From assembly GCA_033065855.1 (NCBI GenBank), contig JAVXUO010002275.1:124001-188000 (forward strand): a stretch of 64,000 nt of DNA. The letters are read 5' to 3'. Every line of letters starts with the position of its first letter. The first letter of the stretch is position 1. Position numbers and translations under genes: made by a program. Positions 1-64,000 of this stretch are shown piece after piece. The notes beneath the pieces are model-generated. The model was not told where the DNA came from and made no database searches. It saw only the letters and a list, made by a program, of their open reading frames with translations. This DNA is from Escallonia rubra. Its lineage: Eukaryota > Streptophyta > Magnoliopsida > Escalloniales > Escalloniaceae.

Positions 1-1381
1 TTTCCAAGAGGTATGTTTCCCTATGTACTAGTATTTTCTTCTAGCCATCTGTTAATAAGGTAGTTTGCATTGATTTTGTTCTTACTTGGTTGCATTTTGA
101 TGTATTTGATATTTGAATATGACTCTTTTAGTTGTAAGGTCAAGTAGTGGAATTACCGAATGTCAACCCTTGCAGCTGGCTTAAAATGTTGTTTACTTTG
201 GCTTCTTCTAGTTATGCCATTGAGCCTTGAAGATAAGCGGCAACATACAAACTACAAAGTCGTTTCGTTCGCGTACTTTGAAAATTCTGGCGTTATTGCT
301 CTTTACATATGAAAGATAGCTTCTTATAGAGCTCCTGTTGTCTCAAACAGGGCGTCAAGAGGCGCTATCATATAGGGGCAGGGCACCGATATCTGCTCAA
401 ATGGTTATCCCTTTAGTAAGTTGCCTCGCTTAGGTCAGTTTTGTTTTTCCATTTATGTCATTTATTGTCCTACCCATTATGTCAGTTTGTGGCAGCAACT
501 CTGCCACATTTTCCCAAAAATATTCAATTCCTTTTATGATTTAGCTTTCAGCCAAGTTACGTTTTAGTTACCGCTCAAGTTCTTTTCTTTTGTTGGTTTG
601 CCATTCTAGTTCCTTTTTCCCTCAGTTGGTCACAACATCACTGCTTCATCTCGTGCACGACTTCCTTTGCGACATTTGGTTTTTAGTTAAGACTTGATTC
701 CTTCATGTGGCTCTATCAGCCATTTTTATCTTCTGTTTCCTGATTCATTGTTTTCAATAGTTGTCTTCGATTTGTACGACAATCATGGTAATGAAGTTGA
801 GTAATCCACATCGGAGGAGTTATATTTTTCTTTCAACAAGGTTGAAGATTCTTGACAGGCGCAATTAGGTGTAAGATTTAGCATTCTATAACGCACAGAC
901 TTCTATTAGGTGCTATTAGTTATTGTCGTATTTATGCCGATGACTGTGTATACCAATTCAGGGTGTTCACAAGAAAAAAGATCTAGCATCTAGCATTAAC
1001 TAATCAATAGCCCACAATCTGTTTGAGTGTATTTTTACTGCAGTTTTTCTGAAGTTCACTCGGGTAAGTCTGATAAATCTATTTTGATAGGTTATATAAA
1101 GATCTAGCAACTAGCATTAAATAATCAATAGCCCACTATCTGTTTTGAGTGTATTTTTCTGCAGTTTTTCCGAAGTTCACTCGGGTAAGTCTGTTCAGTC
1201 TATTTTGATAGGTTATTGATGCTGCTCAAAAATTACTTTTGCTAATAACTCATATTCGGTCAGCTACTTACTGCTGATGTCAGGGCATAGAATGCCAAGT
1301 AGGGATCTGTCTTCATGGATCGATTTGTCTCTCTGTGATTGTAACGGGAAGCATCTTTGCTTTGCTTTTTTCTATTTGCAG
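1..1381 (+). other. Upstream intronic sequence of the RBP45-like gene
   Basis: No upstream RRM exon could be recognised here. The sequence is T-rich and intron-like. An acceptor (tattt gcag) at 1378-1381 opens the first exon that can be read. A GTATGT donor-like site at 11-16 suggests that the first ten bases could be the end of an earlier exon, but that is a guess. The stretch also holds a 121-bp tandem duplication, listed separately. The RRM1/RRM2 part of the gene lies to the left of the window. Confidence 0.5.
980..1216 (+). repeat. 121-bp tandem duplication with exon-like core
   Basis: Two copies (980-1100 and 1101-1216) of one segment, each starting gatctagc and ending near gataggttat, differ at only a few sites. 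Each copy contains a 20-nt block (1044-1063 and 1165-1184) between a ctgcag acceptor and a GGGTAAGT donor. Both copies therefore keep a complete pair of splice signals around a 20-nt segment. Whether the block is ever spliced in is not known. Confidence 0.8.
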
Positions 1382-2409
1382 CTTACCAGAATACTCAGGG
1401 AACTCCGAGTGAGGATGATCCAAATAATACAACTGTCAGTTTTTTGGTTTATGATTAATTTGCAACAACTACCTCTTGTTTGAGCTTTACTTATGTTCAC
1501 CAACAATCACTGCAGATATTTGTTGGAGGTTTGGATCCTAATGTTACGGATGACTATCTGAGGCAAGTTTTTAGCCAATATGGGCAGTTAGTTCATGTAA
1601 AAATACCAGTAGGCAAGCGATGTGGGTTTGTTCAGTTTGCAGACAGGTATGGTTAACCTGCACAAATTTTTATTTTTTCGTTTCTAAAGACAGAATATCG
1701 AGGCATCTAATGTTGGGCCTTGGTCCGTTTATCCATGCAGAGGCTGTGCTGAGGAGGCTTTACGAGTTTTAAATGGCACTCAGTTAGGTGGGCAAAACAT
1801 TCGTCTTTCATGGGGCCGTAGCCCCTCAAACAAGCAGGTTTTTTTCTACTATTGTTCTGAAGCATTATTTTCTTTGTTCCTTGAACTTTGTTTTCTCTAG
1901 GCTGATAAACATACTGGATGCATCTGTTCGATTTACAGCCTCAGGTTGATCCGAACCAATACAATGGCAATGCATATGGATATGGTCCTGGATTTGAAAG
2001 TTACGGATATGCCCCAGCTGCCCAAGATCCTAATCTTTACTATGGAGGCTACCCCGGATATGGAAACTACCCACAAACCCAGCAGCAGCCTCAGGTAGGA
2101 TAAAATTTTGCACGATGATCTTCTCTTGACCATTTGTGCAAGCATGTACAATTATGCATTTGGTCGTTTGTCAGTGTAACCCTGCTCATGTACTTCTTAA
2201 ATGTATGATGAATTAGCTTTAGTTAATCAATTCAAAATGAAATTTTTATGAAGTGGGTTAACCCATGTGAGATGTGGATGGCTGTACTTGCATTTTCCCC
2301 CAATTTATTTCGTGCTGTATTAATCAAATGCATGATGTATTAATGATTTTATTTTGACATATCTTTTGGTTTTTGGTGCAACCAAAATTATGTTTCTGCG
2401 GTGCAGTGA
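1382..2409 (+). CDS. RBP45: RBP45-type RNA-binding protein, 3' part (RRM3 and C-terminal tail)
   Basis: Partial gene; the 5' exons are outside the window. Readable exons are 1382-1434, 1516-1646, 1741-1837, 1939-2094 and a last exon that starts directly with the TGA stop at 2407-2409 after the acceptor gtgcag. They join in frame. The protein contains the linker ending in DDPNNTT, then an RRM with RNP2 (IFVGGL) and RNP1 (KRCGFVQF), then ALRVLNGTQLGGQNIRLSWG and SPSNKQ. A Gly/Tyr/Gln-rich tail with YGGYPGYGNY follows. This order is typical of plant RBP45/RBP47 proteins, which have three RRMs and bind U-rich or poly(A) RNA in the nucleus and in stress granules. The acceptor at 1938 was chosen over the earlier one at 1900 because only 1939 keeps the frame. 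RBP45 rather than RBP47 is suggested by the tail, not proven. Confidence 0.88.
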
Positions 2410-3930
2410 TTTGCTGGTCTATTGCATGTTGACATGGTTGGAGCGTGGAGGTGACATTCAGACCATTCTGCCTTTTGTTGACAATTTAGTATATTTGCTT
2501 CTGGTCCTTCCCGTTTGAGCTTCTTAAGCGGGCCATGCTGTGCCTGATTTCTGGCTACTCTTTGGTCTCAAGTCGGAACTCGTTCTTATCATGAATTTAT
2601 CCACATTTTCTGTCCATCTCGACTCGAGTGTTTATCGTAGTGCAGTATTAGGTTTCTTTCTCATTTTTTTGTGTGGTTTCGAGATGATTGTTGTGATCTT
2701 AAAATTATGTTGCAGCGCTGGCTGCATTACCTTATTAAATGTGATTCTAGAGAAACTTGCTATGGAAATTACTGTTAGTTTGTTTTTTCCTTGTGTCTTA
2801 TATTTGAAACTATACGGACAAATTTTGATGATTAGACATTGTGTATTATGTCCAAACATCTTTAAGGTTACAAAGAAAGTACACTTGCGATAGTATATGA
2901 AAAAGAATGGAGTTGTGTCAGTTGCAAGCACAAGAAGTCCCGAGTCAGAGTCACTACACAGAATATGCATTAGTTGACGATGATGGTGTGATACTGAGTT
3001 TTTGCTGATCCTGACTTGCTTCCTGACTATCGGAAGGATTCTTTGAGGAAGTGATGGCCATTCTGCCTATTTATTTTACAACATAAAAGGGGGTATCCAT
3101 TCGGGGTATTGCCTTTAGGTTGTGATGATTTTCGTTCGTTAGTGTTATTTGCCAATCGGAAGAGAATAACGTAAACGCTGCTTGGTATGACATGATTGAA
3201 GTAGCCCAACATTCCTGTTTTTATTGTTGCCATCTTCTTGCGCTTAAATTGGGGAAAGAACTAGAATATGGTAACTTCATACAGCAGTGTGCGGCTGCTT
3301 CTGAAGTTCTTGTCCTGCAGCATCATTTTCAGACATTGTCGTATCCAAACATGACAGCAAGGAAAGAGTACGATAGCTGCAAATTTTGAACCAAGACATT
3401 GTCGTGTCCAAACCTTGTTTAACTTCTCCCAAACCTGTAGTTCTGCAACTCTCTCCAGTGGATCTTCTTCACATTCCATTGAGACTGATCAGAAGCATTG
3501 ATAGGTTATTGGCTTATGAGATGTTCTTAAATGTTGAAGTACTACCCCTATGGGAAAATGGAAATTTTTTGGTGTTGATGTTATGAGCCCTGTGACATTA
3601 ACACCTACGAAACACCCCTTATTAGGAAAACGATGAATCCACTTGAAGGATCGATCAGCCCACCATCATACTAAGTGCCGGTTGTAGCAGAGTCGACTTT
3701 CAGAGGATGCATTCTGATGCTAAAAGGAAAGAAGTATTAATAAAACCCTACAGCTATAGAGAGAAGCTATGGCTTCGGATCCTAGGAAAGTACGTTTCTG
3801 TCTGCGAAGGTTACAAGGCTCTCCCCACTGGGACGTCTGAAGAGCTGGACCTAGTCCTCCTCGCTAGTTTTACCCTTACTGGAGTCTTTATGGGCTTTCT
3901 TCTGTATGGAACATCTGCTGGACGCGTCGA
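2410..3930. other. 3' UTR and convergent spacer
   Basis: From the TGA of the RBP45-like gene to the stop of the AT-hook gene on the other strand. The first few hundred bases are T-rich and probably 3' UTR. Short open frames on both strands match no family I know and lack splice or promoter support. No repeat or RNA gene was recognised. Confidence 0.5.
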
Positions 3931-5528
3931 TCAATTTGCAGTCTCAAGAACATTGCTCGCTGGGGTAATGACATCTTCGAGAACCATATCCGCGTTGCTG
4001 GTGTGACCAACAGAAGTATCGGGGATTTGACGTTCTTGTTCGGGTGCAAGCTGCAGGTCAGGCTCAGATGGCAAGCCCTCTTCTACTGTCCTTGGCGCAG
4101 ATTCTGAACCTTCTACTGTAGCATTCTCAGAAGCATCACTCACTGGCTTACCAGTTTGACGAGTCTCGTCCCGCCTTAACACCTTGTCTCCCAGCTCTGG
4201 CTGCACTTCTTGCTGCACACTTTCGCTCTCCCTGTAGAATATGAAACATTACGAAAATTCATAGTTCACTTCTATACATTTTTGTTAGTGTTCAAGAATT
4301 ATTATTTTTTGGTTAGTTCAAAGACTGCAAACATTAGATGAGTATATTTTTCTCGATTTGGAATTTAAATGAACTGAGCTGCATAGATTTATATACATGC
4401 ACATAAAAGACTGCAAACCTTAAAAAGAGTCAATTCGAAGAAAGTAGTCTCCTTTTTAGGTACGTACCAGGAATTCTCTTTCAAAGGTACGGATTTAGGG
4501 CCATTCTTCGGAGAAACGGGCTTTTCAATCACAACATCCATAGGTTCAATGATCGGCTCTGGGTAGACAGATTGAGGTTTATCAGTCACAGGTTCATTTT
4601 GAACCAAGTCACATGGCTTAAGTCCACGTTCAGCAGATTGAGGCACAGCAACTATAGGACTTTGCTGGAGCTCCAGTTTTTCAGGAACCAAATCATCTGG
4701 CTTAAGTTCAGAATCGGCAGCCGCCTTTTCAGCTTGAGGCACCTGATCAATGTTTTCTTTCAGAAGCAAGACACCAACTTTTGGTTCAGATACTGATTCG
4801 GGTATCGCGCTTTTAGCTGCTCCTGCATCCACCTTTGGTCCTGATTGAGTTGAAACTTCAAATACCCGCATAAACTCATCTTGTTCAACCAATTTAAGAT
4901 TCTTTGATGGAGCTGCAGGCTCTGGAATTTTCTCCATTGCGACTTTTCCTCTCGAGGAATTAGCACCCGAGTCCGTCTCTGGCATGTTGATAGGAGGTAC
5001 AACCATAGAAGCTTTAGGTGGCTGGTTCTCAAATTGGAAAGGCTGAACGGAACCATTCACCTGACTCTGAGGGTTAAAAGCCGGGACGGGAAGTTCTCTT
5101 CTTGTGCACAATGTAGCATGTGGAGCAACATCATTTGCTGGTGTTATGGGTTTCACTTGTCCCGGTTGAAACACGACGCCACGCAGAAGAGTGTTGCTGT
5201 CCCCAACCCTAACAGAAATAAGATATCCAGCATCAAAAGTACCCTCAATGACACCAGAAATCATCATGCCCACCATGCCACGTTCAACAGGGATGCTTGG
5301 ACTGATCTTTTCAGGTTGAATTGTCCTCGTGCCATCAGATGCAGGAGTTGCAGGCAAGTTTAACTTCTCCTTCTTCACGGTACTCTCATCCTTGCGCGGA
5401 CGACCCCGCTTGCGCTTTAATGGAACGTCTGCAGCTACTGCAATGTTCATGGGTTCATTTTGTTGGCTCATGTTTAGATTAACACCTTGGAACAGATGGT
5501 TGAGACTGGGGGCTTTAGTTGGTATCAC
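3931..5528 (-). CDS. AT-hook DNA-binding protein
   Basis: Two coding exons on the minus strand: 5528-4468 and 4231-3931. The donor is CCTG|gtacgt and the acceptor ctacag|GGAG; the split Trp codon (TG|G) rejoins, giving 453 aa. An AT-hook (RGRPRK, residues about 41-46) in a basic stretch KRKRGRPRK would bind the minor groove of AT-rich DNA in the nucleus. A conserved core follows at about residues 85-129 (SGVIEGTFDAGYLISVRVGD, then LRGVVFQPG). This core is shared with a little-studied plant group annotated as 'AT hook motif-containing protein' (for example the At5g54930 type). The rest is low-complexity and rich in Pro, Glu and Val. The start is the first ATG of the open frame; a second in-frame Met lies at residue 20. 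It is not one of the PPC/DUF296 AHL proteins. Target genes cannot be inferred. Confidence 0.85.
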
Positions 5529-5720
5529 AGATTAGGCTTGTAGTCCTGCAAACTGCTATACAAGTAGAGAACTGTTGAGATATGGAGTTGGCAATTAGCA
5601 TAGAAACCAAGCAGTGATTAGTATGTAACATCGTGTTTAAACTTTGAAGAAGAATTAAAACAACACACTCTTACGCCGATCTTCCAGAGTTCTTCATCTG
5701 CAACAACAGAGATTGAAGTT
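5529..5720 (-). other. Probable 5' UTR with an intron, AT-hook gene
   Basis: Read on the minus strand, an acceptor-like gcagtttgcag lies about 20 bases before the start codon. A donor-like GGC|gtaaga lies near 5672, with another acceptor (gttgttgcag) near 5697. This suggests one or two small leader exons. No coding frame runs through them, so this is inferred from splice-like signals only. Confidence 0.4.
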
Positions 5721-6530
5721 ATCATTAAGAACACTATCTTCAGAAGAGCAACAGGGAAATCTCATTCCAAGCAAGCAAATGTTGGTGTATGTTTGATACA
5801 GGTCATATGTATGCTTTAGTCCAAAATGAGCTTCAAGACATGCATGCCTTACTGAGATAATAGGATGCCAAGGAACTGCTTTCAATTTGGGATGCATTAC
5901 CAATTGGATCTGAGATGATTATGGCTATTGAGAAATCTAGCAAGGTCCTGGGGAACAGAATTTACAGGAGTTCCCTCATTGCAGTCCTTGCTATGATGGA
6001 GATTTGAAGACAAGTAATCCTTTATTAGTGCCATGTTAGGTTGAAGATGGCCAAGAAGACAACCTTGTAATTTATATAATGAAATGACATGTTTGACAGC
6101 CAAGAGGATCAAAACTGTGATTGATTCACTAACAAGTTTGATCAGCATATCTGCAACATGGACAGAGCAGGAATGCTTGCATAAAACAGTTTAATCATCA
6201 GCCATCACCATGCCCTACAGTTCACTAAAGATAGCTTCCCTTTTTGCTAAATGGTGGTATTAATAATAGGATTCAATACTTTGCTAAGAATGATCCTAAC
6301 CCACCCACCAGCATCTATACAACATATCCATCATCCATGTTAGATAAAGAAGACAAAAGTGAAACTCGATCAGCATATAAACAGTAAAAGGATCATATTA
6401 GGGATAAAATATTTTGGGGTTAAGCCCAAAGTTACTGATCTTGTTTCCTTATTAACAATCACTTTTTGTTGCAAGAAACTCAAAAACAAAAACTTGTTTT
6501 GGGTACAAAAGTTTTCCTGCAAGTGAAACT

Positions 6531-7239
6531 AGGGGTGAGTACTAAACCATTCAAACCGATCCGAACTACTCAAACCGATCAAACCGAACAAATCAAATCC
6601 AAACCGTCCAAAGATCTTAACGGTTTGGTTTCACATTTCTCAAACTGACCTCGGTTCAGTTTACGGTTCACTTTCTTGAAACCGATCACTAGCCGAACCG
6701 AACCAACCTATGATTTACTAATTTATTCTTAGTGACATTCATTGATAATTTTCATATACATGGCACTAAGCAAATCTAAATAAACAAACCTTAAAAGTTA
6801 AAAGAAAAGAAAATAAGAAAGTAGTTGTAACACAAAAGTGTAGTGATCAGTATGTCTTGTATATCTATTCATTGTTTCTTGAACATCAACGACAAAGACG
6901 TAACTGAGTTTTTTTTTTGTAACAAATGTCTCGAACAATATTTAAATCATATGTTAATACGAGCAGTTAGACATTGAGTGTAATAAGGTTATGTACAATT
7001 TAGAAAAAACTAACTTCAACTTCGAATAACATTTGGATCTAATATTATGTTTGTAGAGGGACAATTTTTTTAAATAGGCACAAATCGATCCAAACCCAAC
7101 TGTTTAAACCGACTAAACTGAATCGTTCAAATCGATGATGTTTGGTTATGTTTAGTTCAAGATTTTTCAAACCGATGACTAACGGTTTGGTTTGCGGTTT
7201 GACTCCAAAACCGAATCAAACCGAATCATGCTCACCCCT
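6531..7239. mobile_element. Non-autonomous hAT-like element
   Basis: The ends are inverted: aggggtgagt at 6531-6540 and ctcacccct at 7231-7239, whose reverse complement is aggggtgag. Inside each end are many copies of the motif aaccga/cggtt (for example caaaccgatc near 6571 and cggtttggtttgcggttt near 7184), so the subterminal regions also pair. Short G-rich TIRs with repeated subterminal motifs are typical of hAT elements. There is no transposase frame. The flanks (tgaaact and tgataaac) do not give a clean 8-bp target duplication, so the superfamily is inferred. Confidence 0.65.
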
Positions 7240-8156
7240 TGATAAACCCTCCTTTTCCTTTTTTTTTTACTTGCTTAAGAGTGTTTTTCCCTTTTCTTTT
7301 GTTCTATGGCCTTGACTATTTCTTACATGCAAAATGTTATTTGCTATGCCTCAACCCTTCAATTTGACCCAATCTGGGTCTTCATCATGCAGAGCTCATC
7401 TTGTTTCAGATTTGAGCTGATAAAAAGATTCACACATTAGTATCACGCCAAGATACAACCTCAGATTATCAAGATCAGAGAGAAATCCCAGATCTATATT
7501 CTTATGGTCTTTAATTCGATTGCAATCCCAAAAAGATGTTTAAGTAATTAAGAAATCTTAATTTTAGTCGTTCCCCCTAAATTCTATTTTTCCAGATCAG
7601 TTAAATTAGCATATGAATTTATGTTATTAAGAAGCCTATCCATATAGGAATGACGAATACCGCATCAGCATGCATCTCACGTATATGAACTTAGTAATCA
7701 GAACGTATAACCTCGATACCATAACGGAAGAAAGATTTTAAAATTTCGATCGTTCGTAAAACTGACAACGCTGAAAGTCTCGTATACTGAGCTGCGTTCT
7801 TTTATGAACACTCCGCTTTCACAAATGCATGCATGTTCAATTAACAAAGCAATAAAAGAATTTCCATACACAAAACTTACTGCTCCCAAGGAAGAGATTG
7901 TGGCCACGATTGGGAGATCTCTAGTCTCTGCTCCTCTCTTTAGCTCTCTGTTAGTTTTGTTTTTATTTTGCTCAAGTGTTATTCAGAGGCTATTTTGTAG
8001 CAAATATAAAAGGAAGAAATTGTATTTGAACTTTATTTCCGGAGGCACTTACAACTTCCACAAGAAACACTTATTGGGTCTTATTTTGCATAAGTGGGCC
8101 TTCCGAGCCCATCCTAATGTCTTTTTGTTTTTCCATTTCTATAGACGTATTTGAAA

Positions 8157-8394
8157 GAACAAATTTTGACTGCTATCCGAGTTGTAAGAATCTTCATTCA
8201 ACTTCATATATAGTGACAATTAATAGTCGTTAAATATTTTTAATAATTTTTCTGTTAATACTTTCAACGACAATTCTTAACAGCATTTTTTTAACATACT
8301 AATTAAAAGCCAGTAGAAACATATAACAACTATTAATTGTCGCTATATGAGGGGTAGAAAGAAGATTCCTTCAACCGAGATAATAGCTAAATTT
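8157..8394. mobile_element. MITE family copy A
   Basis: Left end gaacaaattttgactgctat and right end gataatagctaaattt form an imperfect TIR; both continue inward into (t)tgaag/gaatcttc-like sequence. The middle carries the family signature gacaattaatagtcgttaaa on one side and attaattgtcgctatatga on the other. Related copies occur at 25613, 37688, 40317, 42372, 52555, 55088 and 55955. About 240 bp, with no coding capacity. Confidence 0.75.
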
Positions 8395-9517
8395 TTTTCT
8401 CTTTTTTTTTTTTGGTTAAGAAGAGAATTGCATAGAAAGATTAAAGAAGTAGTCGGTCTTAGAGCCATACAGATATGTTACAATCAGAAGGCAGCTATAG
8501 CTGCCTGTAAAAACAGTGTACTACACATATCTATGAGTGGATAATCACAGCAAAATAAAAGAAGATAGGCTAGCGTTGCACATGTTCATCGACCCAATCT
8601 TGGTAGACAGTAGTCAGGGCCTGACAAGCAAAAGTAGAAAGGAAGCGTGCTTTCTTCAAAAGGTGTGGAGGCACCCAGTCAATACTAAAATGATGATAGT
8701 TCATTACAGTACTACAAAAGTCATAGATGATAGGTGCCACTGTATCTAAAAAAAAATTCTCTTTGTAATAGGTAAACTCGTCAAATGTTCGTGTTCAGTT
8801 CGACAGTTCAATTATTATTTTTGTTTATAACCTCTATAACATGAAAATGTTTATGATATGTGTTATAATTCAGCACAACCTCTCAAATATTAGATGGTAC
8901 CTGACCCTCCTTCTCAAACAGGGCCACCTGATATTTCCTCTCAGACCGGGTCAACTGTGACTTATTGAATAAATTAGGATTCTTAAAAGATTCTAACATA
9001 ATCTCCGAAAATCGAACCAAAGTGTACCATTACTCCTAATTCTATTAGCCTTCTGAAAGGAGGCGTCCTCCAGGTATGGAGATAATTATTCACACACGAA
9101 CACCGTCTTTCATGTTTTATCAGAAATTGTATTCGAATTCTGATTTAAGCATCGAAGAATTTCGAATCGGATCAACATTTTAGCAATCTTTGACCATTAC
9201 ACTTCCTTAATCCGTTTTATGATCCGTTGCCCGTCTTATTTTATGAAGAAATTCATTTTTCAGAGCTTATTTATAGATATCAACCGACATAAGTAAATAA
9301 ACAAACTTATCTTTAATACGACATCACAAATGTTAATCTTGTAGGTTCCTCGTGGGATGGGCCCACAAAGAAGGGGCACGTGGTCTGCATGCGCCAGTGA
9401 TCAAAATCAATGGACAGGAAATAATCAAGATCATTTCTATAAAAAAATAAAGGGAACACAGGAAACCATTTCATTCTTCTTTCCCCTTCATTCGACTCTC
9501 CTTGCAGAACCAAATCC

Positions 9518-12500
9518 ATGGCTTCTCTCTTGGCGAACGGAATTTCAAGCTTTTCTCCACAGACCCACCTCGAGAACGCCAGATTCTCAAAGGGGTCCTT
9601 CCCAAAATTCGAATTTGGCAAGCCCACGAACCCTAAGTCCCATAATTTGAAACCCTTTAAAGTCAAAGCTGATGTTGCCGAGCCCCAGACCATCGGTTCA
9701 GACACTCTAGTTACAGGTAACCCTCTAATTTCGACCTCAAGTGATGAAGACCAGCTTCATAAGTTCCTTAAACGCGATTACAAGTGGGGGTTTAATCAAG
9801 AAATTGAGTCTTTTACGATACCTAGAGGGCTTTCGGAGGAAACAATAAGGCTTATTTCTTCGCGAAAGAACGAGCCCGATTGGATGCTTGAGTTCAGGTT
9901 GAAATCTTTCAAGAAATTCTGTAGGATGACCGAGCCAAAGTGGTCTGATAATGATTATCCGGTCATTGATTTTCAAAATATGTGTTATTACTCTGAACCC
10001 AAAAATAAACCCACTCTGAATAGTTTAGATGAAGCTGATCCCGAGCTTATTAAATATTTTGACAAGCTGGGTGTTCCTTTAAATGAGAGGAATAGGCTTG
10101 CTAATGTTGCTGTTGATGCTGTTCTTGATAGCGTTTCAATCGCTACAACGCACAGGAAGGCTTTAGAGAAAGAGGGCGTGATATTTTGTTCTATATCTGA
10201 GGCTGTTAGGGAGTATCCTGATTTGGTCAGGAACTATTTGGGGAGGGTTGTTCCGCCCGATGATAATTTCTACGCTGCCTTAAATTCAGCTGTGTTCAGT
10301 GATGGGTCATTTGTGTACATACCTAAGGGAACAAAGTGTCCCATGCAGATTTCGACTTATTTCAGGATAAACGCGATGGAGACTGGACAGTTTGAGAGGA
10401 CGCTTATAGTTGCAGATGAGAAGAGTTCTGTGGAGTATTTGGAGGGCTGTACGGCACCTTCATATGATACAAACCAGCTTCATGCTGCTGTGGTAGAATT
10501 GTATTGTCACACGGATGCAGAGATCAAGTACTCCACTGTTCAGAATTGGTATGCTGGTGATGACGAAGGGAAAGGAGGGATCTATAACTTTGTTACCAAA
10601 CGGGGTGTTTGCGCTGGTGCTCGATCAAGGATATCTTGGACGCAAGTGGAGACTGGTTCTGCCATTACTTGGAAGTACCCTAGTGTTGTTCTAGAGGGTG
10701 ATGAGTCGGTAGGTGAGTTCTATTCTGTGGCTTTGACCAATAATTACCAGCAGGCAGATACGGGGACAAAGATGATACACAAGGGGAAGAATACTAGGAG
10801 CAGAATTATTTCCAAGGGCATTTCAGCTGGTCATTCAAGAAACGTTTACAGAGGGCTTGTTCAGGTTCAGTCAAGAGCAGACAATGCCAAGAACTCATCA
10901 CAATGTGATTCAATGCTCATCGGTGACAATGCAGCTGCCAACACTTACCCATATCTTCAGGTAAAATCTTCTTTTAAACTTGTCACATGATTTTTTTACC
11001 CTAGATTCTTCACATTAATACTGTAGCTCAATGGATTTTTTGGGGCCATCTTCTTTGAACCCTCTCATAGCTCGCGAGGTTGTTGATTTCTTCCTGTTGT
11101 GGCCAATGGCCATGACCTGTCTTCCACGCACCTTGAATGATCAGTTTTAATGCTTAATCATAAAGTGCATCATTCTAGACTCTGTCTGTAGCAAATAGTA
11201 GAATTGTAGTGAAAGTTGATTAGTGCTGAACATGTGATACATGATGAGTTCAATTCAAAATTGCATGAGCTCTGCTGGTTTGGATTTTCCAGAATATTGT
11301 TATTGCATTGTGGAATCTCGAGATGCCAGGTTCTTTTGACAGTCTTAATAGATATATAAAGTACATTCAATGTGCATATAAAGAGCAGACATACATTAAA
11401 GGGACTTGCTGCAAGTATGATTGAGTCGCGGATTCTTCTAACATATTAATCTAAAGACTTTTCATATTAAAGATTCAATTAGGATGTGTTTGATGCAACA
11501 TACAATGTTTATAATGGGAATGACTTTGTCTTACAGATTGTGAGCAAAAAGAGCATATATCCGGATGTTTTTAGCACTTGACATGGGTAATTGAGTTGGT
11601 AAATGTTGGCGCAGACTTTTTGGATGAAACAAATCTCGATGTCAACTGCCTACTCAGGGACAATTATTCACCTAGGCATTCCATATACCTTAGCAGAGAA
11701 AATCGAATAGTGAAAAGGATAGATTTGCGTCACTTTCCCATAGGTTATCTCATATCTGCTATCTATATCGTGTCACCTTTGCGAGGGATCAACTGCTTCT
11801 TCTCCGGAAGGAATATGCATGCCCGCAGGCATAGAAGATAACCATAACTCCCCAATTACCTATGTATTTAAAATCCCAAAACAATATCATAGATGTCCGA
11901 ATGCAGTTCCAATCATTTTTAGTTCTCTTCGTACGTTCAGGTTCATGCCTTCTGGGATAAAAAACTTAATTTGTCTATGTTTCATGGATTTTAACTTTAA
12001 CCTAGGTTACATGGACTCTTAGTTAACTTAAAGTTCCCTTCTCCAGCAAATAAGAAACTGGCAAGTGTCGGGGAGCTAGACACTCTGAAATATATGAAGA
12101 AGTTCTTAGAATTGGCGATCCAAATCCTTGTAAGATTGGTCTTAAAAGTTGAAATCTTGTAGTTGATTCCATTCGTGGGACTTCTGACATCACCATCCAT
12201 GTTCATATATTTGGGTTCTGTTTGAATATGCAGTTGAAAAATGTTTGCTTCCACAATAGCTCCAGAGGCTTGTGCTATTTGGTTTTGTTCTGTTGGGATA
12301 GAGGGCTTTGTGAACTTATTATGTTCCCTGCAATAGAGGGCTTTGTGAACTTATTTGTCTCCTCCTTGGTGGGAGGAGAGGAATGCTATATTGGGAAAAT
12401 ATTTAAGATGAGAGATACCGGATGGGGTACCCTTTGACGCCCTAACGGATTTTGCATATATGTTACCTTTCCTGAAAATGATATGGGTAAATGAATATTG

Positions 12501-14091
12501 TGTATATGTTACGTTTGATGCTTTAAGCTAACTCATAAAGGATGAAATATTCATTAGTATGCTTAAAAGAGTTAGAGAACAAAACCATTTAACGTTGACG
12601 AAGTGATAAAAAGTTGAGATAGGATATAAAAGTGATGTGGTTGGTTCTTGAGAATCTTTCAGGGAGATGTCCTGGCTAGCAATCTCAATCTCGGGAAGGC
12701 TTCTTCCATGTTTGGAACCTATGACTCCGCGTCATGGTTGAGGATGAGTAGCCTTATATGTAGTACAGAAATAAACAGGACAATGCTAAAAGTAAGAGAC
12801 TGACAAGTACATAATTAAAAGCTATATTTGTTTTTCCACTTCTTTTACAGTTGAGGGCTAGAGAGCAAAGGCATTGAAAGCGCGAAACATTACGAACTAA
12901 CATGTTCAGGATGCACACGGTCTTCTTATAATTAGTACAGTTAGGTCGACTGCTTCACAGCTATGCTAAGAACACGAGGAGCACTTGTTCAATTGACAAA
13001 CGAGCTTTGGCGAGCTTAGTTTAATAAACGAAGGAGTTGGAGGTTGTGTAGCTCGGTTTGATGAACAACCCAGAAAAGGATTTTCTAAGATCCGTGCATT
13101 TGAGCAGTTCACACTCTTGCTTAGAGGCTTGTGCTATTTGATTCTGTTCTATTGGTATTAGGGGGTGAATTTCTGCATTGTGGAGCTATGAGGTGATAAA
13201 TAAACCCCTATAAATCTTGTTACTGTAGTGTTTAATTTCCTATTTGATGAATGATGAGACATGGTGCAGGGAAGGCGGTCCTATAGTAATTTGATTGAAG
13301 AGTAAATTTAGCATAACTTTGGGGATTTAATAATGCTGAGAGTATGTGGGGTTTGTGTCCCTCGGTGAGTAAAAGGTGAATAGGGAACACAATTATCAAA
13401 TATTGTTTACTTTTTATTCTGTTTTGTAAGTTCCCCTACTTGTATGGTTTTCATCCCTTACCTCCCCAAGAGTAGGGTTCTTCCCCTCCTTTGACTGTCT
13501 CTCCTCTTGCTGTTTTTGAACTTTATATACTTGAAGCTGATATAAAATTGAACAAGTGGATGACGGGGGGCCAAACAATCAAGGACGTGGCTATTTTTGC
13601 ACCCTTTTGTGTCGCCAACGGTGCAGTAACAACAAAATTGTGCCTTCAAACATTTAAAGAAGTGCAGAAATAGCCCATAAAGTGTGCTGGACTAGCCTCA
13701 CCTGTTGATGTATGACTAGGTCAACTTGATATTGCAAAATTTTGGGTGTCTTCCTGTATGCATATTTTCTTTTATTTGGTTAACGCATTTCGCACAATCT
13801 GGTTAAGGTAACTTCTGTGGAGCATGGTTTTTTTCTTCTTTCTGGGTGGATTGATGTCATCTTCTCATACAGGCTAAGAATCATACTGCCAACATCGAGC
13901 ACGAAGCCAGCACTTCCAAAATCGGTGAAGATCAGCTGTTCTACTTCCAGCAGAGAGGAATCGACTATGAGAAAGCAATGGCAGCTATGATTTCCGGGTT
14001 TTGCAGGGACGTCTTTAACAAGCTTCCTGATGAGTTTGGGGCAGAAGTCAACCAGCTCATGAGCCTAAAGCTCGAAGGATCTGTTGGTTAA
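9518..14091 (+). CDS. SUFB: SufB, chloroplast Fe-S cluster scaffold protein (ABCI8/NAP1)
   Basis: Two exons, 9518-10960 and 13873-14091, joined CAG|gtaaaa ... atacag|GCTAAG in phase 0, giving 553 aa. Residues 1 to about 60 are rich in Ser and basic residues with few acidic ones, as expected for a plastid transit peptide. The rest is full-length SufB. In the SufBC2D complex of the plastid stroma, SufB receives sulfur from the SufS/SufE pair and assembles Fe-S clusters. The C-terminal beta-helix motif QCDSMLIG puts Cys463 at the place of E. coli SufB Cys405. Glu492, encoded in exon 2 (IEHEAS), keeps the 29-residue spacing to E. coli Glu434. The exon 2 protein ends in [15 protein letters not shown]. 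The start is the only Met that provides a transit peptide; a pyrimidine-rich leader precedes it. No broken residue was seen. Confidence 0.97.
10961..13872 (+). other. Large SUFB intron with internal repeats
   Basis: A 2.9 kb intron bounded by gtaaaa and atacag. It has no plausible internal exon. Short duplications occur inside: tagagggctttgtgaactta appears near 12299 and again about 39 bases later. A block starting agaggcttgtgctatttg appears near 12264 and again near 13132. They indicate old insertions, but no complete element with paired ends was found. Confidence 0.6.
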
Positions 14092-15458
14092 AGCTGCAGC
14101 TTGTACTATTATGGTAAATAAAAGTTTCTAGCTAGGTATATCTAGAGTTCTTGTTCATAGCTCCGACGACACACCTTGTACACTGGCTTTGTAAATCTAT
14201 AGTTTCAAGACCCTTTGAATGTTCATTGCCTCTGGGACTATAGTTTTCCTTTAAAGTTAATGGTGGACAGCGCATTAAATTAGCGCCATTTAAAGGCCCA
14301 AAAAGGAGTATTGTATCAGCTATATACTGTTCTTGCCTCATACGGACGAGTATTATTTTCTATATCTTCTATACACATATATAAAAGAGGCTAACTTCAT
14401 CCACATTAGTTTTAGCACTTAGCCCACAATTTCACATCAAATTACACCCATCCCACTGTCTTGAACTGTTTCATGAAAAGCCACTCTCCTTTCGCTCTCT
14501 TCCCCATCGCTTAAACCGGCAACACCACCACCGTCATACTGACGCAACACCGTCTTTCCACCGGTGACTAGCACTACTTACTTACCCGACCGGTTGCTAC
14601 CACCACAAACTTAACCTCCACACCCACCGTAGATCCAGAGCCACCACCACGAAGCCACAGAAAAACGAACACCAAAGATCTACAACCACCATTACCAGCG
14701 CCTCTGAATCAGCGTTGTAATGGAATATATATGACCCAACTGAAGCCGAAAAAAATAAAAAGAAAAATGTTCCATCTAAGAATTTACTATGGAAGAAAAA
14801 CTACCTTTTGTGACCATTGAAAGCTTAGAAGAGGAACACATATATTGATTTCCTTTTTAATTTTTTTTTTTTTGGGTTCTTCTTTTGGTTTGTCTCAGGA
14901 TATTGCCTATCATGCTAGCCGAGCTGACAATGTGTATGTATCTCGTGGCACTTGACCATGTATATGTAGAGCTTGACCTTTTTTTGCTATTGTTGACTAT
15001 CGATGGATAGATCGTGCCACTGTAACTCCAAGGGCAAAAGGTCTTGAGGAATAATCTTAAGGTCATGAGTTCAAATCCCCATACCGACGGGTCATATAAA
15101 GTGCAGTTCCAACTATTTCTAAAAAAAAAGATCGTGCCACCCCTTCACGCCAGTGGTGGGGGATGTCACTCGCAATTTGAGCTATGATTCTCGGGGGAAC
15201 ATATTTTTAATTATTACAACAACAACAAAAAAGCACGTAATACAACATAAGAAAAAAAATAAATTCAAGAAGTATGTCAACATCTTTGTATTTACAAGAG
15301 TGGCTGAAAAATCAGTTGTCATCGAACCTACATGTATAAAAACTTGCCGCGTTCAACATACATTTTTGAGTTATTTTACAGTTGGAAACATTATTTACAT
15401 CCCTTCATATGCTTCTTTATCGCCTTTTATCGCTATGAATAAATGTACTCGAAACTAT
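14092..15458. other. SUFB 3' UTR and spacer
   Basis: The first 250 bases are probably SUFB 3' UTR. A stretch rich in caccaccac at 14510-14710 is low in complexity, with no good frame. Around 15040-15130, ggtcatgagttcaaatcccc followed by an A-run resembles the B box and tail of a tRNA-derived SINE, but no clear A box was found. No gene was recognised. Confidence 0.45.
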
Positions 15459-16105
15459 TAACCTATTGGGCAAGTTACACTTATATCCCTGAGGTTTAGG
15501 GGTAATTACAGCCAAGGACAATAGTTTGGACAAATTACACTTATGTCCATTGACCAAACGGAATCTTAAAAACCCTAACGATTTTAATGAAAAGACTTTA
15601 TTACCCCTGAGTTGGAACCTTATTTATTTTTCAATGCCATTATTTCATCTTCTTATTTTTAATGCCATTAATGTCATTACTTCCCCCCCCCGCAAGCCCA
15701 TTTGGCCATTTCTGTCTGACATCACCCTTCGCCTGTCGCCGCACCCTTCCCCTTCCCCTTCCCCTTCCCCGTCGCCCCCACCCTCCCCCTTCCCCTTTCC
15801 CGTCGCCGGCGTCGCCTTCCCTCGAGATGGCAGCTGAGGCGTTGGTGATGGCACTCGGTGAAGGAGCGTGGGGCTGCTGATCGGAGTTACTGGCCGGCGA
15901 CGGGCTGCTGACCGGCGTTGCTGGCCGGCGACGGCCTGCTGACCGGACGGTTGCAGTGGTAACGGCACGATCGCATCGGCGCGATGCTCGCAGAGGCACG
16001 ATGAAGGGGCATTTCGGTGAAGGCGCGGGGAACGGAGTTAGTCGCCGGCGCCGGCGACCGCGTGTGCTGCCGGTAGTGGGGCTGCCATGGCGTGTAAGAG
16101 GGAAG

Positions 16106-16222
16106 GGACTGCCGGCGTGGGGCGAGGGGAAGAGGCTGCCGGTGTGGGGCGAGGGGAAGGGGCTGCCGGCGTGGGGCGAGGGGAAGGGGCTGCCGGCGTG
16201 GGGCGAGGGGAAGGGGCTGCCG
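16106..16222. repeat. 27-bp GC-rich tandem repeat inside MULE 1
   Basis: About four copies of a 27-bp unit that includes gctgccggcgtggggcgagg. The unit is a multiple of three, so on the minus strand it reads as a nine-residue repeat of the PRPTPAAPS type. Runs of gggg spaced by a few bases make the plus strand a good G-quadruplex candidate. A protein role is not supported by any start or splice signal. Confidence 0.85.
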
Positions 16223-16261
16223 ATGAGTTAGCCGGGGAAGACATTGGATATTTTTCAAGAA

Positions 16262-16425
16262 AACCCTAATTTGAACATTGAATATTTTTCAAGAAAACCC
16301 TAATTTGCAAATTAGGGTTTTAAGAATATCCTAATTTGCAGATTAGGGTTTCAGGAAAATCCTAATTTGCAAATTAGGGTTTCAAGAATATCCTAATTTG
16401 CAAATTAAGGTTTCAAGAATATCCT
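16262..16425. repeat. Palindromic cctaatttgcaaattagg tandem repeat
   Basis: Four to five degenerate copies of a unit of about 35 bases built around the self-complementary core cctaatttgcaaattagg, separated by tttcaagaatat-like spacers. It lies in the right part of MULE 1. It contains aaaccctaa-like sequence but is not a telomere array. Confidence 0.8.
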
Positions 16426-16700
16426 AAAACTAAAACTGATAAATAAATCATATATAATAATAAACAGATATTTTTCAATATATACAGTACAAGGGGTAGT
16501 ATCGTACAAGGGCAGTATTGTCATTTTTAAAATACAAAATGGTGAACAGTATATTTTTTGGATGGAACCCTAACGGTTGGACACGGGTGATACATTTGAA
16601 ACATTTTTGGGACATAAGTGTTACATTTTGAAACTTTGTGTCCTTGAGTGTAATTACCCCCAAACCTCAGGGACATAGGTGTAATTAGCCCTAACCTATT

Positions 16701-19700
16701 AACGTCAAATATACAAGCGGAATAAGCATATAAAGAGGTGGAAAAAACCACTCCCCCTAGCTGTCTAGTGTATACATGACTCTCCGCCACTAGCAACCCT
16801 GCCAGGCCCCAGCCAAAACTTTTATTTACCTTTCTAGTAATTTTAATTTTAATAGTAGTAAAAATGGTAAAAATGTGTGCTTCTAGTACACTCCGGTCAG
16901 AGAGCTCAACGATTCCATTGCAATTTGAGTTGGAGTCACCGACATCAGACAAAGTCAGTACTGGCTTTCATTGACCTAAAGTTCTTAAAAAAAAATTTAA
17001 AAGTCATTTCATGTTTTAATAGCAAAGTGTGGATGGCCCTATAAAGCAACCATTGCGTACTTGATCTTTGTTTTTAATCTCTTCGATGTTGATTTGATCA
17101 AATACCATTTCTATTATATCTCGTGTTGGGTTGTCAATTGTACTTGATCATATCGTCCAGAGCTGCGTCTGGTCGTGATGGTTTAACCTAACCCAACCGG
17201 TTCATAGTAGGTCGAGTCAGGCTGGGCTTGGTTTGGATTAGATTTGAGTGTCACATTTGACTTTGCACTCTACTCTGCGAAGCACGTTAAATCTAGTACC
17301 AACTCTAAACAATTAAAGCATTTCCCAAATCTATCTCTGCAAACTCAACTTTTAACCGAGCATGTCAAATATAATGCTACACTTTCCAAAGGTAAATATC
17401 TAATACTTATTAACATGTAATACATTAACTTCACATCCATTTTGTGATAGACAAAAAATAGAAAGCATGGCGCCTAAAACAGGATGGAGGGAGTATGAAA
17501 TTATACCGTAGGGTTTACTTTTAATTCTTTTTTGGTTCTTTGCTCTCTTCTAAGATCACATCCCACTTATTTTTGTCCCTTACATATTTATAATAGTCTT
17601 ATTCAGAAAAGAAGAAAAAAAAAGCGTATGATATATTTTTTTAAGTATTCATAGGGCTAATTCAAATCTAGCACTCTTTTTCTCATTTTTATGTTTTTCG
17701 ACTAGCATTTATATGGTTGTTAACTTTGTGAAATTTACGGTCTAAACCTTAAGTCTTTTGTAAAACGGCGATGAACTAATGCATTAACTTCACATCCATT
17801 TTTGTGACGTACCACAATAGAAAGCATGGCGCCTAAAACAGGACGGAGGGAGTATGAAATTATAGTGTAGGGTTAGGCAGATGTGGAGGGCTGCTTGGCC
17901 ATTTTTTTATGCCAATAAGTGAATCATCATCGTAGAAATTTGTTCGGGTAATTAGAAACGATTCCCTATACTATGTTGGGCTTTCGGTCGACCTTCTCAA
18001 GTATCAATTGTAACAATCAGTTCCCCTCAAGTACTATAAAATTAACTTTGTTCTCAGCAAGTAATCGATCTCATTGGACCGGGAGTCAGGGTCGTTAGGG
18101 TTTACTTTTACTTCTTTTTTGGTTCTTTGTTCTCTTCTAAGATCACGTCCCACTTATTTTTGTCGCTCAAATATTTAAGAAAGTCTTATTCAGAAAGAAA
18201 AAAAAAATGCGTGTGAAGTGTTGGAGAAAAAAGTTTAGTCAATTTGGATCCTCTACAATTAAATAACTTCAAACTGAATTCACCGACGAAACAAAAAATG
18301 ACTAGCTAGCCCTTATTCCTCTAAACTGCGTATAAACAACCAATAGACCCCTGACCTAATATCACTTGTTCAAGGATAATAAAAAAGATTACTAAAACAT
18401 AAAATAGTTAGTAATTGATCATTTGAGGTCGGCTCACGATGTTTAATCACAATAAAGTCAAATAATAATTAAAGCACTATCAATAACTTTAATCGCGATC
18501 TTATACACTTAGAGCAACATAATGCAATCTGAAAAGAAAAAAAAAAAATTTTGTTTGACAAAGCTGGCGACCAAGTGTCACTACTACCTACCTCAGGCTT
18601 TATGTCAAACTTACCGGCGGAAGGACCTCCCTTTGCCAATTTGACCTCTGGTAGGAGCTCCTCGGGACAAGCAAAAAAAAAAGTTGGTAGATATTTTTTT
18701 AAAGTATTCATAGAGCTGATTCAAATCTAGCACTAAAAGATTTCTTTTTCTCATTTTTTGTTTTTCAACTAGCATTAATGGTTGTTAACATTGTAAAATT
18801 CACGGTCCAGATCTCAAGTCTTTTGTAAAACGGCGATAAACTAATACTTTCGTAATTACGAGAATCAAACATAACGACCACCCAAGCACAAACTTTTTTA
18901 AGTAAATCATGCATTCAAACTTGTAAGACTTCCCATCCAATGAAGCTCTCTTAAGACTTATCGGAATGGCAACCACACCAACCCACCCAAGTCCCCCAAG
19001 TAAGAGAAGGGGTCACAAAAAAAGCTAGTTTTTAAGTATAAAAGGGAACTTTAATAGCACCATGGCCTCAACCACTTGCAGCAGCAGATATATGTGGGCA
19101 GCCCTTTGTCTCCCATCGTTCTCACTTCCTTTGACACTCCTTGCTTTCAATAATCTATTAGACATGTTAATTCAACTCTGAAAACTAGACTATTAGTCCC
19201 TTCTTGCCGGTGGAAATCCTGGTCTTCTAAATATAACAAAATACAGATGTATAGGTTTGACTTTTGAGCATATAGCAGGCCAATTTTTATGAGTAAAAAA
19301 CTTGTAGCAGGCCAAAGAAAGAAAGTTAGACTAATCCCCTGTGATGTCTGACGATATTTCGTCGGCGGTGTGATGCATTGTTAAAACCACGCATGCGTGC
19401 ATGATTTAGCAGATGCGTTCCACTTTCTGATGCTGTAAAACTGTATTTTATCGTTAAAGATTGATGACTGATTCTAACGTTTTAGTCACAACGGATGTTT
19501 TGTGGGTCTGCAGGCTTTCATGAAGTTGGGATCCATCGTCCATGAGTAGGTTCCTGGTCATTAAGAGGTCATACATGTGTCCACCTAGCAACATTACTGA
19601 CGAATAAATTCGCTCAACAGCATGCCTATCAGTCTCTTCCTCCCTTCCACATGTAAGACACTAAGAAATAGAAATATCTTCCTACTGATCACATTCTATC

Positions 19701-20860
19701 TTCAGTCATTAGTTTCACATTAGGACGCTGAAACCCTTCGTAAATCTCGCTTGACCATTCAATGTCTCGTTCGATGATATTTAAGAGGTAGTGTCGAGCT
19801 AAGTCATCAAATTCTTATCCTTTTTTTTTTTTTTGGATTCTCGCTCTTGCAGAGCACTTTAATTTGTCTCGCTCGCTTTCATTTTAAGTTCCGTTCAGCA
19901 ATCGTGTAACCTCGAGGACTTCTTTATGTGCAAAAATTAAGAACTCTACTGCTGAAGTGACATTTGTGTTACTGTATTTGAATACTGAAGTGTAATATAC
20001 TGTTTTCTGTTGGGAGTTGGAACACAGACAAGTGATAAGAACAGATCTGGGCACTTGACCCTTTTTCTCATTTTACATTTGAATCCCAAATAATAAATGA
20101 AGATGATGCTTTGTCTTTAAATCACCACATTGTAGTTCTATTTTTGGACTTCCATTTTTCTAATGCGAGAAGCAGGCCACTCTAGTAAAATAACAAATGT
20201 TACTATTTTGGTGATGTCACATATTACATGCAGCAGTCATTGATTGGTTACTTTGCTCCAATATCCTGCCAAATTTTCTGGTGCAGTCTTAAACTTGGGG
20301 AACTCAGTATCCATCTCCATCATCCACAGCCAAACACTACAAGTTTCTTGCTCCCCAGAAAGCAATTTAATATATTAGCCTTTCTGTTTGCCAAAACAGG
20401 CATCTTGTACACCGAATGATGTTTAATTATGTTGAAAAAAATTCGGTGGGGAGCCTTTGTCATGTTATCCATGGGAAGGCCAATCGGAGCCGACCGCCCA
20501 AGCAAAAAAAACGATACTATCTACACATGCCATGCCTCCGCACCTGGTTCCGTTTCTTGTAACAAAAATACTTCGAAAATGAGGCTATGGTTCGGGTGTG
20601 CACAACACATATATATATCCGACAAATTACAATGAAAGTGTTTGTGTTTAATAATGATGAGCACGACGTCTTAACTTTTGCTTGGATGACGAGTGCCGAT
20701 GAGTGAATTCGTGACGGAATTTCCCACCCAAGTGAGAACTGCTTAGCTAAGCCAGCTCAGAGCCTGTTTTTAATTCCCATTATTGTCAACATAAGAGTGG
20801 TGCACATGCACTGCTTCATCACCAAACGAGACTTCCTCAGTGACACCTTTTACATGCTTC
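16701..20860. other. Spacer with nested local duplications
   Basis: No gene was recognised. Between 17420 and 18850 three segments occur twice: 17421-17510 again at about 17785-17875, 17511-17620 again at about 18103-18215, and 17631-17785 again at about 18689-18845. The shared end caggacggagggagta (near 17850) and its partner near 17490 look like the terminal repeat of Stowaway-type MITEs (CTCCCTCCGT with TA target), so one or more old Stowaway copies are likely. The last 250 bases are the upstream region of the small gene at 20955. Confidence 0.55.
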
Positions 20861-20862
20861 CC

Positions 20863-20872
20863 TATATATATA
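20863..20872 (+). promoter_or_regulatory. TATA box of the 108-aa gene
   Basis: The run tatatatata lies about 90 bases before the ATG at 20955. A pyrimidine-rich leader (cctcctcttctcttcttcct) follows it, as in many plant promoters. Confidence 0.6.
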
Positions 20873-20954
20873 TCCTACACACAATCCCTCTCAAACTTGA
20901 GCCTCCTCTTCTCTTCTTCCTATTCTCTCTGTATCCTTTTTTGGCCAAGGAAAA

Positions 20955-21281
20955 ATGACTCTTTTGAGTAGACCATATGCTTACTCGAAGCTGGAAATTG
21001 AAGACCCTGAAGAGTTCAAGCATAGGCGCGCACAGTTCTTGATCTACAAAGTACTACTGCAAGCAGATTCTCGAAGAAGGCCATCGTGGTTGCGAGTAAG
21101 AATATGCAAATTGAAGGTCAAGATTGGGAAGAGAATGAAGAAGCTGAGGACGACGGTGTTCTTGGCCATGTCTGCAGCCAAAGGTGGTGTCCATAAACAA
21201 GTTGTTTGTCAATTGAAAACTTTGAGGCGCTTGTTTCAAATTAGAGAGGCCTTGGTCACTCTCCCTCCCATGTTCAGCTGA
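20955..21281 (+). CDS. Small basic protein of unknown function
   Basis: A single exon of 108 aa with a good TATA box and leader upstream and a TGA at the end. The protein is strongly basic in the middle (RRPSWLRVRICKLKVKIGKR, then MKKLR) and ends in hydrophobic and basic residues (LKTLRRLFQIREALVTLPP). There is no signal peptide, no clear membrane segment and no catalytic motif. I recall similar short plant proteins with a WLRVRICKLKVKIGKRMKKLR-like core, but I cannot name a function. The long GC-balanced frame, promoter and leader make a real gene likely. Confidence 0.7.
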   Translation: MTLLSRPYAYSKLEIEDPEEFKHRRAQFLIYKVLLQADSRRRPSWLRVRICKLKVKIGKRMKKLRTTVFLAMSAAKGGVHKQVVCQLKTLRRLFQIREALVTLPPMFS

Positions 21282-24200
21282 AGTTCTTGCTTTTTACTTG
21301 TTTGTCAAGAAACTGAGGGATTTGTTACCACAAGGGTTATGAACTGTTGCCATGGATTGGTCATATTTTCTTGCACCAATTTGGTCGCCAATGCCTTCGT
21401 TCAAAGAGCTGGTTAGGGTGTTTTTGCTTGCGACGATTGTCTTAAAAAGAAGTCTTTTTGTTTGCAGTTGTAAGGAGTGTTTACATATGAACTATAAACA
21501 AGGTATTCAATTGTCAGGTTTTGGTGAGTTAATGCCTTTTCTTCTACTGACGTTAGCTTGCTATCCATCCACCAAAGACAGTCGTATGCCAGTAGTTTAT
21601 GTTATCATTCATCAGATTCAGTTCTGCTGAGGAGTAGATCTTTAATATGCAATAATTGATATAACAACTTTTCTGGGTGTAGAGGGACAGAATCTGGCTT
21701 AATTTGCATGATCAGTGATGCATCTCTGTGTCAATGGTGGCAAGAGAAAGAGAGTAGACTTGGGCAATCTCACAGGAATATTTTTTTTTTGGCATTAAAG
21801 AAAGCCTTTAGAAACAGTTTTGACTTTCTCTTTTACCCCTTTTGAGGAAAAAGATACTATATACTCACCAAATAAGAAAGAAGAAGAAGGGATCGAAACC
21901 ATTTGGACTTTTGAATTGGGATTCTTTAAGTTCTAAGAATGCTCTCCTGGTAGACCTGCTCATACTTTCAATATGAAAGAACAGAGCATGAAAAAGTGTA
22001 TGAACCGTTGGTTCTAAAGTCATTTGATTATACCAGGTTCTTTCGTCGAAACGAGAAACTCTTAAAGGTACGGTCACGACCAGATAATCCATGATGACTC
22101 GAGATGAAAAACTGATACCTTATCAAAACTGAAACAAATATTGTTGATCGACTACACAAGACATATATAGGAATCCTCGAGAACTTCTCAAAAGAAAGCC
22201 ACCTTGGTTTTTTCAGGCCTAGGCAAAATTGCAGTTGATCGGTTCCCAATTGTAGGCTTTATATTTTTCTATGCTTTTCATCTTCATGATATTTTTTTTT
22301 TAATGTTTTAGCAATAACTTCATCCAGAGAGTTGTTTCACGAACTGAAAAGAAGTTGACTACATGTGTAACACAAATAAGGTTCGAAAATGACTAACATG
22401 GTCTCAAAAGAAACCATAAAATGATAAAGGTAAGCATTGATGTCTGGAATATAAAGAAAAACTAGTTAAGGACATGAACAAGTTAGGGCTACTAGTTTTC
22501 TCCATGGGTAAAGATCATAGTTGTTTGAAAGACAAACTTGAAAATTGGGAAAAGCTTATTTGACTCTCTTTATAGTCTACCCCACAGAAGAAAATCAAGA
22601 AATTAAAGGTGCTAAAAGAAACAAAGAAGAACAAATAATCTGCCCACATCTTTGACCTATGCTTTTGGATCTAGCCTCTACAGATCTACCCTCGTATTCC
22701 ATTCATGAAGGCTAAAACATTGAGGACCAAAGAAAGAGCATAATCATAACACATAAAATTTGAGCATCATTGTCTCACTGCTTTAGACTATAATTGGACC
22801 AGTTAGACTAGATTTTCTGAGTTAAATGAGGATTGTAATTTTATTTATATTTATTTTTGCTTATAGTCATAGGCGCCGTCGTTTCTCAGCTAGTCAATCG
22901 GGTTTGCATTTCGTTAAAATCTATTCGACTGACGAAGTTCTTATAATTTACCAAATCCATTCTAAAATCTGAATCTCATTAAATTTGAGCACATTCTTTT
23001 GGTTACAAGAACAGAGCATAGTTACAATGGAAAACTGATGCAGTAGTTGATATATTTTTTGTTTAATATGCAGGCCAAGGGCCTTCTTCCCACAGGCTTC
23101 CCCACCTGGCTAGTCGCCTGGTGCGGTCTGTCCCCTCTTAAATGGTGCATAGTGGTACAGCCGTACATGTTGTTTTCCTTGGGGTCGGCACACACCCACC
23201 CGTACATGTTAATTAGCATCTTATCAGAACCAACTCATGACCTGCTCAAATAGCAGTGCATATATATCTCTGTTTTGTTTTATCTCTTATGCTCTATCTC
23301 TAGTGAAAGAAGGGCCCCGGGGGGTGGCAAAAACTGGTCTGATGAGGTCTCTATGTACTAAGTTTTTTTTGTGACACATGATGAAATGTTTTGATCATGG
23401 GCAAATTGGTACTATAGTTCATCTCGTTCAATAACATGGAGAGTTTGGCATGCGGTGAAAATAACAAGACACTTCTAAACAACATTTTTGTCGTTTCATA
23501 CACATGTATCCTGCTACATGTGACGCGCAAGGTCTCGAAAGCATGCACTTGCAACTTATTCACGAGGATTAAAACTTATCCCTCGAGTTGCAAAGAGTAT
23601 CGATGGTGATTAGTTTAAATAACCACATAGACTTCTGTTTCTCATTCGTTTTGGCGTTGTAATGGCATTTATGCTCCCTACGTTAACAATATAAATGAAC
23701 CTTCCTTAAGATTGATAGTTGTGATTTATATGTTACTTTACCCTTAGACCTTCGCATCCCACCTTTCAATGAAAAATTCCTATCATATCAACAACTTTGC
23801 GAAGAAGAGCCCAGAAGGAACAAATTAAGGGACTGAAACGAAAAGTTGGTGAAACTTTCAGGGACCAAATGAAACAAATCCAAAAAGGAAAATTCCATAT
23901 TTGGTGTTTATATACAAGATGCAATGCAAGGAAATAAGTGGGTCACTCAGTTGCGTTTTTTTGCCAAAATTGTCTCCGCCCTGCCATTGAGGGGGGAATT
24001 GCAGGAACCACCCCTGGCCCTTTTGGAGATGATGGATGGTAACTCATGCTAGGCTTACAAAATTGGTACCATGAGAACGGGAGATCGGTAGAGTCCGTTG
24101 GAGCTAAAAGCTTAGGCTTTTGAGAGAAAAATAATAAGTGGAACTGTTCATATCCAATACTAGATAGCGAGGCGGACCATATCAAAATATCCAAGTGCCC

Positions 24201-24752
24201 TGCACGTGCACGACTGCATCCAATACATGCTTGAAATTCTAGAATCAAAACTAATAAAGGGGCCGGTCAAAGTGACGGTGCCTACAGGGTTGGTGTAGGG
24301 CAGATATCTATTGGATGCATGTCAAATTGTCATACTTGTGCAGTTACAGACAACCAATACAACAATTTAACATGTGAAGTATTCCCGGTTATAGAAATGT
24401 GCACGTCTACTCGCTACCGTTGGAGATGATAGTAGTAACTCATGCTAGCCTTGCGAGATAAAGACTACTATGAGAAACTAGGATTTTGTGGAGAAAAACA
24501 AGAGACGGAACTATTTATATCTACTAATGAAACTGCTTGGGCGGGTCATTAGCAAAATATCGAAGCGCTCTGCAATACTGCAACCTGAACACGGAACGCT
24601 AAACAAACTTGATAGTAACTAATCACATATCCAGTCAGAAGTCAAAGTAACCATGTCTACAGGGTCGATGCAAGATGGATACCCATCAGATACATGTCAA
24701 ATTCTCATACTTGTGTTGTTACAGAGTTACGGTTATCACAGTTTGCCTCAAG
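21282..24752. other. Spacer, no recognised gene
   Basis: AT-rich sequence downstream of the small gene. It holds an old direct duplication (24024-24350 and 24422-24726), listed separately. Short open frames here have no splice or promoter support and match no family I know. Confidence 0.5.
24024..24726. repeat. Diverged direct duplication of about 320 bp
   Basis: The segments 24024-24350 and 24422-24726 share the same order of landmarks: ggagatgat, gtaactcatgctag, a middle with gtcaaagt, ctacagggt, gatgcatgtcaaatt/gatacatgtcaaatt and catacttgtg. They differ at many positions and by small indels, so the duplication is old. No coding frame is preserved. Confidence 0.7.
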
Positions 24753-25966
24753 AGTGTGTTTGAATTTGGGATTTGAACTGGAAATTTCATTTTGGTGAGG
24801 TACTTAAAATACTTGATTTGATTTTTTTGTTTGGATCGAATGAATGAGGATTTTCAAAATCCTCCGATGGATTTGAACCGGGTATTTTTAGCCTCCAAAT
24901 TCACAGTCCATGGAATGCATATGATGCAATATGTTTTTTTATATTTAACTCTTGATTTTTCTAGAATCGGTGGTATGATTTTTTTGTTAGTTTATGTCAA
25001 CTCAATGTTTTACTTTTGTATCGAAGGAAAATCGTCTGAAACTCAGCCTCTTCCAATTACTAAGGAAGCTCAAAAGAAAAAAGCACCCTACTCAATGTCT
25101 ACAAACATGCCCCAAAAAATAAAAGCAAGGAGTACGTAGGGATGTGTTTACTTCTCTAGTTGCTAATTAAGATGCATCCTCTCTTGACGATTTCATGCGT
25201 ACAGTGCTAACGAGGTTCGTGGGGAGGTGATGACAATACCAAATCTTGAAGAAAACCAACAATTTAAAGCTATTGTCTGGTCCATGAAGAATGAAAAGCA
25301 ACTTTATGTATTGAATACACTTTCCCTTGAAAAGAAAAAGACTCGGGTGCTGATGTTTATTCCACCGACGTAGAGCTTAGGAACACGCAGACATTTTATT
25401 TGTTTTCCTTGTTATTTCTTGAACTTTGACATTTATTTCCTTTTTATGTCACCTCGGCTTTTGGTATAATTTATGTGGTTGATGTAGAATAAGTGTAGAT
25501 TATCTAACTATGAAATTATGTAATTTAGAACATGTGAGATAAGTTACTTTATAAATGTCATTTCAGGGAAGTACGCGAATGTATAGTTGTTCATCCAAAC
25601 AAAGAATTTGTAAAAAAATAAATTTTAACTGCTATCTGGATTAGAAGAATCTTCTTTCAATTCTTTACACAATGACAATTAATAGTCGTTTCAACGACAA
25701 TTCTTAATAGCATTTTTTTTGCGTCACTAAATAAAAGTCACTAGAAGCATTTAACGATCATTAATTATCGCTATATAAAGGATGAAAGAATCTAACTTGG
25801 GTAACAACAAAAAATTATTTCTTACGAATAACTGATTAAAAGTTACAAAATAATAAAAAATATCCAAACAAAATATTTTGTAAATTATACAATTTATAAA
25901 TAAAAAAATTTAAAATAATAAAATTCAAAAGTAACCACTATTTCAAAATCTCATATCCAAACACGA
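24753..25966. mobile_element. Probable non-autonomous TIR transposon
   Basis: The left end reads gtgtgtttgaatttgggatt and the reverse complement of the right end reads gtgtttggatatgagatttt, an imperfect TIR of about 25 bp. A frame without a start at about 25200-25372 (IPNLEENQQFKAIVWSMKNE, ending LMFIPPT and a stop) looks like a piece of a once-coding sequence, but I do not recognise it. A MITE copy (25613-25818) is nested inside. The flanks (cctcaagag and atcgaagag) are not an exact target duplication, so superfamily and limits are uncertain. Confidence 0.5.
25613..25818. mobile_element. MITE family copy B
   Basis: Contains the family signature: aattttaactgctatctgga at the left, gacaattaatagtcgttt, cgacaattcttaatagca, atttaacgatcattaattat and cgctatata at the right, ending near gtaacaacaaaaaatt. 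It is shorter than copy A through a loss in the left half. It lies inside the probable transposon at 24753-25966. Confidence 0.75.
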
Positions 25967-26039
25967 TCGAAGAGTTTAATTAGCCGTGGGTGAACCGGAC
26001 AACTCCGTCGTCGTCGTGCCAACAACAAAACAAAGTGGA

Positions 26040-26785
26040 AAAAGTTTCCCTAGAAGACTGGAATTGTTTTCTCCGAAATTCTCCGCGTTTACTTCGGCGA
26101 CCTAGTCGCCGATATCATCTCTTTCCCACTCCATTCTTCTGGTTCATCTCCATCTCTCATCAGGTACGCCCCAATTCCTTCTCTCCTGTTCTTCTCACAT
26201 GTACACACACTCACACACTTACTTGTTAATATGCTAAATGATCTACACTTGTATCTAGCATCACTTTAATAGGTACAATCTAAAGTTTATCTAAGCGATT
26301 CCGGTGAAAGAATTCCGTGATTTTGGGGATTTGGTTAAATGCAATTAGCTGATGATCGTGAAAATGTATGGATTGTAGGTATACATCTGACGTGAATTTG
26401 CATTGCCTTTTCGTTATTCTGGTTGAACTCTGCGAGATTGTGTGTATACATTGGGTGGGAATGAGTGGCGGGGTTTGATGTCGGTGATGAGAACCTTGGA
26501 GTTGGCGTGTAACTGAACAAAGAATTTAAACGGGAGCACACACACGTGCGTGCTATATTCGTTTGTTAACTGATCTGATGTTGTTTTTAGCATAACTGTT
26601 GGATACAAAGTTCAGCGAAGCAATTCTTATCGAATTCTGTGGTTTTAAATGTCGCAGGGATATTGAAGTCTATGAGGCGGTGATCAGCAAATGCTTCTAC
26701 TCTAGGTGTTGTTGACATTGATTTGGTGTTGGCTTTTTGTTTTTCTGGTCAAACTTGTGAGATTGTGTGTATCCATTAGCTGGAA
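26040..26785 (+). other. HSP70-16 5' UTR with an intron and a broken copy of the start region
   Basis: A pyrimidine-rich leader ends at tctcatcag|gtacgc (donor 26164). An acceptor tgtcgcag ends at 26658. The second leader exon runs to the ATG at 26786. Inside this intron, 26430-26495 repeats the region around the real start codon: gagattgtgtgtat, then atgagtg at 26461, then gtttgatgtcgg, against the same landmarks at 26760-26812. The offset is 325 bp. The intronic copy has an in-frame stop after a few codons and is normally spliced out. Confidence 0.65.
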
Positions 26786-29700
26786 ATGAGTGTGCTAGGG
26801 TTTGATATCGGAAACGAGAACTGTGTTATTGCGGTAGCAAAGCAGCGCGGGATCGATGTGCTACTTAACGATGAATCGAAGCGTGAAACACCGGCTGTGG
26901 TGTCATTTGGCGAGAAACAAAGGTTTCTTGGCTCAGCTGGGGCTGCATCGACGACAATGAACCCTAGATCGACGGTTTTTCAGGTCAAGAGGTTGATTGG
27001 GGTTAATTTTAGGGAACCTAGTGTTCAGGATGATCTTAGGTTGCTCCCTTTTGAGACTTCCGAGGGTCCAAATGGCGGCATTCTGGTACACTTGCAGTAT
27101 TTGAATGAGAGACATACTTTTACTCCAGTACAGATTTTGGCGATGTTGTTTGCTCATTTAAAGCAGAGTACAGAGAAGAATCTTGAGATACCCGTTTCGG
27201 ATTGTGTGATCGGTATACCGTCGTACTTCACAGATCTGCAAAGGCGTGAGTATCTATATGCTGCGGAGATTGCTGGGCTGAGGCCGCGGAGATTGATGCA
27301 TGACTGTACTGCTACTGCTCTGGGTTATGGTCTTTACAGGACTGATTTCTCCAACTCGGGCCCGACCAATGTTGTGTTTGTTGATATTGGGCACTGCGAT
27401 ACCCAGGTTACCGTTGCTGCATTTGAACCTGGACATATGAAGATACTATCACATGCTTTTGATAGTAACTTGGGAGGGAGAGACTTTGATGAGGTTTTGT
27501 TCAGATATTTTGCTACACAGTTTAAGGAACGGTACCATATTGACGTTGATTCTAACGTACGGGCTTCTATAAGGCTGAGGGCGTCATGTGAGAAGTTGAA
27601 GAAAGTATTGAGTGCAAATCCAGAGGCACTACTTAATATTGAGTGCTTGATGGAAGAAAAAGATGTCAAGGGGTTAATCAAGAGAGAAGATTTTGAGAAG
27701 CTGTCATCCAATTTGTTGGAGAGGATTAGCATTCCCTGTCGTAAGGCTTTGGCTGATTCCGGCCTGACTGTACATAAGATTGATTCGGTCGAGCTCGTGG
27801 GGTCTGGGTCTCGGATACCAGCTATCACGAGAATTTTAGCTTCCCTTTTCCGGAGAGAACCAAGGCGAACTCTAAATGCCAGTGAGTGCGTGGCTCGTGG
27901 CTGTGCTCTTCAATGTGCAATGCTTCGCCCAACATCCCGAGTTAGAGAGTATGAGGTTTGTCTTGTGATACGTACAACAATTCATTTCTGCAAATTAAGT
28001 TGTTGGATTGTTAATTCTTTGTCTGATACAATGTAGTGTCATTTCCTTCTTTGTGTTTTGAACCTTTTGAATGCATCTTCCGGATCACTAAGTATTTATT
28101 CACCATTGCCTAGTAGATTAGTAGATGTGGCTTAATGCTTATTTATTGATTGGTACTTGTTCCGTATTGTCAACTTCACCCTTGTTTACCTGACAGTGTC
28201 AAACATGAGCCTCTACTTGTTCATTTAAGCTTCTTATAATCTATTTAAGTTGGCAATAACTATGGCGGGTAGGCATCCTGGTTATTTCAAGTTTTGGGTC
28301 AACTTCTAGTGCAGGTGCGGGGTTTTTGGGCTTGGCAATGGCTTGTATTAGTGCAACGGAATACGTTTTAGTACTCTCAGTCTTTTACATAATTTGAGAA
28401 TTTTGAGAATATAATGTCTCACATGCCCTACATTAGAAAGTAACAAAGTGGGTACGACAGCGTTGCCTGCTCTATGAAAAAACATTGGAACCAATTGTCT
28501 GGTCCAATCTTCAATGACGCTGATTCGTGTTGTGTTTATGGTCTTTATTTCATCCTATAAGTTGAAGTACTGCACTTTTAGCATCCAAATTTAACAACTA
28601 AGTGGCAACTTTTATAATGGGCCCGATGTCATATCTATCTTTAGGTTGATCAGCTGCATTTTCCTGTTTCAGCTCTACATCAGCTCTCTATCGAATAATA
28701 AGTAACACATGCACACATGGGTAGGCACCCTGTGGCAATGCAAGGGTGCACCCTGCACCTTCCCATCCGGGGATGGCAAGAAATATCGTTGAAGCTAACT
28801 GATGGTTTACCTAGAGTCTAATCATTTGATAAAACCTTGGCAGTCATATTTTGTGTCAAACCACATTGACTTGTTTAAAATTTTCTATTGTCCTCCGGTT
28901 CTTCCAATTGAACGAGTTACCAATGATAACAATGAGTTTACTGTGCTCTTTTTTTCCTTATCCTAAGTGTATTCTTAGTCCTACCATCCAACGAAGGATT
29001 CCTATGTCCCTTTTGTTTATCTTAATGCAGAGTGGTTCCGAATCGACCGCTGTTTTGCTTACTTCAAATGATTAGCCATACACACCTGTATTGTTTCTTA
29101 TATGCAGCAAATTTTCCTTCACTCTACATGCATTTACCTCTTTCTAGTTTTTCCTTTCATGCAATAAGTGATCTATGAGAAAGAAATCTTGGCAAGCAAT
29201 TTATATTGCCTTTATTAATTGCTTTACTTTTACCTCCTTGAAAAAAGAAGCATAAGGCAGTGGGTACTGAAGTGCTGTTAATATGTCTGCATAAGCAATA
29301 TACGTGGTGTTGTAGACCAGAGAGTTAGTTACTTATCCTCTCGTGCCCTCTCTCTCTCCCTGGTCAAGTAGCTAATGCTACCTCTTGTCTAATCTATATT
29401 TCCCTTTCTCTTTCTGTTTTTTGGTTTTGTCACCAAAATCCGCCCACATTAATTTGATGAGTATTGTTGAATTTTTGTATGTGTCCAACTAAACAAGGCT
29501 AGATTAAATTGTGTAGTTAGCATTTAATCGGTATTGAGCCTTGTGAATTGTGCAAGCTTACTGCTAATACTTTGAAGGCTCTAAATCTCCTAGTACCTTT
29601 CCTGTTCCAACGTGGAGCCGACCATTTTTTATAGACATGTCAAAGAGAAACGTATCTTCTGAAATACTTCGTATCATGAGGCATCTTACTGTATAGTGTG

Positions 29701-32700
29701 TATAGTTCTTCAATAAGCACTCTCTAAAGCAAAAAGTTCACGGGCTTATAGCTCTTTCCACCTTTCATTTTCTGAAATTTTATCACTCTTACTGAGCTTA
29801 AGTTACATAGCCAGTGACTCGGTGGGTGATGCTATCTCGAAATGTTATCCTTAAGACCTTTCTCTGCTACTAAATCCTGTGTAAGGCCTCGACGCCTCTT
29901 TATTATTTTTCTCATACTTGGTTAGAATGTCATAAATTATTAAGTCCATAAACTGTAGCCCTTTGATGGAGGTATTAGGGAAGAAAAGATAGTTTATTAC
30001 CTTTAGACAGCTGAAGCATTTAAATATGTATTGGACAGATTGTGAGTGCCTTTTTTTTCTCCTCACTCTGACTCTTGCACCTGCACTTGTATGTAGGCAT
30101 ATATTCATTGTTACTGTGTTCAAGATTCAAATGTATTGTCGTTTACAGGTTCAGGATTCATTTCCTTTCTCCATTGGAATTTCAGTAGCTGAAGGTACTA
30201 GTGGCCAACCGTCAAATGAACTTTTGTTTCGAGAAGGCCATCCTTTTCCGAGCATTAAGATGTTTACGTCGAGAAGAAGTGATACGTTCCATTTTGAAGT
30301 CTTTTACGCCAATCAGAACGAATTGCCTTCCGGTTTATCAACTAAAATTAGCAGTTATACGGTAGGGATACCATTCATGTATGCCTTGTTTGCTAACTGT
30401 TCATAACACTTATTGAAGTAATTTTTTTCGTTCTCAATTGCATGCTTGAAGTTTTAACAAAACCATATATTTCTAGTTACCGTGAATATTACTCTTGAGG
30501 ACTTGTAGGTTGATGATAAAGTAGTAGGAATTAGATCTAGCAGCATTTTAAATAGAAAAGCTTCAAAGGACTTGTAGGTTGATGATAAAATAACAGGAAT
30601 TAGACTAGCAGCATTTTAAATAGAAAAGCTTCAATGATTACGATTTTTAAGGGCAGGATAGTTGGCAGTCCACCCTATAATATTGTACTGGGTGGTAGTT
30701 GGAGCTGTTCATTGGGCATGAAGCACGGTGACTGTCAATGTGAAGTTGGCTTGAATTGTTTATTAGAGATATGTGTGTAGTTTAAAATAGTGAACCCCTT
30801 AGCTAACAAGCTTTTCTCAGTGGAGATGACTATAGAAAAAGGGTTTTTTTTTACCATGATGAAGTCTTTTAAATTGCTAATGGATTAGATTTTCTGATAG
30901 GCCACTTTAAATCCCCCTTCTTGTCTTGTGGTTAAGTAGGCACTTCCTTCTTGAATTGATTCCTACAAAAAAATTGTTTGTTTATCAGTTTCACATTCTG
31001 TTTAGAAAATAGTGATTTTTCTTTTTCTCAGGATACATTATCCACCCTTATTGGAATTAAAGCCGTTTATTTAACAATTAAAATGTTCTGAAAAATCTTT
31101 GGGGATTCTCATATTTTCTGAGATAGTATCTGACTATATCTTAATGGGTTATATACTCGAAAATGGTATCCACACAAAGTTGTACACGTTTTCATCTTTT
31201 CAGAAAAGGAATATTTCTCACCTTTCTGAAAAAAAAAAAGAGAATGAAAACAATGGGAATATGCTTAAGTTTCCTAACAAGAATCGGGAGGATGAGTGAT
31301 GAATGCAGTTTCTCATGATTGCAACAATTGGTGATGCAGTATCTGAGATTGGAGTAAGCTAGGGAAATCGAAATCGGAAACGGAATGAAAGGTAAAAGGA
31401 TTACTAGTACATTTCTGGGGCAGGGAAGATCCTCATCCCGCCTTGTCTTTTGTTGTAAAAGGAGGAGATTAGTTGGAAAGCAATCTGGACAGGATTTACC
31501 TGCAGTCGTTTCATATATTGGAGACTTATTTAAGTGGCAAAGAAGTCAAAAATTGGGCCAATATTTCCCTCCCCTTTCCTCACTTGCAGCTGCTTAATTA
31601 CGGTCTGCAATGCTTAGACGGGTACTAGTGAAGCGTTTTGGAACCATAGATGAAATATGTCTTCGTCTGACTTAATTCTTTGTAATGACTTCCCTTTGGA
31701 GCTTGGAATGTGGCTTACTTTGGTCATCGTTAGACTTTGATAGGACAATTTACACCTGAATGGACATTGTGCATGCACTGGTTGTGATCATTGTCTACTT
31801 CAATCATTCGAATGTGACTTAGTTTGAGTTGAGTTTGTTTGACTCATTCCCCACACTTTTTGATGGGTGTTGGTGTGTTGGTCTCTTCCAACGGTTATGG
31901 TGATGCTATATGTCGACATATCTTTATCTTTTGTTACTCAAAGTATTTTGTTATTTCCATTGAGCTTGAGGGTTTTTGTTGATTATTTTGAGGTATTTGG
32001 GCATCTGTAGGCATTTAACTTTCCTTCATCTAAACTCAAGTTGATCATTCGATTACTTTGTAGATTGGTCCATCCCAAGTTTCCCATACAGCAAAAGTGA
32101 AGATCAAAGTGAGAATTCATCTTAACATCCACGGAATTGTTACTCTAGAGGCAGTCTCAGTAAGTTTGAATCGTTATTCTCTCATTTTGTGAACTGTTTG
32201 GGTCATTTATGGGGGTTGATGCCCTTTTTTTAATATAGTTTTGTTGGTGCTTCAGCTTATTGTGGGTCCAAGGGATGATTATACTATTAGGAGTAACACT
32301 CATCTGAATTCGCACGGTATGGAGGCTGACAACCATGGCTCTCCTCATGTAGCGAATGGTGCTCCTGATACTAATTTTGCACACTCCAATCGTTCAACAA
32401 CGTCTGCTGTAAGTGCGGTTCAAATTTACTATGTAGCTATGTGTATCTAGATTCTAGTTTGTGTTTGGATTATTTGGGAGTTTTTACCCCAGAGCAAAAT
32501 GGAAATATTTTGTGAGACACCGAATGGAGATATCCTTACCTACTGCTTCACCGCATGGGCAGATACTTCAGGGAATCACATGTAATACTTTCCCAATCTT
32601 ACTTGTGAAATAGCACAAGTTTCTTTTTTAATGTGTGAAACCATTGATCTTTCTTTACATCCCAGTGACATGTGCCTGACCATACGATGAGTGTCCATTA

Positions 32701-35511
32701 TTTGTCAAGCTGGTTTATTCAAGTGTTTTTCTTTCATCGTTTTCGAGATTTCTATGATCCAAAATTTCAGTGGTATGCCATTGAGGTAGCTACCTGAGTA
32801 ACCTTAGAAAGATGCTAGATTATTCAATACAGAATGGAGCCATCGTTGATATGTCCTGTGCCCTAGTTTTTTTGAGCATTTTTGTCTGATAGCTGTCCGA
32901 CTCAGGCACAACTGCTGTGCTATATGGGTGACTTGCAAGTAGCTTTTAGGCCAAGTTTGGCATGCTTTTGGGCGGCTCATAAGAGCTTCTCGTGTTTGGC
33001 TCCAAAAGCAGAAGTTTGGGTTGGAGCATAATTTGGGATAATGACTTTTGTCTCAATCTGTCATGCAAAAGTGCATATACCATAAGCAACGTTTAACTGG
33101 CCTTTAGTTATTTCAATTTGTTTTATGATGCATTGTTGTTGCTTTAGTCATCCCAGTTAGCAGTTTTCTCACCTTAGAGTTACTTTTTGGTTCACTTTTC
33201 ACAGTTAGATGATGTTGGTTTTGTTGTGTTACTGATGGAGGAGTACTAATTTTTTGACTTTGATTGAGGCCTGAAATTGGTATCACAAATGACACCCTTC
33301 AATTTTCTTATGCAGGCTGATAAAATGATCAGGTCCAAGGCCCTAAGGCAGGATATATCAGTTAGTGAGAATGTCTGTGGTGCAATGTCGAGGGCTGAGC
33401 TCTCACAAGCTCAAGATAAAGAACTTCAGTTGGCCCAGCAAGACACAAAGATGGAACAAACCAAAGATAAGAAAAATACCCTGGAGTCTTATGTTTATGA
33501 GACTCGCAGTAAGGTAGGAATTTAAAAATGAGAACCAAGTTTTAGGTTATGAATAAATCGCAGTATATTCAATGTTATTTGGTTCACCAAACCCTTCACT
33601 GGAATGCCTTCTTGCTACTTGGATTAAATAATTGAGAACCATATACCACAGTTTTCTAACATGTATATGGTTTAGTGTGTATAATGCACACCAAATGTCT
33701 CAACATGTATAGTCTGTGCCTATCTCTCATTCCTGGTGGATATTTTCTTACTTCAATATTTCCTTACAATTGATCTGTTTTTAACCTCTAGTCTTTAAGC
33801 CTTCTCTTTGCACTTGTCTAAGCTTCTGAATAAAGTTTGTCGTAGAGCTACGGTATAAAACTCTCATGTTGCACTTGTTTACTTACCCTCTTTTGAAACA
33901 AGAATCATATTTGTTGTGTCTTGATTCATATGTGGTGCAGCTTCTATTATGAATAAAACAATGAAATTCGAGGCTTATTGTGGTATACCATGTCAACTAT
34001 AAACAGATATTGAATACGTATCGAAGCTTTGCAACAGAGTCGGAGAGGGAGGGGATCTCCAGGAACCTACAAGAAACAGAGGAATGGCTCTATGAGGATG
34101 GCGATGATGAGTCTGAACATGTTTATACCCAGAAATTAGAGGATCTCAGAAAGGTGCCCTTTTCTGTTCCGTATTTTCAAGTACTCACAAAGTTGCCTTT
34201 TAATTTCTTAGTTATATCTCTTTTGTTTTGTATTTTTTGTTGGCTTATCTAGTTGGTGGACCCTGTTGAAAATCGATACAAAGATGAAGATGCCCGAGCC
34301 CAAGCAACTAGGAGCCTATTAAATTGCATTGTAGAAAATCGGATGGCCGTGGAATCACTTTCCACCAGTGAGAAAAATGCGGTATGACCTTGTTCTCTTG
34401 TAGTCGATGATTTATGAAGGACATACGGGGTATGATGACCATGGTGTTGTAAACAATTAAAATTCTCTGCAGGTTTTTACTGAATGCCACATGGCAGAGG
34501 AGTGGTTGAGAGAGATAACCCAGCAACAAGATGCATTGCCCAAGAACACTGATCCCTTACTCTGGTCCAGTGAAATCAAGGGAAAAGAAGACCTTCTTGA
34601 TGCGTATGTCTCTCATATTACCAATTTGCACAAAAATATGGACTCACACGTATGCCAATGTTTCAGTAGCGCAAAGTTAACTAATTAATTTCTATGAACT
34701 GCTTGGTAAATAATCCATTTTGAGCATGTAGGTGGTTGGAAGTATGTACTGTCATATCATGTTGGCCAGAAGTAGGCAAGCGCAACCGCATAATCGTGGT
34801 TCTGCCTATCTCGGAATTTGTTAATTGACTTAGGGCCATAATCATTTTCTTGTCTGAGGATAAATCTATTGCTTGCTGGATTAATCAACAGCACAAGTCG
34901 AAGCACATAGGCGCGCAGTTTTGAAGTTGATCGTCTGCATATCTTTGTCGTGTATTCGTAGTTTAAAAGGGCTGATAAGGGGTGACATTTGTATACGCTT
35001 TTACAATGCAATTAAGGGAAGGTAAATTGGGGGGTAGTGTGTCCGGTCCAGTGAAAACTGTGTGAATATGCTCTTTACACTTTTCTATTCTTGGAGCATT
35101 CTGTTACGCATTAAATGATAGATCAGGGGATTATCTTCTTTACCATATCAGATGAACTGTTACAGGATAACAATTCATTTTTCTTTTTACCTAGTGGTTT
35201 CTGTCTTTGCAAAGAGAACTCACCTTCATCTGTGATTTCTATGCACCGAAGTTTGTTGTTATAATGATATTTTCATCCATCATCATCATCCAAGCCTTTG
35301 TACCAAATTAGTTGGGTCGGTAACATGAATCCTCTTCTTCCATTTCCCCCAATAATATTATATAATATTCATCTGTATTTGTGTGGTATCTCATGCACTG
35401 TATTTCAGGAGCTGCAAACGTAGTAGGAGATCCAAGGCTTCACCCCCCAGGTCGGAGGATGCAATGGAAACAGATGAGATAGACAAACGGGATGACATGC
35501 CAGTAGATTGA
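26786..35511 (+). CDS. HSP70-16: HSP70-16-like chaperone (Hsp110/SSE-type Hsp70)
   Basis: Nine coding exons: 26786-27955, 30149-30361, 32064-32159, 32256-32408, 33316-33513, 34007-34153, 34253-34381, 34473-34603 and 35409-35511. All introns are GT-AG; only the last is not in phase 0. The product is 779 aa. Residues 1 to about 385 form the Hsp70 ATPase domain: GFDIGNENCVIAVA (phosphate 1), VIGIPSYFT, VFVDIGHCDTQVTV (phosphate 2), GGRDFD and VELVGSGSRIPAI (adenosine). The beta-sandwich part follows, then a long acidic/charged linker and a helical C-terminus (EEWLYEDGDD, KYKDEDAR-like, EEWLREI). The end is basic and then acidic (SCKRSRRSK ... MPVD) with no EEVD tail. The length and the divergent motifs (IGNEN instead of LGTT) fit the Hsp110 group, which acts as nucleotide exchange factor and holdase for cytosolic Hsp70. 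The closest recalled protein is Arabidopsis HSP70-16. Confidence 0.95.
30500..30636. repeat. Tandem duplication of about 68 bp in HSP70-16 intron 2
   Basis: The block starting ggacttgtaggttgatgata and ending aatagaaaagcttcaa occurs twice in a row with few differences. It is intronic and has no coding effect. Confidence 0.85.
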
Positions 35512-36417
35512 TGTACATTTACACATATTTGTGACACCACGGAACCAAAGAACAACCAAATCAAGTGCACCTAGATTTGTGTGGCTTTTACAGAGCAGTG
35601 ACCTATTCCGCATCCAACTCATTGCCTATCAAGGTAAAGAATTGGATTTGCCCCTTGCTTACAATGGTATTACCCTCATACATAGGTCCACTATTGGATT
35701 TGGTTTCCTATTAATGTGTTCTTAAGAAGGAAAAAGGAACTTTAATTTTTGTTCTGCCAACTTGTTCATAGAGGATAAGATGAACACTTGTTTGATGTTA
35801 CCAAAAAGTTCTATGGATGTTTTTCATACATGTAATATACTAATACGCATCTGTTCTTAAGGCTATATAATGGAAACTTCATTTTGCTTGTACCTCGTTC
35901 TGTGTATAGTGGTCTGTTTTCTCTGTGATCTTCTTGTTCATCCTTCTTTTTTGGTGTGTGTGTTGAGGGGTGGGGTGTTTACACGATTGACTCTGTTTCT
36001 TGACAGTGCAGTTTTGCAAATAGTTTAGCTTTTAATTTGTCATGTCAGTTAATCATTTTTCAGGAAGGTCAAGTGGTACCCTTGTTCAAGAATGGTACAG
36101 ATGGCCTCCCTTTTCAGATCTTGGATTTGCACGAACATAAATGCCATCTCTGTTCCATAACATGGATCTTAGGTTCTTAAACACAGACCAAATTCACAAG
36201 ATGACAGACCGGATTACAAGCATTTGCTTATTGAAGACTGTCAGCAAGTCGCGAGGAGTGAAGTGAAAAATCACCCGCTGCCATTAACAGATCCACCGTG
36301 GTTGGATAGTGGTTGCGTAGTGCCAGCGACAAGATGTGTAGCTGACAAAGTCGGGTATCCCTCTCCCACCTCCTTTCAGAAACTTTGAGCCTCTTTCTGG
36401 AGTTTCTTCAGTCGTCA
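35512..36417. other. Convergent 3' spacer HSP70-16 / MATE1
   Basis: Holds the 3' UTR of HSP70-16 (plus strand) and of MATE1 (minus strand). No further gene or repeat was seen. Confidence 0.6.
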
Positions 36418-39400
36418 TCAGTCTTTCAGAACTGGTTCTCTGCTGTCTTCCCACTTGTCCAAGCGTTTTTTAGCTTTCTCCACCTGACATTTCATTTGGA
36501 AAACCTTCATATTAGTGACTAATTACTCTAGAAGTGTAAGCAAAGTTTAGCCTTTACTGTTAAAGCATTAGTTATTTCATAGCAACGCCTGCTTCTTGAA
36601 ACAGGTTACTTTAAGCAATTCGAGAGGTGGGCGTGGCAGCATTTGAAGCAGTTAGAATGCTCAGATGTCGACCTAACATATTGAGCTATAACATAGTGGG
36701 TCACTGTTAATGCTTACCAAGTTTAGAATTCTGTGTCTAGCTGTTCTCTTTCTCACATTGATCTCATCACTTGTGTTTAGGCTACAGGCTACTCACCCTC
36801 ACGATTCGAGTCTAAGTATCTTAGTAGTTTTTATCTACTTAGGCTGACCATCTAATTGAAGCATTTTTTAGGCCTAGATTAGAAGTCGCGAAAAAGTTAT
36901 AATCTGCTTGGAGATAGAACTAAGAAAGTATCTTCGTAGGGTGGCTAGATTAGCACTCATTTTTTGCTAATGGCGTTTTCTATGCGGTTAATTCGTGCAC
37001 GAGATGCAATCTTATTTTACAGCGCAAGGAGTACCGTTAGCAAGAATTTGCGCGCCAAAATTTTCCTGACTGATGCAAAATTAAAGCTTACCTAACATTA
37101 GTCTGCACTGTTAGCAGGTGTTCTCCCCCTTAATAATGGCATTTCCATGTCCAATAATTTATTTACAGGGATTAATCATGCATTAGTTGTAGATGGCATT
37201 CCTCACTTGTTTATATATACTTTTATCAATTACTCATATACAGTAAAATGTTTGATTGGTGCTTCCAGATTTGCTAACATTTTACTCGTAAAATTATATG
37301 ATTGGACACAAAAGTGCCATAGTTGACCTCGTAAGCGAATGAATGATAGCACGAGGAGGGACAAAGTATTTGCTGTTTTCTTTGTCTCTGTCCCCTTCTC
37401 TTGTAGTCGAACAATAAAAGTACGGTTGGAAACAATAACCGTGACATTTACCTCTTTATTCCAGTCCGTACGATAGGTCACGACAACTAAGATGATTGTT
37501 TGCATGAGCGTTCCTCCGATCATCCCCGACCATATTCCCTACAAACACCATAGTCAAATTACATTTTCGTTTTGGAATAAAGTGAACGATGCACCTTTGC
37601 ACCTCTTTTGTTACTCGATTAAAATTTAAAGTGTAACACATAAAATATATTCTCTAACAACAAATAGACTCTACCGTAAAAATAACTAGATAAAATTTCA
37701 CTACTATTCTGGTTGTGAAAAGATAGTTACAATTGCAAAACCCTTATATATCCGCAATTAACGTTAGCTAAATGTTCTTACTTTTCCATCAACACTTTAA
37801 GCGACAATGTTTAGCAGTACTTTTATAGGGTAATTAAGTAAAAGCTATTTTAAATATTTAATAATAATCAATTATCGCTATACAAAGAATTGTAACTATC
37901 TTTTTACGATCCGAACAACAACTAAAAAAAATTCAAATAAAAAGCTTATTTGAAGTGGAAAGTTGAAGGCAAAGCAAGTGAAGAATGTACCTTGGCACCA
38001 AGATCAAACTTGAAGCCGAGAAGACAGCCAAGAGGTATACCAACCACGTAGTAGCATCCAACGTTTACGTAGGCGACAAATGCTTGCCATCCACATCCAA
38101 CAGCAACGCCTTCAATTTCATTACCAAACATTCAGTGCAAATCATCATGTCACTCTATTCACCCTTCAACACATTGATGATTAACTTTGCACATTCTCAT
38201 CACTTCACAGCCTCACCGGTCACCTTTCACAAAGGGTTGAGAGGCAAAGAGACAATCTATCACCCACTCTCATCATCATTGGCAGTGTAATTAGCTTTCA
38301 CAAAGTGTAATTAGTTTCCGTGTTCCAATGAACATGGTTGATATTCATAGATGACAAAACCAAAAAAGATGGGAGAGAGTGAGAGATAAAACTATGTCTT
38401 TAATATATGGTATAAGGGTCAGATTCAACATCTGTTTTTTTTATTATCGTCTCTCTGTCTTTGGCTCGGGTCGTTGTTCTTTATTCTCATTCTCTGATTA
38501 AGGCTATTTAAATATTCTCTTCTACATGCCGCAATTGATAGTTAAATGAGCACTATTTAGTCGAGTGAGAGTAAAGATCTACGTACTCAAATCATTCACT
38601 CACAATTGAGACGGTGAAAAGTCACGATGAAAAAGATAATGTGACATTTGGATAAGTGAACTATGCCGATGAAGTTTGTTGCTAAAAGTCACAATTGTGT
38701 TAACGGCAAAAAAAAGGGTTGATGTTAACAAGCTAAGCTTATCAAGCTAGCGACGAGATGGTTTACTTTAGGGACACTAACCTGACAAGACTGGCTGAAC
38801 ACCATTGAGGAGGAGAGTGATTGCCAAGAGTGGGCAGAGCTCGGACACGGCTTTGGCCACCACTTCGCCGCTGGTGAAGGCGTAGCTGATGACGTGCCGC
38901 AGCGATAGCACGGTGATGGCTTCCACCACGGCAACAATGAAGGAGACGGTGTTCACCATTAAAACAGAGAATGCTGCAGCCCTGGGGTGCCCTGCTCCAA
39001 GCTCATTGCCAACCCTCACACTGTTCAATTTGAAATATTAAACCTTGTAACACTCGAACGAACCGTGGTAGATTTAGCGGCTAAAATTTAAACTGACCTA
39101 GCAGCTGCGTTGAACCCAACTGCAACCATGAACATGAGCCCATTTACAGCCATGCTGTAAGAATAGACATTATAAGGTGAGAACTAGCACAACAAAGAGC
39201 GCACATAAGAAAAAATTTGGCACAACCACTGTAAGGGAGTGAACCGCTTCAATTCTAGCGGCGGATGCTATTGGCGTAGTTCAGACGATGATGTAAATTG
39301 TTTTATTTTTTACTTTACACCAAAAAAAATTAAGGTCTAACGCTCTTCAAAAGTCATTTAAGTTTTATGGGGCTATTTGCACCCTTCAAAGTTCATTCCC

Positions 39401-41726
39401 AATCGCTATCTAGATCTGCAATTTGGTCAGTATAGATACTTTTGGCAACAAAAATGTATGAAACAGTGTGACAGATAGCAACATATGGTGTGTAGCGAAA
39501 GCATATTAACCTAAAGGAGCATGTTGGCCGCTTTAAATTACTAAACCACAAAAGTACAACCTGAAGGAGCACAAACGAACGTCTGGCCCTTGAAATTGAT
39601 TTCCCGCATCTCTTCCACCCCGTTACCATTCGATCTGAATTTTGTAAATTCAACGGTAATAATACTTATCTTTGTTATTTTCTTGCAAGGTCATGTCGGC
39701 CGCTTTAAATTCCACGTTAGTTAGTACACTGCCAGAGCTGGAATTGAGTACGCCTCATTAAACACTGCGGTCAGTATTTTTGGTACTAACAATGCAGGCT
39801 TTGGTACAATAATGCAATAAAGCATGAAGGTGGTGATGTATTCGTGTGTGTTTTATATATAGACACCATGCATGTGATAAGTGGTGGAGAGTTGCTTGGA
39901 ATAGTATGTGTTTGACCAATCTTAGCTAGGCACAATCAATATCAAGGATCATGGTACAACTAAATGGAATAATGATCATTGTCTTGTATATATATTTGCG
40001 TAAATCTCAACTGGGGTAATCAATTTACGTGTCGTTCTTGTTCTTAATCTCGCGTAGCAGCCTACTTTAGATAAGCATAGATGACTAGAGACGACTAGTT
40101 CTATACTCAAAACAGTTTGTCTTTGCCAAAATATGTGTGTAGTATCGAAGATGTACCTATTATTCCTGTATATCGAGAATTATTTTCCAAGACGTTAGTA
40201 CGTGACGGCAAACTATGTATTCCTCGTGTCGATTTACTTTAAACTTTTACGGCGATCCATCAACATCGGCTGTCATTATCGCATTAATGCGATATTACTA
40301 CTAGCTTTTCTTGTCGGAAAATTTTTGCCTGCTACCCTAGTTGAAGGAATCTTCCTTTTAATCCCATATATTAATGGTCGTTAAATGTTTATAGTGTATT
40401 TTATTTAGCAACGCTAAAAAAACGCTACCAAGAATTATCGTATAAACTGTTTAGCAGAAAAGCCACCAAAAATACTTAGCAGCCATAGGGTAAAATCACG
40501 AAGAAAGACAAGTTGCCTTACCAGACAGAGAGTGAATCCAGTGCAAGCTCGGGGTTCTTGAGGAGCCCTGCAATCAACACCAGTATCTGAAAGTACCATG
40601 TCTCCAAGCACAGCATCACTGCTGATGCAGCTGACAGCCTCACGAACCCCCAGAGCCCGCTGAAGGCATCCCATTTCAGCCCGGTCCACGTGGCCTTACA
40701 CCGATCGCTCATCAGAATGTACACAAACTGGGCCACCACTATGATCCACCAGGAGAAGCTCAGCACCAGTGATGCACCTATCAGGCCAAGTCCCATCTTG
40801 TACACCGCCACCCAGCTCAACACGAGGTGCACCACAAGCGTGGCGGCTGATATGTAGGCGCTGGGGGCAACAATGCTCTGAGATTGCAAGAATTTCTGGA
40901 TGGGGAAGTTGATGGCGTAGGCGAAGATCTGTGGGATGAGGCCGAACACGAACACCGCCGCCGCGTTGGCCACGGCGGTCGGTTCGCCGAGTAGGAGCAG
41001 GAGTTTGCCGGAGAAGAGGTAGAGGATTGTGACCGGTAGGCCGGTCAAAGTGAGCACCACCGTCGCCCTCTGCAGGTAGACCCCGAGCATCTCGTATCTA
41101 TGAGCCCCGTACGCTTGTCCACACAGTGTTTCCACTGCACTGCCCATTCCAAGCTGCAACAACACAAAAAACCAATTTCCTTTTAGCACCAACTCGCTCA
41201 CAACTTTACCTTAATCGTGCTTTTTGTACAATCACATGAAGCACGCGGTGCATGAGCCTCGTGTATGTGTTATCGCTAATATCGGTCTGAATATGCGTGT
41301 AATTGACTAATTGCGTGATTGTGTGCGTACCAAGGGCGAGGGGTGGTGGGGTGGGAACGTACGTACCATGAGACCGTAGCAGAACAACTGGATGCCTTGG
41401 TTGCCAAGGGAGGCGGCGGCCAGCTGAAGGTTGCCAAGTTGGCCGGCGAAGATTCGGGTGGACATGGACATGGCGTTGTTGATCAAGTACACCATGACTG
41501 CAGGCGCGGCCAGCCGGTACAGAAGCTTGAGCTCGATCCATGAGGCCATCCGCAGACGCTTGAAGTAGGGCAACTCGGTGTCTGAAAGCACCTTCTCGAG
41601 CTCGGAGCTCGATCCGTGGAAGTGGGAAGGCAACTCGGCCGCCACCGCCGGCGGTGGTGGTGGTGGTTGCTCAGGGTGCAAGAGGGGTTGATGGAGTTCA
41701 TCTTGAGACTCCACATTTGACCCCAT
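36418..41726 (-). CDS. DTX40-like: MATE transporter 1, DETOXIFICATION 40-like
   Basis: Seven coding exons on the minus strand: 41726-41367, 41153-40522, 39154-39098, 39020-38782, 38109-37991, 37538-37452 and 36483-36418. All introns are GT-AG and phases match, giving 519 aa. The N-terminus is cytosolic and Pro-rich. Two MatE halves follow: [87 protein letters not shown] (residues about 355-362), [18 protein letters not shown] and [12 protein letters not shown]. About twelve hydrophobic segments are visible. Plant DTX40/TT12-clade MATEs are H+/organic-solute antiporters of the vacuolar or plasma membrane, exporting flavonoids, alkaloids or drugs; the substrate here is unknown. The C-terminus [11 protein letters not shown] is typical. 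Intron 5 holds MITE copy C and intron 2 a partial copy D. Confidence 0.95.
37688..37935. mobile_element. MITE family copy C (MATE1 intron 5)
   Basis: Left end aaaatttcactactattctg, right end cgatccgaacaacaactaaa, with gcgacaatgtttagcagta in the middle and aataatcaattatcgctata on the right. It is more diverged than copies A, E and H but keeps the order of the signature blocks. Confidence 0.6.
40317..40480. mobile_element. MITE family copy D, right end lost (MATE1 intron 2)
   Basis: Starts aaaatttttgcctgctaccc, continues gttgaaggaatcttcctttt, attaatggtcgttaaatgtt and agaattatcgtataaactg, and fades out after agcagaaaagccaccaaaaa about 30 bases before the exon. The right TIR is absent. Confidence 0.65.
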
Positions 41727-42341
41727 GGCTCACAAAATTGACTGACTACTCACAAGATTGGAGTGAAAACGTGTACTATATATGTGTGTGCATATCTAAG
41801 CCATGTTAAGCTTTCAAAATGATATCTCCATTCAGATTTTATATTAACTCAAGTAATGTTTTAGCCCTTTTTTTTTTTTTTTGAATTTTTTGTGATAATA
41901 GTGGGCCAGTTAAAGAAGGGCCGATCTAGAATCTTACTTTTAGGACACCCAAATATGAGAAAATACCCAAAAAAAAATATTTATTACATGCAAGATGGAT
42001 ATATTATACTATTAATGATAATTAAAAAATCACCAAAATTACAAATAAGATATGGATAATTACTAAACAAACAAAAAGTTGTCAGTAAAAAGAAAATTGC
42101 CATGTAATAAGTGATATATGAGGCATAACTAATTATGTGTATAGGCAAGTCGTTTGACTTATTACATTAAATTAAGTTCCATCACGTATAGTCAAATTTC
42201 GTAAGGATTAGAATGAATGCATAGCGTGATTTAAGAAAGAATAAAACGCATTAACACTTATTTGGAGTCTGTTACTTCCAGTAAATTAAGTGAAGAAATA
42301 AAGTAATTTACTTAATGTATAATATTTTGGGGGGACCATCA
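41727..42341. other. MATE1 promoter region
   Basis: On the minus strand a TATA-like catatatag lies at about 41776-41784, some 50 bases before the start codon, so the leader would be short. Further upstream the sequence is AT-rich with a T/A run at 41863-41882. No other motif was assigned. Confidence 0.4.
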
Positions 42342-42368
42342 CCCCCCCCCCCCCCCCCCCCCCCCCCC
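42342..42368. repeat. 27-base C homopolymer upstream of MATE1
   Basis: An uninterrupted C run on the plus strand, followed by t and more C. It sits directly at the left border of MITE copy E. Another long C run occupies the same place beside copy H upstream of MATE2 (55920-55947). Homopolymers this long may also contain assembly errors. Confidence 0.8.
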
Positions 42369-42371
42369 TCC

Positions 42372-42571
42372 AAATTTTTTTTTTTGTTTTGTTGCTACCC
42401 GGGTTGAAGGAATTTTCGTTCTATCTCCCATATAGCGACAATTAATGATGAGAATTGTTACTAAAAGTGTTAGCAAAAAAATCACTTTAAATATTTAACG
42501 ACTCTTATTTATCGCTATATACGGAATTGAAGAAAAATTCCTATAAACCGGCCACCGGCCAAAATTTGTTC
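42372..42571. mobile_element. MITE family copy E (upstream of MATE1)
   Basis: Left part gttgctacccgggttgaagg, then catatagcgacaattaatga; right part aaatatttaacgactcttat, tatcgctatatacgg and an end ccaaaatttgttc, the reverse complement of the left end of copy A. It is positionally equivalent to copy H upstream of MATE2, so it was there before the gene duplication. Confidence 0.8.
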
Positions 42572-42589
42572 TCCCCCGGGGATATCTAA

Positions 42590-44004
42590 TCTCCACAAAC
42601 GAAAAGACAACCATTTTTCTCCTGGCTGAGTGGAGCTTGTCCCAATTTGTTGAGTGATGGCTCAACATAGCCCACCATAACCCTTATATCAGTATCAGTA
42701 CAGCTTGTCTTATCATTGTTCATTAGGCCACATCCCTCCCATCAACAACATAGTTGATTTCTCACCATCTCAATGGCATTGACAATATTTGACATTGACA
42801 ATATTCTTTTGGGAACCCCCCCAAAAGCATTCATCCTTACTAAAAAATGTTACTTTGGATCCCCCCCCCCCCCCCCCCCACCCCCACCAATAAATTTTAG
42901 TATGGTTTGCGTAGATGGAACCAGGGTGCCAAAAGTTGCATGTTAAAACTTTAGTTGCTAGTGTTATAAAAGTAATGTAATATGACCACGACCACGTTTG
43001 GTGCAGGAAGTTACATCAAATAATCTTGAATCATTTTTAGTCTTCAATTGCATGAGATATGCAAAAAGAATAATATGCCTATGTGTATTAGTTCCGGCGT
43101 CACATCTATATTGAAGTTTATCTGCTTGTGTGCACTTATACTTGCACAATAGTTTAAAAATACTTTGATTAAATGCTACTCACATATAACATTTGTGAAT
43201 ATATCAGTTGTACATATATGAAAAATATATATTTAAAATTGAGTAGCGAGAAAAAATATTAATCAAATTTTGAGTTTGTCTACCAAAAAAAAAATAAACA
43301 ATTTTTTTTTGTGAATTGGAATTATAACTACAAAATATAAGAAATTAGATATTCACTCCAAACTTAAATCTCTCAAACTCCAAATGATTTTTAGTGTCAC
43401 TTGTTAATAACACGATTTGAATATTTAAAAACAACAATAAGTTGAAAGTGTTCAAATGCTAAAATATATATTAGAGATTTTTAACTTTTTAATTTTAATG
43501 CTTTAACCAAATGTCATGTTGGTAGTATTAAAATCTTTTAGTGACATATATTAGGAGTTGGGGGTGGGGGGTGGCCATGGTCCCCCCCCCCCCCCCCCCC
43601 CCGGCCCTACAATATTTGTTCCGCCCATGCATGGAACAGTGTTTTATAAGATTAAGGTTGCTCTAACGTAAAATGTTAGTCATGAGTTTAAAATGTGAGA
43701 GACAGCCTCTGCACCCGCGACAAGGCTGCATGCATCTGCACTCCTAAGGCGTTGAAAAGAATCATACAGGCTAGAGACTCCGTGCATTGATCCCTCCATT
43801 GTTTTGGTCTTTCTGAAACAAGAGCCTCCAAGCCCAAACTTGAATGATTTCACCAGTAATCAAGCAACCAAGTTTGGTGTTTACGCTACAATTACTCATT
43901 GGCTAAAATTGTCTAAGTACAGCACAAACATATATAGATGACTCCAGGTTGAGCTTTGAATTGCTAAGAACTACAAATCAAAAAAAGTATCATACCACAA
44001 ACTT
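42590..44004. repeat. Duplicated MATE upstream block, copy 1
   Basis: Collinear with 56215-56950: both contain aaaagacaaccatttttctc, gtcccaatttgttgagtgat, ggagcttgtcc, cccttatatcagtatcagta, the SINE-like piece around acagcctctgcac and the end ttgagctttgaattgcta. Copy 1 is longer because it holds extra AT-rich sequence (about 42900-43580) and two more C runs (42861-42879, 43582-43602). It is part of the tandem MATE duplication. Confidence 0.85.
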
Positions 44005-47000
44005 TGCACAAATTGATGCAGCACTGTGCTCAAAGTTTCTTGCCTGGTAGTTCGTGAAATTTCAAGTGCAATCCCAATGGGGTAAACAGCGTTACTCTGC
44101 AGTTAAGAAAGGATGACAATATTGTTTGAGTAGAAAAATGTAGTTATCACAAAGAATTGTCAAAGAGGCATAGTTAGTTGTGCCTTGGAGGCACTCTATT
44201 CAAGATGGAACCAAATTCGATTCCCTCACAAGATCACTTCAAAATTGATTCGACTCATGGCTAAGTGCATTCTTGGATGGAATAGGAATTTTGGCAAGAA
44301 GCAGCAGCAATAAGTAGTGTTCAGTCCACAAGGCGGTCCTGCTGATCAAATATCACCCATGAATGGCCTTGTCAAGCTGTTAAAAGGACCACAAGGGGCG
44401 ACAATTGGCTGCTATTTCTCGTCCTTCAGGCATATGTGACTATCACCAAATTCATGTTGTTTATTCTCAACTAGCTAACAGTCAGATGACATTCATAATA
44501 TGGGGGGTGCCACGGGGTTTCGGCTTCATATGTTGTTATTCTGTCCTACTTACCACATTTCGTCGCGCATGAGCAAAATTTGTACGAGAAATGTCTCAAC
44601 CCTTTTTTACGTGGTCTTATGGAGTACTTAACTAGCACAAGTTATGTTTTTATCCCTCAGATTTGTTTAAGATTGCGAAAGCATTAAACTCATAATCAGT
44701 GAGTAACAAGAGGAAAGGCTCATGGGGCTTACATGCATGTTGAAACTTGTAATTACTTCGACGTGTAACTGTGTCGCAACACGCCCATTTTAAGTGTGAT
44801 CAAATTTCTTTTTATGTGTGTGTCAAACACGTGAATGAATTAGTTGAAAGTAATGGTGAACTTTTATGTTTTATTGTTAAAAGCAACCAACTAAAAATGA
44901 TTTGGTAATGGCTGACAAGAACTATTTGTTGAGTTGTTAATTGTCATTTTTTTGGTATGAGATTTTGTGTTAACAAAGTGGTATTTAGCATCTTCATGTG
45001 GTAGATCGAGTATTGTGTTTTATGATTTGAGTCCTTTTGATTTATGAAAAGGATAAAGATAAATTCCATGAACCTTGAGCTTTGGGCAAGTTGCAAAAAC
45101 ACACATTTGGTTCCAATTTTGCAACTAGTACCATGTGGTGGTCATTTCAAGTTTATAAGATTTCTATTTTTGAATTACTAAATATATAACGTGCAAAGCA
45201 CGTAATCCTTACTTTATAACATGCAAAGCACGTGATGAACACGAGCCAAAAAGGTGCGTTTTGAGCACATTAATGTGGTCAAATCATTTCATTACCCTTC
45301 AGTTGTTTTTGTTTCCCTCACATGTCCCCTTTGCTTGTTCACGTTTTCTATGAGCAAAATATTTTGACTTGCGCCCATATTTATGAATGCCTTCTATGAG
45401 CAAAATATTTTGACTTGCGCCCATATAACATGTAAGGCTGAAAAATAATTTAATGTCAAAATCTAGCAAGTCACGGAACAACAACCTGCTGAGTTCAGGG
45501 GTTACAGTTTCTCAAGATAAATCTAGTGGCCAAACTATATTAGAGATAGAGATATGCATTCCTGCAATATAAATGTAGCTAAAGTGTTTTTTTTTTTGTA
45601 ATAATGAAGCTAGAGTGTTGGACGTGTAGTTAATACCAAAAGCGTTTCACCTATTAAAGATTGTGATAGTTGAATTTCTCGAACGCTAACTTAGGCTAAA
45701 TGGTATATACTTTTGGCCTCTTGATGTCCATTTTTAGTTAATGTGAATTTTTATATACTATTTAGTCTCGTTAACTTTTCTACTTAGGTTGTAATCTGCC
45801 AAAATTTCCTTCACTACATTTTATTCAAGAACTTTGGTTTACTTTTTTGTGTCTTGTGAGTGTACTTAAATAGGTACTTTATTAACATGGACTGAGTGCA
45901 ACCCGTATCATTTATATAAGTATGATTCTCCACAGTTGAGTGTGTTTTATCTCGATAATTTTCAAACAGCCTCTAATTTGAATATTGGCAGTTATCCTTA
46001 TCAAATTTGAAGAAGATGATATAAAAAAAATCAAGTGGATGCGTGATGGGACTTATGAGTAAGCATAAAATTAAAAGATAGTATAGAGGATGATTACTAT
46101 ATCATATTTGTGAAACAATAATGTACTTTACTTTTAAAAAATCGCTAGAAATCATAACGATGCCATACGAATTTCAGAAAGCATGTTCAGTTTTATAAAC
46201 AAGAAGAAGTATCTGGCTAGGAACTTAAACACGATGCAGTTCTTAATTATTTCATTATAAATGAATGATTGACATGTAACTTCAACATTTTTAAATGAAA
46301 AGTTATTTTGTGGTAATTTCTCAACAACAAGTGATTTAAATAATAACTTTGTAGGTTATTTTTGGCCATGGCTATTTTTGCGGGGCTACAAATAGGCTTC
46401 TTCAGTTTTTGTGATTTACAAAGAATTTTGTCTTATCTATTCTATTTTTTAGCTCTTAGTAATGATTTTCCTTTACACATCCCTTTAATTAAGTCTCTAA
46501 GGCATAATTTAGAGAAGCGAGAAAGTGACTTCATCGTATACAAGAATTTAAGATTTAAACCGTACACATAGTCAAATAACGTTTACGTGTTCACAATTTT
46601 GTAAGAATATCATAATAAATTTGTTTTGGAGGGTTGTGTGTCTCGCTCCATATTCAATAGCTCTCCACATCTAGTACATATGATGTTTTCAAAGTTATTA
46701 ACGACTTAGACACAATTTCTGTCAATCATCTTGCCTATTAGTCATTTAACATCGAATAAAATGCCCCATCTCTGTCAATCATCCTACCTGTTAGTCATTT
46801 AACATCGAATAAAATGCCCCATCCTGAAAAGTAAAGGCTTGAATCCCACAATTTCATATGTAGAACAGTTTTTTCTCAGCCAAAAAGAAAAAAGAATCTT
46901 GGTGCTGGTAATTTTTTTATATTTGTGGTACAGCAGACACCTAAAATAGACCCTATAATTATCATGTCTTGTCCTAAAAAGGTCAAAGTTTGTAAATATT

Positions 47001-48119
47001 AGAAGACGTTGGGGAACTTACCTTTATAGAGTTGGAAAGTAGATAAACTCTTAAATCAACACTCATTTTGAACTTACATACTCAAAAAAGATATTAGCGT
47101 TCGTTATATTAAACAACTAAGCATAAGAATATAAAATTAAGTTATCTCTAATCAAACTTTGGATCATAAGCGCAAAGGTTAATCATCTTGTCACTTGACA
47201 TAGTGAAGACGGATAAGTCATAACAATTAAATTATGGGAGATTTATGAAGGTGTAGAGTCGTTTACATGAAAAGGGAACGTGAAAAGCAGTTTGAGATAA
47301 GCCAGCAATTACTGAGGTGGTGACATTTGAAAGACATTGATGTAATATGTAAAAGTATATAAGAGCATTTGTGTCTAAAAATAAATTACACATTCAGTAT
47401 ACACACGCGCGCACACTCTCACACACACGATATAAGGTCTTGCATCAAGACGCAAGATAGCAGAAAAGTTTAAGCATGTCCAATTTTTTGCCTTTTCTTT
47501 TATATTGAATTGTATTACCATATTTTCATTGCCAACATAAAAGGCAGAACCAATTATTTGTTAAGAGAATAAGAGAGTGGAATTCATCTATAGTAAGCAA
47601 AAACCATTATCAACTAATGATCATTTTACAAAAAAAAATTGTTGAAATTAGTATATAAGATTCTATGATCACGTGTTTCACATCCTATTCTATATAGAGC
47701 ATCAAGTTGTAAATGACATTAAAATAAATCCATATATTAAATGAAAGTGTCATGAGAAGTGGAAGAGACATAAATCTATTATTTGTAACTTTTATTAAAG
47801 TGAAAAGGTGGACTTGTTAAAAGAATCTAGATTTTAGGCATGTTAATTGTACTTGAAATGGCAATTGAGTGATTCAAAAATATATGAAGGGTATTCTTAT
47901 CCAAAAAATGATTTACATTCATCCACGCTTTTATAAGTAGTATAGATAAATCGAACATTACCTCTATTTTAATTTGTTGAGTTTTTTACGGATGCAAAAG
48001 ATCGAGTGGGAGGTGTATTTTTGTAACTCGCCCAAAGTACAACAAGTCTTTATGCAAATTAGGCTTTAGTCTTTTATTTCCGTTTGAATCATTGCTGAGT
48101 GCAACATATATATATTATA
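44005..48119. other. 4.1 kb segment present in only one of the two MATE spacers
   Basis: Between the duplicated upstream block (ending about 44004) and the duplicated downstream block (starting about 48120). The other spacer has only about 150 bases here (56950-57105). The sequence is AT-rich and no gene, transposase or paired terminal repeats were found. Local direct repeats occur: tctatgagcaaaatattttg twice near 45347 and 45392, and a 52-bp tandem copy at 46719-46822. The motif gtgcaaagcacgt occurs twice near 45190-45232. Confidence 0.6.
46719..46822. repeat. 52-bp tandem duplication
   Basis: Two adjacent copies of a unit starting ctgtcaatcatc and ending aataaaatgccccatc, differing at three or four bases. 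Confidence 0.85.
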
Positions 48120-50076
48120 TTTTGTAGAAGAAGCTAAGTAATTGCAGCTTTCTTAGACTTGAAATATTTGTCTGCTTGTCGTGAACAAATCATCACATTG
48201 CGGTGCAAATCAGGCAGAAGCAAACTTTTCCACTTCTTCTTCATTTCAGTCTTGAGATAATTAGCAGCCCGAATCCCACATGGGATTTTCAGCTTTTACG
48301 ACCAAGCATACTTGAATATTTTTAACATGTGATTGACAGCCTTTACTAGACTTGAGATTTGTGTCGATCAGGGAAATAATCTGGAAAAGTAGAAAAAGCA
48401 AAAGGGAAACCTCTTCATATCATATATAGTTGAGCAAATGCCAGTTTTCCAGATTGACAGTTCATCCCAAAACCCAAGTTTTCACATCTGAAATCATAAA
48501 TTTTTCTCAACTTTTTCTGTACCAAACTTAATTAGAACATGTCTTTTCTTGATGAGCTAACCTTATGTGAAGTTGACTTATGAAATTGGAAAGGTCAGGT
48601 AAGATATTACAGCCTGTCTATCTTGTTGCACTTACTGGGTAACCATTACTAAGAAGGGTTATAGCAATTCATAAGCTTGCCCTTGGATCTTACCTGAGTT
48701 CTGCATCTAATTATTGTGAGGGAAAGTAGTACTGATGTGATTTGAGAGCTTTTTGGGGGGTGGAGATAAGCTTTTTCTCCCACTCTTGTCTGGGATAGAA
48801 AGTGATGATTAGGTGAACAAGACTCCAAATTCTTCATGTAATTAATCCCTGCATGAGTCGAGATCTTTAGGTCAAACGAGAACAAATATTCTATGCAATT
48901 CAATTGAATTCATGCACTTTGTCTAGCAAAGGAGAGAACCCTTTTTCTGCCACACCACATTTTCACCACCTCAGCAATTTGGAGCAGCCTTGGCAGCAAT
49001 CAACACAAGTGTGCTGTCTGAGATGCAATACTTCAGAAACTGCCAACAAGCAAGAACCTTAGTTTAAGCCGGCTTGGTGTTTGGCGTCACATCAGAGCGA
49101 ATCAATCATTAGTTTCTGTCACTTCATGGAGTGCAGTCGGCCGCCACGCCATTTTCCCAACCAAGTATAGCCATTGGCCTTCGAGGTTACGTACGTTTGT
49201 GACATTAATCCCTTTGTCCGTGCCTGCAACTCCCTTCCGAAGTAACCTAACACGGAACCGAAACGAACAAAGCTGCAGTACTTGTGGTTTGGCCGTGCAT
49301 CAAGGCTCAGGTCTGGGCTTCCTCGAGTACAATACGGATAATCAAACTGCCTCAAGGGCTGTTGTGTGGACTGTATCCAGGTTCAGCACACGCATCCCTC
49401 AAGAAACTGAACTCATGTTTGTTACTGTTCCTTTAGTTGTAAATATGTACTGTAGTAAATTGGTTTTGCAAGCATGATAACATTATTGAGTTTATTCTTT
49501 AATAATTTAAATTTTTAGAACAGATTATAATTCTTGCGTTACGATGTAAAATGTGTTGAACATGCATTGCGTATTATTTTGTGCACGTGCATTGTGTGCC
49601 CACAAGGCCTTGTTTAGCAAATATGAGCAAGCCGGCTGTATCCTTAAAGCTTATGGCAAGCTTGTGATTATGCCATGATTCACTTTTATAATGCGAGTTG
49701 TGGCCTTGGCCATTATATCAAAGTATGTGATCATGGCATCTACAAGAAAACTTTAGAGCAGTCCACATTATGGTCTCTTCTTTAGCCTGCAATGACACTG
49801 TCTAAGTTGGCATCAAGCTCTCACTTCCTTTAACATCTGGCTTTTTTGGTTTACCTTTTCGAAGTGGAATCAAATGGCAAGGTTCAACTCAGCTACAAAA
49901 AGCATATAAATGAGAAGGGCATTGTGTTATTCCTAAGTCATCGGTCTCCACTTTTTTTTTTTTGGTTGTTCGCTAAGTTGCGGCAAACAGGGATATCCTG
50001 GGGCCAAAAGTGAGCGGAACTTTGTGCTGGATCAGTCATGGCCTTGGGAGCTGGGATCAGTCATTTGTGCTGCTTC
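48120..50076. repeat. Duplicated MATE downstream block, copy 1
   Basis: Collinear with 57105-60546. Shared landmarks are gcagctttcttagacttgaa, aatcccacatgggattttca, atagcaattcataagcttgc, gaacaaat followed by cttctatg/attctatg, ttggagcagccttggcagca, agtgcagtcggccgccacgc and gtactgtatccag-like sequence near 49375. It is the 3' flank of MATE2 and so belongs to the tandem duplication unit. It supplies the empty sites for two insertions seen in copy 2. No conserved gene was recognised, although a frame of about 35 codons around 49280-49385 is nearly identical in the two copies. Confidence 0.85.
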
Positions 50077-53000
50077 TCAATTACTCAACAAAGGCTCAAC
50101 TTTCTTCTGGTGCCATTTATCCATTCTACTCCTTGCTTTCTCCACCTGAAAATTCTTATGTCAAGAGCTTTCACTCATATACAATATTGTCACGGTTCAT
50201 TTCATTGGTTTTCTTTTCTTGGAAAGATTTTGTACCAGAAGATAAGGAGCCAAGAATAGGTTGCCTGGCATTTCCATTTTTAATCTTTTTTTTTATTTTT
50301 ATATTTTGACTTCAAAATGATGGGCATAATTTTGGATTATGCATTGCAGAATTTCAAAAGTTTTCATTTGGGAGTCATATTTGGATTAAAAAAAAAAGCT
50401 AAAAATAGTAGCATACTCAACTTACAACTTTCACTGACGTTAATGAGCAGAAATTAGCATCGGGGCCATTTTACTTTCAAGATGAGAATGTTTATTTCTA
50501 CTATATTACACATTTATACACTCTTTTTGCCGCTGAAAAGTGAGTTAAGAGACAAGATATAGGATGAACAATATTGTAGAGCGTAGACATAACATTCTCG
50601 ACCATGACATGACATTTGACATATATATGAACTCTTTTCAATACTAACAGATAAGAACGCAGAAAAAGGAAATGTAACCCTTACCTCTTTACCCCAATCG
50701 GTTCGGAAGGTGACCCACAACAAAATGATAGTCTGCATGGCTGTGCCCCCTAACATCCCTGACCATATTCCCTACACAAAATCAAAAAGCCATTCAAAGC
50801 CCCTTGCACAACTTAAGCCAATACCTGATTTTTAGTCATTTTACCCTCCCTCCCTATCCTCATTGAAGATACTTCGTAGTTCATTCTAAAATTCAACAAA
50901 AATTACCTACAATAATAGCATATAGCTCCATTGTCTAGAGCTAATGATGAACATTTAATTTTTTTTTGATAAAGAAGCGATTTTATCTTTCAGGTAAAGT
51001 ACGTACAATCTCGTTCGATGGCGGGCAAAATAAAACGGAGCCTCTTTCACCCATACTAGGTAGTTTGAAATATTTCTTAAATGTTTAGCTAACAAGTGGC
51101 TACACGGTTGCCCGACCGCCTAACGGCCGGAACTCTACACAGATCATAACAATGAACAATCCTCTTGATGTGGTGATCCACGGTTCCTCCTCTCTAATAT
51201 GAACATTTCATAGTTCTACAAGTTAATTTTGGAAGATAGTCTCGTTTGAAGGGACATGTCTAAAAAAATTATGCGGAGTGTGAGAAGAAAAATAGACAGT
51301 AGTATACCTTAACACCAAGGTTGAATTTAAGGCCAAGAAGGGTACCCAGAGGAATGCCAACTACGTAGTAGCATCCGACGTTAACGTACGCAACGAATGC
51401 TTGCCATCCACATCCAACAGCCACACCTGCGATCATTAATAATCTTCGATTATCATAACATAAATAGAATGAGAGGAAGCATAGGTTTGTTTTGATGTTG
51501 TTATCCAGGGAATTCACATCCTTTTCCTTTATTACCTTTCATTTTGCCTTTAGAAGATTCAACATTTTATAACATCAAGACATTTGGGAAGTTGATGTTC
51601 GCACTCCATTTTTAATTACCACCTACGGTACTCCACTAGGGTCACTAAAGATCGAAAAAGTGTGGGCAAATAAAAAACCGTTATAAATTAAAGTGCCTCA
51701 TACAGATTCACAGTGAACGAAAGTAGTGTGTAAGTGGTGAAAAGTGGAGCTTGAATTTCGATTTCCTACATCTAAGAAACAAATGACATGAGAGTAACTC
51801 ATAACGTTTTAGTTTTGACTTTTGCATTTATCAATAGGTTTAAAGTGCGTTAGACATGTGTAAGTCTCTTCTCTCATTGCCGGTCAATTTGATTTCTAAT
51901 TGAATGTTTTGACACGGGGGGGCCGTTTCGTGCTCATTAAGTACGCACATCAATGAAAAAAGAAAATCATGGTCACTCAATATTGTAATTCATTCTCGCG
52001 TTTGATTTAGGCAAAAAAGGTACTATTAATGCGTAATATCGTTAATTGTTTTGAGTTGCATGCTTTAACACAATGAGTGACGGGAAACAAACATGTGATC
52101 TTGATCATGTTTTTGGACTTTGTTATATATGTTTTGTCCCTAACAAAGTATCAGAAGAAACACTTACCGGACAAAACAGGTTGAACACCGTTGAGGACTA
52201 TAGAGATGGCCAGGAGAGGGGTAAGTTCCGAGACTGCCTCGGCGACGGTGGCGCCGTCCGTGAAGGCGTAACTTATGACGTGGCGCAGCGCGAGCACCAC
52301 GACGGCACAGATCACCGCGATGATAAGCGAGCTCAAAGTCACCATCACAACTGCATATGCTGCCGATTTTGGATGCCCAGCACCCAGCTCATTGCTCACT
52401 CTCACACTGTTTTATTAACTTCATCACATTAGTACCTTATAAAGATGGATTCAATGCGGAATAAATATTGGATACTATCCGGAGGTTACAGGAAGACAAC
52501 TACGACCCTCACAGAGCGATAACTAGTGGTCCATCGTCACATATAGTTTGTGCCATTTTTGTTAACAACTTCGTGACATTTTTTACGTTACTAAATAAAA
52601 ATCATTAAAACATTTATCAACCACCAATTATTGCTATATGAGGTTGTGCTGTTGTGGCCATCTTCCCACGATCGTCACATCTGACCTTGCAGCTGCATTG
52701 AATCCCACTGAAATCATGAAAACCCATCCAAGGATTGTCCCACTGCATATAAGGAAAACATCTAATTGCTTATTGAACTCATTATTTAATAAGACAAAAG
52801 AGGAGAAATGTGCGGGGTTGTATGTTTAGCATTTTCATTTTGTATTTTCATTTTCATGATTTTCGTATTCAATTAAAAAATACGCTCCTGTATTTTTATC
52901 ATTTTCCCCAAAAAAAAATTTGCTACTTTTTTTACATTGGGTTAAGTTTGGGTAGAAAAAACTGTAATTTTACTTGGAACAAAAACTGAAAATGATAAAA

Positions 53001-54144
53001 ATACAAAAAAAAAACTTTTTTTAATAATCATTGTAAAAAACAGAGAATGAAAATCATAAAAGTATGGGCCCGTACTTCTTGTGAATCTCCCAGCTAATTA
53101 AGTTGGTTTTTTTTTTTTTTTAAATGCATGATTTGAAGGTACGAATCTTTTGCTTTCCTTATAGAAAGATCGTATTGTTGCCCTTTTTCTGGCTCTTTTT
53201 CAGTTGGTTCTTGGATTTGATTTTTACATTCCAAGAAAAAATTGAAAGAAGGAAAATTGGCCTTACCAAATAGCAAGAGAGTCCAGTGCCACTTCGGGAT
53301 TTTCAAGCAACCCAGCAAGCAAAACCAGTATCTGGAAGTACCAAGTCTCCAAGCACAGCATCACAGCCGATGCAGCTGACAACTTCACAAAATCCCACAA
53401 CCCCGAAAACGCTAGCACACTGAACCCAGTCCAAGTGAGCTTGCATCGATCACTCACCAGAATATACACAAACTGTGCCACCACTATAACCCACCATGAA
53501 AAACTCAAAATCAAGGATGCACCCAGCAACCCCCAGTCGAACACGTATAACGCGATCCACGTTAGTAGAATGTGCACCACCAGCATGGCCGCTGCAATAT
53601 ATGCACTAGGGTTCACAATGCTCTGTGCTTGCAGGAATTTTTGGATTGGGAAGTTGGCAGCGTATGCAAATATTTGTGGGATGAGACCGTAGAGGAACAA
53701 AGCGGAGGCGGAGGCGATTGACGTTGATTGGCCTAGCAAGAGCAAGAAGGGCTTGGAGAAGATGTAGATTAGCATCAGCGGGATCCCTGTTACCATAAGC
53801 AGGATGGTTGATCTCTGCAGATATACGCCTAGCATGTCATACTTGTGTGCCCCATATGCTTGGCCACACAAGGTCTCTACTGCACTTCCCATTCCAAGCT
53901 GCAGAGATTAAGGGAGCAAAAACAGTTTCTTATACATCGAGAAATTTCGACAATTTTAATCCTGTCTTGGTTTAGACATTAGGCCATGTTTATCTTAAGA
54001 AAATGCTTTTCCAACGGAATATACTCCTTTGGTCGTTCTTGGCCATTTCAAAAAGGCTGTTTTTGGAATTGGTGAGTTGCCAATGATTAGGTAATGTGGA
54101 GCTAAGGTGTTTTAACCTTTCAAAATCCGTGAACTCCATAGATT

Positions 54145-54220
<76 letters not shown>

Positions 54221-54556
54221 AGGTGGGGGAGGAGGGCTTACCATGACTCCGTAAGCAAAAAGTTGGACGCCATTGTTGCCAAGAGAGGCAGCAGCAAGCT
54301 CAAGATTGCCGAGGTGACCGCAGAAGATCTGAGTGGACATGGAGGTGACATTGTTGAGTAAGTAAACTATGATCGCCGGAGCTGCAAGGCGGAACAGAGT
54401 GGCCAGCTCGATGCTGGTGGCCCGTCGAAGTTGCCGGACGTACGACAAGCTAGTGTCCGACAGAGTATCTTCCAGTGCCGAGCTCACCGGCTCCGGCACC
54501 GGTTCATTGGATCGGATCATGGGTTGATGGAGCCCATCATCTTCCCTAAGAGCCAT
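50077..54556 (-). CDS. DTX40-like: MATE transporter 2, DETOXIFICATION 40-like
   Basis: Seven coding exons on the minus strand: 54556-54242, 53898-53267, 52742-52686, 52406-52168, 51426-51308, 50771-50685 and 50145-50077. Exons 2 to 6 have the same lengths as in MATE1 (632, 57, 239, 119 and 87 bases). The product is 505 aa. MATE signatures are all present: [71 protein letters not shown] and [20 protein letters not shown]. The start [12 protein letters not shown] was chosen over an in-frame Met 22 codons upstream because it aligns with the start of MATE1. The end is VEPLLSN and TGA; the paralogous MATE3 frame reads through this point. Function as for MATE1: membrane H+-coupled efflux, substrate unknown. 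Intron 1 holds a long AT repeat and intron 3 a MITE remnant. Confidence 0.95.
52555..52642. mobile_element. MITE family remnant F (MATE2 intron 3)
   Basis: Only the right half is recognisable: gttaacaacttcgtgacatt, acgttactaaataaaaatca, atttatcaaccaccaattat and tgctatatgagg. Both terminal repeats are lost. Confidence 0.45.
54152..54215. repeat. (AT)n microsatellite in MATE2 intron 1
   Basis: About 32 AT units without interruption, just before the exon 1 donor side of the intron. Probably length-variable. Confidence 0.95.
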
Positions 54557-55919
54557 GCTTAATTTCTCTCCTTGGCTGAGTCTTTTGCAGTTACATATCA
54601 AGTTGCCTCTAAGGGAAGACAAATCTTATTTTGTGACAATCTTTCCTATGCATTCGTGTTCATATGATTTTCTTACCTTCATGAGACAAAAAATGAAACC
54701 ATTCAAGGAGTTCCACATGCATGCTTTGCCACTCATTTGATATATCGGTATCACCTAATGTTCTTACTAAAAAGAATATATTCCACACTTTAAAAAAAAG
54801 AAAAAAAAAAAGGAATTGATTAAGAAGAAATTTCTTGGAGTATTTCTCTTGTCCTACAATTATCTTATCAGGTAATAATGGAGTACATGCCGGGTAAAAG
54901 GTTTAGAAAAATGGACATAATTTTTTTCTTTATTTGTATGGTGGCCCTATTGATACGCCGTAATTAAATGGCAAATGAGATCGCATGTACTGTTACTTTA
55001 TGCACATGAATTGTCAACGTACAATCGCACTAAGCAGTGCAGGGAATGTCATTATCTACTTAAAGAATGCAAATAATTTTTTAAAAAAAAAATTAGTTGC
55101 TACCCAGATTGAAGGACTTTTCCTCTTATCCCTCCTACAGCAACAATTAATGATCACTAAATGATTAGTGGCTCGTACTTAGTGACGCTATACAAAAGTT
55201 GCTAAGAATTGTCGCTAAAAGTGTTAACAAAAGCCACTAAAAATATTTAATGACTAATAATTGTCACTATAAACGAAATTAAAAAAAAAAACCCAATCGA
55301 ATAGGAGCCAAAATTTGTTCATAAATTCACTCCTCTTGTTTCATTTGATTTTACGTATCTTGTTGCGCAACTGCTACCGATCAAACACGTACAGATAGGC
55401 ATCAAAAGTTGAGGAACAGTAGTTAGGCAACATCTTGCTCACATGTCCAAGACTGGGTATGAAGCTCTAATGCACATGAAGACTGACAGGTACACCAAAG
55501 TTTAGAAAATTATATCGTACGTCTTTTCCAATATGGAGTCTACTGACTTGTCTATAATTCTTTCAATATTTACAGAAGTGTACAAATTGGTCTGTCATCT
55601 GTGAATGTACTTAATTATTAAGATTGTCAAAGAACCAGAGAGAGAGAGAGAGAGAGAGAGAGTTGGTCTGTGAATGTAATTATTACGAACATTATTAAGT
55701 TCCATTACATACAGTCAAATTTGGTAAGGATTAGAATGAATCCACAACGCGATCTAAGAAAGAATAAAACGCATTAGCACGTACTCGGGAGCCAGAGACT
55801 CTTACTACCGGTGAAGAAATAAAGTAATTCACTTCACTTATACGGAGTAATATTTTGCGGCCAGCCACGGCTTCCACTTGCTACCCTTTATATCCATCTC
55901 TCTCTCTCTCTCTCTCTCT
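54557..55919. other. MATE2 promoter region
   Basis: AT-rich region upstream of MATE2. It contains MITE copy G (55088-55320), a (GA)n tract at 55636-55662 and a (CT)n tract at about 55896-55920. On the gene strand the CT tract reads as (GA)n, a common element near plant promoters. The segment 55680-55860 resembles 42170-42300 upstream of MATE1 (accattacatacagtcaaat-like and gaatgaatccacaacgcgat). Confidence 0.55.
55088..55320. mobile_element. MITE family copy G (upstream of MATE2)
   Basis: Left end aattagttgctacccagatt, then caacaattaatgatcactaa; middle agaattgtcgctaaaagtgt; right gactaataattgtcactata and the end agccaaaatttgttc. It has no counterpart upstream of MATE1, so it inserted after the duplication or was lost there. 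Confidence 0.8.
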
Positions 55920-55954
55920 CCCCCCCCCCCCTCCACCCCCCCCCCCCAACACCT

Positions 55955-56175
55955 TAAAGTTTTTTGCAGCTACCGAGTTGAGGGAATCTTCGTTCTACCT
56001 CTCATATAACGACAATTAAAGGTCGCTAAATCTTTATAGTGACTTTTATTAGTGACGTTAAAAGAATACTGCTAATAATTGTTACTGAAAGTGTTAGCAG
56101 AAAAATCACTAGAAACATTTAACGATTATAAATTGTCGCTATATACGATATTAAAGGAAGATTCTTACAAACTAT
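55955..56175. mobile_element. MITE family copy H (upstream of MATE2)
   Basis: Left gcagctaccgagttgaggga, then ataacgacaattaaaggtcg; middle gaagtgttagcag-like; right aacgattataaattgtcgct and aaggaagattcttacaa. It follows a C-rich tract and is placed like copy E upstream of MATE1. Confidence 0.8.
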
Positions 56176-56214
56176 GTATCAGCCAACCTGGTCCCGTTTC
56201 TCACTTGAAGGATA

Positions 56215-57104
56215 TATCTAATTTCCACAAATGAAAAGACAACCATTTTTCTCCAGGCTGAATGGAGCTTGTCCCAATTTGTTGAGTGATGGCTCATCAT
56301 AGCCCACCATAACACCCTTATATCAGTATCAGTACTGCTTCCCTTATCATTGTTCATAAGACCACATCCCTCCCATCAACAACATAGTTGATTAATGACA
56401 TTGACAATATTATTTTGGGAATCGCCAAAAACATTCATCCTTGGTAAGAAAATGTTACTCTGGATCCCCCCCGCGAATGAATTTTAGCAGTGCTGCCTTT
56501 TTGGCCACACTAATTAGGGTTTGCGTACAAGGAACACTGTTTTCTAAGATTAAGGTTGATCTAACATAAAATGTTAGTCACGAGTTTAAATTGTGAAAGA
56601 ACAGCCTCTGCACGAATGCGACAAGGCTTCATGCATCTGCACTCCTAAGGTGTTGAAAAGAATCATGCAGGCTAGAGACTCCGTGCATCGGTCCCTCCCA
56701 ATTCCACCCCCCCCTTCATTTTTGTGGTGTTTCTGAAAGAAGAGCCTCCAAGCCCAAACTTGAATGATTTCACCAGTAATCAAGCTACCAAGTTTGGTGT
56801 TTACGCTACAATTACCCATTGGCTAAAATCGTCTAAGTACTGCAGAAACATATATAGATAACTCGAGGGTTGAGCTTTGAATTGCTAGGAATTACAAATA
56901 AAAAAAGTATACCACAACTTTGCGCAAAATTGATGCATCACTTGGATTAAACTTTTGGTTGCTAGCCAGCCACAATAATGATTTTAGACAATTAGCAGCC
57001 AAAAGTCCTTCTTCAACCAAAAGTTAAAGAAAGACATGATTTACTTCAGCCAAAAGACATGATTTACTTCTAAGAAAGCTGCGATTACTTCAACCAAAAG
57101 CTGA
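56215..57104. repeat. Duplicated MATE upstream block, copy 2, with junction
   Basis: Matches 42590-44004 up to about 56950. The last 150 bases are unique and contain repeated pieces such as agacatgatttacttc and a perfect 24-bp inverted repeat at the junction with the downstream block. Confidence 0.8.
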
Positions 57105-57125
57105 AGTAATCGCAGCTTTCTTAGA
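57069..57125. repeat. Perfect 24-bp inverted repeat, 9-base loop
   Basis: Arm 57069-57092 and arm 57102-57125 are exact reverse complements; the loop is accaaaagc. The right arm belongs to the duplicated downstream block (its counterpart is near 48143). The left arm is an extra inverted copy. Confidence 0.95.
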
Positions 57126-58033
57126 CTTGAAATATTTGTATGCTTGTCGTGAACAAATCATCACATTCCGGTGCAAATCAGGCAAAAAGAAACTTTTCCA
57201 CTTCTTCTTCATTTCAATCTTCAGTTAATTAATTAGCAGACCTAATCCCACATGGGATTTTCAGCTTTACTGGACTTGAGATTTTGTCGATCAGGGAAAT
57301 AATCTGGAAAAGTAGAAAAAGCAATGGAAACTTCATATCATATAGTTGAGCAAATGCCAGTTTTCCAGATTGACAGTTCATCCCAAAACCCAAGTTTTCA
57401 CATCTGTAATCATAAATTTCCTCAGCTTTTTCTATGCCAAACTTAGAATTCTTCATCATATCTTGGGTATATATGATTTCTTGATGAGTATAACATTCTG
57501 GTAATGCCCTCTTTTTTTCTTTTTTCTTGAGCATCCTAGAAGCTAACTTATGAAATTGGAAAGATCAGGTAAGATATTACAGCCTGTCTATCTGGTTGCA
57601 CTTACTGGACAACCATTACTAAAAAGGGTTATAGCAATTCATAAGCTTGCCCTTGGATTTTACCTGAGTTACATCCAATTATTGTGAGGGTAAGTAGTAC
57701 TGAGATTTGAGAGCTTTTTGGGGGGTAGAGATAAGCTTTTCCTCCCACTCTGTCTGGGATAGAAAGTGATGATTAGGTCAACAAGACTCCAAATTCTTCG
57801 TGTAATCCATGCATGTTCCTGCATGAGTCCAGATCTTTAGGTCAAACGAGAACAAATCTTCTATGTATTTCAATTGAATGCAAGCACTTTGTCTACCAAA
57901 TGAGAGAACCCTTTTTCTGCGCCACACCACATTTTCACCACCTCAGCAATTTGGAGCAGCCTTGGCAGCAATCAACGCAAGTGTGCTGTCTGAGATGCAA
58001 TCCTTCAGAAACTGCTGACAAGCAAGAACCTTA

Positions 58034-59162
58034 GGGCCCGTACGCTTACAAAATTCTGTTTTCGTTTTTGTAATGATGATGAAAAAGATACCTTTTTTAC
58101 GTACTTTTATTGTTTTCTGTATCCGTTTTGAATCCGTTTTCAGTAAAATATCCAAATAGTAGCAAAAATTGTGAAAACACCGTTTAGGTGTTTTCACCTT
58201 TTTCCACTATCTGAATTTTCTTGTCAGATCTTGTCTCCTTTTGCCATATGCTGCATCCGCTCTCTCTCTCTCTCCCCCTCTCTCTCTATCTCTCTTCCTG
58301 TGCTCTTTCTTCACCCACAGAACACGATCAACTCCCATCCGAAAGGAGATCCCGCCGGAATCCAGACGAAGGAGATCTCGCCGGAATCCATGGCAAGATC
58401 GCTGAAGCAGTGACAGATGGCCGAAGGAGGTCTGCGCCGGAATCTACAAGGTTCTGCTCTGATCCAGTCGATCAGCCATCTCATCATAACCCATCAGCCG
58501 AAGGAGATCCAGTCGATCATGTCGTTGCCTGTGGAATTCAGGTTTGTGGGTTCATCGACTGATGCCGCTAATTCAGGCAACAATCGTGGGATTGGTTGTG
58601 GTGGTGGGTTGTTGGGTCAGCGCGGGGTTATGGTCGTGATGTGGTGCTGGTGGGGTTGTGGCCGTGACGATGTGGTGGCAGCAGGACAATGGTTGTGCTG
58701 TGGTGCTGGCGCGGCTACGGACTTGATGTGGTGGTGCTGTGGCGGTGGCTGGACTGTGGCCCGTGGCGGTCGGCGGTGGAAATGGAGGGACTTGTGGGGT
58801 ATTTGATGGGATTGAGGATGTTGGGATTACGGTGAAGGTAATGAAGGGGAAGGGGAAGGGAAAGGGAAAGGGAAATGGGGACACACAGAGCTGGGAACTC
58901 GAACAGTGAAGGGGAAGGGGAAAGGGAACTCAAACAGGGAAGGGGAAGGGAAAGGGAACTCGTGAAGGGGAAGAGGGAGAATCGATCCAAAAAAAGTTGG
59001 TAAAAATAGAAATGAGAATGGTAAACGTACAAGAAAATTTGAAAAACATAATACCGAAAAAACTAAAAGTACAAAATTCAATTTTAGAACTGAATACTAA
59101 AATTTTAAAAACAAAAACAGAATACAGAATACAGAAAATAAATATGATAAGCGTACGCGCCC
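58034..59162. mobile_element. PIF/Harbinger-like non-autonomous element with TTA TSD
   Basis: The ends are GGGCCCGTACGCTTA on the left and its near-perfect inverse (reverse complement GGGCGCGTACGCTTA) on the right. The element is flanked by TTA at 58031-58033 and 59163-59165. The paralogous site near 49060 reads aaccttagtttaag with a single TTA, so it is an exact empty site. A 3-bp TTA target and GGGCC-type ends fit the PIF/Harbinger group. There is no transposase. The interior has a CT-rich tract, a G-rich coding-like stretch (58400-58800) and (aagggg)n-type sequence at 58840-58970. Confidence 0.88.
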
Positions 59163-59516
59163 TTAGTTTAAGCTGGCTTGCCTCACCTGGTGTTTGGCGT
59201 CACATCACAGCGAATTTATGTCACTTCATGGAGTGCAGTCGGCCGCCACGCCATTTTCCCAAGCAAGTATTGCCATTGGCCTTCGAGGTTACGTACGTTT
59301 GTGACATTAATCCCTGTGTCCGTGCCTGCAACTCCTTTTTGAGGTAACCAAACATGGAACGAAACGTACAAAGCCGCAGTACTTGTGGTTTGGCTGTGCA
59401 TCAAGGCTCAGGTCTGGGCTTCCTCGAGTACAATACGGATAATCAAACTGCCTCAAGGGCTGTTGTGTGGACTGTATCCAGATTCAGCAGTGTTATACTT
59501 GCATCCCTCAAGAAAC

Positions 59517-59956
59517 GGCTCCGTTTGATAACGTTTATTTTTTTAGTTTTGTAAACTAGAGAAAATAAACGCGTTTGACACACAGTTTTCGTTTTTTTTC
59601 CTTCAGTTTTAAAAACCAAAATTTAAAACATGGCTGTTTTTTAAAACTCCAAAAAGGAGTTTTCGGTTTTCGGTTTTCAGTTTTTGTTTTTATTTTGAGA
59701 CCACCACCGCTCTCCCACCGCCACTGCCCACCGCCGGCGGCCAGCCACCACCACCGCCACCGCAAACCACCACCAAAGAAAAAATTTAAAATAAAAACTG
59801 ATTAATCAAACACCCAAAATAAAAAAAAAAACTCAAAATAAAAACTGAGTAATCAAACACCCATTTGTTTTTTAAAAGAAAAAAAAAGTAACTGATTTTG
59901 GTTTCTGATTTTTTTGAAACAGAAAACCAAAACTGGATGTATTATCAAACGCTACC
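59517..59956. mobile_element. Short TIR element in copy 2 of the downstream block
   Basis: The ends are ggctccgtttgataac on the left and, reverse-complemented, ggtagcgtttgataat on the right. The sequence is missing from the paralogous site near 49405 (caagaaactgaactcatgtt). The interior has T- and A-rich arms around a ccaccgcc-rich core. The target duplication is not clear (aaac on both sides), so hAT is only a possible assignment. Confidence 0.7.
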
Positions 59957-60546
59957 TAAACCTCTGTTTGTTACTGTTCCTTTAGTTATAAATATGTAGT
60001 AAATTGGTTTTTTTTTAATCATGATAATATCATTAAACTCATTTTTAAAAATTTAAGCTTTTAAAACGGGTGGTAATTCTTGCGTTATGATGTAAAATGT
60101 GTTGAACATGCATTGTGTATTATTTTGTACACGTGCAATGTGTGCCCACGCGGCATTGTTTAGCAAATATGAGCAAGCCGGCTGTATCCTTAAAGCTTAT
60201 GGCAAGCTTGTGATTATCCCGTGATTCACTTGAATAATGCGAGTTGTGGCCTTGGCCATTATATCAAAGTATGTGATCATGGCATCTACAAGAAAACTTT
60301 AGAGCAGTCCACATTATGGTCTCTTCTTTAGCCTGCAATGACACTGTCTAAGTTGGCATCAAGCTCTCACTTCCTTTAACATCTGGTTTTTTTTTTTTTT
60401 TTTTTTTTTTCTATTTTCGAATTGGTATAAAAAAGCAAGGTTTAACCCAGCTAGAAAATCATATAAATGAAAAGGGCATTGTTTTATTCATAAGTCATTG
60501 GTCACCACTTTTGTAGTTGTTGTTCTCCTAGTTGCGGCAAACAGGG

Positions 60547-63500
60547 CTATCCTGGGGCCAAAAGTGAGCGGAACTTTGTGCTGGATCCATCATATCCTTC
60601 GGAGCTGGGATCAGTCATTTGTGTTACTTCTCCATCACTCAACAAAGGCTCAACTTTCTTCTGGTGCCATTGATCCAATCTAGTCCTTGCTTTCTCCACC
60701 TGAAAATTCTTACGTCAAGAGCTTGCACTGATCATATATATTGTGAAGTTTGGCCAATACCCTGGGTATATAAGCAGTGATTTCAAATGCAAAGGCTAAT
60801 CGTATTCTGGAAACTTTACGTAAGGTAGAGTTTGGTTTTTTGGGGGTGAGAGTGAAAAGGATGACAGATTATAAGTCACTCTTACTGCCACTCTACAGAA
60901 TCGTACATGAGATTTTCGCCTCATACGGCTCCATTTCATAGTTTTTCTTTTCTTGGATTGATTGTACCAGAAGAAGAAGATCCAGGATAGGTTGCCTGGC
61001 ATTTTCATTTTCAATTTAAAAACAATAGCATTACTAATTTACAACTTTCGCTGATGTTAATGAGAAGGGTTAATTACTCACGGCACCCCTGAGGTTTGCC
61101 CTAAATTACACACAGACCCCCTATCTTTTGAAAATTACACTCCGCTCCCACAGGTTTGTACCCGCATTTCACGGAGCCCCACAAAATTGACGGGGACCCT
61201 AACTCTGTCTAAAGATTCCCTGACACTTTACTTTTTGAATTTTTTATTCCCGAATTGCCCTCCATTTCTTGAGTAAAACCCCCCTTTGCCCTTTAGGGTT
61301 TTTCTTCTTCTTCTTCTTCTTTCTCTTTCCCCCTTACAGACCCTTTACTACTTTCTCCTTGTTCCTCCCTTTCTTCCTTCCCTTCATTCTTTCTCTTCTA
61401 ACCAAAAAATGTCAAGGATCTATAACAAAAACTCATCAAGCAAGCAAGAGAGAAGAAAGACTAGATATAAGTTTCATAAGTTTTTTCTTCCTTCCCAGCA
61501 GCCACAACAAGCAATAAAAATAAGACATAAGTTTTTTTTCTTCCTTCTATTTCTCAGCCCCATCAGAACTCACGCGCATACATGCAAAAATTGATAATTC
61601 GTACTCCTTGGGGAGCTTCTTGCCGGCCTTGGGCTTCTTCTCGGCAGGGGCCTTCTCGGCGACGGTGGGCTTCTTCTCCTCCGCCGGCTTCTTCTCCTCC
61701 GCCGGCTTCTTCTCCAGCGATGGACTCTGGCGTCACCTACAGTGTACACCACGACACAACAGCGGCCTTGGGCTTCTTCTCGGCGGGGGCCTTCTCGGCG
61801 ACGGTGGGCTTCTTCTTCTCCGTCGGCTTCTTCTCCGGCGATGGACTTCGGCGTCACCTACAGTGTACACCACGACACAACAGCGGCGACCACCGCGCCA
61901 CAGCCACCATTGCGCGGGATTTATCATCTGTGCCATCTCTGGCACCATCTTCGGTGACATCTCGTACGTGGTCAGCCACCCCTCATTCTCCGGCCATGCC
62001 CCTCACCGGAAGTACCGCGCTCCACTGCGACACCAAACACCACACGACTTCATCACCGGTGAACCCAAAGCCGCATGCCTGACACTGTCGCCCTCCATTG
62101 GAAGCACCGCCTACCGCAACCTCCAAAACAGCCATGGAATCACTACTGTCGGCAGCGTATCCGGTCCCCGATGGCCGATTTCGGTCAGTGTAGCCAAGAG
62201 TGAAGAGCCAGATAGTCGGGGATACGCTGAGAACTAGTCATTGTCCAAAACAGCCATGAAACTAGCCAAGAGAACTTGAGGAGTGCATTCGTCCTTGGTG
62301 GCTTATGAAACTGTGTAGTTAATATACAAGGGTAAAAATGTCTTTTTGTGTCCCACAGTTAACACCGTCGAAGAAATGGAGCGGAGTGTAATTATCAAAA
62401 GATAGGGGGGTACGTGTGTAATTTAGGGTAAACCTCAGGGGTGCCGTGAGTAATTAACCCTAATGAGAAGAAATTTGCATCAGGGCCATTTCACTAAGTT
62501 TTCAAGAATAAAATGTCTATTTCCACTATGTTACACCTTTTTACACCCTTTTTGGGCTGAAAAGTGAATTTGTGACAAAATATTAAATTTTTTAATAGGG
62601 GAAAGTAGGGAATGACCCCCTCTACTTTACACGCTGTGCGTTTTTCCCCCCTCCACTTCAAATTTAAACACTAAACTCCCCCACAGTTTAAGAAAATGGG
62701 CACGGTTAATTGACAGTAACAGATCTTTGTAAAATACCATTTTTATCCTTCCATATAACCTTCAATTTTTCGGGAAGCATGCCCAAACCCGTGCCCTTCC
62801 CTTCTTCTTCCTCTTCCTGTTCTTCACTCATTTTCCCCTTCCCATTCTCTGTATTTCCCCTTCCCCATAGACCGTAGTTGTGGTTGTGATTGCGATTGGT
62901 GGCGGTTGGGTGTCTGGTGACGAGGCTTGGGAGTCATGGTCGCCGGCGATGGTGATTGGGAGTCGTGGGTGGCCGGTGTAGGTGATTGGGTTTGATGATC
63001 TATTGGGGTTTTAAAGATTGGGTTTGGTTGTGCGGCCACGAGGTGGGCCAATCGATTGGTGGCCGTGGGTGGCTGGTGGAGGGACTGCTCTGACATTGGC
63101 CGTGGGTGGGCCAATCGATTGGTGGCGAGCAGGAGTCTGCGGCGGACATATGGGGACTCGGGTGTGCGGTGGTGGAGATGGTGACCGGAGCTCTGGCGTC
63201 CGTCACTGAAGGCTACTTTGACTCCGGGGCTGTTGCGGGCTGTTGCAGCGGGGAGTCTGCCGGGGCGAGCAGGAGTCTGCCGGGGCTGTTATAGCCGCGC
63301 GGTAATCGGTGGTAGTTGAAGGCTACTTTGACGTCGGTGCCGCCGTCGTTCCGGTGGTGTCGTGGTAAAAGGATGGTGACCAGAGCTCCGGCGTCCATCA
63401 CTGAAGGCTACTTTGACTCCGGGGCTGTTGCGGCGGGGAGTCTGCCGGGGCGAGCAGGAGTCTGCCGGGGCTGTTGCGGCGGCGCAGTAATCGGGGTAGT

Positions 63501-63990
63501 TGAAGGCTACTTTGACGCCGGCGCCTGCGCCGTTCCGGTGGTGCCGTGGTAAAAGGTGAAGAGGAAGAAATTGAAATTGAAGAGCCAGGAAAAGGGGCAA
63601 AATTGTCATTTAAAAAAGAAAAACTTTAGTCAGCCCATGTGTTGACCACGCGCTGTTTAGTTAACAGTTTCCGTCAACCGTGCCCATTTTCTTAAACTGT
63701 GTGGGAGGGGGGGGTTTAGTGTTTAAATTTGAAGTGGAGGGGGGCAAAACGCACAACGTGTAAAGTAGAGGAAGTCATTCCCTATTTCCCCCTTTTTAAT
63801 ATGAACACTGTAGTGGAGCATGAAGATAGACATTCTCGACCATGACATGACATTTGACATATATTTGAACTCTTTTTCATACTAATGAGAAAGCAATCCT
63901 TACCTCTTTACTCCAATCGGTCCGGATGGTGACCCACAACAAAATGATAGTCTGCATGGCTGTGCCCCCTAACATCCCTGACCATATTCC
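60547..63990 (-). CDS. DTX40-like: MATE transporter 3, DETOXIFICATION 40-like, last two exons
   Basis: Partial gene running past the right edge. Exon 6 is 63990-63904 (87 bases; [20 protein letters not shown], then TIRTDWSKE) and exon 7 is 60699-60547. Both splice sites match those of MATE2 (ctacag-type gtag|GGA, GAG|gtaagg, ttcag|GTGGAG). Exon 7 starts [20 protein letters not shown] like MATE2 but then reads [20 protein letters not shown] and continues to LLAPG and a TAG, 27 codons beyond the MATE2 stop. The intron between them is 3.2 kb, against 539 bases in MATE2, because two Mutator-like elements and a plastid DNA piece lie in it. Whether it is still spliced efficiently is unknown. Confidence 0.88.
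60743..60932 (-). other. Nuclear insertion of plastid DNA (rps12 intron 3' end and exon 2)
   Basis: On the minus strand the sequence runs from a group II intron end (gagccgtatgaggcgaaaat, then ctgtagagtggcagtaagag) into coding sequence [18 protein letters not shown] and FEITAYIP, which is plastid ribosomal protein S12, exon 2. Substitutions (S for the usual A, SRI for ARV, AFA for TSG) and loss of frame after IPRV show that it is a decayed copy. The paralogous intron of MATE2 (near 50170-50200) lacks it. It is a nuclear plastid DNA (NUPT) fragment with no function expected. Confidence 0.88.
61067..62460. mobile_element. Mutator-like element 2, Pack-MULE candidate, 9-bp TSD
   Basis: The perfect 9-bp direct repeat taatgagaa stands at 61058-61066 and 62461-62469. 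The TIRs are GGGTTAATTACTCACGGCAC at both ends and continue with CCCTGAGGTTT and CCTAAATTACACAC for about 80 bases. The paralogous site in MATE2 (near 50440) reads gttaatgagcagaaattagc without the element. There is no transposase. The interior is GC-rich at 61600-62230 and contains two copies of a histone H2B tail fragment, listed separately. Confidence 0.93.
61602..61886 (-). pseudogene. Captured histone H2B N-terminal tail, two tandem copies
   Basis: On the minus strand 61715-61603 reads [18 protein letters not shown] followed by [19 protein letters not shown], the Lys/Ala/Pro-rich N-terminal tail of plant histone H2B just before the globular fold. A second, shorter copy (61837-61763) reads [12 protein letters not shown] and [12 protein letters not shown]. 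The two lie in a 139-bp tandem repeat that also includes the flanking piece ggtgacgcc...tacactgtag. There is no H2B start codon and no histone fold, so this is a gene fragment inside the transposon, not a histone gene. Confidence 0.85.
63127..63192 (+). pseudogene. Captured kinase fragment (subdomain IX, MAPKKK-like)
   Basis: The plus-strand frame reads [20 protein letters not shown] and then [18 protein letters not shown] fits the D-x-W-x-L-G-C-x-x-x-E-M-x-T-G block of plant MAPKKK-type kinases. A second piece at 63008-63037 (LKIGFGCA, in another frame) may be a decayed DFG region. No complete kinase fold is present. Confidence 0.6.
63178..63553. repeat. Direct duplication of about 190 bp inside MULE 3
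   Basis: Segments 63178-63373 and 63374-63553 share ggtgacc, gagctc, gaaggctactttgactccgg, gcggggagtctgccggggcg, agcaggagtctgccggggct and tgttccggtggtg-type ends. Shorter repeats (gggccaatcgattggtgg near 63047 and 63109) precede it. Confidence 0.85.
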
Positions 63991-64000
63991 CTACACAAAA

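Follow-up and report, generated by a model that had tools for sequence, protein, structure and literature searches.

How does a piece of a core histone gene come to lie within a MATE gene, in its last intron, and has it any role there? The locus that raises this question belongs to Escallonia rubra and lies in a stretch of 64,000 nucleotides of contig JAVXUO010002275.1 (hereafter the window), for which a first-pass annotation, made from the letters alone, had proposed a Pack-MULE carrying a duplicated histone H2B tail. Following the element through the host genome assembly (566,129,122 bases; 566 Mb) leads to a reading to which we assign a probability of about 0.93: a Pack-MULE would have captured a piece of a native H2B gene, been spread in trans, later undergone truncation and duplication of this cargo and inserted into the MATE gene, with the cargo as silenced, non-coding sequence.

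The element and its insertion site

Three MATE genes stand in a row in the window, all on the minus strand. The last exon of MATE gene 3 (60550..60699, minus strand) is recognised by its tblastn paralogy with MATE genes 2 and 1, and the preceding exon (63901..63990, minus strand), which is cut by the window end, is 80% identical to its counterpart in MATE gene 1. Between these two exons lies the element, 1394 bp at 61067..62460 (features given here without a strand were assigned none), and its intronic location is thus as first described. It is flanked by the target-site duplication (TSD) TAATGAGAA, at 61058..61066 on the left and 62461..62469 on the right, both flanks being alike with 0 mismatches over 9 bp; in 200,000 draws of random site pairs from the window, a perfect 9-mer turned up twice. 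The terminal inverted repeats (TIRs), of 82 bp on the left (61067..61148, plus strand) and 83 bp on the right (62378..62460, minus strand), align with 78 of 83 columns identical, a length a little below the 100 to 500 bp quoted as typical of MULE TIRs in a passage of PMC3310237, and the 27-base end sequence is present in the window solely at the two element ends (0 expected by shuffling). The perfect 9-bp duplication and the long TIRs reported earlier are both borne out.

The last intron measures 3201 bp in MATE gene 3 versus 536 bp in MATE gene 2 (50146..50681, minus strand). The latter aligns across the insertion point as an empty site with a single target (TGCTCATTA vs TTCTCATTA, minus strand; 8 of 9 bases alike), and thus the element arrived after MATE genes 2 and 3 separated. 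A second full-length copy with 94% identity (L009) is found elsewhere in the host genome and has its own perfect TSD; this copy and the empty paralogous intron together indicate that the element transposed as a unit. GC content is 0.605 at 61600-62240 versus 0.393 for the window. Scanned against Pfam, eight open frames from the interior, among which short frames are partly covered, revealed no transposase and no family above its cut-off, and in the search for host fragments besides H2B, Pfam and PDB gave weak matches to the interior, none above cut-off or below E = 0.2.

The machinery missing from the interior is encoded by a relative with the same ends. The host genome contains 363 occurrences of the first 28 TIR bases (and 0 of the reversed control), four TIR pairs among the places listed are about 5.9 kb apart, and the one that was fetched (L098, host contig C940) is an element of 5883 bp with the perfect TSD TTGAATCAA. 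It has in common with the window element the left terminal and subterminal region (element bases 1-351, 61067..61417; 90%) and the right one (bases 1241-1394, 62307..62460; 81%), and it contains an 883-aa open frame with MULE, DBD_Tnp_Mut, Transposase_mut and SWIM domains (PF10551, PF03108, PF00872 and PF04434, all above cut-offs). MULE transposases are numerous in this genome, 150 having been scored of 3309 candidates. We took as MULEs those elements with a TSD of 9-11 bp, long TIRs, and TIRs in common with an element encoding a Mutator-type transposase, and as Pack-MULEs those without transposase, with a fragment of a host non-transposon gene, and moved as a unit; every one of these features is found here. 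With its TSD, TIRs, native H2B fragment, empty site and transposase-coding relative, the element is a true Pack-MULE, as had been claimed; the kind is known, and a high-copy cargo from an essential gene is unusual.

Other insertions were observed in the window. A second MULE-like element lies in the same MATE intron at 62598-63792, with a perfect 9-bp TSD (TTTTTAATA), long TIRs, a GC-rich interior and an internal duplication of about 185 bp, and a third is found at 15468-16691, with a perfect 9-bp TSD (TAACCTATT), internal tandem repeats and a TIR of 69 identities over 85 columns. The MATE gene 3 intron also contains a plastid DNA insertion (60745-60931, minus strand), absent from the MATE gene 2 intron, which consists of a group II intron end (Rfam RF00029, 43.2 bits) and then a degraded piece of rps12 whose best PDB match is chloroplast S12 (E 1.1e-9). 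In MATE gene 2, the reading that matches the last exon (49996-50145, minus strand) has two in-frame stops, and this gene may end early.

The H2B tail and its native donor

On its minus strand the element reads as an H2B tail over 41 residues (61604-61726). Searched with phmmer against the PDB, this reading matched five distinct sequences up to E = 1, all of them histone H2B (best E = 2.9e-4); the reversed peptide matched none up to E = 1, and 0 of 20,000 shuffles scored as high. The first tail copy (61604..61716, minus strand; codons up to 41) agrees with the host H2B gene L049 at 104 of 108 aligned bases, and the second (61764..61838, minus strand) at 69 of 72. Both the minus-strand tail and the native gene that the first-pass annotation expected to match it are therefore real. 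So is the tandem duplication it described, with a unit of 139 bp (61625..61763, minus strand), which includes one extra 18-bp KPAEEK-type unit, and another of 121 bp (61764..61884, minus strand); apart from one 18-bp gap, the two units agree at 115 of 121 aligned bases. The duplication unit contains about 45 bp of non-H2B sequence, and hence the H2B piece was already fused to other sequence when the duplication took place.

The KPAE-rich reading might be no H2B at all and have arisen by chance, as a low-complexity frame of the GC-rich DNA of the transposon; in favour of this are the 18-bp tandem units that occur in this stretch and the shorter second tail, which alone finds no phmmer match in the PDB up to E = 1 and whose score of 85 exceeds by a narrow margin the maximum of 82 among its 20,000 shuffles. 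Such a frame is scarcely conceivable, and we reject it: the match to the native gene refutes it, the reversed peptide and the shuffles fail, relatives within the family carry the whole histone fold, and a degenerate-codon scan over 11 residues gave 0 matches in prokaryote or viral collections. TIR and H2B patterns likewise gave 0 matches in the viral and prokaryote collections, a negative that says little because these contain no plants.

Homology to H2B being established, the donor can be sought among the host genes. A search of the host genome for the H2B core returned 87 matched stretches, with 95 of 95 candidates scored, and our classification, which covers all but 19 of the 87, distinguishes six intact, typical native H2B genes (L048-L053) among the classified stretches. 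Five of these six (L048-L051 and L053) are situated on host contig C1792, within about 221 kb. Thirteen further H2B-like loci are more diverged, do not have the ends of the family, and have 66-83% identity to the L049 coding sequence (CDS) where aligned. On the side of the elements, eight full-length copies have about 95-97% identity to L049 over 383-413 aligned bases; the majority sequence of the family copies differs from L049 at 9 of 414 bases. In the two copies that reach into the 3'UTR (L054 and L070), it is again L049 whose 3'UTR gives the best match among the six native genes (93% and 89% over 136-137 columns). By sequence comparison, then, the donor is a native H2B gene close to L049. 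In the tree, one branch (90/87; recovered in 89% of 200 bootstrap trees) separates 21 long MULE copies from the six native genes, a split that fits one capture.

A family with longer pieces of H2B

The window element is no lone capture and belongs to a large family. An element search of the host genome gave 202 matched stretches, with 40 of 2126 candidates scored, so that all family copy numbers given here are lower bounds. Among the 39 loci fetched from this search, 37 have H2B and two (L015 and L031) do not; adding 21 H2B-bearing elements from the H2B-core search and the window itself gives 61 distinct loci, and H2B is present in 59 of them, a biased share because 21 loci were chosen for having it. 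At least 59 element loci in the genome thus bear H2B, outnumbering the six intact native genes that were detected by about ten to one. Both ends are available for 52 of the 60 fetched loci, with a perfect 9-bp TSD in 33 of the 52 and one mismatch in nine.

The breakpoints of the H2B piece recur across the family. Its 5' breakpoint falls at CDS base 27 in 40 of the 59 H2B-bearing loci and at base 31 in 11 (27 or 31 in 51/59). The 3' ends lie at 439-440 (20 loci), 121-123 (17, the class of the window element), 371 (nine), 254-256 (nine) and 448-450 (two), with two others; 22 of the 59 align to within 11 bases of the gene end, and L054 and L070 extend 66 bp into the 3'UTR. Taken together, these ends place the start of the captured piece, at the sequence level, near codon 9 and its end beyond the stop codon, 66 bp or more into the 3'UTR. 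The earlier proposal that just the 5' part of an H2B gene was captured thus does not hold, and the window copy would have inherited a later truncation at codon 41, common to 17 of the 59 loci (3' ends at CDS 121 or 123). To judge from these alignments, it is a member of a later, truncated and re-duplicated subfamily.

The arrangement of the interior indicates how this subfamily may have been assembled. In long-H2B members, element bases 1-206 are followed by H2B and then by bases 697-1151 and 1241-1394, and the GC-rich interior "mid" (61885..62217) is common to H2B-bearing members. In window-type members, bases 1-411 and 412-536 precede the cut tail; the segment that follows the cut H2B piece in this tail-only subfamily (61478..61603) is also present in the H2B-free L015 and L031, which have the window-type front half and the same ends, and neither H2B nor "mid". 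In view of that shared front half, window-type elements may be hybrids of long-H2B members and members of the L015/L031 type. In the interior tree the nearest relatives of the window element are L009, L010 and L011 (98/90 and 98/88), which have two or three tails. The tail-only class requires three changes on this tree and is recovered as a single group in 0% of bootstrap trees, L017 and L040 being placed elsewhere, in a poorly resolved part.

If the tail had instead been taken directly, already short, from the 5' portion of an H2B gene in a capture separate from that of the long copies, this would agree with the one 3' cut (CDS 121-123) and the different left half of the tail-only copies, whose codon-41 truncation may have more than one origin. 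We regard it nonetheless as very unlikely, as tail-only and long copies have a common 5' breakpoint and are alike in the linker and the "mid" interior beside it. Under the preferred scenario of long capture followed by loss, a non-autonomous Mutator-like element would have taken up, as one uninterrupted piece, the part of a native H2B gene closely akin to L049 that begins near codon 9, includes the stop codon and ends within the 3'UTR, and the transposase of a same-ended relative would have spread the H2B-bearing element. Later copies would have lost parts of H2B; in one lineage H2B would have been cut at codon 41 and joined to the segment found in H2B-free members, the tail would then have been duplicated two or three times in tandem, and one copy would have jumped into the last MATE gene intron after the MATE gene duplication. 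The order of these events and the mobilisation in trans we infer, together with the state of the cargo as silenced, non-coding passenger sequence.

Pack-MULEs, their GC-rich cargo and their TSDs have been described in parts of PMC8903248, PMC4858842 and PMC3310237. As far as those accounts go, the present family resembles the Pack-MULEs of rice and other plants in being non-autonomous, with long TIRs, a 9-bp TSD, a host coding fragment and GC-rich cargo, and in being likely moved by the transposase of a relative; it differs in carrying the greater part of a core histone gene, at 59 loci or more. Tomato PM-ZIBP, by the figures in a section of PMC3310237, has 13-14 copies per captured fragment. 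Animal Pack-TIR elements, as presented in a part of PMC8277862, offer another capture by DNA transposons that involves an H2B gene, the human H2BC15, an intronic piece of which was duplicated and came to serve as the 3'UTR of that same gene; here, in contrast, most of the H2B coding sequence was carried off and multiplied. KIU/Vandal of Arabidopsis, in section 11 of PMC13317346, is likewise a MULE with a host-derived domain, although it has no TIRs and its captured Ulp1 domain forms part of a conserved working gene, whereas the H2B here looks non-functional. Capture of H2B by a plant MULE was not found in any paper among the titles, abstract starts and selected passages covered, mostly outside subscription journals.

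Decay and coding capacity of the cargo

Raised CG and CHG transitions mark plant methylation. In the H2B parts of the element copies, C-to-T type transitions amount to 0.068 in CG, 0.051 in CHG and 0.017 in CHH contexts, a pattern absent from transversions (0.008, 0.011 and 0.006, respectively), with permutation p = 5e-5 for each context contrast in a test that ignores the common ancestry of the copies. The adjacent non-H2B interior behaves like the H2B part (CG 0.074, CHG 0.060, CHH 0.015), and the contrast is weaker at the left end (0.080, 0.068 and 0.050). Native H2B genes have no such excess over all sites (CG 0.022, CHG 0.017, CHH 0.023), although their third positions alone, too few for a clear pattern, give 0.046 for CG, 0.093 for CHG on nine sites and 0.036 for CHH. 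The CG and CHG decay suggests that the copies have been methylated over a long time, probably with the H2B part included; since this part decays like the neighbouring interior, H2B would not have been spared methylation over the long run.

Alternatively, the H2B copies might affect the native H2B genes by way of small RNA, or protect the family against silencing, H2B being essential. Exact 21-mers in common with native H2B CDS are present in 57 of the 61 loci (24-mers in 55), and the window element has 53 such 21-mers and 46 24-mers, with no common 21-mer outside its H2B parts; as far as these matches go, small-RNA action in trans on native H2B is possible. An essential cargo as camouflage is, moreover, an already published idea (PMC13317346, in its section 11). 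Both proposals appear unlikely given that cargo and interior decay alike and that the native genes are free of the excess over all sites, and the decay pattern does not support camouflage from methylation. Concerning the antisense RNA suggested by the first-pass annotation, the H2B piece and the MATE gene share a strand, and a MATE pre-mRNA would therefore contain H2B as sense sequence; for antisense RNA the opposite strand would have to be transcribed.

Taking the cargo as a silenced passenger, the family poses a problem for its host, as silencing of the transposon may silence the gene, a conflict between silencing an element and harming its essential donor that is laid out in section 11 of PMC13317346. 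The family offers a good natural experiment on the way in which plants silence transposons loaded with part of an essential gene. H2B is both essential and encoded by several genes; dozens of transposon-borne copies of varied length, together with six intact genes, constitute a series for study, in which one may ask what amount of common sequence suffices to elicit small RNA or methylation, or to harm the native genes. Tentatively, and with more doubt than confidence, we consider that the family has multiplied an essential core-histone gene to about ten times its intact natives, and that the plant methylates the H2B of the elements and spares the native genes despite the common 21- and 24-mers, so that a working rule would tell cargo from gene. 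If this is true, the family would be a ready-made system for finding that rule.

The coding capacity of the cargo points in the same direction as its decay, the H2B looking dead by its sequence. The window copy has no H2B fold. Upstream of each of its two tails, as far as the nearest stop, there is no ATG in frame, so the chimeric peptide once envisaged for it is unlikely. In the family, the fold was matched in 41 loci, of which 12 are open across it and 29 are cut, shifted or stopped; an in-frame ATG lies upstream of the open fold in two of the 12 (L044 and L062) and is absent in ten. The marks by which we would recognise a functional H2B gene, namely a start codon, an open fold and purifying selection, were not found together. 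Expected counts of changes were obtained from the mutation spectrum of the neighbouring interior. Singletons comprise 40 synonymous, 72 non-synonymous and five stop changes, versus 34.1, 72.9 and 3.0 expected (p = 0.22), and changes in up to three copies comprise 70, 114 and eight, versus 51.6, 113.9 and 5.0 (p = 0.028); a 20-copy version with correction for mutation bias gave p = 0.066. The pooled pN/pS of nine long copies is 0.38, uncorrected for mutation bias, and the selection it would imply is mostly gone once the mutation spectrum is allowed for. The cargo thus seems to evolve near neutrality, with weak past constraint possible.

A cargo useful to the element or the plant, with some copies making an H2B-like protein, would account for the 12 long open frames through the fold, two of them with an in-frame ATG, for the uncorrected pN/pS and for the weak non-synonymous deficit among changes in up to three copies. 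We deem it highly improbable, considering that the captured piece comes without the native start codon, that singletons fit neutrality and include more stop changes than expected, that the fold is broken in most loci where it is matched, and that the sequence bears the CG and CHG decay. As a minor observation, the open frame of L044 and L062 runs through the whole H2B fold and is fused to extra sequence at both ends.
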